Positions 1-64,000 of a stretch of 64,000 nt of DNA are shown here, piece after piece. The DNA comes from Spiroplasma kunkelii CR2-3x (lineage in GTDB: Bacteria; Bacillota_I; Bacilli_A; Mycoplasmatales; Mycoplasmataceae), in NCBI RefSeq assembly GCF_001274875.1, contig NZ_CP010899.1:62001-126000 (forward strand), in the 5' to 3' direction. The notes under the pieces are model-generated. The model did no database searches. It saw nothing but the letters and a program-made list of their open reading frames with translations, and was not told where the DNA came from. Numbering within the stretch: the stretch's first letter is position 1; each line of letters opens with the position of its first letter. The translations under genes and the position numbers were made by a program.

Positions 1-253
1 AAAATTTAAATTGAATAAAAAATATCCTTTATTAATAAATGATGAAGAATTTATTAGATTTATTCGAATGATGTTTGCAACAAAGCGAAAAACAATTTTA
101 AATAACTTAGTAATTATTATTAAAAATAAAATTTTAGCCGAAGATATTTTGGTAAGATTAAACTATGCATTAAATTTACGTTCAGAAAATTTAAGTTTAA
201 ATGATTTTTATTTTTTATATAATGAAATTAAACAAATTAAGGGAGAACTATAA
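1..253 (+). CDS. rsmA: 16S rRNA (adenine1518-N6/adenine1519-N6)-dimethyltransferase, C-terminal part
   Basis: This is the C-terminal domain of RsmA/KsgA, which dimethylates two adjacent adenines in the 3' helix of 16S rRNA during 30S maturation. The catalytic SAM-binding domain lies outside the window. What is seen is the small helical domain, with the family motifs FIRMMFATKRKTILNNL and, near the end, RSENLSLNDF. The reading frame is open from base 2, so this is a fragment cut by the window edge. The stop is two bases before the next gene, ispE, an order common in Firmicutes and mollicutes and suggesting co-transcription. Confidence 0.85.
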   Translation, partial: KFKLNKKYPLLINDEEFIRFIRMMFATKRKTILNNLVIIIKNKILAEDILVRLNYALNLRSENLSLNDFYFLYNEIKQIKGEL

Positions 254-255
254 AA

Positions 256-1002
256 ATGAAAATTAGATCATATGGTAAGTTTAATTTAACTTTAGAGGTT
301 TTTCACAAACATAAATTTAAAAAAATGCACCATATTAAAAGTATTATTTTTCCTTATAAGAAAGAATATGATTTTGTTGAGTTATTGCCTTATCAAGGTA
401 AACAAACAATTTTTACTTGTAATAAAAAAGAACTAGATTCAAATAATAATACTATTTTGGAAGCATATAATAAATTTGTTGTTATGTTCCCTAAGTTTAA
501 ATCAACCCCAGTTGATATTAATTTAATTAAAAATACAACTATTGGTTCTGGTCTTGGTTATTCTGCTAGTAATGCTGTTGCAATGATTAAACTTATTTGT
601 TATTTTTTTAATATTAATTATTATTCTTGGAAAATTAAAAAGTTAATTCAAAGTCTTAGTTCCGATGCTTTATTTTTTTATTTAGAAAAACCAGCAATAA
701 TCTCTGGTTATGGTCATAAAATTAAGTATTTAACAATGCATAAAATTAATAAGTATAAAATTCCAAATCTTAAAATTATTGATTCAAGAATATCATCAAT
801 CACAAAAGAGGTTTATCAAGAATTTGACCATAATTATCAATACTATAAAACAAAAAAAATAATTAATAATCTTTATTTTAATATGTTACAACAGCCCGCT
901 TTTAAAATTAATCCAGAGTTAAAAAAATTTTATCTTACACTAAAGCAAAAATATTCAAATGTAATGCTTTCTGGTAGTGGCGGTGCTTTTTTGGCTTGAT
1001 AA
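256..1002 (+). CDS. ispE: 4-diphosphocytidyl-2-C-methyl-D-erythritol kinase
   Basis: IspE phosphorylates CDP-methylerythritol in the MEP route to isoprenoid precursors. It is a GHMP kinase. The start YGKFNLTLEV, the glycine-rich ATP loop IGSGLGYSASNA near residues 97-108 and the C-terminal SGSGG motif are visible. Reading TGA at 997-999 as Trp gives 248 aa. The protein ends only a few residues after the SGSGG motif, where many homologues continue for several dozen residues, so it is short. It starts two bases after the rsmA stop, with GGGAG upstream at the end of rsmA. The MEP route would supply undecaprenyl or tRNA prenyl groups. Confidence 0.85.
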
Positions 1003-1038
1003 TTTAGTTTTAAAGTATATTTTAAAATTAAATTAGGC

Positions 1039-1044
1039 TATAAT
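1039..1044 (+). promoter_or_regulatory. putative -10 element upstream of polA
   Basis: A perfect TATAAT lies 26 bases before the polA start, followed by the ribosome binding site GAGGAG. No good -35 box is visible at the usual distance, so the promoter is inferred from the -10 element alone. Confidence 0.4.
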
Positions 1045-1069
1045 TGAACGTAAATGAGGAGATTGTAAA

Positions 1070-3679
1070 ATGAAAAAAGTATTGTTAATTGATGGAAATT
1101 CTTTGCTTTTTAGAGCATTTTATGCCACAGCGTATAATGGCGAGATGTTAAAGAGTTTCGATGGAACACCAACAAATGCTGTTTATGCATTTGCCAATAT
1201 GTTGAATAAAATATTAAAAACAAATAACTACTATAGTGTTGTTGTTGCTTTTGATAAAGGAAAAAAGAATTTTCGTCATGATTTATTATTTGACTACAAA
1301 GATGGTCGGAGTAAAACGCCAAATGAATTAATTGTACAATTTCCAATTGTAAAAGAATTTTTAGATAGTTATCAAATTCCATATTTAGAGCAAGAAGGAT
1401 ATGAAGCTGATGATTTATTAGGATGTTTAGCAGTTCTGGCTGAAAAAGAAGATTTTTATGTTGATATTTTTTCAAGTGATAAAGATTTATATCAATTAAT
1501 TACTAATAAAACAAATATTTTAGTGCCACGTCAAGGCGACAGTGCTGATGTTATTGATGAAACAGCTTTAATAACAAAATGGGGAATTACACCATTACAA
1601 GTTCCTGATTTAAAAGGGCTAATGGGTGATCCTTCTGATAATTTAAAGGGTGTTCCAAAGGTTGGTAAAAAAACAGCAATAAAATTAATTAAGGAATATC
1701 ATTCAATTGAAAATTTATATGATAATATTGAGCAGATTAAGGGTGCATTACGACAAAATTTATTAAATCATAAGGAAAGTGCATTATTATGCAAAAAGAT
1801 AGCTACTATTTTTTGCGATATTAATTTAGAACATTTTACTTTTACTCATTTTTCACCAAATCAAGAAAAATTAATGCAATTTTATTTAAAATATAATATG
1901 AATTCATTTGTAACAAAGTTGTTTAATAATCAAGATAATAGTACCGAAAACTCAAATATAACAGTAAAAATTATTGAAGAATGATGTTCCGAATTTAATG
2001 AAAATAACACTACTGTTTATTTAGAATTATTAGATGAAAATTATCATACTGCAGAAATTATTGGGTTTGGAATTGTTAATTCGAAAAATGTTTTTTATTT
2101 TGATTATATTCATGCAAAGCATGATAAACTATGACATCAATTTTTAAATGATACTAAATATCAAAAGTTAACTTATCATTCAAAGAGTTTAATTGTTGCT
2201 TTAGCTCGTGATAATATTTTTGTTCAAAATATTGAATATGATATGATGCTAGCTGGTTATGTTTATAATTCAAATGCAAAAAATAGTTTAGATACTTATA
2301 TTAATTTATTTGAAAAAAAACAAATTTTGACTGATGAATTATTTTATGGTAAAGGGGTTAAAAAACAAATTCCTGATGATGTAATTAAATTAAGTCATTT
2401 TATTGGTGAAAAAGCAGCGTACATTCATAAATTAAGACAAAAAATTATTGAGTTATTAAAATCTAATCAGCAATATGATTTATATTATAAGATTGAGTTA
2501 CCAACCGCTTTTGCATTAGCACGAATGGAAATTAATGGTGTTAAAGTTAACCAAGATGAATTAACAACACAAACATTACGAATTGAAAAAATTGTGCAAG
2601 AATTAAATAATGAAATTAATGATATTGCACAAAAAGAAATTAATCCTAATTCACCAAAACAAATTTCAGAATTATTATTTCAAGATCTTTCATTACCTGA
2701 TAGGAAAAAAGGGTCAACAGCACAAGAAGCATTAGAAAAAATAAAAAATAACCATGTGATTATTCCAAATATATTAGATCATCGAAAGTATAAAAAATTA
2801 TATTCAACTTATTTAAAAGGGATGGAAAAATATATTTTTGCTGATGGGAAAGTTCATACAATTTATAAACAAACCTTAACAAATACTGGTCGGCTTTCAT
2901 CTGTGGAACCTAATATGCAAAATATTAGTATTCGTGATGATGTTCAAAAAGAGGTACGAAAAATTTTTGTTGTTTCATCGCCAAATAATGTTTTATTATC
3001 TTGTGATTATTCACAAATTGAATTACGAATTTTAGCACATATGTCAAAAGACCAAGATTTAATTGCTGCTTTTAATAAGAATGAAGATATTCATACTAAT
3101 ACTGCAATGAAAATTTTTAATTTATCAAAAAATGAAATTACACCAAATATTCGTCGTAGTGCGAAAGCTGTTAATTTTGGGATTATTTATGGAATTAGTG
3201 ATTTTGGTTTAGCAACTGATTTAAATATTTCTGTTGCAAAAGCAAAAGCAATAATTAATAATTATTATCAACAATTTCCAACAATTAAGGTTTTTATTGA
3301 TAAACAAGTTGAGTTTTGTAAACAAAATGGTTATGTTACAACAATTTTTAATCGGAAACGTTATGTCCCAGAAATTAATGACCGTAATTATATGCAACGT
3401 GAATTTGGAAAGCGGATTGCAATTAATATGCCAATTCAAGGTAGTGCAGCGGATATTATTAAAATTGCTTTAAAAAATATTGACCAAGAATTTTTAAAAT
3501 TAAATTTAAAAGCAAAAATTATTGCACAAATTCATGATGAATTAATTTTTGAAATTCCGCAAGTTGAATTAATTCAAGTGCAAAAAATTGTTAAAACATT
3601 GATGGAAGATTCTACTAAATTAGATGTAAAGTTAATAGTTGATATGAAAACTGGTTTAAGTTGATATGATTTAAAATAA
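1070..3679 (+). CDS. polA: DNA polymerase I
   Basis: Full-length family A polymerase, 869 aa, with TGA read as Trp at 1982, 2132 and 3662. Residues 1 to about 290 form the 5'-3' exonuclease (DGNSLLFRAF, YEADDLLG, SSDKDLYQL). The polymerase motifs follow: A (CDYSQIELRILAHMS, about residue 645), B (RRSAKAVNFGIIYGIS, about 695) and C (QIHDELIFEI, about 820). The middle 3'-5' proofreading domain, about 305-480, appears inactive: the usual acidic D-x-E pair is replaced by a YLELLDE stretch. The enzyme removes Okazaki primers and fills repair gaps. It sits just upstream of mutM, as in Bacillus and other Firmicutes, which fits a base-excision repair pairing. Confidence 0.96.
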
Positions 3680-3700
3680 AATTAAATCATATCACTTTTT
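3662..3700 (+). terminator. rho-independent terminator overlapping the polA stop
   Basis: A 13-bp perfect stem (TGATATGATTTAA and its complement at 3682-3694) has a 7-base loop and is followed by CTTTTT. The left arm contains the last codons of polA, so terminator and coding sequence overlap. Confidence 0.7.
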
Positions 3701-3784
3701 ATAATTTTAATTACTTATTAGCATCTTGATTTTTATTAGATATAAAAATAAAATTAAATTATTAATTAAGAAAGAAGGAACAAT

Positions 3785-4618
3785 ATGCCAGAATTACCAG
3801 AAGTTGAAACGGTCCGTCGTATTTTAACAAAACATGTTGTTGAAAAAACAATTACTGATTGTCAATTTTTTTGAAATAAAATAATAAAGTATCCTCTTGA
3901 TTCAAAGGAATTTATAAAAAAAATTGTTAAACAAAAAATTAATAGAATTAATCGAATGGGTAAACATTTACTATTTATATTGGATGATTATGTTTTAATT
4001 AGTCATTTACGTATGGAAGGCAAATATTATTTTACACTAAAAGATGAACCTGGAGAATGACAACATATTATGGTTTTATTTGAACTTGATCATCAATTTC
4101 AATTACGTTATCTTGATACAAGAAAATTTGGGACAATGCATTTATATAATAAAAATGATTATTTACAACAAGCACCATTGAATAAGTTAGGATATGAACC
4201 ATTTGATGAAAAAATTACAGTTTCATATTTAAAAAATGCTTGGAAAAATAAATCACAGCCGATTAAAACAACATTATTGGAACAAAATGTTATTGTTGGA
4301 ATTGGAAATATTTATGCCAATGAAATTTTATTTGCTTCTAAAATTCATCCTGGTGAAAGAACAAAAAATTTAGTTGATCAAGATTATCAAAATATTATTG
4401 ACAATACAAAATTAGTTTTACAAAAAGCCATTGATGAAGGAGGAACAACCATTGCAACTTATCATCCTGGACCAGGAATGGATGGTAAATTTTTACAACA
4501 ATTAAAAGTACATGGGCGTAATAAAATGGAATGTGTTAATTGCCATAAATTAATTGATAAAATTTTTATCAATGGACGAGGAACTTATTTTTGTAATTAT
4601 TGTCAAAAATTAAAATAA
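3785..4618 (+). CDS. mutM: formamidopyrimidine-DNA glycosylase (Fpg/MutM)
   Basis: 277 aa when the upstream part is joined through TGA-Trp codons (3871 and 4057). It excises 8-oxoguanine and ring-opened purines and nicks the site. The N-terminus is the diagnostic MPELPEVETVRR, with Pro2 as catalytic nucleophile and Glu3. The C-terminus carries the four-cysteine zinc finger C-x2-C-x16-C-x2-C (CVNC near residue 250, CNYC near the end). The K and N residues of the IGNIYANEIL helix are present. The ATG follows GAAAGAAGGA. It lies 105 bases behind polA with its own terminator downstream. Confidence 0.95.
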
Positions 4619-4620
4619 AA

Positions 4621-4648
4621 AGGCATTCCTTGTTTAGAAATGCCCTTT
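4621..4648 (+). terminator. terminator after mutM
   Basis: Stem GGCATT / AATGCC with a loop of about ten bases starts two bases after the mutM stop. The T-run behind it is short (CCCTTTAG), so strength is uncertain. Confidence 0.55.
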
Positions 4649-4659
4649 AGAAAAAACTA

Positions 4660-4800
4660 TGAAAAAATATTTACTAACAAATACCTATCTTTGGGTATTA
4701 TCTTTTAGGAGGCCCATCCATCATGTAATGATAAGCTCTGTTTGTTTACTATATGTTGCCATATAGTACTTTATTTATAACACGGGATTTTTAAAAAAGA
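4660..4800. other. structured intergenic stretch, candidate small RNA or leader
   Basis: The gap between mutM and fba (4619-4954) has no ORF but holds unusually organised, less AT-rich sequence. There is a hairpin AATACC/GGTATT at 4680-4699, then the G/C-richer stretch AGGAGGCCCATCCATCATG, then a second hairpin with the 8-bp arms ACTATATG/CATATAGT around 4747-4767. I could not match it to SRP RNA, RNase P RNA, 6S RNA or a known riboswitch. The remainder up to fba is AT-rich with a possible promoter (TATAAT-like sequences near 4910-4930). Confidence 0.35.
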
Positions 4801-4954
4801 GGATAATAATTCTAAAAATTATATTTTTTTTCTTTTTTTTGGTAAATTTTAGTAAATTAGGTAAATATTAATAAATTCCTTTTTTTATATTATTTTTTAA
4901 AATAAAAAGTTTATAATATTATTGTAATATTTTATATTAGAAGGGAAAAGAATT

Positions 4955-5845
4955 ATGGGAGAAAAATATCACGCTAGATTAGTTAATGCTAGTGAAATAA
5001 TTAAAAAAGCACATAAAAATAAATATGCTGTTGGTCATTTTAATATTAACAACCTAGAGTGAACAAAAGCTTTATTAGAAGCTGCACAAGTAACAAAAAC
5101 ACCAATTATTTTAGGAGCTTCAGAAGGAGCGATTAAATATATGGGAGGTTATAATTTAGTTGTTGCGATGGTTAATGCGTTATTAGTCTCATTAGACATT
5201 ACTGTTCCAGTAGCATTACATTTAGATCATGGTCAATCAATAGAAAGTTGTAAAATGGCAATTGATTCTGGTTTTTCCTCAGTGATGTATGATGGTAGCC
5301 ACCACCCATTTGCTGAAAATCTAAAAAATACAAAAGAAGTAGTAGCTTATTCAAAAACAAATGGTGTATCAGTTGAAGCTGAAATTGGTACAATTGGTGG
5401 AGAAGAAGATGGTGTAGTTGGCGTTGGTGAAATTGGTGATCCAAAAGAAGCTGCGGAAATGGTAGCAACAGGAATTGATTTTCTTGCTGCAGGAATTGGA
5501 AATATTCATGGTCCTTATCCAACTGGATGGCCAGGTTTAAATTTTCAAGCTTTAGAAGATATTCAAGCTGCTGTAAAAATTGGAATGGTTTTACATGGTG
5601 GTAGTGGAATTCCGCGAGAACAAGTTAAAAAAGCAATTTCATTAGGAATTAGTAAAATAAATGTTAATACTGAATTACAAATTGCATTTGCTGCTGCAAC
5701 AAGAAAATATATTGAAGAGGGAAAAGACAAACCAAAAAATGGGAAAGGGTTTGACCCACGAAAATTATTAAAACCTGGATATGAAGCAATTAAAGCAACA
5801 TTTGATGAATTAATATCATGATTTGGATGCAAAGGTAAAGCATAA
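4955..5845 (+). CDS. fba: class II fructose-1,6-bisphosphate aldolase
   Basis: Zinc-dependent aldolase that splits fructose 1,6-bisphosphate into dihydroxyacetone phosphate and glyceraldehyde 3-phosphate in glycolysis. 296 aa with TGA as Trp at 5060 and 5819. Visible family motifs: LHLDHGQS (metal-binding His), MYDGSHHPF, EIGTIGGEEDG, GNIHGPYP and VLHGGSGIP. The start has the RBS AAGGG nine bases upstream. The gene stands alone between the mutM gap and its own strong terminator. Together with pgk later in the window it reflects the reliance of mollicutes on glycolysis. Confidence 0.96.
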
Positions 5846-5876
5846 AAAACATTTCAAGAATGAAATGTTTTTTTCT
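5846..5876 (+). terminator. terminator after fba
   Basis: Stem AAAAACATTTC / GAAATGTTTTT with a 6-base loop, followed by TTTC. It begins directly after the fba stop codon. Confidence 0.85.
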
Positions 5877-5950
5877 TTAACTTTATGTTTAAATAATGTT
5901 AATAAACAATTTCAACAAAAAGTTTATTAGAAAAAGGAGTTTTATTAGTT

Positions 5951-6190
5951 ATGATTCAAAAATTTAGTAATGTTTATCAATTTTCAACAATAATAAGTTT
6001 AGCTGCTGGTAATTTTGACGGTATGATTAAGCTTGTGACATTATTAAAGCAAGGTAATTTTGGATTAGGAACTTTTGACCATTTAGATGGTGAATTAATT
6101 GTGCTAGATGGTGTGGGGTATCAATTTGTAGAAATTACACACATTTTGTATTTTTGGTTTTTACAGTTTTGGAAAGTAAATTTTTTTTAA
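5951..6190 (+). pseudogene. alsD: truncated alpha-acetolactate decarboxylase
   Basis: The first about 57 residues match the N-terminus of acetolactate decarboxylase (AlsD/BudA), which turns acetolactate into acetoin. The clearest segment is QGNFGLGTFDHLDGELIVLDG. After GVGYQF the similarity stops; the last 20 residues are unrelated, and virus sequence follows from about 6200. The zinc-binding histidine region of the enzyme is missing. I did not find the lost 3' part elsewhere in the window. An RBS (AAAGGAG) is present upstream but far from the ATG. The gene was probably cut by insertion or recombination of the plectrovirus segment behind it. Confidence 0.75.
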
Positions 6191-6215
6191 TATTTTTAAT
6201 TAAGGAGTTGAAATT

Positions 6216-6326
6216 ATGCAAATAAAACAATATTTTATTTTGCGGTTGCTAGTGAAAAAGTATGGTAAAGATAATGTTATTAATACTGTTAATAAGATTG
6301 CAAAAGATATTGAAATTAAAAAGTAA
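6216..6326 (+). CDS. 36-aa plectrovirus-type protein (copy A)
   Basis: Small basic protein beginning MQIKQYFILRLLVKKYGKD, with the RBS AAGGAGTTG. The ORF is intact. Two relatives in this window have the same layout next to the same virus sequences: 52030-52140 (minus, intact) and 14122-14235 (minus, start lost). This conservation between copies shows it was a real virus gene. I do not know its function; small size and charge would suit a DNA-binding or regulatory role, but that is a guess. Confidence 0.55.
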   Translation: MQIKQYFILRLLVKKYGKDNVINTVNKIAKDIEIKK

Positions 6327-6329
6327 AAG

Positions 6330-6370
6330 AATAAATTATTACGCGTAATTTATTAGCGGATAATTTGTCC
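6330..6370 (+). repeat. virus intergenic hairpin (copy A)
   Basis: Imperfect inverted repeat with arms around GAATAAATTAT and GCGGATAATTTG, next to short GC-rich runs (GAGCGAAGC, GAGCGGAGCG at 6387-6412). The same hairpin, better preserved, recurs at 14088-14127 and 51986-52027 in the same place between the 36-aa gene and the next small gene. In filamentous phages such a hairpin would be an origin or packaging signal; here that is inference. Confidence 0.5.
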
Positions 6371-6456
6371 AATAGTGTTTTTAATGGAGCGAAGCAACAA
6401 CGAGCGGAGCGAGTTTGCAAATTTCAATTTTTTAGTTTTTAGACAAGATAGGTAAT

Positions 6457-6546
6457 ATGCCAACTTGATTAACGACAATATTTAGTGTTGTTATTATATT
6501 AGGGATTTTTGTTTGAATTGGTTTATCAATTTCTCAAAAAAAATAA
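6457..6546 (+). CDS. small plectrovirus membrane protein (copy A)
   Basis: 29 aa, mostly one membrane segment (TTIFSVVIILGIFVWIGLSI), with two TGA-Trp codons. It ends early: an 8-A run puts a TAA in frame right after SQKK, whereas the copy at 17661-17798 continues with NKQIQGKKKEIERK. So this copy is probably truncated by a homopolymer slip. Position just before the coat-like gene and its single membrane span fit a minor virion or assembly protein of an SpV1-type virus, inferred. Confidence 0.5.
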
Positions 6547-6601
6547 ACAAATTCAAGGAAAAAAAGAAAAAATAAATTTAAAGAAAGGACGATAAAAAAT
6601 A

Positions 6602-6851
6602 ATGTTAGATATGTATTTAACAACAGCAGTTAATTTTTTAGCAAATACACCTAAAACTATGTCTGAGGGTATGACTGGTATTTGAACTGGTTTAACTAGT
6701 GCATTATGAAAAAGTTAAAGAAGGTATAACAAATATTTTACCTGAGATAATGGTTTTTTTAGGTGATGCGTGAATTATTTTAATTCTGTTTGCAGTTTTT
6801 TTGATTATTAAAGTATTAAACTTTTTCCATGTTATGGTTAAAGGATTTTAG
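6602..6851 (+). pseudogene. plectrovirus coat-like protein, frameshifted (copy A)
   Basis: Reads MLDMYLTTAVNFLANTPK up to TSALWKS then stops; in the next frame it goes on as VKEGITNILPEIMVFLGD and a C-terminal membrane segment IILILFAVFLIIKVLNFF ending in VMVKGF. A polar N-terminal half, one hydrophobic span and a short basic tail is the layout of filamentous virus major coat proteins, which is why I call it coat-like. The break is one extra A in TGAAAAAG; the related copy at 17660 has one A fewer and reads through. The RBS is AAAGGA, twelve bases upstream. Confidence 0.6.
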
Positions 6852-7012
6852 TATTTATTATTTATCATATATTTTAACTGTGGCACACTAGTTTTTATAT
6901 GTGATTTGATGTAAAAAATGAATTTATTAAATAGAAAAATGAACTTATTATATTTACTATTAAAGTTCTTAATAGTTATTTTCAGTGTGCCAATTTTTAT
7001 TATTTTATATAT

Positions 7013-7150
7013 TTAACAATGTTTATTAACAGTGTTTATTAAACATTAAATAAACAATATATTAACATTTTTTATAACATTGTTAATAATCAGTGTTTAT
7101 TACAATAAATAAACATTATACGAACATTATTTATAACATTGTTTATTAAA
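7013..7150. repeat. iteron-like cluster of TGTTTATT
   Basis: Six copies of TGTTTATT or its complement AATAAACA lie within about 128 bases: direct at 7020, 7033, 7094 and 7140, inverted at 7049 and 7108. Many are inside a longer unit such as AACATTGTTTATTAA. No ORF crosses the stretch. It lies just behind the inverted virus segment and before further virus gene fragments. Confidence 0.6.
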
Positions 7151-7159
7151 CAAATATAG

Positions 7160-7507
7160 ATAGATTTTATTAAAGATATTTTTTTATTAAGTTCACTTTC
7201 TTTTTTAGTTGTCTTAGTTGGCTCTGCTTTTTTAAGTTCTTTTATTTATTTTTCAATATTGAATTGAAATGATAAAGATTTTCCACACTTTGTACTTGCA
7301 ATTCGAAATATTTGAAAATATTTAACTGGAACAGCGTTAATTAATTTATATAATCAATATAAACAAAATTATTTTACCAAAATTAAAAAATCATTATTTT
7401 CAAGTGAATCTAAAAAAGTAAAAACAAATAATAACAATAATAATTTAACAAATTGAAGTGTTGAAAAAGTACAAGAATTAATTAATGATTTAGAAAGTTT
7501 AAATTAA
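7160..7507 (+). pseudogene. C-terminal fragment of a virus-type membrane protein
   Basis: Open frame of 115 codons with no ATG. It has one or two membrane segments (FLLSSLSFLVVLVGSAFLSS), then a charged tail with an asparagine-rich linker ([20 protein letters not shown]). TGA is used as Trp at three places. The frame begins right after a TAG, so the N-terminus is lost. It is followed directly by another virus ORF (stop TAA then ATG). I do not recognise the family firmly; membership of the SpV1-type cluster is inferred from its neighbours. Confidence 0.45.
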
Positions 7508-7654
7508 ATGAGTTTATATGATTATTGAGTTCAATTTTTTAGTTATATTATTGGTTCAAATTCCCCTGAGTTTTTATATGTTATATAGTTTGTGTTATTT
7601 ATTGTTTTTTTTGGAATGTTTTTTAAACTTATTCAAAAAATGTGGAGTTTTTAA
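7508..7654 (+). pseudogene. small plectrovirus membrane protein with in-frame TAG
   Basis: Starts MSLYDYWVQFFSYIIGSNS, then a TAG at position 27 of 48 codons, then FVLFIVFFGMFFKLIQ in the same frame. The layout (short polar start, hydrophobic body, KMWSF end) resembles a small transmembrane protein of SpV1 viruses that I recognise from memory, without a search. A single nonsense change has inactivated it. Confidence 0.5.
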
Positions 7655-7656
7655 AA

Positions 7657-7860
7657 ATGCAAAATGATTGAATTAAATTAAAATAGTTTTTTATTCATAT
7701 ATTTTTGTTTATAGATAAAACAAATATTGAAAGTATTACAATGTGGAATTTAACGCAAAATTAATATTTAATTTTAATGGTTGGTGTTTGAATTGTGATT
7801 TGGTTTTTTACTTGGTTTTTCTTGTGAATGGTTTTTGAGATAGTTGGGTATTTTAAATAA
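7657..7860 (+). pseudogene. small plectrovirus protein with two nonsense codons
   Basis: Reads MQNDWIKLK, TAG, then FFIHIFLFIDKTNIESITMW, TAA, then a hydrophobic C-terminus (LILMVGVWIVIWFFTWFFLW) in the same frame. The start lies two bases after the previous stop. Both stops are one base from sense codons. The gene order matches that of an SpV1-type late cluster as I recall it; function unknown. Confidence 0.5.
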
Positions 7861-7985
7861 TGAAAAAGTTTATATTTTTCTTTAAAAACTATTTTTATAT
7901 TAGTGGTTAAATGCTTTTGTTTAGTTTGGTTAATTTATTACTTTGGATAATTTCTTTGTACTGTTTTTTTATATAATTAACTTAG
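7860..7985 (+). pseudogene. N-terminal fragment, possibly the virus Zot-like assembly ATPase
   Basis: MKKFIFFFKNYFYISG, a stop, then MLLFSLVNLLLWIISLYC in frame, after which similarity to anything viral ends. The ATG overlaps the preceding TAA. From memory SpV1 viruses have a large ATPase (Zot-like) with such a hydrophobic start; only the start remains and no Walker motif is present, so the assignment is weak. The break to the following host permease lies near 7960-8005. Confidence 0.35.
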
Positions 7986-8009
7986 TGATTCTTGGAATGG
8001 GTGGATAAT

Positions 8010-10973
8010 ATGTGAAATCTTGCAAAAGAGGCTATGCGAGGGTTTACAAAAAAAATAACTCAATTTATTGGGTTAATTTTGTTTATTATTGGTGCAGTTT
8101 TAACCTTTACAACTCTTTTTTCAACTGTTTTTCAAGTTAAAAATGGCTTAAATGATATTAAGAAAAATAGTTTTCATTATCAATATGAAATTCGAGTAGA
8201 TAGTTTAAATATTGATAATAATGTGTAAAAATGAAACAAAAAATATTGAAAATAATCGTACTTTTTTAGCTCAGTTTTATGATGAGTCAAAAATTGATGC
8301 TGAGCATTTAACATTTAATAATATTCGTGCTGATGTTTTAGGGTTAAATTTTGATTTAATTAATTCTGAAATTTGTAAATGAACAAAAGAACCATCATAC
8401 TTAAACCCAGAAATGGGGACAGATTCTTTTACTGCATTAGTTAAAAATTTTAATAAAAATCTTACTGCTGCTTTTTAAGTTATATTATTCATAATCCAGA
8501 TGAAAGTCGTTTAAATGATTTAATTAATGGTGACAAAGCTGGCTTAGAACTTAGTTTTAATGTTGGTTATCAATTTAATGTAAATAATTTAGCAAAAGAT
8601 AAGCAATATTTTAATGCTACTGCTGTTAACAAAAATAAAAATTTATTATATAACGGTGATGGTTGACGAGGTAATAATATTTTTTTTACTCCGTTTAATC
8701 GTCTTTTTGAAGTAATAAAATTAGAACATATTAGTGATTTAACATAAAATAAGATTATTTTAAATAAACAATATGCTGATTATAATCATTTAAAACTTGG
8801 TGGACACTTTAATTTAGGAAATAGTCAAAATTTACAATTTAATATTATTGGATATGTGGCAAAGTTAAGTAATATTTATCATGATTTAGTAAGTCTATCG
8901 ACTCTTGCTACTGGTCATAAAATTATTAATTTAAAAAATGGTTCAGTATTATTTATGAATGTTATTAATTTTAATGCTATCAAGCAAAATTTTTCAAATG
9001 GAACTGAAAAAATTACTAGTTTTATTAATGTTAATGGTAATTTAACTGAACCACAAAAAATAACTTTATTAAGAAAAGTTTTAAGCAATTATTTTGTAGC
9101 GCCTGATAATGCAATTGTCGCTTTTGAAGCATCATTACCGGTACAAGTTGTGATGTTAACAAATACTGGTTTTATTATTAATACTTCAATTGTTGTTGCT
9201 TGTTAAATTATTATTTTATTTATTATTGCTTTTTTCATTAAAAAAGATATTACTAATGCAAAACGACAATTTGTAGTCTTAAAATCATTAGGATATCATC
9301 GCTTTGAATTATCATTTATTTTTACTTTTAACATTATTTTTACAACTTTAATTGGTTATTTATTATGATGAGCTTTAAGTATTCCTCTGCAAATGTATTT
9401 TACTGGTTCAAATTTATATTCAATAGTATTACCATTATCATCATTTTATTTTAATCCACTAATTTTTGTTTCAGCGACAATTTTTATTCCACTATATTTA
9501 TTTAGGATGTCTTTCTTAATATCATTTATTCTTTTAAGTTGGACAGCTTTGGATTTAATTTATGATTTAAAAGGTTCTAATTTAATTTTTCGTACTAAAA
9601 AACGAAAAAAAGGTCGTAAATATGCTCATTTTGAATGAACATTAAATGTTCATTTATCATTTACCTTTGCACTAAAATCTTTAGGAAAATAAATTATGGT
9701 ATTAATTGTTTTAGTTTTTTCGTCCTTTTTGTTAATTTTCCAGTTGGATGCAGGAGTAATGGCGCAAGGAATTGTTAAAGATTTTTTCCGTTATTTTAAG
9801 AATGATATTAAATCATATTTAATTGCTAGTTATGGTCAATACCCAAAATATTTATTTAGGAGCATATATGGTTTATGATAAAAATTATGATTTCCCATAT
9901 GTTTTCTTATCAGCAGGTTGAAGTCCAGATGATACTAAAAATTCAAAAAATCAAGTTTCACAATTAAATTTTGTTGGGTTAACAAGTGATGAAACAGAGT
10001 GTAATCAATTATTGAATTATCGTTCTAAGACGACACCAAGTGATATTGCCCAAAAAGAAGTCTTTGGATATAAAATTAGTTCAGGACCCTACTGGTAATG
10101 ACCCAAATGTTTCAATTAATGAACCAATACCAGTTCTTTTAGCAAAACGGGTTTATCAATCGATGAATTTAGTTTCTGAGGATATTTTTAAATTAAATGT
10201 TCAAATTACAAATGCTATTGGGTATGTTCCGGTTGCTTTTAAAATGATTGGTTCAAATGATGCTGATATTAGTTCGGGGAATATTTATATGAATCAAGAT
10301 TTATTAGTTATGGTTATGAACCAATGAGTTAATTTAACTAAAAAAGGAGAACAATTTTTACCAAATTTTTATAATGTTGTTGTATCACTAGATAGTCCAT
10401 TGGGAGTAACCTTGCAGCCTTATTATATTATTTCGTCATTTTCATCAAACGATAATTATGATTTTACAATGTTTGATAATAAAAAACCGAATCTTAAAAA
10501 TCCATTAGACTTAATAACAAATTTAAAATTATTAAATGGCCTTAACAAAATATGACAATTTGATACTTTACAAGAAAATTATTCACAAGAAATGCGAACT
10601 GTCCGGGATGTTCTTAATATTTTAGAAGGATTAACAATTGTCATTGTTGCTTTAATTTTATCAGTCTTAATTGCTATGGTGCTTGATTAAAATTGCCGTA
10701 CAATCTTAACTTTAAAAGTCCTTGGATATCCAACATGAAAAATTATTGCAATTGTTTTAGGTTATGTTTTAAATTATGTTATTACCCAATTATTATGGAA
10801 TGTCATTGCTCATATTGTTTTTAAAAGTACCGGAATGTTATTAATTCCTTCCTTTTCATCTTATGTTGTTTCAATAGCAACATTAGCAATTCGTTTTTAT
10901 TTTAATTTCATTAATTGGAGTAGATATTTGAAAAATTAAAAAGAATAATTTAATAAATATTACAATGGAATAA
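8010..10973 (+). pseudogene. FtsX/MacB-type ABC transporter permease, heavily mutated
   Basis: The ATG at 8010 (MWNLAKEAMRGFTKK) begins a first membrane segment (FIGLILFIIGAVLTFTTLF). A long extracytoplasmic region follows, then an FtsX core near 9200-9600 (hydrophobic spans and KRQFVVLKSLGYHRFELSF), and a second such core near 10640-10970 (TLKVLGYPTWKIIAIVLGYV). The frame is broken by many TAA/TAG codons (for example at 8226, 8477 and 10688) and by frameshifts. Two FtsX units around a large soluble domain is the layout of mollicute lipoprotein or macrolide-type exporters. No ATPase partner gene is nearby. The gene probably decayed after virus insertion upstream removed its promoter. Confidence 0.75.
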
Positions 10974-11004
10974 AAAAATGTTATTTAATTAAATAACATT
11001 TTTT
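10971..11004 (+). terminator. terminator after the permease pseudogene
   Basis: Near-perfect palindrome with arms AAAAAATGTTATTTAA and TTAAATAACATTTTTT, beginning at the TAA of the pseudogene. It can work in both directions. Confidence 0.75.
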
Positions 11005-11114
11005 AAATTTATTAATTTCTTATTATTTTTTTGTTAAACTAAATATTTAGATATTGTGTTAGCCTAATTTATGATAAATAAAATTAATTGTTAGGAAAGT
11101 GGGAAAAATTAACA

Positions 11115-12243
11115 ATGAAAAAGATATGTACTTTCTGCATTATTGCAAGTTCTATTTTTACTCAAAATCTAACCTTTAATAAAGTTCCTAATCATATTCG
11201 TAATACTCCATTTAGTTTTAATGAAAAACAATATATTCAAACAAGAATTGAAGGACTTGACAATATTTCTCGTAATGCAATTAAAATTTCTAATAATATA
11301 GTTTATTTTTAAACTTCACGGGGAATTTATTTTTTGCTTAATGATACAACAAAAGCAAAAAAAAATAATGGAATTGATGATAATGTTATTGCTTTAACAG
11401 TTGATTAAAAAAATAATATTTATTATGTAAACGAAGATCATCAAGTATATATTTATGATGGTAATAATGGAACAATTGTTAAAATTGAGGGTTTAAATGA
11501 TTAATTAGTTGATAATAATATTACTGTTCTTGCATTAGACAGTAATGATACTTTGTATTTAGAGGCTTTTGCTGGAATTTATTATTTATTATCAGGTTCA
11601 ACTAGACTTGAAAAATTTATTTATGATAACAATAGTGATAATAAAGTTGCTAGAAAAGTTTTTGCTTTAGTGATTGACCACAACGATAATTTATATTTTA
11701 CTACTGATGAAGCTATTTTTTTTCAATTCAAAAATTAAATAATGAATATAGTTTAGCTGAGGAAAATAAACTTAATGAATTAATTTATGCGTTTGCTGTT
11801 GATAAATAAAATAACATTTATTTTGGTAATTATGTGTATTCAAGTATTGAAAAAGAATTAAGAGAGATTGGTTTATTTGATAAAACAGCGTTATCTATTA
11901 CTGTTTACAAAAATAATAATGTTTATTATTCAACAATACTTGCTGGAGTGTTTTTTTAAAAAATAAAACAAAACAGGTTGGAAAAACTAATATTTTTGGA
12001 ACTTTTGTCCATACAATTACTATTGACGAAAATGATAATATTTTTATTAATAATAATGAAGGTCCTTTTATTTTTCAAGTTTACGAAGAACTTGTTGTTT
12101 CACCTGCAGTAAAACAAAAATACACTTTGGTTGTTGAAATTTTAGGATATGTTTTTTTATTTTTTTTTGGTGTAGTTGGGATATATTGTTTGAGTACATG
12201 ACTGTGGAATAAATATTGGTATAAGAAAATAAGCCGAAAGTAA
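11115..12243 (+). pseudogene. exported beta-propeller (sensor-type repeat) protein, decayed
   Basis: Starts with a signal-like segment (MKKICTFCIIASSIF). It continues as repeats of about 40-50 residues with the pattern ...VxALxxDxxNNxYF/Y..., the spacing seen in the propeller of bacterial ligand-binding sensor proteins (for example NNIYYVNEDHQVYIYDG, VIDHNDNLYFTTDEAIFF, ITIDENDNIFINNNEG). A membrane segment (YVFLFFFGVVGIYCL) and a basic tail end the reading. At least six stops interrupt it (near 11310, 11406, 11502, 11736, 11806 and 11957), with small frameshifts. An outward-facing membrane-anchored propeller is the inferred original form; the ligand is unknown. Confidence 0.65.
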
Positions 12244-12282
12244 AACAAGATTAATAAAATTTTTTAAAATAACGTTTTTTAT

Positions 12283-12311
12283 TTGACTTTTAACAAAAAT
12301 TATAATATTAT
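12283..12311 (+). promoter_or_regulatory. promoter of rplJ-rplL
   Basis: TTGACT (12283-12288), 17-base spacer, TATTAT (12306-12311). It stands about 200 bases before rplJ and leaves room for the long leader. Confidence 0.7.
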
Positions 12312-12317
12312 GTTAAT

Positions 12318-12482
12318 CGGTATTGTACCATAGTCATCAAAATACCATAGACAGCAACGGATTTTATTAAATCTTAATTATGTTGCCGAGGCATTATTGA
12401 GATATAGAACAATGACATGTTTTTATATTATTTAAATAATGTTTTAGGCAATTAATCCACTTGGTTAATTGCCCTTGCTTTT
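12318..12482 (+). promoter_or_regulatory. L10-type ribosomal leader with terminal hairpin
   Basis: The untranslated stretch before rplJ carries CATAGACAGCAACGG and later ATGTTGCCGAGGC, the two halves of the helix that L10(L12)4 binds in Firmicutes rplJ leaders. It ends in a hairpin AGGCAATTAA/TTAATTGCC followed by CTTGCTTTT, 24 bases before the gene, which can act as an attenuator. By family knowledge, excess L10-L12 complex would lower expression of its own operon. Confidence 0.75.
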
Positions 12483-12506
12483 AAAATTATTATAGGGAGG
12501 CGAAGA

Positions 12507-12998
12507 ATGAATCCAGCAATGAAAATTAAAACAGCAGTTGTTAATGAAATTATTAATAACTTTAAAAATTCTAATTCAGCAGTTATTGTTGAATATCAAA
12601 AATTAACGGTTGCTGAATTTACAGAACTAAGAAGAATGCTTACAAAACAAGATGTAAACATTAAAGTATATAAAAATAACTTAGTAAGTTTGGCTGCTAA
12701 AGAGGCAGGATTTGCTGAATTAGACCAATTTTTAACAGGTCCTAATGCTTTTGTGTTTGGTACAGGTGAACAGATGACTGCCGCAAAAACTTTAGCAAAA
12801 TTTGCAAAAATACATCCAGCAATAAAATTAAAAGCTGGAATTTATGAGGGTAAAGTTTTAGATACAAAAGCAATTGTTGAAATTGCAGCATTACCAACAA
12901 AAGATGAATTATTATCAATGTTTGGAGCAAGTTTACTATACCCATTACGTATGTTTGCAATAGCAGTTAAAGAAATTGCTAAAACAAAAACTGAATAA
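12507..12998 (+). CDS. rplJ: 50S ribosomal protein L10
   Basis: 163 aa, the anchor of the L7/L12 stalk on 23S rRNA. The N-terminal domain (SNSAVIVEYQKLTVAEFTEL) and the conserved RMLTKQDVNIKVYKNNLV segment are clear; the C-terminal helix binds L12 dimers. The RBS GGGAGGCGAAG precedes the ATG by six bases. It is the first gene of the rplJ-rplL operon behind an autoregulatory leader. Confidence 0.95.
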   Translation: MNPAMKIKTAVVNEIINNFKNSNSAVIVEYQKLTVAEFTELRRMLTKQDVNIKVYKNNLVSLAAKEAGFAELDQFLTGPNAFVFGTGEQMTAAKTLAKFAKIHPAIKLKAGIYEGKVLDTKAIVEIAALPTKDELLSMFGASLLYPLRMFAIAVKEIAKTKTE

Positions 12999-13053
12999 TT
13001 AGTTATGTTATTCAAAGATTTTATATAAAAATCTTAATGAGGAGGAAAATATT

Positions 13054-13419
13054 ATGGCATTATCAAAAGATGATATTATTAAAGCATTAGAAGAAATGAA
13101 ATTATCGGAATTAAATGAATTAGCAAAAGCAATTGAAGATCATTTTGGTGTTGTAGCTGCAGCTGCAGTTGCTGCTGTTCCCGCAGAAGCAGGAGCAGCA
13201 GCTGGTCCTTCAGAGGTTAATATTGTGTTAACAGATACAGGACCAAGTAAAGTTGCAATTATTAAATTAGTTAAAGAAATTACTGGAAAAGAATTAATGG
13301 CAGCAAAAGCAATTGTTGATAAATTACCAGCAGTAATTAAAGAAAAAGTAAGAATAGAAGAAGCAGAAGAAATTAAAGGACAATTAGTAACTGCTGGAGC
13401 TTCAGTTGACCTTAAATAA
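13054..13419 (+). CDS. rplL: 50S ribosomal protein L7/L12
   Basis: 121 aa, the flexible stalk protein that recruits elongation factors. An N-terminal dimer domain (IIKALEEMKLSELNEL), an alanine-rich hinge (VVAAAAVAAVPAEAGAAAGP) and the C-terminal factor-binding domain (SKVAIIKLVKEITGKELMAA) follow in the usual order. It lies 55 bases behind rplJ with its own strong RBS (GAGGAGG), which suits its multi-copy need relative to L10. Confidence 0.96.
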   Translation: MALSKDDIIKALEEMKLSELNELAKAIEDHFGVVAAAAVAAVPAEAGAAAGPSEVNIVLTDTGPSKVAIIKLVKEITGKELMAAKAIVDKLPAVIKEKVRIEEAEEIKGQLVTAGASVDLK

Positions 13420-13425
13420 TTTAAT

Positions 13426-13511
13426 TTTTGGCATTCTGTATGATGAAGCGGAAAAAAGCAACTCTTGTTGAAGGGTTGCTTTTTTCCGCTTCATCATACA
13501 GAATGCCAAAA
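13426..13511 (+). terminator. very long hairpin terminator of rplJ-rplL
   Basis: An inverted repeat of about 41 bp per arm with a 4-base loop: arms run 13426-13466 and 13471-13511, broken only by one G-U pair. The inner part GGAAAAAAGCAAC / GTTGCTTTTTTCC looks like an ordinary terminator; the outer part (TTTTGGCATTC...) extends it. The virus segment begins immediately at its outer edge. Confidence 0.8.
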
Positions 13512-13624
13512 CTTTAATAGTAAATATAATAAGTTAATTTTTCTATTTAATAAATTCATTTTTTACATCAAATCACATATAAAACTAGTGTGCCACAGTT
13601 AAAATATATGATAAATAATAAATA

Positions 13625-13874
13625 CTAAAATCCTTTAACCATAACATGGAAAAAGTTTAATACTTTAATAATCAAAAAAATTGCAAACGGAATTAAAATA
13701 ATTCACGCATCACCTAAAAAAACCATTATCTCAGGTAAAATATTTGTTATACCTTCTTTAACTTTTTCATAATGCACTAGTTAAACCAGTTCAAATACCA
13801 GTCATACCCTCAGACATAGTTTTAGGTGTATTTGCTAAAAAATTAACTGCTGTTGTTAAATACATATCTAACAT
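13625..13874 (-). pseudogene. plectrovirus coat-like protein, frameshifted (copy B)
   Basis: Nearly the same 250 bases as 6602-6851, in inverted orientation, starting MLDMYLTTAVNFLANTPK. It has the same extra A in the run after the Trp codon, so it is out of frame at the same place. Sharing the defect means the two copies descend from one already broken copy. Confidence 0.7.
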
Positions 13875-13880
13875 TATTTT

Positions 13881-14018
13881 TTATCCTCCTTTCTTTCAAT
13901 TTCTTTTTTCTTTTTTTCCTTGAATTTGTTTATTTTTTTGAGAAATTGATAAACCAATTCAAGCAAAAACCCCTAATATAATAACAACACTAAATATTGT
14001 CGTTAATTAAGTTGGCAT
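13881..14018 (-). pseudogene. small plectrovirus membrane protein (copy B)
   Basis: Same gene as 6457-6546 but the fourth codon is TAA instead of TGA-Trp, so it stops after MPT. The rest of the frame (LTTIFSVVIILGVFAWIGL and a basic tail) remains open until just before the coat-like gene. Confidence 0.6.
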
Positions 14019-14087
14019 ATTACATCTCCTCTCTAAAAATATCGTGTCACGCTTTGCGTGTTCGCTACGCTCAAAATAAACAATATT

Positions 14088-14127
14088 GAATAAATTACCG
14101 CTAATAAATTACTCGGATAATTTATTC
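14088..14127 (-). repeat. virus intergenic hairpin (copy B)
   Basis: Arms GAATAAATTACCG and CGGATAATTTATTC face each other, with GC-rich short repeats beside them (CGCTTTGCG, TTCGCTACGCTC at 14049-14072). It is equivalent to 6330-6370 and 51986-52027. Confidence 0.55.
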
Positions 14128-14235
14128 ATTTTCTTTTACATTATTAATTACTATTTTATTTACAGTATTAATAACAATATTTTTTCGATATTTAATTACT
14201 AAGGACCGCAAAATAAAATAATGTTTCTTTTCAAT
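14122..14235 (-). pseudogene. 36-aa plectrovirus-type protein (copy B)
   Basis: In-frame relative of 6216-6326 (shared core KKHYFILRSLVIKY and VINTVNKI). The ATG is replaced by ATT and the C-terminal third has diverged. The RBS AAAGGAG is still present at 14247-14253. Confidence 0.45.
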
Positions 14236-14316
14236 AAAAAACAACTCCTTTCAAAGTTGATTTGTTGTACTTCGATTACAAAATGCATAATTAGTATTTT
14301 TTACTTTAATAGAAGT

Positions 14317-15464
14317 TTATAATTCTGCTGTTTTTGGGGTATCAGCAGCCATTGTTATTTGACCTAAATTAGGTACTGTAATAACTGTTGATAAAGCGAG
14401 TTTACCAATAATATAGTCAATCGGAACTCGATAAGTTTTATTTAAATTATTAATTGCTTGCGTAATTTATGATTGAGTTGGTTGTCTTTCTAAAATAATT
14501 TTACATGTTTTTGGATATAAAATTGTTGGTGTTGCATATTGAACTTTACCAATTCACTTAGGGTTATCAGTATCATTATCTAAAACTTGTTAAATAGTAT
14601 CCATATTAATTGGATATGCTCAAACTTACTTATTAATAATTAAAACATTTACATTAGTAAAATCATAACCTTTATCACGATTAACTTGTCCTTTTGTATA
14701 TGTTTTTTCTAAATGAAAACTTTTATATACTGGGATACCCATTGCTTTATTTTCATATAATTGACCATTTACCATTGCTTTTAATTGAGCTTGTGAACAA
14801 ATTACTTTTAAATAAGCAGGTGTTAATCATAAATATCCTCTTCGTCCTAAAACCATAAACATTTTATCATTTGGTAAACCAAAATATAAATTACTAATTT
14901 GATTTGTTAATTCAATCAATGTTTAATTTAATGTAAAAAAAGCACAATTAGCACCATCAGCATTATCTGCTGTATAACTACGAAATGGAATTACTTCATA
15001 TTGACCATCTGCTAAACAATAATCATAAATAGCCTGAATTAATTCACATTCTAAATTAACAAATTTATTTTGTACAACACTAGAAATAGCATCAGCAATA
15101 ACACCATTTTTAATATTTTTGTTCTATTAATGCTAAGTAAAATGCTTCATTCATTAATTTTAAATTAAATCTTTTATCAATAGGAACTGGAATTCTTGTT
15201 AATTCCATAGTTTGAGTTGTTCCACCATTTGGTAATGAATAATCATTTTGTCATACCACACGATGAGTTAAATTATATAATGCTTGTCCTGCATTTGGTA
15301 ATCAAGCAACTTCTTCAGCAGTTGCTGTTGCATACTGCATAATACTTGCATATTCATTATATAAAGGCTACGCAATAAAGCATTAAGCATATCAACATCG
15401 CTTTTTGATTTGTTGTATTACCTTTTAATGTAAAAGGTACTTGTGGCAAATTAATTGTTGCCAT
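14317..15464 (-). pseudogene. phage major-capsid-like protein, decayed
   Basis: The frame begins MATINLPQVPFTLKGNTTNQ with the RBS AAGGGAG and reads for about 380 codons. It is interrupted by two frameshifts (near 15365 and 15125) and by TAA codons near 14935, 14627, 14590 and 14470. Segments such as LPNDKMFMVLGRRGYLWLT, MGIPVYKSFHLEKTY and VNVLIINxxVWAYPINMDTI have the look of the core and C-terminal part of HK97-fold capsid proteins of tailed phages. The assignment is by pattern, without a search. It differs in type from the filamentous virus genes next to it. A short tail of a further gene on the same strand (TPDEIKKLTDFTLKNLR, stop near 15488) lies just upstream. Confidence 0.5.
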
Positions 15465-15692
15465 AATATTTCACTCCCTTATTATCTAAGGTTTTTAAGT
15501 GTAAAATCAGTTAATTTTTTAATTTCATCAGGTGTATATTAGCAATGAAATATATTAACTTATAGTATTTATTATTACAAATTATATTGTATTAGCAAAA
15601 TAATATGATATTATTACCTTAGTTAAATAAAAAAAAATAAACAGACATTATTCTTATTAGTAATTGTATATCAATAAATAATAATTTCAAGT

Positions 15693-15716
15693 AAGAGATA
15701 TTAAATCTCTTTTTTA
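15693..15716 (+). terminator. small hairpin with T-run
   Basis: AAGAGAT / ATCTCTT with a 5-base loop followed by TTTTT on the plus strand. It lies between the capsid-like remnant and the candidate RNA, and could end transcripts coming from the left. Confidence 0.5.
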
Positions 15717-15719
15717 TAT

Positions 15720-15840
15720 TTACTTTTTATTAAACAGCGGAACAGGAAAGACTAGAGCTCTCACATAGGTTTCCCGACCTAACATCTTAGCAGAATATTC
15801 TCTTGTCCATTTTGAGTACTGTCCCATATTTAAATACTTA
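15720..15840 (-). other. less AT-rich island: candidate structured RNA or 35-aa ORF
   Basis: About 100 bases stand out by composition. On the minus strand TATAAT (15846-15851) precedes a possible transcript start. The segment can fold: outer arms GGACAAGA and TCCTGTTCC (one bulge), and an inner hairpin TAGGT/ACCTA around 15763-15778. The same strand also has a 35-codon ORF (15827 to 15720, MGQYSKWTREYSAKMLGRE...), which uses TGG and G/C-rich codons unlike its neighbours and has no clear RBS. I could not match it to SRP RNA, RNase P RNA, a tRNA or a known riboswitch. Confidence 0.35.
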
Positions 15841-16040
15841 ATTTTATTATAACACTTTTATATTGTTTGTTTAGTAATTATATATAAAAAGTATTATATT
15901 ACTAAAATAATAGTGTAAAATAAAGTTAACAGTTTATACTTTTAACAAAAAAGTAATTTACGGTTTTTTCTTTCCGCCTTAAAAAAGATTTATGCTGAAT
16001 TGTTATTCGAACAAGAATAAAAAAAGAGAGGTTTATAAAA

Positions 16041-16519
16041 ATGGCAATTACAAAATAACAATTAATTTAACAAGGTTTAAATGAAGAAATCGCAGATAAT
16101 ATTTTAAATGAATTTCATAATGAAACAAAACAAATTATTTAGGGAATACAAAAAAGAAAAGATACTATTTCAAAAGAAGACTATTTAAAAGTTGCTAATG
16201 AATTATATGAATCAAAAGCATTTAAAGATGTTCAATCTACTAAAATTGAAGATATTAAAACTAATTTAGAAAAAGTTAGTGGTAATTATTTAACTGAAAA
16301 ATGCAAACTTTAAAAGAATTAAAACCTGATTTGTTTGTACAAGAGCAACCATCAGTTTCACCAACTAATTTTATTAAAGATATGATTGAAAAATCTACTG
16401 AAAATAAAAATGATGAAATTGAAACTATTAAAGAAAAAGGTGCATATACCCCCTTAAAACAAGTAATTAAGGTATTTACAATTACTTATATTTTATTGTA
16501 TAATTTAATTAATAAATAA
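16041..16519 (+). pseudogene. phage scaffold-like protein, decayed
   Basis: ATG with the RBS AGAGAGG. It reads MAITK, stop, QLI, stop, QGLNEEIADNILNEFHNET, then a TAG and a helical charged stretch (KDTISKEDYLKVANELYES). Near 16300 it shifts to the frame containing LKELKPDLFVQEQPSVSPTN and ends at 16519. A helical acidic protein starting with a MAITKxQLxxQGL motif resembles phage capsid scaffold proteins, by pattern only. In a working phage it would lie directly upstream of the capsid gene on the same strand; here the capsid-like gene is on the other strand, so the prophage is rearranged. Confidence 0.45.
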
Positions 16520-16534
16520 AAAGGGAGAATACAA

Positions 16535-16744
16535 ATGAATAATTTAAATAAACGTGTAATTGTTTTTATGGTCTTTGGTTTTTTAACTTTACCAATTTTA
16601 ATAGGCATTCCATTATTAATTTACGGTATTATTTTATTTAGTCAAAAAAATGAAATATAAAAGATATAACTAAAAAAATCTGAATTTACACAGTAATTAT
16701 TTTTTTTAATTATTGGAATTTTCTTTGGAATATTATATAAATAA
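16535..16744 (+). pseudogene. small two-span membrane protein, decayed
   Basis: MNNLNKRVIVFMVFGFLTLP then a hydrophobic stretch and a stop after 41 codons. The frame continues past two more stops into a second membrane span (FFLIIGIFFGILYK). The RBS AAAGGGAG is strong. It lies between the scaffold-like remnant and the lipoprotein. Two spans and small size would fit a holin, but nothing specific supports that. Confidence 0.4.
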
Positions 16745-16768
16745 TTAATAAAATAAGGAGACATACAT

Positions 16769-17284
16769 ATGAAAAGATTATTGACTTTATTTGGTGCAAT
16801 TACATTAGTAGGTACAAGTACAACAAGTTTAGTTGCTTGTAATACACCACAAGAATATACAAAGAAAGAATTAACAAAACTAAAAGCAGAAAACAAAATA
16901 AATATAATAGATGAAACTATTAAATATAACTTAGAATGAATAGCACCACAAGAAAAACCATTTAATAATGTTGATAATAAATATTATTTTGTTGTTTGGC
17001 GTGGTGATAAAAATGATAATTTAAGATTAATTAAATTTAAAAATTATGATTTACAACACAATAAAATTTTAGATAAACATAATGAATGTGTACTTGTATT
17101 AGAATTTTTATCATCACATTATACAGATTTATTTATTCAAGAAAATAAATTTCCAAATCGCCGTTGATATTGAAAAAATGATAATGGTACATATATAAAA
17201 TCAATTTATCGTTGAAATTTAGATACACAAGATCCTGAATTAATTTTAGATGAAAATGGTAATATAAAAGTTAACGGAGAATAG
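16769..17284 (+). CDS. lipoprotein, prophage-associated, function unknown
   Basis: Intact ORF of 171 aa among pseudogenes. The signal peptide MKRLLTLFGAITLVGTSTT is followed by the lipobox SLVAC, so the mature protein would be lipid-anchored at Cys24 outside the membrane. The rest is soluble, rich in aromatic and charged residues (YYFVVWRGDKNDNLRLIKF, RRWYWKNDNGTYIKS), with five or more TGA/TGG Trp codons, and ends DENGNIKVNGE. RBS AAGGAG. I do not recognise a domain. Survival of this gene while all neighbours carry stops suggests it is still useful or recently acquired. Confidence 0.7.
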
Positions 17285-17313
17285 AAAAAGATATTTTACA
17301 TCTCTTTTTATTT

Positions 17314-17660
17314 TTATCTTGGTTTTATTGAAATTTTAACTGGACTATCTCCTTTATTTCTAATACCTAAAACATTTGGGTTAGAAATATCTAATATAAT
17401 ATCTTTATCATTGCCTATATAACCTCCATCAGAAAATCCAAATAATATTCCTAATTGTGCAAATATTACTTTTTAAAATCTAATTTTTAATTTTATATTA
17501 TTAGTATAATATGCTTGTGATATGCTTGTGAATATGTTTCTTTAACTTTTCATAATGCACTAGATAAACCAGTTCAAGTACCACTCATACTATCAGACAT
17601 AGTTTTAGGTGTAGGTGATGTTAAAAAATTAACTGCTGTTGTTAAATACATACCTAACAT
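17314..17660 (-). pseudogene. chimera: coat-like start joined to an unrelated phage fragment (copy C)
   Basis: Starts MLGMYLTTAVNFLTSPTPKT with the RBS AAGGAGG and follows the coat-like gene to SSALWKVKE, then departs into TYSQAYHKHIILII and a stop. Further downstream a separate readable piece (FAQLGILFGFSDGGYIGNDK ... SPVKISIKPR) belongs to some other gene. Unlike copies A and B, the A-run here has the length that keeps the coat frame open. Confidence 0.5.
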
Positions 17661-17798
17661 TTTTTTATCCTCCTTTCTTTCAATTTCTTTTTTCTTTCCT
17701 TGAATTTGTTTATTTTTTTGATAAATTGATAAACCAATTCAAGCAAAAATTCCTAATATAATAACAACACTAAATATTGTCGTTAATCAAGTTGGCAT
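17661..17798 (-). CDS. small plectrovirus membrane protein (copy C)
   Basis: Best preserved of the copies: [20 protein letters not shown], one membrane span, then a basic tail (QKNKQIQGKKKEIERKED). There is no stop before the following coat-like ATG; the frame runs straight into it, so a fused product is possible, although the coat-like gene keeps its own RBS (AAGGAGG). Confidence 0.5.
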
Positions 17799-17939
17799 AT
17801 TATATCTCTTCTCTAAAAACTAAAAAATTTGTTGGGACACATGTTTCTTTTAACATTACTTAAGGAAGTAGAAAAGTATAACAGATTTAGTATTTTTAAA
17901 ATATTTTATTTCTTCTTTTTGGTAGTAGTTGAGAAGGAA

Positions 17940-19074
17940 TTTATTTATTAAAACATTTTAAAAATAAAAAAAATAGTTAAAGTTAAATCGCTAGTAAATT
18001 ATTTTATTTTTTATTAGTTGTTATTAACATTGGTTTAATTCTAAATTTATTGCAATTGTTTTTATTATTTTTAACATCAGATTTTACTTTTAGTAATAAT
18101 TATTTGTTAGAATGAAGATTATTGTCACAAAAGATTTTTTATGCTATTACAACAGCTATTAGTATTTTTATTTTATTCTTTATAATAATAACTTATTTAT
18201 ATCAATGAAAAATAATTATTTATTTTAATCGCCAAACATTAAAAAGTATTTTTAGTGAATATGACTTGAATGATAACCAAGTTAAAGTGTCTATTTTTAA
18301 CAATATTAGTTTGTTTCAGTTTCTAGATAAATATTTAATTTGTAAAACAAATAGTAAATTTTATAATAAAATTACAACTTTTTTAATTGTAAAATTCAAG
18401 AAAATAATTATAATTTACAAATTTTACAAATAATAATATTACGATTGAAATATTATTAATCAAAAAAAATTAGTTTTTTTTAAACAAAAAAATAGATTTT
18501 TAAAAGTTCTGAAGGTGGTTAGTTTTTGAAAAGAATCTTAAGATTACTTTAATTGTTGTTAAAACCTTTCAAATTCTTTTGACTTTTTATATTTTTTTAT
18601 CTGGTATTTTTCAATGAAACATCAAAAAATTGATTGTTTATAATTATAATGAAACAAATTATTTATTAAACCAGAATAACATTATTTATATTTTGAGTAT
18701 ACTTACTATTGTTTGCTTTATAATTGAGTTTTTGTTGTAAAGTATTATTTGCTTAATAAATTAGATTAATAAAAATGATAGTGCAATTACAGTTAATTTT
18801 TTAAAACTTATAATGTTAATTATTAGTCTTGGGTTATTTAGTTATTTTTTTTAGTAGTTTAAATTATTATGTTCAATATTTAAATTTAAATAATAATAAT
18901 TTAATTACAAATCCTAGGTTAATTGTTGAGCGATTATTATTTTGATTACAAAAAGATTATATTCTAGGTATGGGACTTTTCTTATTATTTACCTTATTTT
19001 TTAGTAGTTTTAGTTTAATCATGGATTACTATACTTTAATTCGAATTACTTTAGGTACAAAAATTGGAAAATAA
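17940..19074 (+). pseudogene. degenerate multi-span membrane protein
   Basis: Broken frames that together encode several hydrophobic stretches: LFYFLLVVINIGLILNLLQL and IFILFFIIITYLYQW in the first part, KTFQILLTFYIFLSGIFQW and SILTIVCFIIEFLL in the middle, and LFLLFTLFFSSFSLIMDYYT at the end (stop 19072-19074). The repeated layout (span, polar loop with asparagines, span, charged tail) suggests either tandem paralogues or one long protein. Many stops and shifts are present. No family recognised. Confidence 0.5.
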
Positions 19075-19134
19075 ATTAGCCATTAATATCATTTTAAGCA
19101 ATTATTTCAAAAAAAATGTACTAAATAATTATTA

Positions 19135-19163
19135 TTTACTATTTAATAATTTAATAGTATAAT
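19135..19163 (+). promoter_or_regulatory. promoter of ssrA
   Basis: TTTACT (19135-19140), 17-base spacer and a perfect TATAAT (19158-19163), nine bases before the tmRNA 5' end. Confidence 0.75.
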
Positions 19164-19171
19164 TACTATAT

Positions 19172-19595
19172 GGGGATGTTCCGGTTTCGACAGGAATGAT
19201 CTACTAATATTGGCAGTAGTTTAGTAGACTATAATGCTACTAGGTTTGAAGAAACGCAAGCAAAAAACAAAAAGAAGACAAAATTGAAATGCCAGCTTTT
19301 ATGATGAACAATCAATTAGCAGTATCAATGTTAGCAGCTTAATTCCTCGCTGTTAGAGGATCGCTAGCCGTAATAGTAGTTAATTGTAGATTATTAACTA
19401 TTATCGTATCTCAAGTCTTAATCTAATAGAAATTCTAATTGATAATGTTAGAATTTTGAAAGTCTTATTATCTAATTATTTAATTAGTTGTCTAATCCTA
19501 TTATTAAATAATGAAAAAAAGATGATTAGACTAAACTGTAGAAGATATTAGAATGTTATTTGTGGACGCGGGTTCAATTCCCGCCATCTCCACCA
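19172..19595 (+). ncRNA. ssrA: transfer-messenger RNA
   Basis: tmRNA frees ribosomes stalled on broken mRNA and tags the products for proteolysis. The 5' end GGGGATGTTCCGGTTTCGACAG and the 3' end with T-arm GGTTCAATTCC and CATCTCCACCA pair as the tRNA-like domain. The 3' CCA is encoded. The tag frame can be read from GCAAGC near 19257: A-S-K-K-Q-K-E-D, then KIEMPAFMMNNQLAVSMLAA and TAA (19339-19341). The tag is 28 residues, much longer than the ten of E. coli, ending in the hydrophobic LAA signal recognised by Lon-type proteases in mollicutes. Confidence 0.95.
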
Positions 19596-19681
19596 TTTTT
19601 TATTTTTATTAAAAATAAGGTAGAAATTAAAAGAAACTTGTTTTGTCAAAGTACAAGGTTTGTTAAAAGAGGTGGAAGTAA

Positions 19682-21721
19682 ATGAGTAATATTTTAAATA
19701 TTATTTTTGTATATTTATTATTTATAATTATTTTTTTTATCATTTATATTTTTACATGAGGTTTAGTGCGTAATTCTTTTGCTCGTTTTTCAATTTATTA
19801 TCAAGTTGTTATTGGTGGTGTTTTTGCAATTTTGGTTATTATTGCCCAAGGATTAATCCCATTTTTTGTGCCACCAAAAACTGGCGAAACCAATACAATG
19901 ATTGCTATTAATATTTTTTTGCCAATAATAGTTTGTTGAATGATAGGTGTTTTTATTTCTTGCTTTGCCACAATTTTATATACGATTATTATTTTTACTT
20001 TTCTTTTTGCAATTTTACCATTTTTAAATAATAATTATTTTTTACCTTTAACAGGTACTCCTAATATTATTATGATTTCAGTACTTTATGTTTTAACCCT
20101 TCTAATTGTTTTTGTGAGTTGGTATTTTAAATGAACAAAATGAACTAGATGGTCTTTATTGACATTAACAGGATTCATTACGGCTTCAATTATTGTTTTA
20201 GCACAATCAAAAAGAATGGCTATGTCAGAAAACTTTGTAAGTGAATTATATGTTTTAGTGTGAATTACAATGACTTATTTTGCTTATAGTATTTGTGGTA
20301 TTATTGAATTAATTTATGTTCATGCAATAAAATTACAAAATATTATTGAATATGACCGCAATAGTTATGTTCGTGAGGCTTTAGCACATGATGCTATTTA
20401 TAATTTAATTCATAAGAATAAGATTCGTCGTGGAATTTATTTTACTTTTATGATTAATAATATTGAAAAACTAGATAAATTTCTAAATAGTAATGTTAAA
20501 AATAAAATTATTGATCTTATTTCTCATCAAGTTTTTACACTATGAAAAGAACAAAATGTTTTATTTTTTAAAGCAAGTTTAAATCATTTTGGAATTTTTC
20601 TTCCTCTTGATCAAATTGAAAAACCTGATATTAGTAGTATCTTATTACAAAATAAAAGTAAGTTACGATCAGAAACTGATTTGTTAAAACAATTTGAAAT
20701 TTTATTGCGACAAGTTAATACTACTTTTATTTTAAAAAATTATAAAATAATTGTTAAATTACAAGGATATGCTTCATTATATGGATTACAATCAAATAAT
20801 TTAAATAAGTTAAAAGAATATAATATTGCAACAGCAGATAATCGGTTAAATCTTGAATATTCAAATCAAATTATTTTTATTGATCCAGAAAATATTAAAG
20901 AATTGTCAAACCAAAAACGTAGTATTTTAGTTTTAAATGAACATATTCAGTTAGAAAAAATTGTTAGTTTATATTCTCCAATTATAAATGTAAATGATGG
21001 CCTTACATTAGCATATCATTATAGTAGTAATTTAGTTGATGGGGTTGATAGTGATTTAATATTTGGAAAAGATAGTAATACTTTTGGGGGAATTGTAAAT
21101 GAAACAATGCTAGCTCGTTTTAATGCGGCATTAAATATTAAAAATTTTCATAAATTAGATAATTATTTAGAACAAAAATTATTCATTACTTATCCAGCTA
21201 GTTTTATTAGTAGTGATCAGTTTAATTTAAAAAAATTTGCAACAAAATTAATTGAATTAAAAGTAAAACCTGGTAATTTAATTTTAACTTTTGATTTAAT
21301 GGAAACTGGATTTGATTCTGAAAAGTTTAAAAAAAATTTAAATACAATTAAAAATATTGGTATTGAAGTTGCTGTTAAAAATTTTGGAGCAATTGATACG
21401 GAATTAAATAGTTTGTACTATTATGAACCTAATTATGCTTTTTTTTCTCCAACAATTATTCGTGAAATGTTTATTCATTTACATTATCAAAATTTAATTA
21501 AAGAATATATTATTTTAGCAGAAAAACTTGATATTATTTTAATTGCACCACAAGTTAATAGTTATTTAGGATATAGTAAATTAAAAGAATTAAAAATTAA
21601 TTATATGTTTGGTTCATTATTCGGAACTTATGATGAACCACAAAATGAAATTGGTAATGAGATAAAAATAGCTTTATTAAAAAACAGTCGGAAAGGATTT
21701 AAAGATGAGACTAAGAAATAA
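19682..21721 (+). CDS. membrane protein with degenerate GGDEF and EAL domains
   Basis: 679 aa with TGA as Trp at several places. Residues 1-230 form about seven membrane spans. About 236-330 follows the GGDEF fold: HDAIYNLIHKNKIRRG stands where DxLTGLxNRR would be, and the signature loop reads LNHFGIFLP instead of GG(D/E)EFxxLLP. About 425-660 follows the EAL fold: YSPIINVNDGLTLAYHYSS (431 on) lacks the EAL triad; later signature stretches read LMETG (539), KNFGAID (566, for DDFGxG) and IAPQVNS (621, for xAEGVE), ending MFGSLFG. Almost all metal and substrate residues are replaced, so both enzymes should be inactive. A receptor or scaffold role is the likely remaining function. It overlaps trmB by 17 bases. 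Confidence 0.75.
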
Positions 21722-22346
21722 ACCTTGAGCAACAGAATATATTATGGAGAATCTTACCTTTGCAATTCAAAATCCAGAATATTATAAGGGACAATGGGGA
21801 AAAATGATTTTTAAAAATAATAATCCCTTAAATATTGAAATTGGTTCTGGGAAAGGGGATTTTATTATAGCATTAGCAAAAAAATATCCAAATCAAAATT
21901 TTTTAGCAATCGATCGTTATCCATCAGTTTTAGTTTTAGCTTTAAAAAAAATAATTGCTGAAAATTTATCTAATTTAAAAATAATTGTTTTTGATGCTAT
22001 TTTTTTACTAAAAATTTTTGCACATAAAGAAATTAATAAAATATATTTAAATTTCTCTGATCCTTGACCAAAAGTGCGACATGAAAAACGTCGGCTAACA
22101 AATAAAATATATTTAGATTTTTATCAAATTATTTTACAAGATAATGGTGAAATTCATTTTAAAACAGATAATAATCAATTATTTACTTATTCATTAGAAT
22201 CATTTAAAGAAAATAATTGAAAAATTGTTGATTATACAACAAATTTATATCAGAGTCAGTATGCGGAAAATAATGTTTCAACTGAATATGAACGACGCTT
22301 TGTTAAACTTGGAAAAAATATTAATTATTTATATGCCAGGAAATAA
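21705..22346 (+). CDS. trmB: tRNA (guanine-N7-)-methyltransferase
   Basis: 213 aa, makes m7G46 in the tRNA variable loop using SAM. The SAM-binding motif [17 protein letters not shown] (about residues 40-56), the FLAIDRY acidic loop, and the family signature NFSDPWPKxRHxKRRLT are visible; the Trp in DPWPK is a TGA at 22065. The gene starts inside the last codons of the GGDEF/EAL-like gene, so the two are translationally linked. Confidence 0.93.
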
Positions 22347-22349
22347 TTA

Positions 22350-22922
22350 TATTAATTTTATTATTACTGGTTCATAAAAAGAAAGTATGTATTTTTTCAC
22401 TAGGTAACGAAAATTGATAGCTAATAGGTTCTGTAAAATTTTTATTAATTATTAAATTTTGATAATAATATGTTAAATATTTATCAACTAGTTTAATTTT
22501 ATTAATTGTGAATTTAATAATAATATCTTTTGTTTCAAAATAAGGAATTAATTCCGCTTTTTTAGGTTTGTTTTAACACTATTAGCATAAGCGCGAATTA
22601 ATCCGCCAGACCATAATTTAATTCCCACAAAATAACGAATAACTAAACACACAACATTAGTTAAATTGTGATGAAGTAAAATTTCTAAAATTAGTTTGCC
22701 AGCAGTATTAGTTGGTTAGCCATCATCACTTTTTCGAATAATATTTTGATTTTTCCCAATAATGTAGACGTAACAGTTATGAGCAGCGTTTGGCTGTTGA
22801 TTTGTTTTAATAAATTGAAGTGCATCATGTTTGGAAGTAACTTTTTGCAATAAACAAAGGAAGCGTAATTTTTTAATATTTATTTCATTAATAATTAATT
22901 TAGTTTCTTTTAGTTCTTGCAA
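22350..22922 (-). pseudogene. YigZ/IMPACT family protein, broken
   Basis: From a TTG start with the RBS GGAAGG, the frame reads the IMPACT core: FLCLLQKVTSKHDALQFI, AAHNCYVYIIGKNQN, RKSDDG. There follows a TAA where family members have E-P-S/T, then in frame TNTAGKLILEILLHHNLTNV and a stretch ending KLWSGGLIRAY. Another frameshift follows near 22575, before the C-terminal third. The family (UPF0029) has an uncertain role in translation or stress. The gene is convergent with trmB. Confidence 0.75.
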
Positions 22923-23053
22923 GTTTTTTACCTTCCTTTTTATCTTTATTTTATCTTAATTATATTATCTTTTTTTCTTTTTTTGTTATAATTATTTTAC
23001 AAAAACCAAAATTAATAATTTACTATAATTAAGATGCAATAGGAGAAAAGGAA

Positions 23054-23716
23054 ATGTGAATAAAATACGCAGTTGGTTGAGGAGAGTTCTTTGATAATGA
23101 GATTAAAAAACCGTATTTTAAACAATTGTTAAATAACATTGATAGTGAATACCAAAATAAACTTTGTTACCCTGCAAAAACAGATATTTTTCGTTTGTTT
23201 ACATTAATTGAGCCTAATGATATTAAAGTTGTTATTATTGGACAAGATCCATATCATGGTCCAGGCCAAGCAAATGGTTTAGCTTTTAGTATTAATGATG
23301 GTATTAAAACTCCGCCAAGTTTAGTCAATATTTTTCATGAATTAAAAAAAGACTTAGGTGTTGATCATTATGCTAGCGGTAATTTAGACCATTGAGCTAA
23401 AAAAGGTGTTTTTCTATATAATACAATTGGAAGTGTTGCTGCCCAAACGCCCTTAAGTCATAAGGATATTGGTTGAACTAATTTTAGTCAAAATTTAATT
23501 ATTTATTTAAATGAGATTCGTAATGATATTGTATATGTTTTATGAGGCAATTATGCAAAACAGTATGGTGAATATATTTTGAATAAAATTAATCTTATTA
23601 AGGGAGCGCACCCATCACCCTTTAGTTACAATTTATTTAAGGATCAACAATTTTTTGTAAAAATTAACGATTTACTTTTAAAAAATAAAAAAAACATAAT
23701 TGATTGAAAAATGTAA
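23054..23716 (+). CDS. ung: uracil-DNA glycosylase
   Basis: 220 aa family 1 UDG, which removes uracil from DNA. The catalytic water-activating motif GQDPYHGPGQANGLAFS (about residues 58-74) and the C-terminal HPSPFS loop are intact. The start MWIKYAVGWGEFF has the RBS AGGAGAAAAGG. It relies on TGA-Trp (23393, 23477, 23543, 23705). It has its own promoter region behind the divergent yigZ remnant. With mutM and polA in the same window, a basic base-excision repair set is present. Confidence 0.95.
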
Positions 23717-23740
23717 TGTATAATTGATATATGTAAAATA

Positions 23741-23769
23741 TTGACAGGATAAGAGAATTTATTTTATTA
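23741..23769 (+). promoter_or_regulatory. possible promoter of the ECF S-component gene
   Basis: TTGACA (23741-23746), 17-base spacer, TTATTA (23764-23769). The -35 box is perfect, the -10 weak. Confidence 0.4.
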
Positions 23770-23789
23770 ATATAGATTGTGGGGATATT

Positions 23790-24746
23790 ATGGGTCTACT
23801 AACATCATTTAGTGATATATCAAAAATCTTATATAGTAATAAAATGGCATATATTGCTAGTGGTGTTATTGGTGCTCTTTTTATTATTTATTGTATTTAT
23901 AGTGGTTTATATTATTTAATTAATCCTAAACGTTATCATGGTATTCGTTTTACAACGAAAAATATTGCGTATATTACAATGTTATCAGCAGTTTCAGCAA
24001 CAGTTACTATTATTATTTCAATAACATTACCAATTACGGTTTTTCCTCCTGTGCGGATTGCTTTTGAAGGTTTAATGGTTAAAATTAGTGGATTTATTTT
24101 TGGACCAATCGTTGGACTTTTATCGGGGGTTGTTACTGATTTAATTGTTATGTTATTTGTTCCTTCTTATCTCCATGTTGCTTATATTATTGTAATTGCT
24201 TCATATGGATTTTTATCAGGTTGTGTATCTTCAATTAATCGTGCCGTTGGTAAGCATAAATGAGTTTTATTTATGTTAACAAATATTTTTATTTTGATTT
24301 TTGGAACTTTTGCTGAAGTAATGACATGATATTCACCATTTGAAACCGTTACATTATTTGTTGGATTGGAAGTTAGCAAAATTGTTTTAAGTTATATTAT
24401 TGGTTTTGGTACAGGGGGAACTATTATCATTATATGAATTATTATGTTTGTTTATCGTCATTTTGATAAAACAAAAAAACGTTATTGAAATTTAGTTGCT
24501 ATTATTATGCTTGCTGTTGTTAATGAATATTGAGTCACCACCTTGATATCCGCCTGAGGGGATATCGCCTTTTTAACAGTGTCACAGAATAAAAATGTTG
24601 GAACAGATGGTTATGGGGTAACTATGATTACGCGATTAGCAATGGCACCAATCAAAGTATTATTTAATTCGGCAATTATTTATATTACATATCGGGCTGT
24701 TTCCCCATTAATTCATAAAGATACTAATGCAAATTTACAATATTAA
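23790..24746 (+). CDS. ECF transporter S component, probably folate family
   Basis: 318 aa integral membrane protein with about eight hydrophobic spans. The segment VRIAFEGLMVKISGFIFGPIVGLLSGVVTDLIVM matches the core of vitamin-binding S components (the FGPxxGxxxGxxxDL pattern). S components capture a vitamin and work with a shared EcfA-A'-T energising module, which is not in this window. The next gene is glyA, a folate-using enzyme, which favours folate as substrate; this is inference from context and resemblance. The start ATG at 23790 follows a weak GTGGGG RBS. Confidence 0.65.
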
Positions 24747-24831
24747 AATTTTTAAAAATAATTTTTATTGAAGTTATTTTTATTTATCTCTATATAATGA
24801 TATTAGAAGTTATAAAATGGAGATGAAAATA

Positions 24832-26073
24832 ATGGAAGTGAATTCACAAATTAAAAAATTGATTGATTTGGAATTAAAACGTCAACAAAATCATGTTGAA
24901 TTGATTGCATCAGAAAATTATGTTAGTGAGGCAATTTTAGCTATTACAGGCTCAATTTTAACTAATAAGTATGCTGAAGGATATCCATTTCACCGATATT
25001 ATGGATGATGTGAATATGTTGATCAAGTTGAACAATTAGCAATTGATAAGGCTAAGAAGTTATTTCAAGCTGAACATGCTAATGTTCAACCACATTCAGG
25101 TAGTCAAGCAAATGCTGCTGCTTATTATGCTTTGCTACAACCACGTGATACTATTTTAGCAATGGATTTAGCAGCAGGTGGTCACTTAACCCATGGTCAT
25201 AATGTTAATTTTTCTGGTCGATTATATGATTTTCGTAGTTATCAAGTTGATCCTACAACCGAAATGTTAGATTATAATGAAATTGAAAAAATTGCAATTG
25301 AAGTAAAACCAAAATTAATTGTTGCTGGAGCCAGTGCCTATTCACGTGAGATTGATTTTAAAAAGTTCCGTGCAATTGCTGATAAAGTTGGAGCCTTATT
25401 AATAGTAGATATGGCTCATATTGCAGGATTAATTGCCGCTGGTTTACATCAATCCCCAATTCCATATGCTGCTGTTGTTACTTCGACAACACATAAAACA
25501 TTGCGTGGACCTCGTGGGGGTTTAATTTTATCAAAGCAAAAATGAGCAAAAAAAATTAATAGTGCTGTTTTCCCGGGTAATCAAGGTGGACCATTAGAAC
25601 ATGTTATTGCCGCAAAGGCACAATGTTTTTTAGAGGCATTGCAACCAGATTTTAAAACATATCAAGCAGAAATTATTAATAATGCAAAAGTTCTAACAGA
25701 AACATTAAAAGCAAATAATCTGCGTTTAGTAGCTGATGGAATAGACAACCACTTATTAATGGTTGATGTTAAAAATAGTTTAGGAATTTCGGGTCAAATG
25801 GCGGAAGAAATTCTACAAAAAATTGGTATTATTTGCAACAAAAATATGATTCCATTTGATAAAGAATCATCGATGGTTACTAGTGGGATTCGGTTAGGAA
25901 CAGCAGCTATGACAACACGTGGTTTTGGGAGCAAAGAATTTAAACAAATTGGAGAAATAATTTATAATGCTTTAAAAGAACCAACTGAAAATAATATTGT
26001 TAAATATCAAGAAGAAGTAAAAAACTTATTAAGTGATTTTCCAATTTACTCAACCTGAAAATTACAAGAGTAA
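24832..26073 (+). CDS. glyA: serine hydroxymethyltransferase
   Basis: 413 aa PLP enzyme that converts serine and tetrahydrofolate to glycine and methylene-THF. The start at 24832 is preferred over the ATG at 24817 because GGAG (24819-24822) is then correctly spaced. Motifs: [29 protein letters not shown], the cofactor loop around [23 protein letters not shown] and the lysine site [14 protein letters not shown] with Lys222. TGA codes Trp at 25006, 25543 and 26056. It provides C1 units for dTMP and formyl-Met-tRNA synthesis and sits behind the putative folate transporter. Confidence 0.96.
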
Positions 26074-26101
26074 TTAAATTTAGAAATAACAAGTTAAAAT
26101 A

Positions 26102-26130
26102 TTGATTATCCTATTATTTTTAGTTATAAT
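26102..26130 (+). promoter_or_regulatory. promoter of rplM-rpsI
   Basis: TTGATT (26102-26107), exactly 17 bases, then a perfect TATAAT (26125-26130). Confidence 0.75.
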
Positions 26131-26136
26131 GTTATT

Positions 26137-26184
26137 GCTTTATACATTAAACCCTGGTACGGAATGATGTTAGGAGGCAGTGAC
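26137..26184 (+). promoter_or_regulatory. short leader before rplM, possible L13 autoregulatory element
   Basis: The 48-base leader can form a hairpin with arms ACATTA/TGATGT and CC/GG around CTGGTAC, directly before the RBS TAGGAGG. Position and size fit a ribosomal-protein leader that L13 could bind. The consensus match is not certain. Confidence 0.35.
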
Positions 26185-26625
26185 ATGAGACAAACAACTA
26201 TCTTAAATTCAACTAAAGTTGAAAAAAAATGATATGTAATTGATGCTCAAGGTCTAGTTTTAGGACGTTTAGCAAGTAAAGTTGCAATGATATTAAGAGG
26301 AAAAAATAAACCATCTTATACTCCACATGTTGATTGTGGTGATAATGTTATTATTCTTAATGCTGATAAAATTAATTTATCAGGAAATAAATTAAAGGGT
26401 AAAATGTATTATAATCATTCACAACATCCTGGGGGATTAAGACGAACAACAGCAAAGGATATGTTAGTAAAAAAACCAATTTATCCTGTTGAACACGCAA
26501 TTAAAGGAATGTTACCAAAAAATAAATTAGGAAGTAAATTATTCCGTAATTTATTTGTTTATGCTAGTAATAAACATCCACATGAAGCACAACAACCAAT
26601 TAAATTAGAATTAACTAATAAATAA
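26185..26625 (+). CDS. rplM: 50S ribosomal protein L13
   Basis: 146 aa, an early-assembly 23S rRNA-binding protein. Motifs: [46 protein letters not shown] and the [12 protein letters not shown] region. The Trp in KKWYV is TGA. RBS AGGAGG. It is followed 11 bases later by rpsI, the usual pair. Confidence 0.96.
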
Positions 26626-26636
26626 AAGGAGAAAAT

Positions 26637-27038
26637 ATGGCAAAAAAACAAGAAGTTATATATCGTGGCACAGGAAGAAGAAAATCTTCTATTGCCCAAG
26701 TTGTATTGACTCCTGGTAAAGGGAATGTTGTTGTGAATGGGAAACCAGCATTAGAGTTTTTCCCATATGCAACATTAGTTCAAGATTTGGAACAACCTTT
26801 AGAGATTACTGGTTCAAAATCAGAATTTGATATTCGTGTTAAAGTATCTGGTGGTGGTTTTACCGGACAAGCTGGCGCAACAAGATTAGGAATTGCAAGA
26901 GCCCTAGTTGAAGCGTCACAAGATTATAAAACTTTATTGAAACATCCTGGAATGTTAACTCGTGATGCTCGTATTAAAGAACGAAAAAAATATGGGTTAC
27001 ATGGGGCTAGAAGAGCACCGCAATATTCAAAAAGATAG
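26637..27038 (+). CDS. rpsI: 30S ribosomal protein S9
   Basis: 133 aa, with the conserved start [14 protein letters not shown], the [18 protein letters not shown] core and the C-terminal tail RRAPQYSKR that reaches the P-site tRNA. RBS AAAGGAG. Last gene of the rplM operon, followed by a terminator. Confidence 0.97.
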
Positions 27039-27042
27039 ATTT

Positions 27043-27078
27043 CAAAAAAGTACATTTTGCTTTGCAATGTACTTTTTT
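27043..27078 (+). terminator. terminator of rplM-rpsI
   Basis: AAAAAAGTACATT / AATGTACTTTTTT with a loop of about nine bases. Confidence 0.9.
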
Positions 27079-27104
27079 AATTTGTTTATCTAATATAAGT
27101 TTAG

Positions 27105-27110
27105 TATAAT
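27105..27110 (+). promoter_or_regulatory. -10 element for the helicase operon
   Basis: Perfect TATAAT; a weak -35 (TTTGTT, 27081-27086) stands 18 bases upstream. Confidence 0.45.
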
Positions 27111-27136
27111 TATTATGTAGATAAGAGAGTGAACAA

Positions 27137-30100
27137 ATGACATTGATAGAATTTACAATTCAGGGTGATAAATATAATAATAAAAATTTATTGTTAAATT
27201 TGTATTTTTTAACAAATCCAAAAAGTAAATTTACTGATGATGATGTTAAAAACCTTCGGTTAAAAAAAATTACAACAGTTCAAGGCCTAGATACTTTTTT
27301 AAAGCATAATATTTGTATTGCTGATTTTTTTGTTTGTTTAATTAATGATCAGGCAAAAATTAAAAAAGATAAAAAAGGATCAGAAAAGAAGCTTTATGAT
27401 ATTTTAATTCGTTTTAAATCAATTACTTTGATAGATCAAATGTTCGATTCAAACTTATCATTAACAATCTTAGGAGATATTGATCCGGAAATTGGCATTG
27501 TTAATGTTAAAAATATTTTTTTAACAGCAATGGAAAAGAGAAAACAAGAATTTGAAACGTTAGCTACTGGAGTAGTGCTTGAAATTGCTGATAATTTTCG
27601 GATTGATGAAGCAAAATTACGAACTATTTTTGATTCAAATGTTATTGCAAATATAAAGTTTTTGACTTCATATTTTGTTGAAGAAAAAGAACGATGGTTA
27701 CAATATTTACACTTTCAAGAACAAAACTTAGAATATAAGCGTTATAATTCTTGTTTATATTTAAACAGGAAATTAACAGAATATATTAAAATTCCAAAAA
27801 CAGTTCCAATTGGTGAAAAATTTCATGATGTAAGATTTTTATCACATAATTTTTGATATGTTGATAAAAAAACTTTTACTAATAAAAATTTAACAATTAG
27901 TCATTTATTTGAAGAAATAATTATTGTAGAATTAGAGCTATTGTTGGATAATTTAAATAAATATTCAATATTAAAAAAATTAAACAATTTAAGTCTTGCT
28001 AATTTACAAATTAATCGTACATATCAAAAAGATGTTCCATTAACACTATTTTCTTTTAATTTTAGTGAAAGTTATGTTCAAGATGGAGCAGATATTTATG
28101 ATTTAGGGATTAATATTTCTGAAACAAAAATGCAGCAAAAAGATATCTATGATTTTAAAAAAAAATTAATCAAAATATATATGCTTGAAAATAATATTAT
28201 GCAAGAAAGTGATATTGATCATGAAACAATTAAAGTAACTATTAATCAATTAGAGCAGTATAAAATTGTTAATTGCTTTTATGAAATAAAAAATGAGGAT
28301 GAAATATCATTTAATGAATTAAATAAAATTATACCTTCTTATGGTTATTTAACTTATATTGGAAAAGGGGACTCAACTTTACTTCGACGTAGTAATGTTA
28401 TTTTAGATAAAATTAGCAAAAATGATGTTGCAAATCCTTATTTAATTAATTATATTTTTAATATTGAAGATATTAAATTAAAGACACAATCTAACTTAAT
28501 TATGGAAGAACAATTAATTTTTGCTTCAAATAATTTAAATGGAAATCAGCAGAAAGCAATAACAAAAGCCTTAAACTCACAAGATATTTTTTTACTGCAA
28601 GGTCCACCAGGGACAGGGAAAACTGAATTTATTGCTGAATTAGTTTATCAATATGCTAAATTAGGAAAGAAAGTTTTAATTTCTTCACAAAATCATACTG
28701 CAATTGACAATGTTTTAACAAGATTATTTAAAACACCTTTATTGATTCCTTTACGCTTAACAAGTGATGAAGTTCGTAAAAAAAATCGTTTTAATGATTT
28801 TAATCCAGATAAATTAATTTTTAATAATTATCGTTTTATTTATGATCATTTATCACGACAATATTTAACAAAATGAGAAGGAATTGGAAGTGATTATGAA
28901 AATCAAAAATATGAACTACAAAAATTAAAAGCAAATGCTAAAATGTTAGAAAAAGAAATTAATGATTACAAACATTATACTCAAAAGTTAAATACATTAG
29001 CTACTGAGCGAGAAACAATCATTAATCAAAAATTGCAATATTTAGATGATAATCGAAAATTAACAATTGATATTAATAATATTCGTAATCTATTAGATTT
29101 CTTAGTTAATATTAATTGAACTGGAATAGTTACTTCAACTCCGGATATTGTCCGATTATTTAATAAACATTTTGTGGAGTTGTTGCAAAAAAAAATTGGA
29201 TTTCAAATTGATGATTCATATTCATTAACAGAAACATACAAAAAACTATTAACAATTACTACTGATAATAGGATGTTAAGAGATAAGGAGATAGAATTAG
29301 CAACATTAAAACAAGTTAGTCAAGACTTACGTGATGATGATTGAATGAAACAATTAACTGCTGTTCAAAATGAAATTTTAGAATTAAAGAATCAAGTTAC
29401 ATTAAAACAAGAAAATATTGTTTTTCAAAAGGAGAAAGAAGCATTTAAAAATGACCTTGAACAATTATTACAGAAATATGAAGAACAAAGTGTTATTAAT
29501 CAAAACAAAATTAGTGAAATTAATGAAGTTAAATATGAGCAAGAAATTTCTTATTTACAAATTGAAATTAGAACATTAAATCATAAAATTAATGCTCTAA
29601 AAGTTGAAGTTGAAAACATTGTTAATAGTATTAATACAATTTTTAATTTAAATTTAGTAGTAAAAGATATTAGTGGAACAATTAATGAAATTGATAAAGA
29701 AATTAATAAAATTGAACATGACATTAATTTTGTTCTCCAAGAAAAAGCAACAAAGTTTAATTTTGTAAATAATATGATTACATTTTTAAATAAAAATTAT
29801 CAGATATCAGATTTTTTAACACAAGAGAATATTAAAACTAATCATTTCACACCGGCGATGGAACGAGATACAATTAATTATGCTAATCAATTTTTACAAG
29901 AAAGTGTCAATGTTGTTGCAATGACTGCGACTTCAAATCAATCATATGCACAAAGTAAAAATAAAGTTTTACGTGATTATAATATTTCTGATATTGATAT
30001 TAAAAAATTTGCTTTTGATGTTGTTATTATTGATGAAGTAAGTAAGTTAACACCAATGGAAATTTTTATGCCATTAGTATATGGTAAAACTGTTATTTTA

Positions 30101-31009
30101 GTTGGTGATTATCGGCAATTGCCACCACTTATGCCATATCAAGAAGAAGATGTTGCGTTAATTAATGAAATTTATGACCAAAATTATAGTTATAATGATT
30201 TTTTAGAATTAGTAACTAATTCATTATTTAAAAAAATTATCTCAAAATGTGATGATTCAGTAAAAGAAATTCTAACTAATCAATATCGTAGTCATGAAGA
30301 TATTATGAGAATTGTAAATGTTTTTTATGAAAATCAGTTGCAGTTAGGTGATAAAACTAATCAAAATAATGAAAAACAACATTATATTACTGTTGAAAAT
30401 AAAGATGGTCTAAAAATTTTTGATAGTAATAAAGCAATTTATTGAATTGATTCATCAAAAGATAAAACTAATATGAATTTTGTTTATGAACAAGGTGAAA
30501 GTGGTAGTACGAGTCTTTTTAATTGATTAGAAGTTGATTTAACAATAAAAACATTAGAATTAATTGAAGCAGGATATAATAATTTAACAGTTAAATTAAA
30601 AAAACAACCTAAAGTTGCAGTTATTAGTTTTTATAGTCTACATGTTAAAAAATTACTAAGAGCTATTAAAAGTTTAAAATTTAAAAATATTAAAGTAGAA
30701 GTTTCAACAGTTGATGATTATCAAGGACGAGAAAGCGAAATTGTTATTGTTAACACAGTTCGGAATCCTCGTAAGCAATTAAATTCTAATAAAGAATTTA
30801 TTAAGAAATACGAACGGTTAAATGTTGCATTTTCAAGAGCAAAAAATATGTTAATTATTATTGGAGCAGTTAGTTTTTTTACTAATATTGATGTTGAAAT
30901 TCCAACAATTGCTAATCCAAATATTACAAAAACAATTAAAGCATATTATGAAATTTTACGAATTATTGATAGTTATGGTCTTGTTTGAAGTGCAAAAGAT
31001 TTATTATAA
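27137..31009 (+). CDS. large SF1 helicase (UPF1/DNA2-like) with internal coiled coil
   Basis: 1290 aa read through TGA-Trp codons. Residues 1-470 are an unrecognised N-terminal region. Walker A GPPGTGKTEF is at 489 with a Q-motif-like GNQQKAITKAL just before it and the motif Ia-like ISSQNHTAIDNVLTRL behind. A long insertion, about 560-890, is strongly helical and coiled-coil (many E/K/Q/L heptads). The second half has motif II IIDEVSK (964), motif III GDYRQLPPL (990), motif IV NQYRSH (1049), motif V VDDYQGRESEIV (about 1192) and motif VI VAFSRAK (about 1233). This set defines UPF1-like SF1B helicases acting on RNA or DNA; the substrate is unknown. First gene of a five-gene run; the next starts 20 bases later. 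Confidence 0.85.
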
Positions 31010-31029
31010 TAAGAATTCGAGGTAAAAAC

Positions 31030-33405
31030 ATGAAATTAGGAATGGTAAAAGTTTATAAAAATTGGAAAAAATTAAAAACAATAGTTAGCTATCAAACACC
31101 AAAAAAACTAGCTTTTTTTCAGTATGTAATTTTAAATGCTATTACTAATTACCCTAATAAAGAAAAAACATTAGCTGATATTTTACAAAATGAATTACAA
31201 ATTTTTAATTTTAAAATTTATGCAGAATGTCTAAAGGACTTAATTGAAAAAGAAAATATTATTGAAATTAATAAGCAAACATCATTAAATTATTTAGCAA
31301 ATAGTTATGCTGAACAGGATTGAATTGATCGACCAATTGAAATTTTTTACATTTCAAAAGAAGCGTTAACGGCATTAGAACAGGGATATTTATTAAGTAA
31401 AAATAGTAATCGTGAAGCAGTTATTAATTTTGATTTTAATATTTTTTCGGGCGAAAAATATATAAATAATGAACAATTATCTTTATTAGAAAAAAATAGC
31501 AATGATTTAATTATTGTTTTAGAACAAGAACCAATTATTAATGGCGAAGATTTATTTCATTTGTTAGAAAAGTACAAGTTAAATATTAATAAAAATAATA
31601 TTTTTAATGCTGATACTACATTTACTTCAATTCGTACTAATAAGAAGCAAGAAATATACTATAATATTAATCAAATTAACAATTTATTGATTGACGCTTA
31701 TGAAGAAAAAGAAGTTATATTGTCTCTAACCACTTTTAAAGATATTAAAATTCAAATTATTAATGACCACCAATTGCAACAAATTATTGAAGATAATGTT
31801 AATTTAAAAACAAAAATTGTTGATTATTTTTTAACCGAAATGGATAAAACTTTAAGGGATAATTTTAATTTAAATCTTCAAAAAGTAGCAACAAATATAT
31901 TAGAAAGTGATTATCAGCAAGATCCGCGTTATATTACTTCTACATTAATAAATCCGAGAATTATAATTATTAATGCAGCAAGTGTTAAACCAAAAGCAGT
32001 CTTAGATAATAAATATTATTATGATAATAATATTAGTTGTATTATTTTTGTTAATGCTGAAAAGACAACTACAATGCATGATTTAACTGATTCAATTCCA
32101 ATTTTTTATTTAACTAGTGCGATTTTAACAATTAATGATAATTTTTTAACTTTATTTATCAATGATAAAAATGAGACTGAACTTTACATATTACAACCAA
32201 CAGAACTTATTATTCTAAGCCGTAATATTATAACAGCACAAAAATTTATTCCGAAGTATAGTCAGCTGTTATTTAATAAAATTTTAGAGGGATTAAAAAA
32301 TTTAATAAATCGTCAACAGGCAAATATTTATGAAATAATTCATAATAATCAAATTGAAAATATTTTTATTTACTGTTATTTAATTGATATTTTAAATAAT
32401 AATGAAGAAACTTTTGATAATATATTAAAAAGTATGACCATAAATGATTTTAATAATAAAATTAATGTTTTATATCAATCTGAACAAATTTTAAGTAATT
32501 TAAATTTAAAACCAAATTATTTTAATAAAATGCATAAAACTTTAATTGCCCTTATGAAACAACAAGCAAAATTGCAAAAAAATATTATTAAAGCTTATCA
32601 AGTGTTAACTAATAATACTTTATTATCAAATAAAGAAGTTTTAAATATGTTGCAAGAACTTTATGACAAAAACGATGTTTCTTTAAACCAATTATTAGCA
32701 TTAATTAATATTGCAGATTCATCAATTATTGAAAAAATTTGAAATCAAAATCTTTTTGCAATTTTGGATAAATTTCTTTTTGCAATCAATAATAATGATT
32801 TACATCGTGAATTATTTGATGCAATAACAACTACAACTTTTAAAAAAAATAGTACTTTATTAATTAATTTATATAGTTATGCTCAAGAATATATTAAGTA
32901 TTGTAAAGAAATGAAAAAGCGAGAAACAAGTGGATTACAACGGCATTGACAAGAAATATGAGATAAAGTTGAGATTATTAAAGAACGTTGCAAGAATATT
33001 AACAATAGTAATGAATTAATAATTCAATTACTTTATTCTTTGTCACAATTAGAAATAAAATATAAGGCAATTAAATTTAAAAATATGTTTAATTCTGAAA
33101 GCAAATTTCAGGAATATTTTAATTTATGTTCTTTTGATAAAGCAGCATTATATTTAATGAATTTAATTGAAGAAAAAATTACTCCACTTTTAAATACAAA
33201 ACATCAATTTGTACAACATATTAATGAAAAATTATTTGTTTTAAAAGATGTGTTTGATAAAAATAAATATAAACAAATTATGCAACTTTATCAAGAATTA
33301 ACATTATATTTATATTGTGAGAAAGCAAGAAATGAACACAATGATAATAAAAATCGAGATGCTTTAAAAAAAATAAAACTTAAATTAGAAGAGGTGTTAA
33401 TATAA
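31030..33405 (+). CDS. unrecognised 791-aa protein of the helicase cluster
   Basis: The ATG at 31030 follows GAGGT; an upstream TTG is less likely. 791 aa with three TGA-Trp codons (31321, 32740 and 32947). No membrane segment or signal peptide is visible, so it should be cytoplasmic. The first about 95 residues look like a small winged-helix-type unit (LAFFQYVILNAITNYPNKEK, ADILQNELQIFNFKIYAECL). Then mixed alpha/beta, and from about residue 420 mostly helical, lysine- and glutamine-rich segments. I cannot assign a domain. The stop is directly followed by the next ATG (33406), so the two proteins are made together. Confidence 0.7.
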
Positions 33406-34503
33406 ATGAGTATGAGTGTTGAACAATTAATGTATAATTACCAAAAAAAGATTGAACGATTAAATTTAAATATTAACTTTGTTAAAGATAATTTAAAATT
33501 ATTATTACAACAATTACAAGAAATTGATGCTAGTGGGTTAAATTGTCAACAAATTGAACAATATTTAGTTGAGTTAGATCAAATTTTAACTGATTTAGAG
33601 GATAACCCGTTAGTTAAAGAATTTAGTAAAGTTGAACATGTTGAATTAGAATTGGCAAAAAGAGTTAATTTTTTCTTGGAACAAAAAACCCTTCGTTTAG
33701 CAGAAATTCAACAAAAAATTGAAGTTTTGAAAATAAAAGTAATTGAAGATGAAACAAAACAACGGTTATCTAATTTAAAAAACCGAGTTAATTTAAATTA
33801 TCAACAATTAGAGCATGAATTAATAGCAATGTTTGATGATAATGAATCAAAAGCTTTTATTATGAATTTTTTTAAAAAAAATAATAATTATTTCAGTAAT
33901 TTAAAGCCAGAGTATATTTCTGACCTTGTTCAAACAGAAGTTAAAAATTATCATACTTCAAGTGATTTTTTGAAAAAACAATATCTTAGTAGTTTTAAAA
34001 AACAAATTAGTGATGATAAATTTGTTAACACAGAATTAGCTCCAGCATTAGAAGAATTTGCCCAAATACCAGCAGCTGATACTACTGTTTTAAACGCAAA
34101 AGCTTTAGCATTACAAAATCAAATTATTAATAAACAATTAGATGAATCAGCGCGGAAACATGGTATTACATCAATTTTACAAGCAATTCAAAAACGTGGT
34201 TTTATTGTTGATAGTAATGATATTCGTATTACGAAAGAAAATGAAGATAGTTTAGTTATTGTTTACGCAAAAAAAGTAACCGGAGAAGAGGCAATTTTTA
34301 AAATATATTTAGATGGGCGCTTTACATATAAATTCGAAGGTTATGAAGGTCATGCACATGATATAGATGAACAACCGTTTATTAACGATTTATCAATGTA
34401 TGATGTTTCTTTATCAAAAGAAATGAAAAAATCTTATTTAAATCCTGATAAAATTATGAATCAAGCAAAGATTCAAATTGATAGTAAATCAAAAAAGAAA
34501 TAA
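33406..34503 (+). CDS. coiled-coil protein with small beta-rich C-terminal domain
   Basis: 365 aa, cytoplasmic. Residues 1-130 form a long coiled coil (QKKIERLNLNINFVKDNLKL and following heptads). The middle is helical. Residues about 245-365 change character: a strand-rich segment SILQAIQKRGFIVDSNDI, LVIVYAKK, then AIFKIYLDGRFTYKFEGYEG. This order resembles the small DUF1257 and DUF2997 proteins that accompany AAA ATPases in other bacteria, which is a tentative pattern match. It has no gap to the 791-aa gene and is followed by the AAA gene after 58 bases. Confidence 0.65.
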   Translation: MSMSVEQLMYNYQKKIERLNLNINFVKDNLKLLLQQLQEIDASGLNCQQIEQYLVELDQILTDLEDNPLVKEFSKVEHVELELAKRVNFFLEQKTLRLAEIQQKIEVLKIKVIEDETKQRLSNLKNRVNLNYQQLEHELIAMFDDNESKAFIMNFFKKNNNYFSNLKPEYISDLVQTEVKNYHTSSDFLKKQYLSSFKKQISDDKFVNTELAPALEEFAQIPAADTTVLNAKALALQNQIINKQLDESARKHGITSILQAIQKRGFIVDSNDIRITKENEDSLVIVYAKKVTGEEAIFKIYLDGRFTYKFEGYEGHAHDIDEQPFINDLSMYDVSLSKEMKKSYLNPDKIMNQAKIQIDSKSKKK

Positions 34504-34528
34504 TTAACATTTTTAGGTTAAAAAACAT

Positions 34529-34534
34529 TATAAT
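34529..34534 (+). promoter_or_regulatory. internal -10 element before the AAA gene
   Basis: Perfect TATAAT 28 bases before the ATG; the RBS AGAGGTG follows. It may give the last genes of the cluster their own transcription. Confidence 0.4.
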
Positions 34535-34561
34535 TAAAGAAATAGTTAGAGGTGACTATAA

Positions 34562-36382
34562 ATGAGTGTAAAAAGTAATTTAGATAAGTTAAAAAATCAA
34601 ATTGGAATTAAACGATGTGTTATTCTTGAAGGCAATGTTAATGATATTTATCAAACAAATAGTGGTTATGTTGGTTTAAAAGATCGATTATTTGGATTAT
34701 TAAGAGAAAAAGGTTTTAATGATATTTTTATGTGAGACCGGATTGATGGTCTAAGCGGAGGAAATCTGAAAAATTTAACATTAACAGTAGAAACACAACA
34801 AAAGAGTAAAGAAGGTGAAGCATATGATTTTGGTCAAGAAGTAATTAAAAATGCAAATGAAGAAAAGAATGGTCCAACGGGACAATTTCCAACTTTAGCA
34901 GAATTTTTTACCATTCTTCGTCGTAATATGTTAGTTGCAAGTTCTAAAAAAGCTGCTTTTATTGCTGACTTTTCTGATTATTTATTTTCTAATGAACAAA
35001 CCTTAAGTGAAGAAGAACGTGTTAATTTAATTTCATTAAGTAAAGCTTTTCGAGATAAAAAATTTGATCAATCAGAAATAATTGATTTTGATACAGCTAT
35101 TATTTTTATAACTAATAGTGTTGGAAAATTGCCAACGTCATTTTATTTGCATAATCCAGATGTAACAACAATTACTTTAACAAAACCAAATCGTGAAGAA
35201 CGAGAAAAGTTCATTTTAACTAATAAGAATTTTTTTAAAATTACCGAAGATTTAAATACTGATATTTTAAAATTACAAGATATTTATGATACGATGGAAG
35301 GATGAACTTTAAAAGAAGTTTATCAATTAATTAAGTTTTCAAACAATATTTCAGAACGATTACCATTTGAAAAATTATTAAATTCTTATCAATACGGTGA
35401 TAAAGTTTCACCATGAGAAGAAATGAATTATGAAAAATTAGCAACTATTGAAAAAGAATTAAAAAAACGAGTTATTGGGCAAGATCATGCCATTGAAAAA
35501 GTGAAGAATGTTGTTTATAAAGCTTTTACTGGATTATCAGGTGTTCAATATTCATCAAAACGAACAAAACCAAAAGGTACATTGTTTTTTGTTGGACCAA
35601 CTGGAGTAGGAAAAACTGAATTAGCAAAATCATTGGCCAAATTTTTATTTGGTGATGAAAAAAATTGTATTCGGTTTGATATGTCGGAATATAACCAAGA
35701 AGCAAGTGATCAAAAATTAATTGGTGCACCACCTGGTTATGTTGGTTATGAAGAAGGTGGACAATTAACAAATGCAATTAAAGAAAAGCCATTTAGTGTA
35801 CTTTTATTTGATGAAATTGAAAAAGCCCATCCGCGAATTTTAGATAAATTCTTACAAATTTTAGAAGATGGTCGTTTAACTGATAATAAAGGTCAAACTG
35901 TTACTTTTTCTGATTCGTTTATTATTTTTACTTCAAATATTGGTGCAAGTGAAGTTGATGATAATTTATCATTTTTAGAAATTGAAAAGCAATTTATTCA
36001 AAAAGTATCTGATCATTTTCGAACTGAATTAAAACGACCAGAATTATTAGGGCGAATTGGAAATAATATTATTCCGTTTAATTTTATTAAAGATATTAAT
36101 TTTAAAGCAAAATTAATTACACAAAAATTACAGCCCATTCAAACAGCTGTTTGAGAAAAATATAAGATTAAATTAGAATTTATGGATTTACCACAAATTT
36201 TACCAATTATTATTCAGGATGCTGATGATAAAAAAGGTGGTCGTGATTTGTTAAATAGTATTGAAAAGCATGTAGTTGATGGATTGAGTTCATTTATTTT
36301 TGCAAATCAAACTAAATTTAAAGCTGGAGAAACAATATTAGCACAAGCAAATGGTCATCAAATTGAATATTGTTTTAAATAA
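34562..36382 (+). CDS. two-part AAA+ protein: degenerate AAA plus ClpB-like ATPase
   Basis: 606 aa. The C-terminal half is a ClpA/ClpB D2-type ATPase: RVIGQDHAIEKV, Walker A GPTGVGKTELAKSLA (345), pore loop GAPPGYVGYEEGGQ (388), Walker B LLFDEIEKAHP (414), LQILEDGRLTDNKG and the sensor FTSNIGA, then the small lid (GRDLLNSIEKHV). The N-terminal half (1-287) follows an AAA-like order (CVILEGNVNDIY, AAFIADFSDYLF, IIFITNSVG) but has no Walker A lysine, so it should not hydrolyse ATP. It lacks the Clp N-domain and the middle domain of ClpB. An unfolding or remodelling machine with a specialised N-terminal adaptor is the likely role. Confidence 0.8.
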
Positions 36383-36385
36383 AAA

Positions 36386-37492
36386 ATGAGTAATTTAATT
36401 AATTTTAATCGTTTTGTTTCTTTTACAACCATTGAAGGGCCTGGAAAACGATTCGCATTATGAATGCAAGGCTGTATTATTAATTGCAAAGGATGTAGTA
36501 ATCAGGAAATGATTCCTCTCATTAATAGGAATGTAATGGAAGTCAGTGACCTTTTTAAGGCAATTAGGGACGCTAAAGAGCGCTTTCAAATTGAGGGGAT
36601 TACCATTTTAGGGGGAGAACCATTTATTCAACCACGAGCGCTCTTAGAACTAGTCACTTTATGTCAAACAAATAATTTAACAGTAATTGTTTTTTCTGGT
36701 TTTTTATATGAACTATTGCTAGAAAAGCATCCAGCAATTTTATCTAAAATTGATATATTAATTGATGGACCATTTATTATTGAAAAGTTAGATAAAAAAC
36801 GACGATTAATTGGCTCTACAAACCAGCGTGTGATTAAACTAAGTAATGTTTATCAAAATAATGATTATTTTGAACAAAATATTATTGAAGCAGAATTTAC
36901 TGTAACTAAAAATAATAGTATGATTATTAATGGAGATGGAGCTCATTTAATTAATAATGAAGAAAAAATAAGAAAAGAGGAAGCCATAAAAATGGGATCA
37001 TTTAAATTAGATGGGGATGTATTTTCACATTTTACCCAAGATATTATTAAAGTTGGTGATAAGTTAGAATTTAAAGGAACTAATGCTGATATGAGTGATT
37101 TTTACCTTAGTGATGTTAAAACACAATATAAAGTTATATCGGTAATTCCAAGTATTGATGCAAGTGTTTGTTATACTCAAACTGTTGAATTTAACAAAAA
37201 TATGAAAGATTATCCTAATGCACGATTAATCACAGTCTCACGTGATTTACCATTTGTGCAAGAAAGATGTTGTGAATCTTTTAGAAATGAAGCACATTTT
37301 TTAGTGTCAGATTATAATTATCGTGATTTTGGGACAAAGACAGGATTAGTTTTTACTGCTTTGCAAATTTTGCCACGAGCAGTTCTTATATTAAACCAAG
37401 ATAATATTGTAAAATATCTTGAAATTGTTAATCCAATTGGAAATGAACCAAATTATCAAGCTATTTATGATTTTTTAGATAGTAGAAAATAA
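36386..37492 (+). CDS. NrdG-like radical SAM protein read in frame into thiol peroxidase
   Basis: One open frame holds two proteins. Residues 1-202: a small radical SAM domain, CIINCKGC (Cys30, 34, 37 bind 4Fe-4S), GGEPFIQP (76) for SAM, as in activating enzymes. Residues 203-368: a complete Tpx peroxidase of 166 aa, DASVCYTQT with peroxidatic Cys60 and ERCCES with resolving Cys93/94 (own numbering). An RBS (GAGGAAG) and ATG (36992) precede the Tpx part, so it can be made alone. Upstream, GAAGAAAAAATAAG carries six A's; with five, TAA would end the radical SAM protein. The fusion is therefore probably a homopolymer slip, real or a sequencing error. The radical SAM part starts three bases after the AAA stop. 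Confidence 0.8.
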
Positions 37493-37493
37493 A

Positions 37494-37526
37494 AAAAGTA
37501 TTTTGCTTATAAATACTTTTTTTATT
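37494..37526. terminator. two-way terminator between tpx and the HIT gene
   Basis: AAAAAAGTATTT / AAATACTTTTTTT with a 7-base loop lies between convergent genes and can serve both strands. Confidence 0.85.
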
Positions 37527-37938
37527 TTAAAATTAACATTTGTTGAATTTCTGACAAATCACGTAGTTTTTCTTTATCAACGTTAATCTTAAAGTTATAT
37601 CCTTCATTTTTTTGATATTTTGGAATAATATGAAGATGATAATGAAAAACCTTTTGAAAAGCTTCACTTTTTTCATTGCTAACATAATTAATTCCAACAG
37701 GTTTTAATGTTTGATATATTTTCTGGGCAATTATTTTTCCAATTTTAGTAACTTCTGTTAAGTACTCATCATCAGTAACACTATAATATTCAAAGTGCTT
37801 TTTTGGAATAACTAAGGTATGACCATCACTATTGGGGAATGCATCTAAAAAAGCATAAACTAAATTATTTTCATAAATTTTTTTACTTGGTATTTTTTGG
37901 GTAATAATTTCACAAAAAATACAATTGTTTTCATTCAT
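37522..37938 (-). CDS. HIT family nucleotide hydrolase
   Basis: 138 aa. CIFCEIITQKIPS at the start is the usual HIT/HINT opening with its cysteines, DAFPNSDGHTLVIPKKH is the core, and the histidine triad reads HYHLHIIPK near residue 100. HIT proteins cleave nucleoside phosphoramidates or dinucleotides. RBS AAGGAG. It stands alone, convergent with the tpx end. The exact substrate is not known. Confidence 0.92.
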   Translation of the reverse strand: MNENNCIFCEIITQKIPSKKIYENNLVYAFLDAFPNSDGHTLVIPKKHFEYYSVTDDEYLTEVTKIGKIIAQKIYQTLKPVGINYVSNEKSEAFQKVFHYHLHIIPKYQKNEGYNFKINVDKEKLRDLSEIQQMLILK

Positions 37939-38028
37939 ATTAATTTCAACTCCTTATATAATTAATTATAGCAAATACTTATAGCAAATAACTACTATCG
38001 TTGATTAATTAAGTTATTTTTAATATAA

Positions 38029-38058
38029 AAAAAAGAAGATTTTTTTAATCTTCTTTAA
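38029..38058 (-). terminator. terminator of the lipoprotein pair
   Basis: On the minus strand AAAGAAGATT / AATCTTCTTT with a T-rich loop and tail; it overlaps the last codons of the downstream lipoprotein gene. Confidence 0.75.
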
Positions 38059-39760
38059 TAATATATGATCCGATTGTATCATATAAAGTTTGTGAATAAA
38101 CATTTTCTGGATTATTGGCAAAGGCTAAGGAATATAATCTTGTCTTTGCTGCTGTTTGTAAATTTTGTTGTTGTGCAAAAGTATATTCAATTCATTTTAG
38201 GATTTGACCTTTAATATTTTTTGTAATGTCAACTGGTGTTCCATCTTCATTATAAAGAGCTTCACCATTTTCATTGTATGTTCCTAAATAACATTTTTCA
38301 TTATATAATCATGATAATGAACGCCTAATACCACCTTGTTGTGCTAATCAAGCTTGATCTAAATCAGTTGGTGTTCCTCCTGATCCGTATCAAGTTAATG
38401 ATAATTCTTTATTGTTTTTATTATCATTTTTATAATTAATATTCATATTTTTCATTAAATCAACAGCATAAATTGGTAATACTAAGACAACTGACCCGTA
38501 TCTTTTATTTGTATCTAAGAATTGGTAACTTGAAGGGTCTGTTCCTTCACCTGATTTTATAATACCTGGTGTTTCTGTATCAATAATTTTTTGTTTATAT
38601 GTATCAGCATTGTTTAAAGTTGTAAAAATATCATTTGGGTTTTTATTTTTATCAATTCCAACAAATCCTTTAAAACCACTAATCCCAAAAATTGGATCAA
38701 TTCCATCTTTAATCATATTATTAAAGATTTTACTTTGGTTTTTCTCATTAAACATGTTTTTAAGTTTTTTTATTAAAATATCCTGATTATTAGTTAAATC
38801 AGAATTTAATTGTTCAACATTTGCTAATGGTTCTTTATTTGTATCTTTATTATTAAATAATTTGTCTAATTCTTCTTTATCTAGTTTTAATTCTCACACC
38901 ATTTTAACATATGATTTTCATCGTGATCCACTAATGGTATCTCATGATTGAATAGCATTAAATAATGCACTATTTCTATTTAGATAAATTAAACTATTAT
39001 CTCCGGTACCATAGCGCTTAATCTCGTTTTGGTGTAAATATGTTGCAGTAATAATTTTATCAATAACTGCTGGCACTTCAACATGTGTATAATAATCTTT
39101 AAACCGAACTTTTAATGCAACTTTTTTTTCATTTTCTGACATTGTATTAAAGTCAGTATAATTAGCTCCAGCACTTTTACTTTTAATTTCGAAATTAGCT
39201 TCTCCTTGTTCTTTTCTTGATTTCATATAATTTGGTTTATCTGTTCCTTTTCAGAAATATGATTGAGTACCGCCAACATATCAACCTTCTGATTGATAAT
39301 CAGACGCATATCCTTGTCCCGCAATTGTTGTTTCTAAAGGTGTTGAATTAGAAATTCCAGTAAAGTATTTTGTACTTAAATTATCAAGTGCAACTTGCTC
39401 AACAAAGTTAATAAATTGTTTTATTAATAATGAATCAGGTTGGTTAATGTCAATTGTTACTCCGGTATAACGTGCTCTTGTTGCTTCTTCTGAAGCATAG
39501 AAAAATTTTGAAATATTAGTATCTAATAATCTTACAGCCATTTCTTTTAGGGATGCTTTAGTGAAAATGTCATTAAATGAATATTTAGCAACATTTGATT
39601 CATTTTCTGAATTAATTTGTGCAATAATTCAACGTTTAACTTCATCAGCAATTGCTGGGTCGGTAAATCTTTCAAAATCTTTTTTTGCACATGCATAAAG
39701 ACTTGTGCCAGTATAAGAAAGAATAGAGATTGTTCCTAAAATACTTAGTAGTTTTTTCAT
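38045..39760 (-). CDS. large lipoprotein (second of a coupled pair)
   Basis: 571 aa. The signal peptide MKKLLSILGTISILSYTGTS leads to the lipobox SLYAC, so it is anchored by Cys outside the cell. The mature part is hydrophilic (SEEATRARYTGVTIDINQPD, GQGYASDYQSEGWYVGG) with TGA-Trp codons. I do not recognise a domain; mollicute surface lipoproteins of this size are often in paralogous pairs. Its ATG overlaps the TAA of the upstream gene by one base (TAATG), with the RBS AGGAGG inside that gene's last codons, so translation is coupled. Confidence 0.85.
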
Positions 39761-42006
39761 TATCGTTTACCTCCTATTTTATAAAAATATTTTATTGGTT
39801 CTGTTATTACAGGAGGGAATTTATACACTCATAATGGAATTTCTGCCAAAACAGTTGATTTTGTGTAATTTAAACCAATTTTTTCATGTCATACTTTTGC
39901 GTTATTAATTTTTTCAACAATAGTTTTTGGATCAATCTTAGCGGCGGGTCCTCCCATTTTATATCCTTCAATTGTTTTATTTTCTGCTTCGAAACTACTG
40001 TATAAACGTTGAACAGTACCTCCTGATAAATTAGTTGACATTGCATTAATAATTGAAATAAATCAATCATGATTTTTCTCATGTTTTTCTGAATCTTTAA
40101 AAGTAAGAAAGTTTTTCAATCATTCTTGTGGACCAGCACCATTTGTTAAGATTTTATTATTAAAATTATTAAAAAAGTCATAAATTCAAAATCATCATGT
40201 TTTATCATCAGTTGAACCATAACCAGAACTTAATGTAGCATATTTTTTAACTTCATTTAAAACATTAAATTTTAGTTTACTGTTATTATTGCTATTTACT
40301 AAACTACGATTTACTAAATATCATAAGTATTGAGCATTACTAAATTGTGTATTCATCTTTTGTTTTGCTTTGTCAACTGTCATGATTTTTGATTTATCTG
40401 TTAATGAATTAAAAAAATTACTTGAATAATTTAAACTTTTAAATTGTCAGTTGCTATCATAAGCGTCGTATGATGTTGGGTCAGCATCCTTTAGATATTC
40501 TTTGCCATCAATATGAACTAAGTTTAAAGCATTTGTATCAAAGAAACTAATAACAATATCATTAGTAGTACCAATTTTTCAGGCAGCACTAATTGGATCG
40601 GTTGGATTTTTACGATTAATTTTACTTACCGCACCATTTATATCACCAGGCGCAGTTTCACCAGGTGCATTAATGCTATTATATACACTTGATTTTAAAA
40701 TATTTGATTTAACAGCATCAGCTTGTGTACTTAAAGTTAATAAATCTGATGATGGAGTAACTGTACCTTCACTGTTAGTAATAAAGTCTTCTCAACTTTT
40801 AGCTGAGGATAAAGTTCCTAAATCTTTATTAATTTGTGTTTTTGTTGTTTCATCAAAACTATCTGCTGTAAAACCAGTATTAGTTGGTGTTGCTCCGGAT
40901 TTAAAAGCATATGTTATTTTTGAAATTGCTAAAGGTTTTTCATTTTGGAATCATTTTTCAATTATATATTTTTGAAATAATGATAGTTGCTCAACGTCAT
41001 ATGTTTCACTTAATTCAGGAGTACCAACTGATGTTTTAGATGAATTTTTAAAAATAGGTGTTGCAACTGGTGGACGGTTACTCAAATATTCCGTAATTTT
41101 ATAATTAAAAGTGCCTAAATCTGTTGCAATTGTATTAATACGAGCATTAATTTCAGAGATTGTTAAGTTTGATAGATTATCAATAAATTCTTTTTCATCT
41201 TCATTTCAACTAAAAGCTAATGCCAATTGAGTACGTAAATTTTGATTGTCAGTATTTCAATCTCCTGCTTTATTTCCGTTTTTAAGGAAACTAGCAAAAT
41301 CCCTTAAAATTATAACTGCGCTTTCAGTGTTATTTTGTCTGTATATACGCATATTGTTATTTAATAAAACATTAGTTAACATTTGTGTTGCACTAATTCC
41401 GCCATCAGCACCAGTTGTCATAATGGCAGCTTTATAATTTTGTTCTTCAATTTCATATTTTTTGTTGCCACTAGCACCGCTGATATCTTTATAATTTGAA
41501 TCTAAAAAATCATGATATTTTTTTTCTCAATTTTTTTTCTCACTGTCTTTAAAACTTTGTTTCTTTTTCTCAACAGTATTATTTGTATTTGTGATTAGTA
41601 ATTGTCATTGTGTTTTTAAAATCTCTTTTAAATTTTTATAATCAGCAATATCACCAATTGTAGTTTCTTTTGATACAAAAAATTTATCAGGGTTCGCTAA
41701 AATTGCAACGCTTAAAATTTGTATTAATTGAACTGACATTTTGATTCTTGTTGATCCATCTCATTGGGTTGGATCATTTGTTCATTTTCCATTTCCGGCA
41801 TCTACAAATGGATTTTCTAAGACACTTCAAATATCAGGAGAAGTGATTTTTTTACCACCAAAAATTCCTGGAATTCATGCCCAAATGCTATCACCATTTT
41901 CATTTTTATGTTGATTATTTTTTTCTTTAGTACTACAAGCCGCCGTTCCAAATGCGGTTACGCTCACTAATATCATACTGCTTAGTAATGATAAAAGTTT
42001 TTTCAT
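39760..42006 (-). CDS. large lipoprotein (first of a coupled pair)
   Basis: 748 aa. The signal peptide MKKLLSSLLSSMILVSVTAF ends with the lipobox GTAAC. The mature chain is long, soluble and rich in N, K, T and W (many TGA). It contains no clear enzyme motif. The segment CSTKEKNNQHKNENGDSIW follows the anchor as a flexible linker. The gene is transcribed away from the suf operon; the shared upstream region holds a striking palindrome. RBS GGAAGGATG. Surface exposure suggests a role in host contact or nutrient capture, inferred only. Confidence 0.82.
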
Positions 42007-42086
42007 TTTAGTTCATCCTTCCTTTTGACTTTTTATTTTTGTACTTTTTAATAAAAAATACTAACTACATTTTATTAAAAAAATAT

Positions 42087-42139
42087 AATAAAGTCTACTT
42101 TTAGTCTACTTTTATTGTACAATAAAAGTAGACTTTATT
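42087..42139. promoter_or_regulatory. palindrome with two alternative pairings between divergent operons
   Basis: A perfect 32-base palindrome (42103-42134, centre TTGTACAA) is preceded by an 11-base direct repeat of its left arm (AGTCTACTTTT at 42092 and 42103). The outer copy AATAAAGTCTACTTTT (42087-42102) can pair instead with 42124-42139 over 16 bp. It sits between the lipoprotein pair and sufC, where an operator for one or both would be expected. Confidence 0.55.
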
Positions 42140-42173
42140 AATTAAAAAATAAAGATAATTTCACTTCGGGATT

Positions 42174-42180
42174 AATATAA
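42174..42180 (+). promoter_or_regulatory. -10 element of the suf operon
   Basis: TATAAT-type sequence (TTAATATAATACAT) about 28 bases before the GTG start of sufC, followed by the strong RBS AAAGGAGGGG. Confidence 0.5.
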
Positions 42181-42206
42181 TACATATTTTCAAAGGAGGG
42201 GCTAAA

Positions 42207-43022
42207 GTGAAAAAAATTGAAATCAAAGATTTATTTGTTTCTGCTGATAATGATATTATTTTAAATGGTTTAAATTTAACTGTTAATGTTAATGAAATTC
42301 ATGCTTTAATGGGACCTAATGGAAATGGAAAATCAACTTTATTATCAACAATTATGGGACATCCTAGTTATACTGTTGAAACTGGGGATATTTTAATTGA
42401 TGGAGAAAGTATTTTAAACAAAACGGTTGATGAACGAAGTAAAATGGGAATATTTTTTGCAATGCAATCACCAGTTGAAATTTCTGGAGTTTTAAATTTA
42501 GATTTTTTAAAAGCAATTATTAATGCTCATCGTGATTCACAAATTAAATTACCAGAATTATACCAAGATATTAACCGTAATATTAAAAATTTAAAAATTG
42601 ATGATAGTATGATTCGTCGTTATTTAAATACTGGTTTTTCAGGGGGAGAAAAGAAAAAAAATGAGATTTTACAGTTAAATTTATTAAGTCCGTCTTTAGC
42701 TTTAATTGATGAAATTGATTCAGGTTTAGATGTTGATGCTTTAAATGTTGTTAGTACTGAGTTAAATAAAATGCGAAATAAGTATTTTGCTGCAATTATT
42801 GTGTCCCATTATGATCGCTTTTTTAATTTAGTGCAACCAACGCATGCTCATGTTATTGTTAAAGGTAAAATTGTTAAAAGTGGAGATTATAATTTAGTTA
42901 AAAAAATTAACGAAGAGGGATACGAATGATTATTACAAGAATTAAATTTAACAGTAGAAAATAAACAAAGGGGTGTTAAACCTTTAGCGGGAATTGGGTG
43001 TGCTGCTCAAAAAGGTAAGTAA
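42207..43022 (+). CDS. sufC: Fe-S cluster assembly ATPase SufC
   Basis: 271 aa ABC-type ATPase that drives the SufBCD scaffold. Walker A MGPNGNGKSTL (about residue 35), the Q loop (FAMQSP), signature FSGGEKKKNEIL and Walker B ALIDEIDSGLD are all present. GTG start with the RBS AAAGGAGG. The Trp at 42927 is TGA. First gene of a compact operon sufC-sufD-sufS-sufU-sufB, in the Firmicutes order. It supplies Fe-S clusters, for example for the radical SAM protein at 36386. Confidence 0.96.
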
Positions 43023-43024
43023 AA

Positions 43025-43855
43025 ATGCAAGTTTTAATGAATGAACAAAAAATTATTGGTGACAATTTTATTATTGATGCAACAACACCCAAATTAACAT
43101 TTACGAATAATAAAGCTGGTGAAGTTATTAATATTAATTTTGCTACTAATCTTATTAATGAAACTTTTTTGTTTTTTTTAAATTTAACTTCAGAAGTAAC
43201 AATTAACTACAATATTCCTGCTAATAGTCAAATTAATATTATTAATATTTACAAAAATCGTGAATGTGAACAAATAGCTAATCTTTTTTATAATTTATTA
43301 GAAAAAGCACAAGTTAATATTTATCACTTAAATATTGTTAATAGTAGTATTACTGAGAACATTACTTTCAATTTGCGGGGTAAACGTAGTGCTATTAAAT
43401 ATTATTTGGCAAGTATGTCAACACATAAATATCATAAAAATGCGATTATTTATGCTCATCATTTAGCCCCAGCAACCAAAAGTGAAATTAAAACTTACTC
43501 AATTGCAAAAGATAATTCATTACAAACTGTTAAATGTACTAGTCATATTGAAAAAAAAATGGGTAAATCAGAAACTCATCAAGAATTACGATTACTAGTT
43601 TTTGATAAAACTTCAAAAGCAATTTCTGATCCGATTTTGTTAATTGATGAAAATGATATTAAAGCAAGTCATGCTAATGCTGTTGGTATGCTAGACCCAG
43701 AGCAAATATTTTATTTACAAACAAGAGGTTTGACAATAACGCAGGCTCGAAAATTAATTTGTATGGGTTATTTTAAAAATGTGATTGATGCAATTGAGGA
43801 TGAGGAATTACAAAAAAATATTATTGATGAAATTGATACAGAAATTGGAGAATAA
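43025..43855 (+). CDS. sufD: Fe-S cluster assembly protein SufD
   Basis: 276 aa, shorter than the usual 400 or more. The C-terminal signature is complete: SHANAVGMLDPEQIFYLQTRGLTITQARKLI. The N-terminal beta-helix part is reduced. It forms the scaffold with SufB and SufC. It starts two bases after sufC and its TAA overlaps the sufS ATG. Confidence 0.88.
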   Translation: MQVLMNEQKIIGDNFIIDATTPKLTFTNNKAGEVININFATNLINETFLFFLNLTSEVTINYNIPANSQINIINIYKNRECEQIANLFYNLLEKAQVNIYHLNIVNSSITENITFNLRGKRSAIKYYLASMSTHKYHKNAIIYAHHLAPATKSEIKTYSIAKDNSLQTVKCTSHIEKKMGKSETHQELRLLVFDKTSKAISDPILLIDENDIKASHANAVGMLDPEQIFYLQTRGLTITQARKLICMGYFKNVIDAIEDEELQKNIIDEIDTEIGE

Positions 43856-45087
43856 TGATGATTGATTATAGAGAAATTAAAAAACAATTTCCTTTTTTTA
43901 AAAATAATTCTGAGCAAATTTATCTTGATAGTGCTGCTACTAGCTTAAAACCACAAGTTGTTATTGATGCTATTAATGATTATTATACAAATTATGGAAC
44001 TAATCCGCATAATATTGATAGTGATTTAGGATATAAAACAAATGTTCAATATGAACTTGTTCGTAAGAAACTTCAGCATTTTATTAATGCTAAAAAGGTT
44101 TCAGAAGTTATTTTTGTCCCTGGAGCAACTTATGGATTAAACCAAATTGCATATGGTTTAAGTTCAAAGATTACAGCGGGTAATGAGATTCTAATTACAA
44201 AACAAGAACATGGTGCAAATATTTTACCGTGATATCGGATGGCACAAGAAAAAAAAGCAGTTGTTAATTTTTTACCAGAAATAAATTTTCAAATTGATTT
44301 AAAACAATTAGCAAGAGTTATTACTGCTAAAACAAAGATTGTTTCTTTTGCTAATGTGCCAAATATTTTAGGATATGAAAATGATCCAACATCAATTGTT
44401 ACAATTATTAAAAAAATTAATCCGGAAATAATTGTTGTAATTGATTGTGCACAGGGTGTTATTCATATGCCAACTGATGTTCAAAAGTGAAATGCTGATT
44501 TTATTACTTTTTCAGCTCATAAAATTTTTGGCCCAACTGGAATTGGGATTTTATGAGGAAAAGAAGAATTATTGCTACAATTACAGCCGTTAATTGTTGG
44601 TGGTGGTATGAATACTCGAATTGATAATAATGGTTTAGATTATAGTTTAAAAAAATTACCAGACCGGTTAGAAGCGGGTTCAGCTAATATTGCTGATATT
44701 TTTGGTTTTGGAGCAGCAATTGATTTTGTTAATACCCTTACTTTAATAGAAATTATTAAATATAATCATCAGTTAAAACAATATGCAATTCAACAGTTTA
44801 ATAAAAAATTAAAATATAAAGCAATAATTTATAATCATGATAGTAAGGGACCAACATTAGTTTTTAATATTAAAAATGTTTTTTGTCAGGATGTTACAAT
44901 GCATTTAGGAAGCCGCAATAAGATTACTGTTCGGAGTGGTGATCATTGTGCGCGGTTAATTGGTACTGTTATTCCAGAGAAAAATACAATTAGAGCTAGT
45001 TTTTCAATTTATAATAGTTATGAAGATATTGATTTGTTAGTATCGGCACTTGCAAATGAGAAAGATTTTTTAGGAAGGTTGGTTTAA
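43855..45087 (+). CDS. sufS: cysteine desulfurase SufS
   Basis: 410 aa PLP enzyme that takes sulfur from cysteine. YLDSAATSLKPQVVIDAI near the start, the PLP lysine in FSAHKIFGPTG (Lys223) and the catalytic cysteine in RSGDHCARL (Cys365) are present. It uses TGA-Trp codons at 44230, 44488 and 44554. ATGATG at the start; the first overlaps the sufD stop. Confidence 0.95.
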
Positions 45088-45540
45088 ATGGAATTTAATA
45101 AAAATGACCCAATGTTTTTACGACAAATTATTATGGACCATTATTCAGAACCACAATACAAAGGTTTAACAAAGAAACCAACAGTTTATTCAATTCATCA
45201 AGCTTCTGAATCATGTATTGATGATATTTATTTAGAATTAATGATTGAAGGGAATAAAATTATAAGTGCTCGGTTTGACGGTGTTGGTTGTGCAATTTCA
45301 ACAGCATCAAGTGACATTATGGCACAAGAGCTAGAAGGAAAAACAATAAAGGATGGTTTAGCAATTATTGAAAATTATTTAGAAATGGTTTTTGACAAAC
45401 AATATGATGAGAACAAGTTAAACGATTTAATTGCTTTTATTAATATTGCAAAACAACCTAATCGAATTAAATGTGCGACAATTGGTGTTACTGGTTTTCA
45501 AACAATATTATTAGATTTATTAAAAACAGATAATGATTAA
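45088..45540 (+). CDS. sufU: sulfur transfer protein SufU
   Basis: 150 aa. It receives sulfur from SufS. Three cysteines in the family positions: SCIDDIYLE (the usual residue before Asp), GVGCAISTASSDIM and RIKCATIG. It starts directly after the sufS stop with the RBS GGAAGG. Confidence 0.93.
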   Translation: MEFNKNDPMFLRQIIMDHYSEPQYKGLTKKPTVYSIHQASESCIDDIYLELMIEGNKIISARFDGVGCAISTASSDIMAQELEGKTIKDGLAIIENYLEMVFDKQYDENKLNDLIAFINIAKQPNRIKCATIGVTGFQTILLDLLKTDND

Positions 45541-45560
45541 TATCAAAGGAGGTCTTATTA

Positions 45561-46973
45561 ATGCCAAAATTAAAGCAAGAAAAAGAAATTAAAGAAATTT
45601 CTAGTTATAAATATGGTTTTAATGATGGAAATATTTCTTACTATAATACTGGGAAAGGTCTTAATGAAACAATTATTAATGAAATTTCAGATCATAAAAA
45701 TGAACCAGATTGAATGCGAGAATATCGGTTACAGTCATATCATAATTTTTTAAAAATAAAAAATCCAAGTTGAGGGCCAAACTTAGAATTTATAGATTTT
45801 GATGAGTATATTTATTATATTAAACCAACAGAACATATTGCAACAAAATGAGATGAGGTTCCTGAAAAAATTAAAAAAACCTTTGACCGGTTAGGTTTAC
45901 CAGAAGCCGAACGTGAATATTTAGCTGGAATTAAAGCTCAATATGATAGTGAGCCAGTTTATGGAAGTATGTTAAAAGAAGTTGAAGAAAAAGGAATTAT
46001 TTTTTTAGATTGTGATACCGCATTACGTCAACATCCAGCGTTATTTAAAAAATATTTTGGAACATTAGTACCAAATACAGATAATAAATATGCTGCTTTA
46101 AATGGAGCTGTTTGATCAGGTGGATCATTTATTTATGTTCCAAAGGGAGTTAAATTAGAAAAACCATTGCAGGCTTATTTCCGAATTAATTATCAGAATA
46201 GTGGTCAGTTTGAACGCACATTAATTATTGTTGATGATGATGCAGAATTACACTATATTGAAGGATGCACAGCACCAATTTATTCTCGTGATTCTTTACA
46301 TGATGCTATTGTTGAAATTTTTGTGGGAAAAAATGCAAAAATGCGTTATACAACTGTTCAAAACTGGAGTGATAATGTTTTAAATTTAGTAACAAAACGT
46401 AGCATTGTTGATGAAAATGGTCAAATGGAATGAATTGATGGTAATATTGGATCAAAAATTAATATGAAGTATCCGAGTGTTATTTTAAAAGGAAATAATA
46501 GTAAAGGACAATGTATTTCAATTGCGGTAGCAAAGGAAAATATTATTCAAGATGCTGGTTCAAAAATGATTCATTTGGGAAAAAATACTTCTTCTAAAAT
46601 TATTTCTAAATCAATGACTTTTAATGGTGGGATAGCAAACTATCGTGGGTTAGTTCATATTGGACCAAAAGCACAGTATTCAAAAGCTAGGGTTGAATGC
46701 GATACTCTAATTCTAGATGGAAAATCACATTCTGATACAATTCCTCAGAATAAAGTTTATAATAACGAATCACAAATTGAGCATGAAGCAACAGTAAGTA
46801 AAGTTTCTGAGGAACAATTATTTTATTTACAAAGTCGTGGTTTATCAGAACAAGAAGCTTTGGAAATGATTATTATGGGATTTTTAGAACCATTTACAAG
46901 AGAATTACCAATGGAATATGCAGTTGAATTAAATCAGTTAATTAAAATGGATATGGAAGGTAGTGTTGGTTAA
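45561..46973 (+). CDS. sufB: Fe-S cluster assembly protein SufB
   Basis: 470 aa main scaffold. Motifs: [48 protein letters not shown], and the C-terminal [23 protein letters not shown] codes Trp at several positions (for example 46113 and 46431). RBS AAAGGAGG. Its TAA overlaps the ATG of the folate cyclo-ligase gene. Confidence 0.96.
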
Positions 46974-47521
46974 TGATAACTCGTGCTAAACAAGAAATTC
47001 GACAAGAAAAATTGTTTGTAAGAAGCAAGATTTCATCTGAGTTATTACAGCAAAAAGAAACTCAGATTTTTAATACTTTTTTTCAACATCCTGGTGTACA
47101 AAGTAAAACAATTGCTCTTTATTATTCAATCAAAAATGAAGTTAATACTATTTTTATTATTAAGCAATTATTTGCATTAAAAATTAATGTTTTATTACCA
47201 CGAATGGAAGGTAATAATTTAAAATTTTATCATATTACCAATTTAACAACTGATTTAGAATTTAATTCACGTTTTGGTCTTTATGAACCATTAAATTCAT
47301 TGCCAATAATTGATACAGAAAAAATTGATGTTCTTGTTGTTCCAATCGTTGCTTTTGATCAAAACAATTTTCGGTTAGGATATGGGAAATGCTATTATGA
47401 TCGGTTTTTAAAAAATTATTATGATCTTGTGATTGGGTTAGCATTTATTCAATAGTTAGTGCCAACCCCTTTGCCAGTTGAAGAACACGATGTTAAAATA
47501 GAAATTATTATTAGTGTTTAA
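46973..47521 (+). pseudogene. 5-formyltetrahydrofolate cyclo-ligase with premature TAG
   Basis: The frame encodes 182 residues, with KQEIRQEKLFVRSKISSELL, VLLPRMEGNNLKFYHI and FRLGYGKCYYDRFL, typical of MTHFS (YgfA), which returns 5-formyl-THF to the folate pool. A TAG at 47453 stops it at residue 160; the in-frame rest contains PLPVEEHDVKIEIIISV, the conserved C-terminal strand region. The truncated protein may be inactive. It is coupled to sufB by a TAATG overlap. Confidence 0.75.
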
Positions 47522-47537
47522 AAATTAAGGATCCAGA

Positions 47538-47627
47538 ATGAACTTACCATTATTACGTGTTGTTAGTAAATATTGATTTAAATCATGACATACTTATTTA
47601 GTAACATTTGTTTTACAAGGTGACTAA
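47538..47627 (+). pseudogene. short N-terminal membrane protein fragment
   Basis: 29 codons, MNLPLLRVVSKYWFKSWHTY..., then TAA. Such a start resembles ABC-2 type permeases of mollicutes, but nothing follows. Confidence 0.3.
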
Positions 47628-47628
47628 T

Positions 47629-47721
47629 ATGTTTAATAGTAATGCTAGGCTAGTTAGTTTAAGTTGAAGTTTTATTTTTTTTATTTTTATTTTTGTTATT
47701 ATTTATTATAAAGATAACTAA
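47629..47721 (+). CDS. 30-aa single-span membrane peptide
   Basis: MFNSNARLVSLSW followed by one hydrophobic span (FIFFIFIFVIIYY) and KDN. It starts two bases after the previous stop. No RBS of note (AAGGTGAC, a few bases upstream). It may be a chance ORF or a remnant. Confidence 0.25.
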
Positions 47722-47764
47722 AAAATGTTGTATGATAATTTTAGACAATTTAATAAATAGTTAT

Positions 47765-47945
47765 TTAGAGTTAGGGAATTGAGTGCGAATCTTAAGCTGT
47801 CCCAGCAACTGTTATATTGACGAAATCCACATTAGCCACTGAAAGAAAAACTTTTGGGAAAGCGATTAGTGAGATGAAATTAAGCCAGTAGACCTTTCTA
47901 AATTTAATTAGTATTATTATATAACTCCTGGGTGTGAGTCATGCA
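47765..47945 (+). promoter_or_regulatory. cobalamin riboswitch
   Basis: Conserved core elements occur in the right order: AGGGAA, GTGCGAATC, GCTGTCCCAGCAACTGT (B12-box side), AGCCACTG, GGGAAAGC, GATGAAATTAAGCCAGTAGACC. A downstream hairpin, ACTC/GAGT (47924-47939), shows CTGGG in its loop (47928-47932), complementary to CCCAG at 47801-47805: the kissing loop that closes when cobalamin binds. So the aptamer looks complete. Confidence 0.85.
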
Positions 47946-47982
47946 ATTATTTTGTAAATAAATAATTTAGTGATTGTTATAT

Positions 47983-48008
47983 AAAAAGCATGTTTGGGAA
48001 TGCTTTTT
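47983..48008 (+). terminator. terminator downstream of the riboswitch
   Basis: AAAAAGCAT / ATGCTTTTT with an 8-base loop, then TTAA. It lies about 40 bases behind the aptamer and could be its transcription-control stem or simply the end of the leader transcript. Confidence 0.75.
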
Positions 48009-48109
48009 AATTTACTGCAACTATAATTAAATTGTCCATTGTTAATTTGCTAAAAAAATAATAAAATTAAAAGTAAATATTATTACTATTCCTAAGTTCT
48101 ATATTTATT

Positions 48110-48845
48110 TTTTCACCAACATTAACAACAATTTATTGTAAAAATGTTAATGAATAGTTTTCCTATTGTGAACAAAATTGAATTTATCAAATGAAGACAG
48201 AGGAAAATAAAGAATTTGCAGTTAATAAATAATAATTATTATAACCAACTGCATCAAGTACATTCCAACAAAAATATTGGTTATATCTTATTCAAAAAGC
48301 AAATATTTATCTTTATTTTATAAAAATGTTGTAAGTCTTGATGAAGAAATACAAAAATTACAGTTTGGTGATACTGCTCATATGCAAGATGTAAAGCATT
48401 TTTATGAGTCAATAACATTTACAAAAACTGATGATGATAATGTTTATATTTCTAATTCCTTTTTGACGGAAAATGCCCCTGTTAATTGCTATACAATAAT
48501 CAATGGCACAAGAAAAATGAAAAGATCTTAAAAATAGTAAAAATATGAAGCAACTAAATGACCGATTTTAAAAATAGTTTGAACAATGAGAAACAATTTG
48601 TGATTCTCATCCAGTCCAAGAAGTGGATAAAAAATAATTTGTTTGATAAAATTCTAACCGTTAGGGATGTTTTATTGCAGACGGAAATCCAGAAGGCAAT
48701 ATATAGAGTTTGAAGTAACACTGAAAATAAAATTCAAGTGGGAATGAATATTCCCATTATCCCTTGTTAGTAAAGGTTCAATTAGAGTGTCAAAAAATAA
48801 GGCTCAAAGTGTATTTCGAATAGAACTAAATTATCAAAAAGATTA
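48110..48845 (+). pseudogene. decayed protein gene behind the cobalamin riboswitch
   Basis: Fragments in changing frames: YCEQNWIYQMKTEENKEFAV near 48165-48230, FYKNVVSLDEEIQKLQFGDT ... FLTENAPVNCYTIINGT at 48277-48531, EIQKAIYRVWSNTENKIQVG near 48690 and KGSIRVSKNKAQSVFRIELN ending at 48845. Hydrophilic, N/K-rich content resembles mollicute lipoproteins, but no signal peptide survives. It would be the natural target of the riboswitch if the leader was ever functional here. Family not recognised. Confidence 0.45.
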
Positions 48846-48884
48846 AATAAATAATAGTTTTAATAAAATAAAATACCGATTACC

Positions 48885-49060
48885 CCACTGAGGTTTTTAT
48901 TTTAAAATAATTGGTGAAAATAAGGTCCAATATATTCCACCACAACTAATTCCTGCAATTAATAATACTTTTCGTGTGACTGATGTTTTGACATATTTAA
49001 CATCGTAAAATTGAAATTCTTTTAATAAAGGTTATAAAAATGCCAAAATAATTTCATAAT
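48885..49060 (-). pseudogene. membrane protein fragment
   Basis: On the minus strand a readable piece YDVKYVKTSVTRKVLLIAGI and SCGGIYWTLFSPIILK ends in a stop followed by KPQWG. It holds one hydrophobic span. Not recognised. Confidence 0.3.
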
Positions 49061-49122
49061 TTTATTGTATAATTATTTATAATTATATTATTTATAATTA
49101 TCTTGAAAGGAGATGAAATTTT

Positions 49123-49470
49123 ATTAAAATATTAACATGACCAAAAATTTTAATGTTTATTGGCGCAGCTTGAATTATTATTATTGGCATTTTATTCGCT
49201 GCTGGCGTTCCAACAAAAACTTCAATTTACGGATGAGATACAAGTTGACCAGTTTTATTGCTTTTAGGAATTTTGTATATTTTAGTTCCGCTATCAGTTA
49301 AACCAGGTTTTTGATCATTATTATGAGCACTTGTCATTACTGGTTTAGCAGTAATTTTCTTAGTTGGATTTTTTGTAAAAGCAGATTATCAATCACCCTG
49401 AACGTATTTAGGAGCCATTCCTAATATTTTTATTGGAGTTGGATCATTAGGATGAATTTTTGTTCACTAG
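49123..49470 (+). CDS. 115-aa four-span membrane protein with apparent ATT start
   Basis: Clean frame, KILTWPKILMFIGAAWIIII then three more hydrophobic spans, ending SLGWIFVH. Nine or so TGA-Trp codons. The frame has no ATG, GTG or TTG near the strong RBS AAAGGAG (49106-49112); the codon at the right distance is ATT, one base from ATG. Either it initiates poorly at ATT or its start codon was lost recently. Function unknown. Confidence 0.5.
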
Positions 49471-49576
49471 TAAAAATTTATGCTATTAAGAAATGATATT
49501 AAAATTATTTTAATATAATTTTTTTATTTATAAATAAACTTTATAGTAATAAGACGAACAGAACAAAATCATTGTT

Positions 49577-50016
49577 TTATTTTTCTTGTTCAAGTTCTTG
49601 ATTTTGTTCTGTTTGATTAAATTCTGTATAAATTTTTTGAATATCTTTTATTCTTTGTGGTTTAGGAATTGGATTAATTTTTGTCGCAGGACTGTTAATG
49701 TTATTTGTTGATATGTGTACTTAGATTGGCACAATTCTACCATTTTTATCAATCATCTTTTGTAATTTTGCTTGTCCTGTTTGAGTTAAAGAAATTTGAT
49801 GTTTTTTTTCCTTCTCTTGAAGCATCTGTAGTAATTGAACTTCATTCATTTATTACATTTTCATTAATTCCCATTTGTTTTCAATTTTTTGTTACATTTT
49901 TGCAAGTAGAACTTGTCATTTTTTCAGATTCTTTTTTATTAAAGCCAAGTGTTGTAAAAAAAAGAATTAAGACCTTTTTTAAATGAATTATATATTTTTT
50001 TAGATGGTTTTTTCAT
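49577..50016 (-). pseudogene. decayed hydrophilic protein gene
   Basis: MKKPSKKIYNSFKKGLNSFF, then frameshifts to KESEKMTSSTCKNVTKNWKQ and SITTDASREGKKHQISLTQT, ending NQTEQNQELEQEK. Charged, no signal peptide. A 14-bp inverted repeat (ACAGAACAAAATCA at 49558-49571 and its complement at 49603-49616) overlaps the 3' end and may be its terminator. Family not recognised. Confidence 0.4.
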
Positions 50017-50214
50017 TTTTTATGTAAATTTCATATTAAAATTTTCTTATTTATTTTAGATTTAATTATTAATTAAGCTATTTATTTTGAAAATATTACA
50101 TTTTTAAAATCATTTACAATATTTACCTTATCATATTTATTTAAAATTAACAATATTTTTTAATTAATAACTGTTTTTATCTATTGTTTTCATTGATATA
50201 AATAAAACCCACCG

Positions 50215-50397
50215 CTAACTATATTTTAAAATTAACTTTAATAAGTTAACAATTATCAAAGCTCCAACAGTTATTATGTCCAAAATTGTTACAATTTTAC
50301 ATAAATCTAACAAACAAGCACTATTATTTTCTATTTTAGAATTAGTTATTTCTTTTTCATTATTGTATTCATATGAAGTTATGTTATTAGTTGTCAT
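50215..50397 (-). CDS. small membrane protein
   Basis: 60 aa: polar N-terminal half (MTTNNITSYEYNNEKEITNS) and one hydrophobic span (IVTILDIITVGALIIVNLLKL). The RBS GAGGG is well placed. The ORF is intact. Its layout resembles the end of the pseudogene at 50789-51679 (ENNQ-rich stretch, then a membrane span). Function unknown. Confidence 0.45.
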   Translation of the reverse strand: MTTNNITSYEYNNEKEITNSKIENNSACLLDLCKIVTILDIITVGALIIVNLLKLILKYS

Positions 50398-50788
50398 TTT
50401 CCCTCTTTTTATGATTTTTTATATATAATTTAATATAATTCAAAAGCATTATTGTTTACAGTAAAAAGTTTTCATTTTTTTAAATAACATAAATATTTAT
50501 AAAGAATATATTTAATAATTTAAAAAATAAAGAAATTAAACAACTTTCTTATTTTTTTGTTATTTAATTTAAATTTATAAATTAGATAACAAAATGTTTA
50601 GAATTTATAGTATATTAATAATTAATTAATAATATATGAAAGATCAAATTATGTATAAATTATATTAAATGTTTATGTAAACACTATACATATAATATAA
50701 TAACAATTATCAAGATAAGAAAACCTATTAGTTTAATAGTCACATAATATTATTTGAATTAAATAATGATTAAGGAGAAAAGATAATA

Positions 50789-51679
50789 TGAAAAAAATAT
50801 TTAGTTTATTAACTTTTTTTAATGGAGTGGTAATGCCCTTAATAGGTGCAATAAAATATGACATTTGAGAAGAACGTGACAGAATACAACAAGAACGAGA
50901 TAGAAAAAGACAAATTAAGTTAGAAGAAGAAATGAAGAATTATATAGCAATGATAAATAATGTTAATCTTGGTGTTATTAGGCATAATAATAAACAATCT
51001 ATTTTTGAAAACTTACCCAAAAAATATCCAAAATATGTTAATTTTACTTTAAAGATAGAAAATCCAATTGAACATTATTAAGCATTTCTTAGATTTAAAA
51101 TTTTTACGACTATACAAAATGAGGATGCTTTAACAGCAAAAGTAATTTTTAATACAGAAGATAATTTATCTCAAAAAATAAAGACAATTTTAGAAAATCA
51201 AGAAATGCAAAATTGAGTAAATGATTTTAGACAATTTTAAGATAATGTTAAATTCTTAATTGATACAGTTATTCCTAAGCTTGATTATAATGCTGAAATT
51301 CTTTGAGTGTTTAATACTATCGAAACTTTAAAAACTTTTTTACGAGAGTTTACTAATATTATTAACATAATTAAAATTCAATTGCAGTTAAAAAAAAATT
51401 TATTATTGAAAATCAGATATTGAGCAAGAAAATAATCAATTAAAACAACAAATAAAAAAATATCAAGATAATTTAGATTTAATACGTAATCGTTCGCATT
51501 CTAATAACATTTTTAATGTGTTAACAGATTGTAGTAATTATGGGTTTTTAACTGCTAGTGTTTTAGGAATTTCAGCGGGTCTTTTCTTATTATTTTCCCT
51601 TCTTGCCTCCACTGCTTCCTTTCTTAGCGCTATTTCAGATGGAATTACTAGTACAATTGCTTCAATATGTATACTGTAA
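50789..51679 (+). pseudogene. coiled-coil membrane protein, decayed
   Basis: Starts with a signal-like segment MKKIFSLLTFFNGVVMPLIG, RBS AAGGAG, then a highly charged coiled-coil stretch (EERDRIQQERDRKRQIKLEE). After stops at about 51079 and 51238 and a frameshift near 51410 it continues as IEQENNQLKQQIKKYQDN, ending with a membrane span (VLGISAGLFLLFSLLASTA). A surface or phage-related protein anchored at both ends is plausible; not recognised. Confidence 0.45.
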
Positions 51680-51889
51680 AACTAAACGATAAAAAGTTAA
51701 TAAAACTATAACAAATTAAAAATAAAAATCAATAATTATAAAAAATAACAAATTAAAAATAATATTTTTAATATTTTAAAATTAAATATAACAAAAAAAT
51801 AGATTTTATTAATCATACACAAATATTAATTTAATTTGAAAAAAATTTTTTAAAATATTGTCTTGATGTAAAATTTCCCAAACAAGGTC
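51680..51889. other. AT-rich gap, nothing recognisable
   Basis: About 210 bases with very high A+T and runs such as AACAAATTAAAAATAA repeated twice (near 51710 and 51748). No ORF, hairpin with T-run or promoter worth naming. Confidence 0.5.
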
Positions 51890-51914
51890 TAATTGTGGTT
51901 AATCAAGTTGGCAT
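51890..51914 (-). pseudogene. remnant of the small plectrovirus membrane gene (copy D)
   Basis: Only MPTWLTT remains, with its RBS AGGAG on the minus strand at 51920-51926; the sequence then departs, marking the edge of the virus remnant. Confidence 0.5.
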
Positions 51915-51985
51915 AATACATCTCCTTTCATAAATTAAAAAATTGAAATTTACAAACTAGCTCCACTCCATTAAAAAACATTATT

Positions 51986-52027
51986 GAATAAATTATTCCG
52001 CGTAATTTATTAGCGGATAATTTATTC
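51986..52027 (-). repeat. virus intergenic hairpin (copy D)
   Basis: Best preserved copy: arms GAATAAATTATTCCGC and GCGGATAATTTATTC with one bulged T. Same place relative to the 36-aa gene as in copies A and B. Confidence 0.6.
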
Positions 52028-52029
52028 TT

Positions 52030-52140
52030 TTACTTTTTAATTTCAATATCTTTTGCAATCTTATTAGCATTATTAATAACATTATCTTTACCATACTTTT
52101 TCACTAGCGACTGCAAAATAAAATATTGCTTTGTTTGCAT
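52030..52140 (-). CDS. 36-aa plectrovirus-type protein (copy D)
   Basis: Intact ORF, MQTKQYFILQSLVKKYGKDN..., same length as copy A and nearly the same sequence, RBS AGGAGG. It stands in a remnant that has lost most other virus genes. Confidence 0.5.
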   Translation of the reverse strand: MQTKQYFILQSLVKKYGKDNVINNANKIAKDIEIKK

Positions 52141-52250
52141 AATTTCAACCTCCTATAATTAACTTAAAAAAGTTAATTAAATTAATAGTTAACTTTTTAT
52201 CGGTTGGCATTTACAATTTACAATATGTAGTATCCTTGAATAAAATAAAG

Positions 52251-52278
52251 TTGTTTTTTATTTTTTTATTGTTATAAT
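52251..52278 (+). promoter_or_regulatory. promoter of rplK-rplA
   Basis: TTGTTT (52251-52256), 16 bases, perfect TATAAT (52273-52278). A leader of about 100 bases follows, with a hairpin ATTCTA/TAGAAT (52291-52310) flanked by GCAT/ATGC. Confidence 0.55.
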
Positions 52279-52384
52279 TAATTAGGCATTTATTCTATTA
52301 TTTAGAATATGCTTAAATGTGGTAGTAATAGTAACATTACGTTTGGACCACAGCGAGAATTTAATTAAAAGGAGGAAATTGCTC

Positions 52385-52819
52385 GTGGCAAGAATTACAA
52401 GAATTACAAAATTAGAATTTCAAGCAGGACAAGCAAAACCAGGGCCAGAATTAGCTTCATTAGGAATTAATATGCCTCAATTTTGTACACAGTTTAATGA
52501 TGCAACAAAAGAACGAATGGGTGATGTTGTTCCAGTTGTTATTATTGCTTTTGATGATAAGACATTTAAATTTGAATTAAAAACAACACCAGCAGCGTTT
52601 TTATTAAAAAAAGCAGCAAAAATCCAAAAGGGATCACCAAAGGCAAAAGATGAAAAGGTAGCAACAATTTCAGTTGATGAAGTTCGCAAAATTGCGGAAT
52701 ATAAACTTGTTGATTTAAACGCAAATGATGTTGAAGCAGCAATGCATATTATTGAAGGAACTGCTCGTAATATGGGTATTGTTGTTGAAGGTATGCCAAG
52801 TAAGAAGGAGAAAAACTAA
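52385..52819 (+). CDS. rplK: 50S ribosomal protein L11
   Basis: 144 aa, binds the GTPase centre of 23S rRNA. The GTG start at 52385 follows AAAGGAGG; the open frame extends further upstream but homologues begin here ([20 protein letters not shown]). The proline pair and [16 protein letters not shown] are typical, and [12 protein letters not shown] ends the C-terminal RNA-binding domain. rplA follows after two bases. Confidence 0.95.
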
Positions 52820-52821
52820 GA

Positions 52822-53508
52822 ATGGCAAAATTTGGTAAAAAATATAATAAAGTTACTGAATTAGTTGATAAAAATAAGGTATACCCAATTACAGAAGCAA
52901 TTGAATTAGCAAAACAAACTGCAACAACAAAATTTGACTCAACCGTTGAAGTTGCCTTTAATTTAAACGTTGATCCACGTCATGCTGACCAACAAATTCG
53001 TGGAGCTGTTGTGTTACCAAAAGGAACAGGAAAAACACAACGAATTTTAGTTTTAACAAATAGCAAGGAAGCTGATGCTAAAGCAGCAGGTGCTGATTTT
53101 GTTGGTAGTAAAGATTTAATTGAAAAAATTCAAAAAGAAAACTGATTTGATTATGATGTTATTATAGCAACACCAGATATTATGGCAGAATTAGGAAAAA
53201 TTGGAAAATTATTAGGGCCAAAAGCATTAATGCCAAACCCTAAAACAGGAACAGTTACCCCAGATGTTATTAAAGCAATTGGTGATGTTAAAAAAGGAAA
53301 AGTTGAATATCGTGTTGATAAAAATGGAAACATTCATTCAATTATTGGAAAAGCATCATTTAAAGTTGAAGATTTAAAAGCTAATTATGATGTAATTTAT
53401 GAAACAATTCGTAAGGCAAAACCAGCGGCTGTTAAGGGATCATATATTAAAAATATTGCTATCACAACAACAATGGGACCAGGAATTAAAGTTTTAATTG
53501 AATTATAA
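52822..53508 (+). CDS. rplA: 50S ribosomal protein L1
   Basis: 228 aa, forms the L1 stalk that helps release the E-site t[43 protein letters not shown] and the C-terminal [14 protein letters not shown] are classic. The TGA at 53143 is Trp. RBS AAGGAG. L1 often represses its own operon by binding the leader. Confidence 0.96.
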
Positions 53509-53556
53509 AAAAGGAAAAAAGATTAACAATTGTTAATCTTTTTTCCTTTTTTTTGT
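53507..53556. terminator. long palindromic terminator of rplK-rplA
   Basis: A 46-base perfect palindrome with 23-bp arms (AAAAAAGGAAAAAAGATTAA and on, centre AATT), followed by more T's. It has practically no loop and can end transcription on both strands; the next remnant is convergent. Confidence 0.85.
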
Positions 53557-53558
53557 TT

Positions 53559-53740
53559 CTTTTTAGTTATTAACGAAAATAATGCTAGATAACTAACTAA
53601 AATTGAAACGCCATAAATTCCAATACCTGAAAAGAGTACTAATAATTAATGGTGCTAAAACTGGATGAAGATAGGGGTTTAAAATTTTTTAGCTATTTCA
53701 TCACATTATTTTTCCATCTGTTGGAGCATAATCATGACAT
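53559..53740 (-). pseudogene. C-terminal fragment of a polytopic membrane protein
   Basis: Reads APTDGKIMWWN, stop, KILNPYLHPVLAPLIIST, a one-base shift, then FSGIGIYGVSILVSYLALFS and a lysine-rich tail. Two hydrophobic spans. Family not recognised; convergent with rplA. Confidence 0.4.
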
Positions 53741-53758
53741 TCAACATATATCACTAGT

Positions 53759-53935
53759 ATGAATGGGGCACTTGTCCGTATAATGCCGGCTGCTGATGGA
53801 ACATTGTTTCAAACATCTCAAAATTTTTTACCATCAGCAGAATTTATTTATATTGCAATGGTTAATAAAACAAAAGTTAGTGCAGAAGCAAAGCGAACAT
53901 TAAAGGGTTATTATCAAATCAATGGTAAAGCATAA
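53759..53935 (+). pseudogene. 58-codon fragment, unrecognised
   Basis: Open frame MNGALVRIMPAADGTLFQTS ... RTLKGYYQINGKA with no RBS. The sequence is protein-like and lies between the membrane remnant and the spiralin-like remnant; probably part of another decayed gene. Confidence 0.3.
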
Positions 53936-53939
53936 AGAA

Positions 53940-54790
53940 AGTAATATTAAAGTAAATCCTGATGAAATTGAATTAAAGATAAAAAAGACCAGCTTATAGT
54001 ACTACAGGCGGAAAATTAGTGGTTGGAAATTATGAACTTACCTTAAAAGCAAAAGCTAATGTAAAGACCGTTCAATGAATGGGTAATTTTAGTATTAATG
54101 TTGTTGATAAAAGTAAATTTAAATTTGATTTAGCAACTATTTTAGCAAAAGGATTTAAGAGTAATTTAACGGTTAATAATACTGTTGGTGATTTAAAAAA
54201 AAAGCTGTTCAACAGTATGTTGAAGGAAAACTAGCACCAGCAGTTAAAAAAAGATGAAATTGAATATAAATTTGAAAAAGAAACTGATGATACAAAAAAA
54301 ACTATTATAACAAGCATATAATATTACTGCTTCAGCACCAGAAAAAGCAACAAGTGTTACTAAAAAAATTGAAATTACAATTAAAGTTGTTGGTGAACCA
54401 ATGCTTGATTTAGATTTAACAAAGTTTGCAAATAAAATTCCAACTCCTTTATTTTTAAATAATAATTTAAAAGAAGAAGATTTAGAAAAAAATATTCAAA
54501 CAGCTGTTATGGAATGATTGCCAAAATAATATTGTGCTGGAGTTTCTCTAAAAAAAGCAATTAAGCAGAAACCAACTGGAGCAACTGGTGCTGAGTTAGT
54601 AAAGGGAGAATATATTGTAACAATTACACCAAATGGGGGAAAAGTAACGGGTAGTTATGAAATGAAAGTGCAAGTAATGCAATTTACAACCAATGAAACA
54701 ATTGATCTTTATTTAACTGGCGTTGATATTCCTGTTGATAATATTACTTTTTTTATTTTTAAAATAATTATAAAGAAGATTGATATAATT
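53940..54790 (+). pseudogene. spiralin-like repeat lipoprotein, decayed
   Basis: Frames read in turn: KVNPDEIELKIKK, GGKLVVGNYELTLKAKANVK, FDLATILAKGFKSNLTVNNT, YNITASAPEKATSVTKKIEI, LDLTKFANKIPTPLFLNNNL, TAVMEWLPK, ELVKGEYIVTITPNGGKVTG. The DL(A/T)xxxxxxxL...NN...A(V)xxx then charged beta-strand pattern occurs twice and resembles the repeat unit of spiralin, the main Spiroplasma surface lipoprotein. At least four frameshifts and one stop (54528) break it. The signal peptide is missing. Confidence 0.55.
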
Positions 54791-54825
54791 ATATAAAAGT
54801 AAAATTATAAAGGAGTAGTGAAATA

Positions 54826-56790
54826 GTGTTTAAATTAACATCAAATTATTTGCCAGCAGGTGATCAACCTCTGGCAATTGAAAAATTAACTACCAATTTA
54901 TTAGCAAATAAAAAACATCAAGTTTTATTAGGAGCAACGGGAACTGGAAAAACATTTACAATGGCAAATGTTATTGAAAATTATCAAAAACCAACATTGG
55001 TGATGGCACATAATAAAACATTAGCAATGCAATTATATGTTGAGTTAAAAGAAATGTTTCCAGAAAATCGTGTTGAGTATTTTGTTTCAAACTTTGATTT
55101 TTATCAACCGGAAGCTTATTTGCCAGGAAAAGATTTATACATTAATAAAGATGCTCGCCAAAATATGGAGTTAGACATGATGCGGTTAAGTGCTTTTAAT
55201 GCTTTAATAACTAGTAAAGATGTTATTGTCGTGGCTTCTGTTGCTGCAATTTATGCAGCACAAGATCCAAATGAATATAAAAAATCTTTTTTGCAAATTA
55301 ATCGTAATCAAAAAATTAGTAAAAAAGATTTAGCCAATTTTTTAGTATCATCAGGATATGTTCGTAATGATATTGAATTGATTCCAGGTAGTTTTAGTGC
55401 TAAAGGTGATGTAATTAAAATTATTCCAGGGTGAAATGTTAAAACTTTTATTCGCATTGATTTGTTTGGAGATGAAATTGATGATTTAGCTTATATTGAT
55501 GGAATTACTGGTGATGTTACACAGTGGTTATCAACATTAACAATTTTTCCAGCGCAAGATTATATTACTTCTCCAGAACGCTTAGCTGAAGCAATTAAGC
55601 GAATTGAAGCAGAATTAAAAGTTCGCTTAGCTGAATTAGAAGCAGCTGGAAAAATTGTTGAATTACAACGTTTAAAACAACGAACTGAATATGATTTAGA
55701 TTTACTTCGTGAAAGTGGAATATGTTCTGGAATTGAAAACTATTCACGACATTTAGATTTACGAGAAGAAGGAGAAGCACCGTATACTTTGATTGATTTT
55801 TTTGGCCAAGATTTTTTAACTATTATTGATGAATCACATATGTCATTTCCACAAATTCGAGCAATGTATAACACAGATCGAAGTCGCAAAGAAACCTTAG
55901 TAAATTATGGTTTTCGTTTAAAAAGTGCATTAGATAATCGTCCCTTAAATTTTGATGAATTTAATCAAAAATTAAAAAATGTTATTTTTGTTTCAGCAAC
56001 TCCGGGTGATTATGAATTAAGTTTAGTAAATAATGAAGTGGTTGAACAAATTATTCGTCCAACGGGATTATTAGATCCAACCGTAGAAGTAAAATCAACA
56101 GTAGGACAAATTGATGATATTATTGAACAAGTAAAAATTCGTAGGAAAAAAAATGAACGTGTTTTTATTACTACTTTAACAATTCGGATGTCAGAAGATT
56201 TAACAAGTTACTTACAAGAACAAAATGTTAAAGTTGCATATTTACATAGTGAATTAAAAACTTTAGAACGTAGTCAAATCTTATTGGATTTACGAAAAGG
56301 AGTTTATGATTGTATTGTTGGTGTTAACTTAATTCGTGAAGGAATTGATATTCCAGAAGTATCATTAATTTGTATTCTTGATGCTGATAAGCAAGGATTT
56401 TTACGAAATGAACGAAGTTTAATTCAAACAATTGGTCGTGTTGCAAGGAATGCGGCTGGGCATGTTATTTTATATGCTGATAGTGTTTCTGGATCAATGC
56501 AAAAAGCAATGCGAGAAACTGCTCGCCGTCGGAAAATTCAAGAGGCATATAATTTGAAATATCATATTACTCCAGCAACAATTATTAAGAATATTCGTGA
56601 TTATACTAATATTAAACGTCAAGGTGATAAATTACATAACATTAAAAATAAAAAATTAAAAGAATATAAAACAGCTAAAGAAGGATTACTACAAGATTTA
56701 CGAAAAGAAATGTATGAGGCAAGTAAAAAACTTGATTTTGAACGAGCTGCAGAATTACGCGATATTATTATTGAAATTGAAGCAGAATAA
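54826..56790 (+). CDS. uvrB: excinuclease ABC subunit B
   Basis: 654 aa damage-verification helicase of nucleotide excision repair. Walker [16 protein letters not shown] (about residue 38), the beta-hairpin region [12 protein letters not shown] variant ([15 protein letters not shown]), [49 protein letters not shown] and QTIGRVARN. The C-terminal UVR domain ([20 protein letters not shown]) binds UvrC. GTG start with the RBS AAAGGAG; TGA-Trp at 55432. No uvrA here. Confidence 0.96.
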
Positions 56791-56829
56791 TGATTTGTGA
56801 TAGTATTAATTTACAGGGAGGAACTGGGA

Positions 56830-57753
56830 ATGACAAAGTTTATTGTAAAAGATATTGTTGATAAATTTGGCTACAAGGTGTTAGCGGGAAGGGAAGGCCT
56901 TAATCGACCTATTAAAATTTATGGTCTTAATCGACCAGGATTAGAATTAGCTGGCTTTGATTTTGAAAAAAATAATAGTAATCGTCGGGTAGTTTTGTTA
57001 TCAAATAAAGAGCAATTATTTGTGAATACCTTAAGTAAAAAAGAAATAAGAGAGCGCTATGAGTATATTTTAAATGAAAATATTCCAATGATTATTTTAA
57101 CGGAAAAATTTACTGATAAATTATTATTAGAAATTGCGGAAAAACATAGTTGTCCAGTTGTTCGTGCAAGCAATATTACAACAAGTCGTTTATATCAAAT
57201 GGTATTAGAATTTTTTGATGAACATTTCGCCCCAGTAACAGAAGAACATGCATCATTAATTAATGTTTTTGGAAAAGGAATTTTATTAAAAGGAAAATCA
57301 GGAATTGGAAAATCAGAAATGACATTAGAATTAATTAAAAAAAATCATTTGTTTGTTGGTGATGATCGGATTATTATTCGGCAACGAAATAATAGATTAT
57401 ATGGGCAAACACATGAAATGTTAAAAAATTTAATTGAAGTCCGTGGTTTAGGAATCTTAGATTTAAGTAAAATTTATGGTTTGCAAGTGTTATTAGATGA
57501 ATCAAAAATTGATTTAGTAATTGAATTAATTAATTTAGATGATGAACAATATAAATCAATTGACCGATTAGGATCTAAGTATAAACATATTAAAATTTTA
57601 GATACAAAGGTACCAATTGTAACAATTCCAGTTACATATGGGCGTAATGTTAGTGAATTAGTTGAGACAGCAGTTTCAAAATTAAAATTAGATGAAGCAG
57701 GAATTTCTTCGATGCAAATTTTACAAGATCGTTTTAAAAAATATTCAAAATAG
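56830..57753 (+). CDS. hprK: HPr kinase/phosphorylase
   Basis: 307 aa. It phosphorylates HPr at Ser46 to control sugar uptake and carbon use. Walker A GKSGIGKSE (about 165), GDDRIII, the signature LIEVRGLGILDLSKIYG, and VPVTYGRN-like VTIPVTYGRNVSELVE in the C-terminal part. The ATG at 56830 is chosen because GGGAGG lies eight bases upstream. It is followed by lgt, the same order as in Bacillus (hprK-lgt). Confidence 0.95.
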   Translation: MTKFIVKDIVDKFGYKVLAGREGLNRPIKIYGLNRPGLELAGFDFEKNNSNRRVVLLSNKEQLFVNTLSKKEIRERYEYILNENIPMIILTEKFTDKLLLEIAEKHSCPVVRASNITTSRLYQMVLEFFDEHFAPVTEEHASLINVFGKGILLKGKSGIGKSEMTLELIKKNHLFVGDDRIIIRQRNNRLYGQTHEMLKNLIEVRGLGILDLSKIYGLQVLLDESKIDLVIELINLDDEQYKSIDRLGSKYKHIKILDTKVPIVTIPVTYGRNVSELVETAVSKLKLDEAGISSMQILQDRFKKYSK

Positions 57754-57774
57754 AATTGAGAAGGAGTTTATAAC

Positions 57775-58980
57775 GTGAATTTAGCAACATGAATTGCCCA
57801 CGATACTTATGGAAATTGATTTCGTCCTTATTGATTTTTAATTTTTTGTGGTTTTGCAATTACCATTATTTTATCATGAATTAATTTTTGTAAACGTGAT
57901 ATTCCAACGCAAGGATTTTACTGAGGAATTTTTATGATTACACCGATTGCTTTATTAGGGGCTAGTTTTTTTGGTAAATATGATGTTAAAAATCCAATTT
58001 TCTTTTTTACATTATTTGCTTTCTGAGAACCAGGAATGAGTATTCATGGGGGGCTAATTTTTGGTTTAATTGCCGGCTGAATTTGATTTGGTTTTGAATC
58101 ACGAAAACATAATATTTCGTTATGAGTATATGCTGATTTAATTGTTCCAAATATTTTGCTAGCACAAGCAATTGGGCGATGAGGTAATTTTTTTAATCAT
58201 GAATTATTAGGAGCACCAAATGCACGCGAACAATTAATGTGATTGCCAAGTTTTATTCGTGATAATTTATTTAAATGATATGTCCCAACTCCGGTACCAA
58301 ATAATTTTCATCTAATAGAGGCAATTGGGATTAACAGAAACCGTGTTGACGCAACTGATTTTAATAATGTGCAATATTTTCAACCAATTTTCCTATATGA
58401 ATCATTGGCTAATATTTTATTATGATTCTTAATTGTGATTGTATTACCATTAATATTTCGTTATAGTTATTATTGAAGGTTTAAAAAAGAAGAACCCGAT
58501 TTTATGCAGTTATCGTGGAAAGGTGTTTGAGCAAAATGATATTTTGATATCAAACCCGATCCAATGGTTATTAATAATTTATCACAACAAGTAAATTTTA
58601 AAAAAGTTTATTTTAAAAATAAACATAAGATTACAAAAAAACAAGTGATGAAAGCAAATTGGAAATATTGTGGTGCACGATTAAAACAAATTTTTACAGC
58701 TGATGTCCGAGAATTAGAAAAAATAGAAAACCCTCATCGTTTAAAAATTTTACGTTGTGGAATTAAAACTGGGATGTATATTGCTGGTTATAATTTTATT
58801 CGGATTATTTTAGAAATACAACGAGATGATCATGATTTATTTTTAAAAAATATGCGAACATTAGATTATGTTATTCTTAGTTTAATGATTGTAATTGGTA
58901 TTATTTTAATATTATTTGCCCAATGGATAGCTGTTATAAAATGAAGAAAAGGCGGATGATTATATGAAAAACAATACTAA
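57775..58980 (+). CDS. lgt: prolipoprotein diacylglyceryl transferase, with C-terminal extension
   Basis: 401 aa, longer than the common 260-300. It transfers diacylglycerol from phosphatidylglycerol to the lipobox cysteine of lipoproteins such as those at 16769 and 38045. The catalytic landmarks SIHGGLIFGLIAGW and AIGRWGNFFNHE are in the membrane core. After about residue 250 comes an extra basic region and one or two more membrane spans (YVILSLMIVIGIILILF). More than twenty TGA-Trp codons. GTG start, RBS AAGGAG. Overlaps trxB by 17 bases. Confidence 0.93.
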
Positions 58981-59905
58981 TGAAATATATGATATTTTAA
59001 TTATTGGAGCTGGTCCTGGCGGGATGACAGCAGGAATTTATGCTGCACGAGCAATGACAAATATTGCAATGATTGAAAAAGGAGCACCAGGAGGAAAAGT
59101 AACAAAGACAAGTGAAATTGAAAATTATCCTGGTTTTGATAATATTCAAGGCTATGAATTAGCCATGAAAATGTTTGAACAAACCCAAAAATTAAAAATC
59201 CCATATATTTCTGATCATGTTACAAATATTATAAGACAAGATAATTTGTTTAAATTAGAGTTATTTTCAAAAAAAATCTTATTAGCAAAAGCAGTTATTG
59301 TTGCAACAGGAACAGTTGAACGTAAATTAGGAGTGCCTGGTGAATTAGAATTAGAAGGACATGGAGTTTCATATTGTGCAGTTTGTGATGGCGCTTTATA
59401 TAAAGAAAAAGATGTAGTTGTTGTTGGGGGAGGTTATGCTGCTCTTGAAGAAGCTCTTTATTTAGCGCGCTTTGTTAATAAAGTTTATCTAATTCATCGT
59501 CGGGATGAATTTCGTGCTGATAATAATATTGTGAATAAAGTAAAAGCACATTTTAAAATTAATTTTATTGTTGATTCAATAGTAACTGAAATTAAGGATG
59601 TGACAGAAAAACGGGTGATAACAGTTGTTATTAAAAATGTGAAAACAGGTAAAATTGATAATTTATCAGTTAGTGCTATTTTCCCATATATTGGGGCTAT
59701 TCCAATTAGTGATTTTGCAAAAAACTTAGGAGTTTTAAATGAAGAAGGCTATTTTATTGTTAATAATAAATGTTTAACAGCATTGCCAGGATTATATGCC
59801 GCTGGTGATGTGACAAATACAACATTACGACAAATTGCAACTGCGATTAGTGATGGAGCAAAAGCAGCACAATTTGCCTTAGAATACCTTAATAGTTTTC
59901 ATTAA
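58964..59905 (+). CDS. trxB: thioredoxin reductase
   Basis: 313 aa FAD/NADPH enzyme. FAD motif IIGAGPGGMTAGIYAARA near residue 12, redox pair CAVC (Cys138, Cys141), NADPH motif VVVGGGYAALEEALYLA, and the C-terminal GLYAAGDVTNTTLRQIATAISDGAKAA. It keeps thioredoxin, and through it the Tpx peroxidase at 36992, reduced. The start lies inside lgt with the RBS GGCGG. Confidence 0.95.
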   Translation: MKNNTNEIYDILIIGAGPGGMTAGIYAARAMTNIAMIEKGAPGGKVTKTSEIENYPGFDNIQGYELAMKMFEQTQKLKIPYISDHVTNIIRQDNLFKLELFSKKILLAKAVIVATGTVERKLGVPGELELEGHGVSYCAVCDGALYKEKDVVVVGGGYAALEEALYLARFVNKVYLIHRRDEFRADNNIVNKVKAHFKINFIVDSIVTEIKDVTEKRVITVVIKNVKTGKIDNLSVSAIFPYIGAIPISDFAKNLGVLNEEGYFIVNNKCLTALPGLYAAGDVTNTTLRQIATAISDGAKAAQFALEYLNSFH

Positions 59906-59968
59906 AAAGGTATTTTTTGCGGTAAGATATATATTGGATAAAGATGAAAAAGAAAGTGAGAAGGATTT

Positions 59969-61207
59969 ATGACAAACAAAAAAGAATTAAAAGATGTTCA
60001 AGTTAAAGGAAAAAAAGTTTTAGTCCGTGTTGATTTTAATGTGCCAATGAAGGATGGGCAAGTTACTGATGATAATCGGATTACTGCAGCTTTACCCACA
60101 ATTAAATATTTGTTAGCACAAGAAGCAAAAGTAATTTTATTTTCTCATTTAGGGAAAGTTAAAACAGCTGATGATTTAGAAAAACGTGATATGGCGCCAG
60201 TGGCAAAGGTATTAGAACAAAAATTACGACAACCAGTTAAGTTTATTAATGCTTTTGAAGGAAAACAATTGGAAGAAGCTATTGATGAGATGCATAATCA
60301 AGATGTAATTTTATTTCAAAATACACGCTTTGCTGATATTATTGATAGTAATGGTCAAATTAGTGTTGATAGTGATGGTAAAGCAACTGCAAAACGAGAA
60401 AGCAAAAATGATTCTGCTTTAGGGAAATATTGAGCAAGTTTAGGTGATGTTTTTGTTAATGATGCATTTGGAACTGCGCATCGTGCTCATGCTTCAAATG
60501 TTGGGATTGCAGAAAATATTGCTGAATCATGTTTAGGATTTTTAGTGGAAAAAGAAGTAAAAATGTTGTCAGAAGGAGTAGACAATCCAGTTAAACCATT
60601 TGTTGCTATTATTGGTGGCGCAAAAGTTTCCGATAAAATTGGGGTAATTGAATATTTATTAACAAAAGCAGATAAGATTTTAATTGGTGGTGGAATGGCA
60701 TATACTTTTTTTGTTGCTCAAGGTCATAAAATTGGAAATTCATTATTAGAAGTTGATAATGTTGAAATTGCTAAAACCTTTTTAGCAAAAGCAAAAGGAA
60801 AAATTATTTTACCAATTGATTCATTAGAAGCATCTGAATTTGCTGATATACCAGCAAAAGTTACAACAGGTTTGGATATTAATGATGGTTATATGGCATT
60901 AGATATTGGTCCCAAAACAATTGAATTATTTAAAAAAGAATTAGCGGATGCAAAAACGGTTGCTTGAAATGGACCAATGGGAGTTTTTGAATTTAAAAAT
61001 TATAGTATTGGAACAAAAGCTGTTTGTGAAGCAATTGCTAAACTAAAAGGAGCCTTTACTTTAATAGGAGGAGGCGATTCAGCTGCAGCGGCAATTCAAT
61101 TAGGATATAAAGATAAATTTACGCATATTTCAACTGGTGGTGGTGCTAGCTTAGAATATATGGAAGGGAAACCACTGCCTGGTATTGAAGCTGTTCAAAA
61201 TAAATAA
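59969..61207 (+). CDS. pgk: phosphoglycerate kinase
   Basis: 412 aa glycolytic ATP-forming enzyme. Motifs: [64 protein letters not shown] and [16 protein letters not shown]. The stretch at residues 120-155 ([20 protein letters not shown]) is an insertion next to the usual NTRF/ESKN motif. TGA-Trp at 60431 and 60965. RBS GAGAAGGA. Confidence 0.95.
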
Positions 61208-61297
61208 TATAATAAAACAATAAAATGTCGTTTTTTTTGTCAAAATGGAATAACTATGCTAACTATTGTTTTTTATGATAGAATAAATTTGAATGTT

Positions 61298-61318
61298 TAT
61301 AATTATATATAATAGAGG
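61298..61318 (+). promoter_or_regulatory. promoter and RBS region of secA
   Basis: TATAAT occurs at 61298-61303 and again at 61308-61313, followed by GAGGAG and the ATG at 61329. No clear -35 box. Confidence 0.35.
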
Positions 61319-61328
61319 AGATAGTTGA

Positions 61329-63719
61329 ATGGCAGTTAGCGATCGTAAAATTGTAAAAAAACATGGGAAAATAGCAGATAAAATTATGGCTTTAGATGAA
61401 ACAATGCGAGCATTGTATGATGATGCATTAAAAGAAAAGACAAATGAATTTAAAACGAAGTTAGCAGAAGGTGCTACATTAGATGATATTTTGGTTGAAG
61501 CATTTGCTGTTGCCCGTGAAGCAGCTCGTCGAATTTTAGGATTACATGCTTATCGTGTCCAACTAATTGGGGGCATTGTTCTTCATGAAGGTGATGTGGC
61601 TGAAATGAAAACAGGGGAAGGAAAAACTTTAACTGCTTTAATGCCAACATATTTGAATGGTTTAACTGGTAAGGGTGTTCATGTTATTACTGTTAATGAA
61701 TATTTATCAAGACGGGATTCAGAAATTAATGGTCAAGTTTTTAGTTTTTTAGGTTTAACAGTTGGTTTAAATTCTCGTGATATTACTAAAGATGCAAAAA
61801 GAGAAGCATATAGTTGTGATATTACTTATACTACTAATCCTGAATTAGGATTTGATTATTTACGAGATAATATGGTAAAAGTTTACAGCGAGAAAGTCCA
61901 ACGAGGATTAAATTATGCCATTATTGATGAGGCTGATTCAATTTTAATTGATGAATCAAGAACGCCATTAATTATTTCTGGGGGACGTCAAAACCGAACA
62001 CCGCAATATCAAGCAGCTGATCATTTTGCAAAATCATTATCACGAGAGAATGATCTTGAAATTGATTTAGAAACAAAACAAGTTTATTTAACTCCAGAAG
62101 GAATTACTAAAGCAGAAAAAATTTTTTCAATTAATTCTTTATTTGATATTAAAAATACTGAATTATACCATTTAATCCTAAATGCTTTAAAAGCTAATTT
62201 TGTTTTTAAAAATAGTGTTGAATATGTTGTTCAAAATAATGAAATTATTTTAATTGATCAGTTTACTGGCCGTTTAATGCCGGGGCGTGCTTATAGTGAT
62301 GGTTTGCAACAATCATTACAAGCAAAGGAACGTGTTGATATTGAAGAAGAAACAGTGACAATGGCAACAATTACTTACCAAAACTTTTTCCGATTATATA
62401 ATAAATTAAGTGGGATGACTGGTACTGCAAAAACAGAGGAAGAAGAATTTATTAAAATTTATAATATGCGTGTAATTCAAGTTCCAACTAATCGCCCATT
62501 AATTCGTCGTGATGAAGCTGATTATATGTTTTTAAATCGTGATGCAAAAATGCAAGCAATGATGAAAGAAATTATTGCATTGCATGAAAATGGACAACCA
62601 ATTTTAATTGGAACAACTTCAGTTGATTCATCAGAAATTGTGTCGCATTATTTACGAAATGCTAACTTAAAATTTGAAATGTTAAATGCAAAAAATCATG
62701 AGCGTGAAGCAGACATTATTGCAAAAGCTGGTGAAAAAGGAGCTATTACTTTAGCAACAAATATGGCTGGTCGGGGAACAGATATTAAGTTAGGTGATGG
62801 TGTTAAAAAAATTGGAGGATTAGCTGTTTTTGGGGTTGAACGAAACGAAGCACGTCGAATTGATAACCAGTTACGAGGGCGAGCGGGACGACAAGGAGAT
62901 CCTGGTTTTTCGCGGTTTTATGTTGCGATGGATGATGAATTAATGATGCGTTTTGGTGGGGATCGCCTACGTCGAATTTTTGCTCGGTTAGGTTCGGATT
63001 TTATTCAATCACGAATGTTAACAAGAGCAATTTCTAATGCACAAAAAAAAGTTGAGGGAATGAATTTTGATCAACGAAAACATATTTTAGATTATGATAA
63101 TGTTTTAGCACAACATCGTGAAGCAATGTATGCACGACGTGATCAAATTTTAACAGCAACTGATTTAAAACCAATTATTAAAAAAATGCAATATTCGGCA
63201 GCTTATGATTTAACCAAAATGTTTGGTAATGAATCGCATGGGGAATGATTTATTCATTATGATGACTTAATTAAGGGAATTAGTGATAAAGTTGTTGCAG
63301 CTAATGTGTTAGATAAAGCAGCCATGAAAAAAATGAAGCGAGAAGAAGTTGTTAAATATGTGGCAACAAAAATGAATGAATTTTATTTAGCGCTAACAAA
63401 AGATGTTCCTGTTGATGTTGTTAATCAAATTGAACGAAGTGCAATTATTACTTCGTTTGATGATTATTGAACAAAACATATTGATCAAGCAAGTAAATTA
63501 CGAAGTGGAATTTACTTACGAAGTTATGCTCAAACAAATCCATTACACGCTTATGTTGAAGAAGCTGCAAAATTATTTGAGCATATGCAATTATCAATTG
63601 CACATGAAGTTGTAATTAAATTAGCAAATGTTGTTATTCGCAAAATTGATGGTAATATTCAAGCTGAACCGTTTCATGATTCAGAACAAGAAATTCGAGA
63701 ATTTAAACAAAAAGGGTAA
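61329..63719 (+). CDS. secA: preprotein translocase ATPase SecA
   Basis: 796 aa motor for protein export through SecYEG. Walker A MKTGEGKTLTALMP (about 96), DEADSILIDESRTPLI, the long preprotein cross-linking part, GMTGTAKTEEEEF, ATNMAGRGTDIKLG and RGRAGRQGDPG. The scaffold and wing domains follow, read across TGA-Trp at 63246 and 63468. It ends EFKQKG without the C-terminal zinc-binding tail for SecB, as usual in mollicutes. All lipoproteins above depend on it. Confidence 0.97.
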
Positions 63720-63724
63720 TTAAT

Positions 63725-63754
63725 AAATCACTGTGCTAAAGTAGTGGTTTTTTT
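63725..63754 (+). terminator. terminator of secA
   Basis: AAATCACT / AGTGGTTT with a loop of ten bases and a run of T's; one G-U pair. Confidence 0.75.
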
Positions 63755-63785
63755 CTGTATTATTAAATTAGAATGGGGGATAAAG

Positions 63786-64000
63786 ATGAGTTTTGCGTTG
63801 GAAGTAAAAGAGGAAATTTTTAGAAAAGAATTTGACCAAATGTGTCAGAAAGCTTTTTTAACTGGTTTTGTTAAATATAATATGACATTAAATATTAGTA
63901 ATCATTTTTTTAACTTTGAAGTAACCTCAATTAGTAACCTAATTATTCGAACAATTTATATGTTTTTAAAAAATTTATATAAAGTTAAAATTAACATCAT
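63786..64000 (+). CDS. whiA: WhiA-type DNA-binding protein, N-terminal part
   Basis: The first 71 residues, MSFALEVKEEIFRKEFDQMC then KAFLTGFVKYNMTLNIS, match the start of WhiA, a homing-endonuclease-fold protein with a helix-turn-helix that influences cell division genes in Gram-positives. The gene is cut by the window end. RBS GGGGGATAAAG. Confidence 0.75.
   Translation, partial: MSFALEVKEEIFRKEFDQMCQKAFLTGFVKYNMTLNISNHFFNFEVTSISNLIIRTIYMFLKNLYKVKINI

Follow-up and report, generated by a model that had tools for sequence, protein, structure and literature searches.

The window analyzed here comprises 64,000 nucleotides of the 1,463,926-base chromosome of Spiroplasma kunkelii CR2-3x. On its forward strand, a decaying cobalamin aptamer occupies positions 47726–47915, where cmscan matched the full RF00174 model (1–189) with 70.5 bits (E 2.3e-15), against a gathering score of 31.5 bits. 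This match bears out the cobalamin riboswitch proposed in the first-pass annotation and places the 5′ end of the aptamer 39 bases ahead of the start given there (47765). Upstream, on the same strand, lies what is left of an ABC-2 type permease gene (family c6; 47538–47721), recognized by alignment and by the Pfam match of its intact relative and lacking its middle part, as well as a gene at 46973–47455 that is 5-formyltetrahydrofolate cyclo-ligase-like, judged by its sequence rather than by a family scan. An in-frame stop shortens the latter to 160 aa versus 183, and it, too, may be losing function in the window. Downstream, still on the forward strand, a lipoprotein pseudogene (family c7; 48032–49056, corresponding to G000:C1:110032-111056) is broken into five pieces by stops and frameshifts, and is followed by a 105-aa membrane-protein ORF (family c10; 49153–49470). 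The earlier statement that only broken frames lie downstream holds for the one decayed gene, but the c10 ORF, the only open gene just 3′ of the pseudogene, remains open behind it, with a 2-base insertion that changes its start region. Elsewhere, the window contains a tmRNA (19172–19595, 99.9 bits) and a ribosomal protein L10 leader (12327–12434, 52.7 bits).

Synteny identifies the lost target. The riboswitch locus has orthologs in eight relatives. The gene order in relatives is sufB, folate-type cyclo-ligase, ABC-2 permease c6, riboswitch, lipoprotein c7 and small membrane protein c10. In three relatives (G004, G009 and G010), an intact c7 gene lies immediately 3′ of the riboswitch, whereas G001 and G013 have it ahead of c6, giving the order riboswitch–permease–lipoprotein. 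The lesion in c7 is partly common to Spiroplasma phoeniceum and the window, so the break predates the split of these two lineages. In Spiroplasma citri, a separate deletion fuses c6 to the aptamer and removes the 5′ flank with the −10 region.

The c7 lipoprotein is likely part of B12 uptake, because in G003 a c7 relative belongs to a riboswitch-led operon in which it follows c0 and then the CbrT-like S-component c3. Family c3 of the relatives matches 6fnp_A (E 4.5e-15), a PDB entry that we take to be the cobalamin transporter ECF-CbrT. The c0 protein has a predicted structure with pLDDT 84, and the B12-binding beta domains of intrinsic factor, transcobalamin and haptocorrin are among its best PDB matches in Foldseek (E 1e-4 to 1e-3). 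The AlphaFold model of c7 (pLDDT 55.5) was too poor for a structure search, and its sequence searches returned lipoprotein-type families only, with no noteworthy solved relative; a Pfam scan of c0 and c7 at E 0.01 gave nothing. The suggestion that the riboswitch once controlled a since-lost lipoprotein for B12 uptake is thus well supported: the remnant corresponds to a lipoprotein gene that relatives keep intact, and the G003 operon also holds a CbrT-like S-component.

Several elements of a functional riboswitch persist in the window. The loop L5 kissing partner CCCAG (47801–47805) and its complement CTGGG (47928–47932), presented in the loop of the P13 hairpin (47924–47939), are conserved among the orthologs, of which that in S. 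citri shows a G-U variant; the kissing interaction proposed earlier is thereby corroborated. The expression platform is a terminator-like hairpin with a U-run (47983–48008), which was recovered in RNA folds and is conserved in close orthologs. In this respect the earlier terminator call stands, but the hairpin is weak, with 9 bp of which just 2 are G-C pairs, and is missing from the consensus terminator scan, which demands 3 G-C pairs. By alignment with orthologs, TATGAT at 47731–47736 is a probable −10 element, and a change at 47729 has removed the TG of what would be an extended −10 ahead of it; the consensus promoter scan gave a chance-level result. In relatives, plentiful coenzyme B12 would be expected to stop transcription at this platform, judging by its terminator and by how riboswitches of this class generally behave.

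The whole-element RNA fold is no better than that of shuffled sequence (z 0.01); the evidence for a riboswitch comes from the covariance score and from orthology. A chance covariance match might be suspected in AT-rich sequence whose shuffles fold equally well, but a full-length model match at E 2e-15, orthologs with scores of up to 90 bits and the conserved kissing complement reduce this explanation to a negligible probability, and orthology refutes it. The aptamer is nevertheless not intact: at 47861, within the altered GGGAAGG core, a conserved C-G pair has become C.A, which the covariance alignment marks as non-standard and the ortholog alignment supports. Thus, the score above the gathering cut-off, the kissing complement and the terminator platform are those of an RF00174 riboswitch, but the core is altered and no intact cis-controlled gene follows, the target being a pseudogene and c10 a doubtful one. 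Judged from its sequence, the element belongs to RF00174 by descent, in degenerate rather than working form.

Lineage-specific changes, polarized by comparing the window with both S. phoeniceum P40 (G006) and G004, indicate how the element is evolving. The aptamer changed at 8 of 185 sites (4.3%) and the c7 pseudogene at 46 of 977 (4.7%; Fisher P 1.0), whereas neighbouring sufB changed at only 4 of 928 sites in codon positions 1 and 2 (P 1.4e-4 versus the aptamer) and at 4 of 425 in position 3 (P 0.0095). The aptamer therefore drifts at a neutral-like rate, like the adjacent pseudogene and about 10 times faster than codon positions 1 and 2 of sufB. With S. citri added to the comparison, the figures are 6/177 for the aptamer and 45/961 for the pseudogene (P 0.56). 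All 8 aptamer changes, among them those at 47729 and 47861, put another base in place of a G, as expected from unconstrained drift in a genome of 25% G+C. Where relatives have an intact gene, conservation is instead higher in the aptamer than in that gene (96.8% versus 89.9% between G009 and G010). With only about 185 sites and 8 changes, mild constraint on the aptamer may exist. These rates and the lost core pair make the initial description of the riboswitch as complete and well kept an overstatement.

Two proposals for a retained function can be weighed against these data. A free-standing RNA acting in trans, and kept for such a role, would be consistent with the terminator-like hairpin end and the lack of an intact gene directly 3′, its only support. 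The drift of the aptamer at pseudogene rate speaks against it, as do the loss of the promoter TG in the window, the loss of the 5′ flank and −10 in S. citri, and a fold indistinguishable from shuffles; we regard such a role as highly improbable, and it was rejected on the rate evidence. Control of something small, also proposed earlier, finds one candidate in the 105-aa ORF at 49153, although its support is weak. Here, a weakened yet working riboswitch would govern c10 in cis: the ORF is still open, it lies 3′ of the lipoprotein gene in relatives and is thus probably co-transcribed, and the terminator and kissing loop persist. However, c10 is separated from the riboswitch by 1.1 kb of untranslated remnant, carries the insertion at its start and shows raised change (7/301), while the pseudogene-like drift of the aptamer argues against cis control and neither a B12 importer nor a B12-dependent enzyme was found in the genome. 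We consider this explanation unlikely.

The genome-wide search for B12 transporters and enzymes detected none in S. kunkelii. There was no match in its genome to the B12-dependent ribonucleotide reductase NrdJ, to PF02867 (the class I/II reductase large-subunit family), to NrdD, to a CbrT-like S-component, to the adenosyltransferase BtuR or to the transcobalamin-beta-like c0 family, and no B12-binding domain. On sequence grounds, S. kunkelii would appear to be without a detectable reductase of any kind, though a monomeric-type class II enzyme might escape the models used. In another S. phoeniceum genome (G007), fragments of CbrT-like and transcobalamin-beta-like genes at C1:1028267-1028724 are the remains of a lost uptake operon.

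We conclude, with a probability of roughly 87%, that a transcription-terminating cobalamin riboswitch survives in the window only as a relic, having outlasted both B12 use and its lipoprotein target in this lineage. In B12-using relatives, the RNA sits directly 5′ of a lipoprotein gene whose operon company suggests a probable B12-uptake component. The S. kunkelii lineage has lost B12 use together with the importer, the adenosyltransferase and the class II ribonucleotide reductase; its permease and lipoprotein genes are broken, and the RNA is drifting as fast as the adjacent pseudogene. Counting against a relic are the still intact kissing loop and terminator, and an expression platform that changed less than the aptamer (2/99; small numbers).

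Across the genus, 13 of 14 genomes contain such riboswitches, with one to four in each. NrdJ is kept in eight, with a stop in its frame in G005, and PF02310 is absent from all 14, which leaves NrdJ as the only B12-dependent enzyme detected. The earlier expectation that few B12 enzymes make the aptamer surprising fits the S. kunkelii genome but not the genus, where NrdJ and riboswitches are common. Riboswitches number 2–4 in the eight NrdJ genomes versus 0–2 in the six without it (one-sided Mann-Whitney P 0.0017, for species that are not phylogenetically independent). Among B12-using relatives, they stand before the uptake genes CbrT and transcobalamin-beta-like, the B12-independent reductases NrdF-NrdI-NrdE (NrdFIE) and NrdD, and a deoxynucleoside-salvage operon. 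Other broken loci were also observed. In Spiroplasma poulsonii (G008), which has NrdJ and BtuR but no CbrT-like match, a 102.7-bit riboswitch at C1:1318295-1318489 (L051) is another orphan switch, with a 35-aa piece of a transcobalamin-beta-like gene behind it; in G005, a riboswitch at C1:136045-136173 (L082) lies 5′ of a shattered anaerobic ribonucleotide reductase gene, NrdD.

S. kunkelii retains a second riboswitch (C1:714246-714417, minus strand, 75 bits; L001/L003) approximately 400 bases 5′ of a deoD-type purine nucleoside phosphorylase gene. This gene starts the salvage operon, which also encodes a deoxynucleoside kinase, a transketolase, a KDPG-type aldolase and a nucleoside deoxyribosyltransferase. 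Of 167 sites in the second riboswitch, 2 have changed in this lineage, both of them within the CCCAGCAACU core region, against 5 of 669 in deoD. A riboswitch ahead of this operon occurs in species with and without NrdJ. Gene order suggests that the intact-looking switch set of the relatives appears to govern the acquisition of DNA building blocks, and the salvage-operon target fits the same logic as the B12-independent reductase targets. We lean towards a model in which the Spiroplasma B12 regulon serves deoxynucleotide supply: with too little B12 for NrdJ to work, uptake, B12-independent reductases and the salvage operon would be released, whereas citri-group plant pathogens would have lost B12 use and every detected reductase, leaving the salvage operon permanently on behind a ligand-less switch. 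In the papers searched, which covered few subscription journals, we found no description of this operon as a cobalamin-riboswitch target, nor any account of the system itself in Spiroplasma.

The locus captures a lineage in the course of losing a vitamin, in which the sensors outlive the importer, the enzyme and the target, and in which pseudogenes provide a clock for the decay of these sensors. The element itself is probably a fossil, and the surrounding regulon, with a salvage operon indicated by gene order as a B12 riboswitch target, is of greater interest. If the model is true, several plant-pathogenic spiroplasmas lack any means of ribonucleotide reduction and must take all their deoxynucleosides from the host. 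A survey of 17 Mollicutes listed no cobalt transporters and reported nickel and cobalt use as lost in most (PMC2667541); our findings point to B12 use in this group.

Compared with known systems, the window element shares with RF00174 riboswitches the full-length covariance match, the CCCAG/CTGGG pair and a terminator-type platform, but differs in its lost core C-G pair and promoter TG, its pseudogene target and a genome without detected B12 machinery. Among the uptake proteins, family c3 of the relatives resembles the S-component of ECF-CbrT (6fnp) and has no counterpart in the S. kunkelii genome. The predicted structure of c0 resembles the DUF4430-like beta domain of transcobalamin and intrinsic factor; unlike these, c0 is a membrane-anchored bacterial protein, and it is likewise absent from S. 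kunkelii. Where NrdJ exists, B12 riboswitches have been proposed to repress B12-independent isozymes, e.g., NrdDG in delta-proteobacteria (PMC545781). The Spiroplasma relatives are similar in having a riboswitch before NrdFIE or NrdD where NrdJ also occurs, but they add one before the salvage operon, which is not an isozyme.
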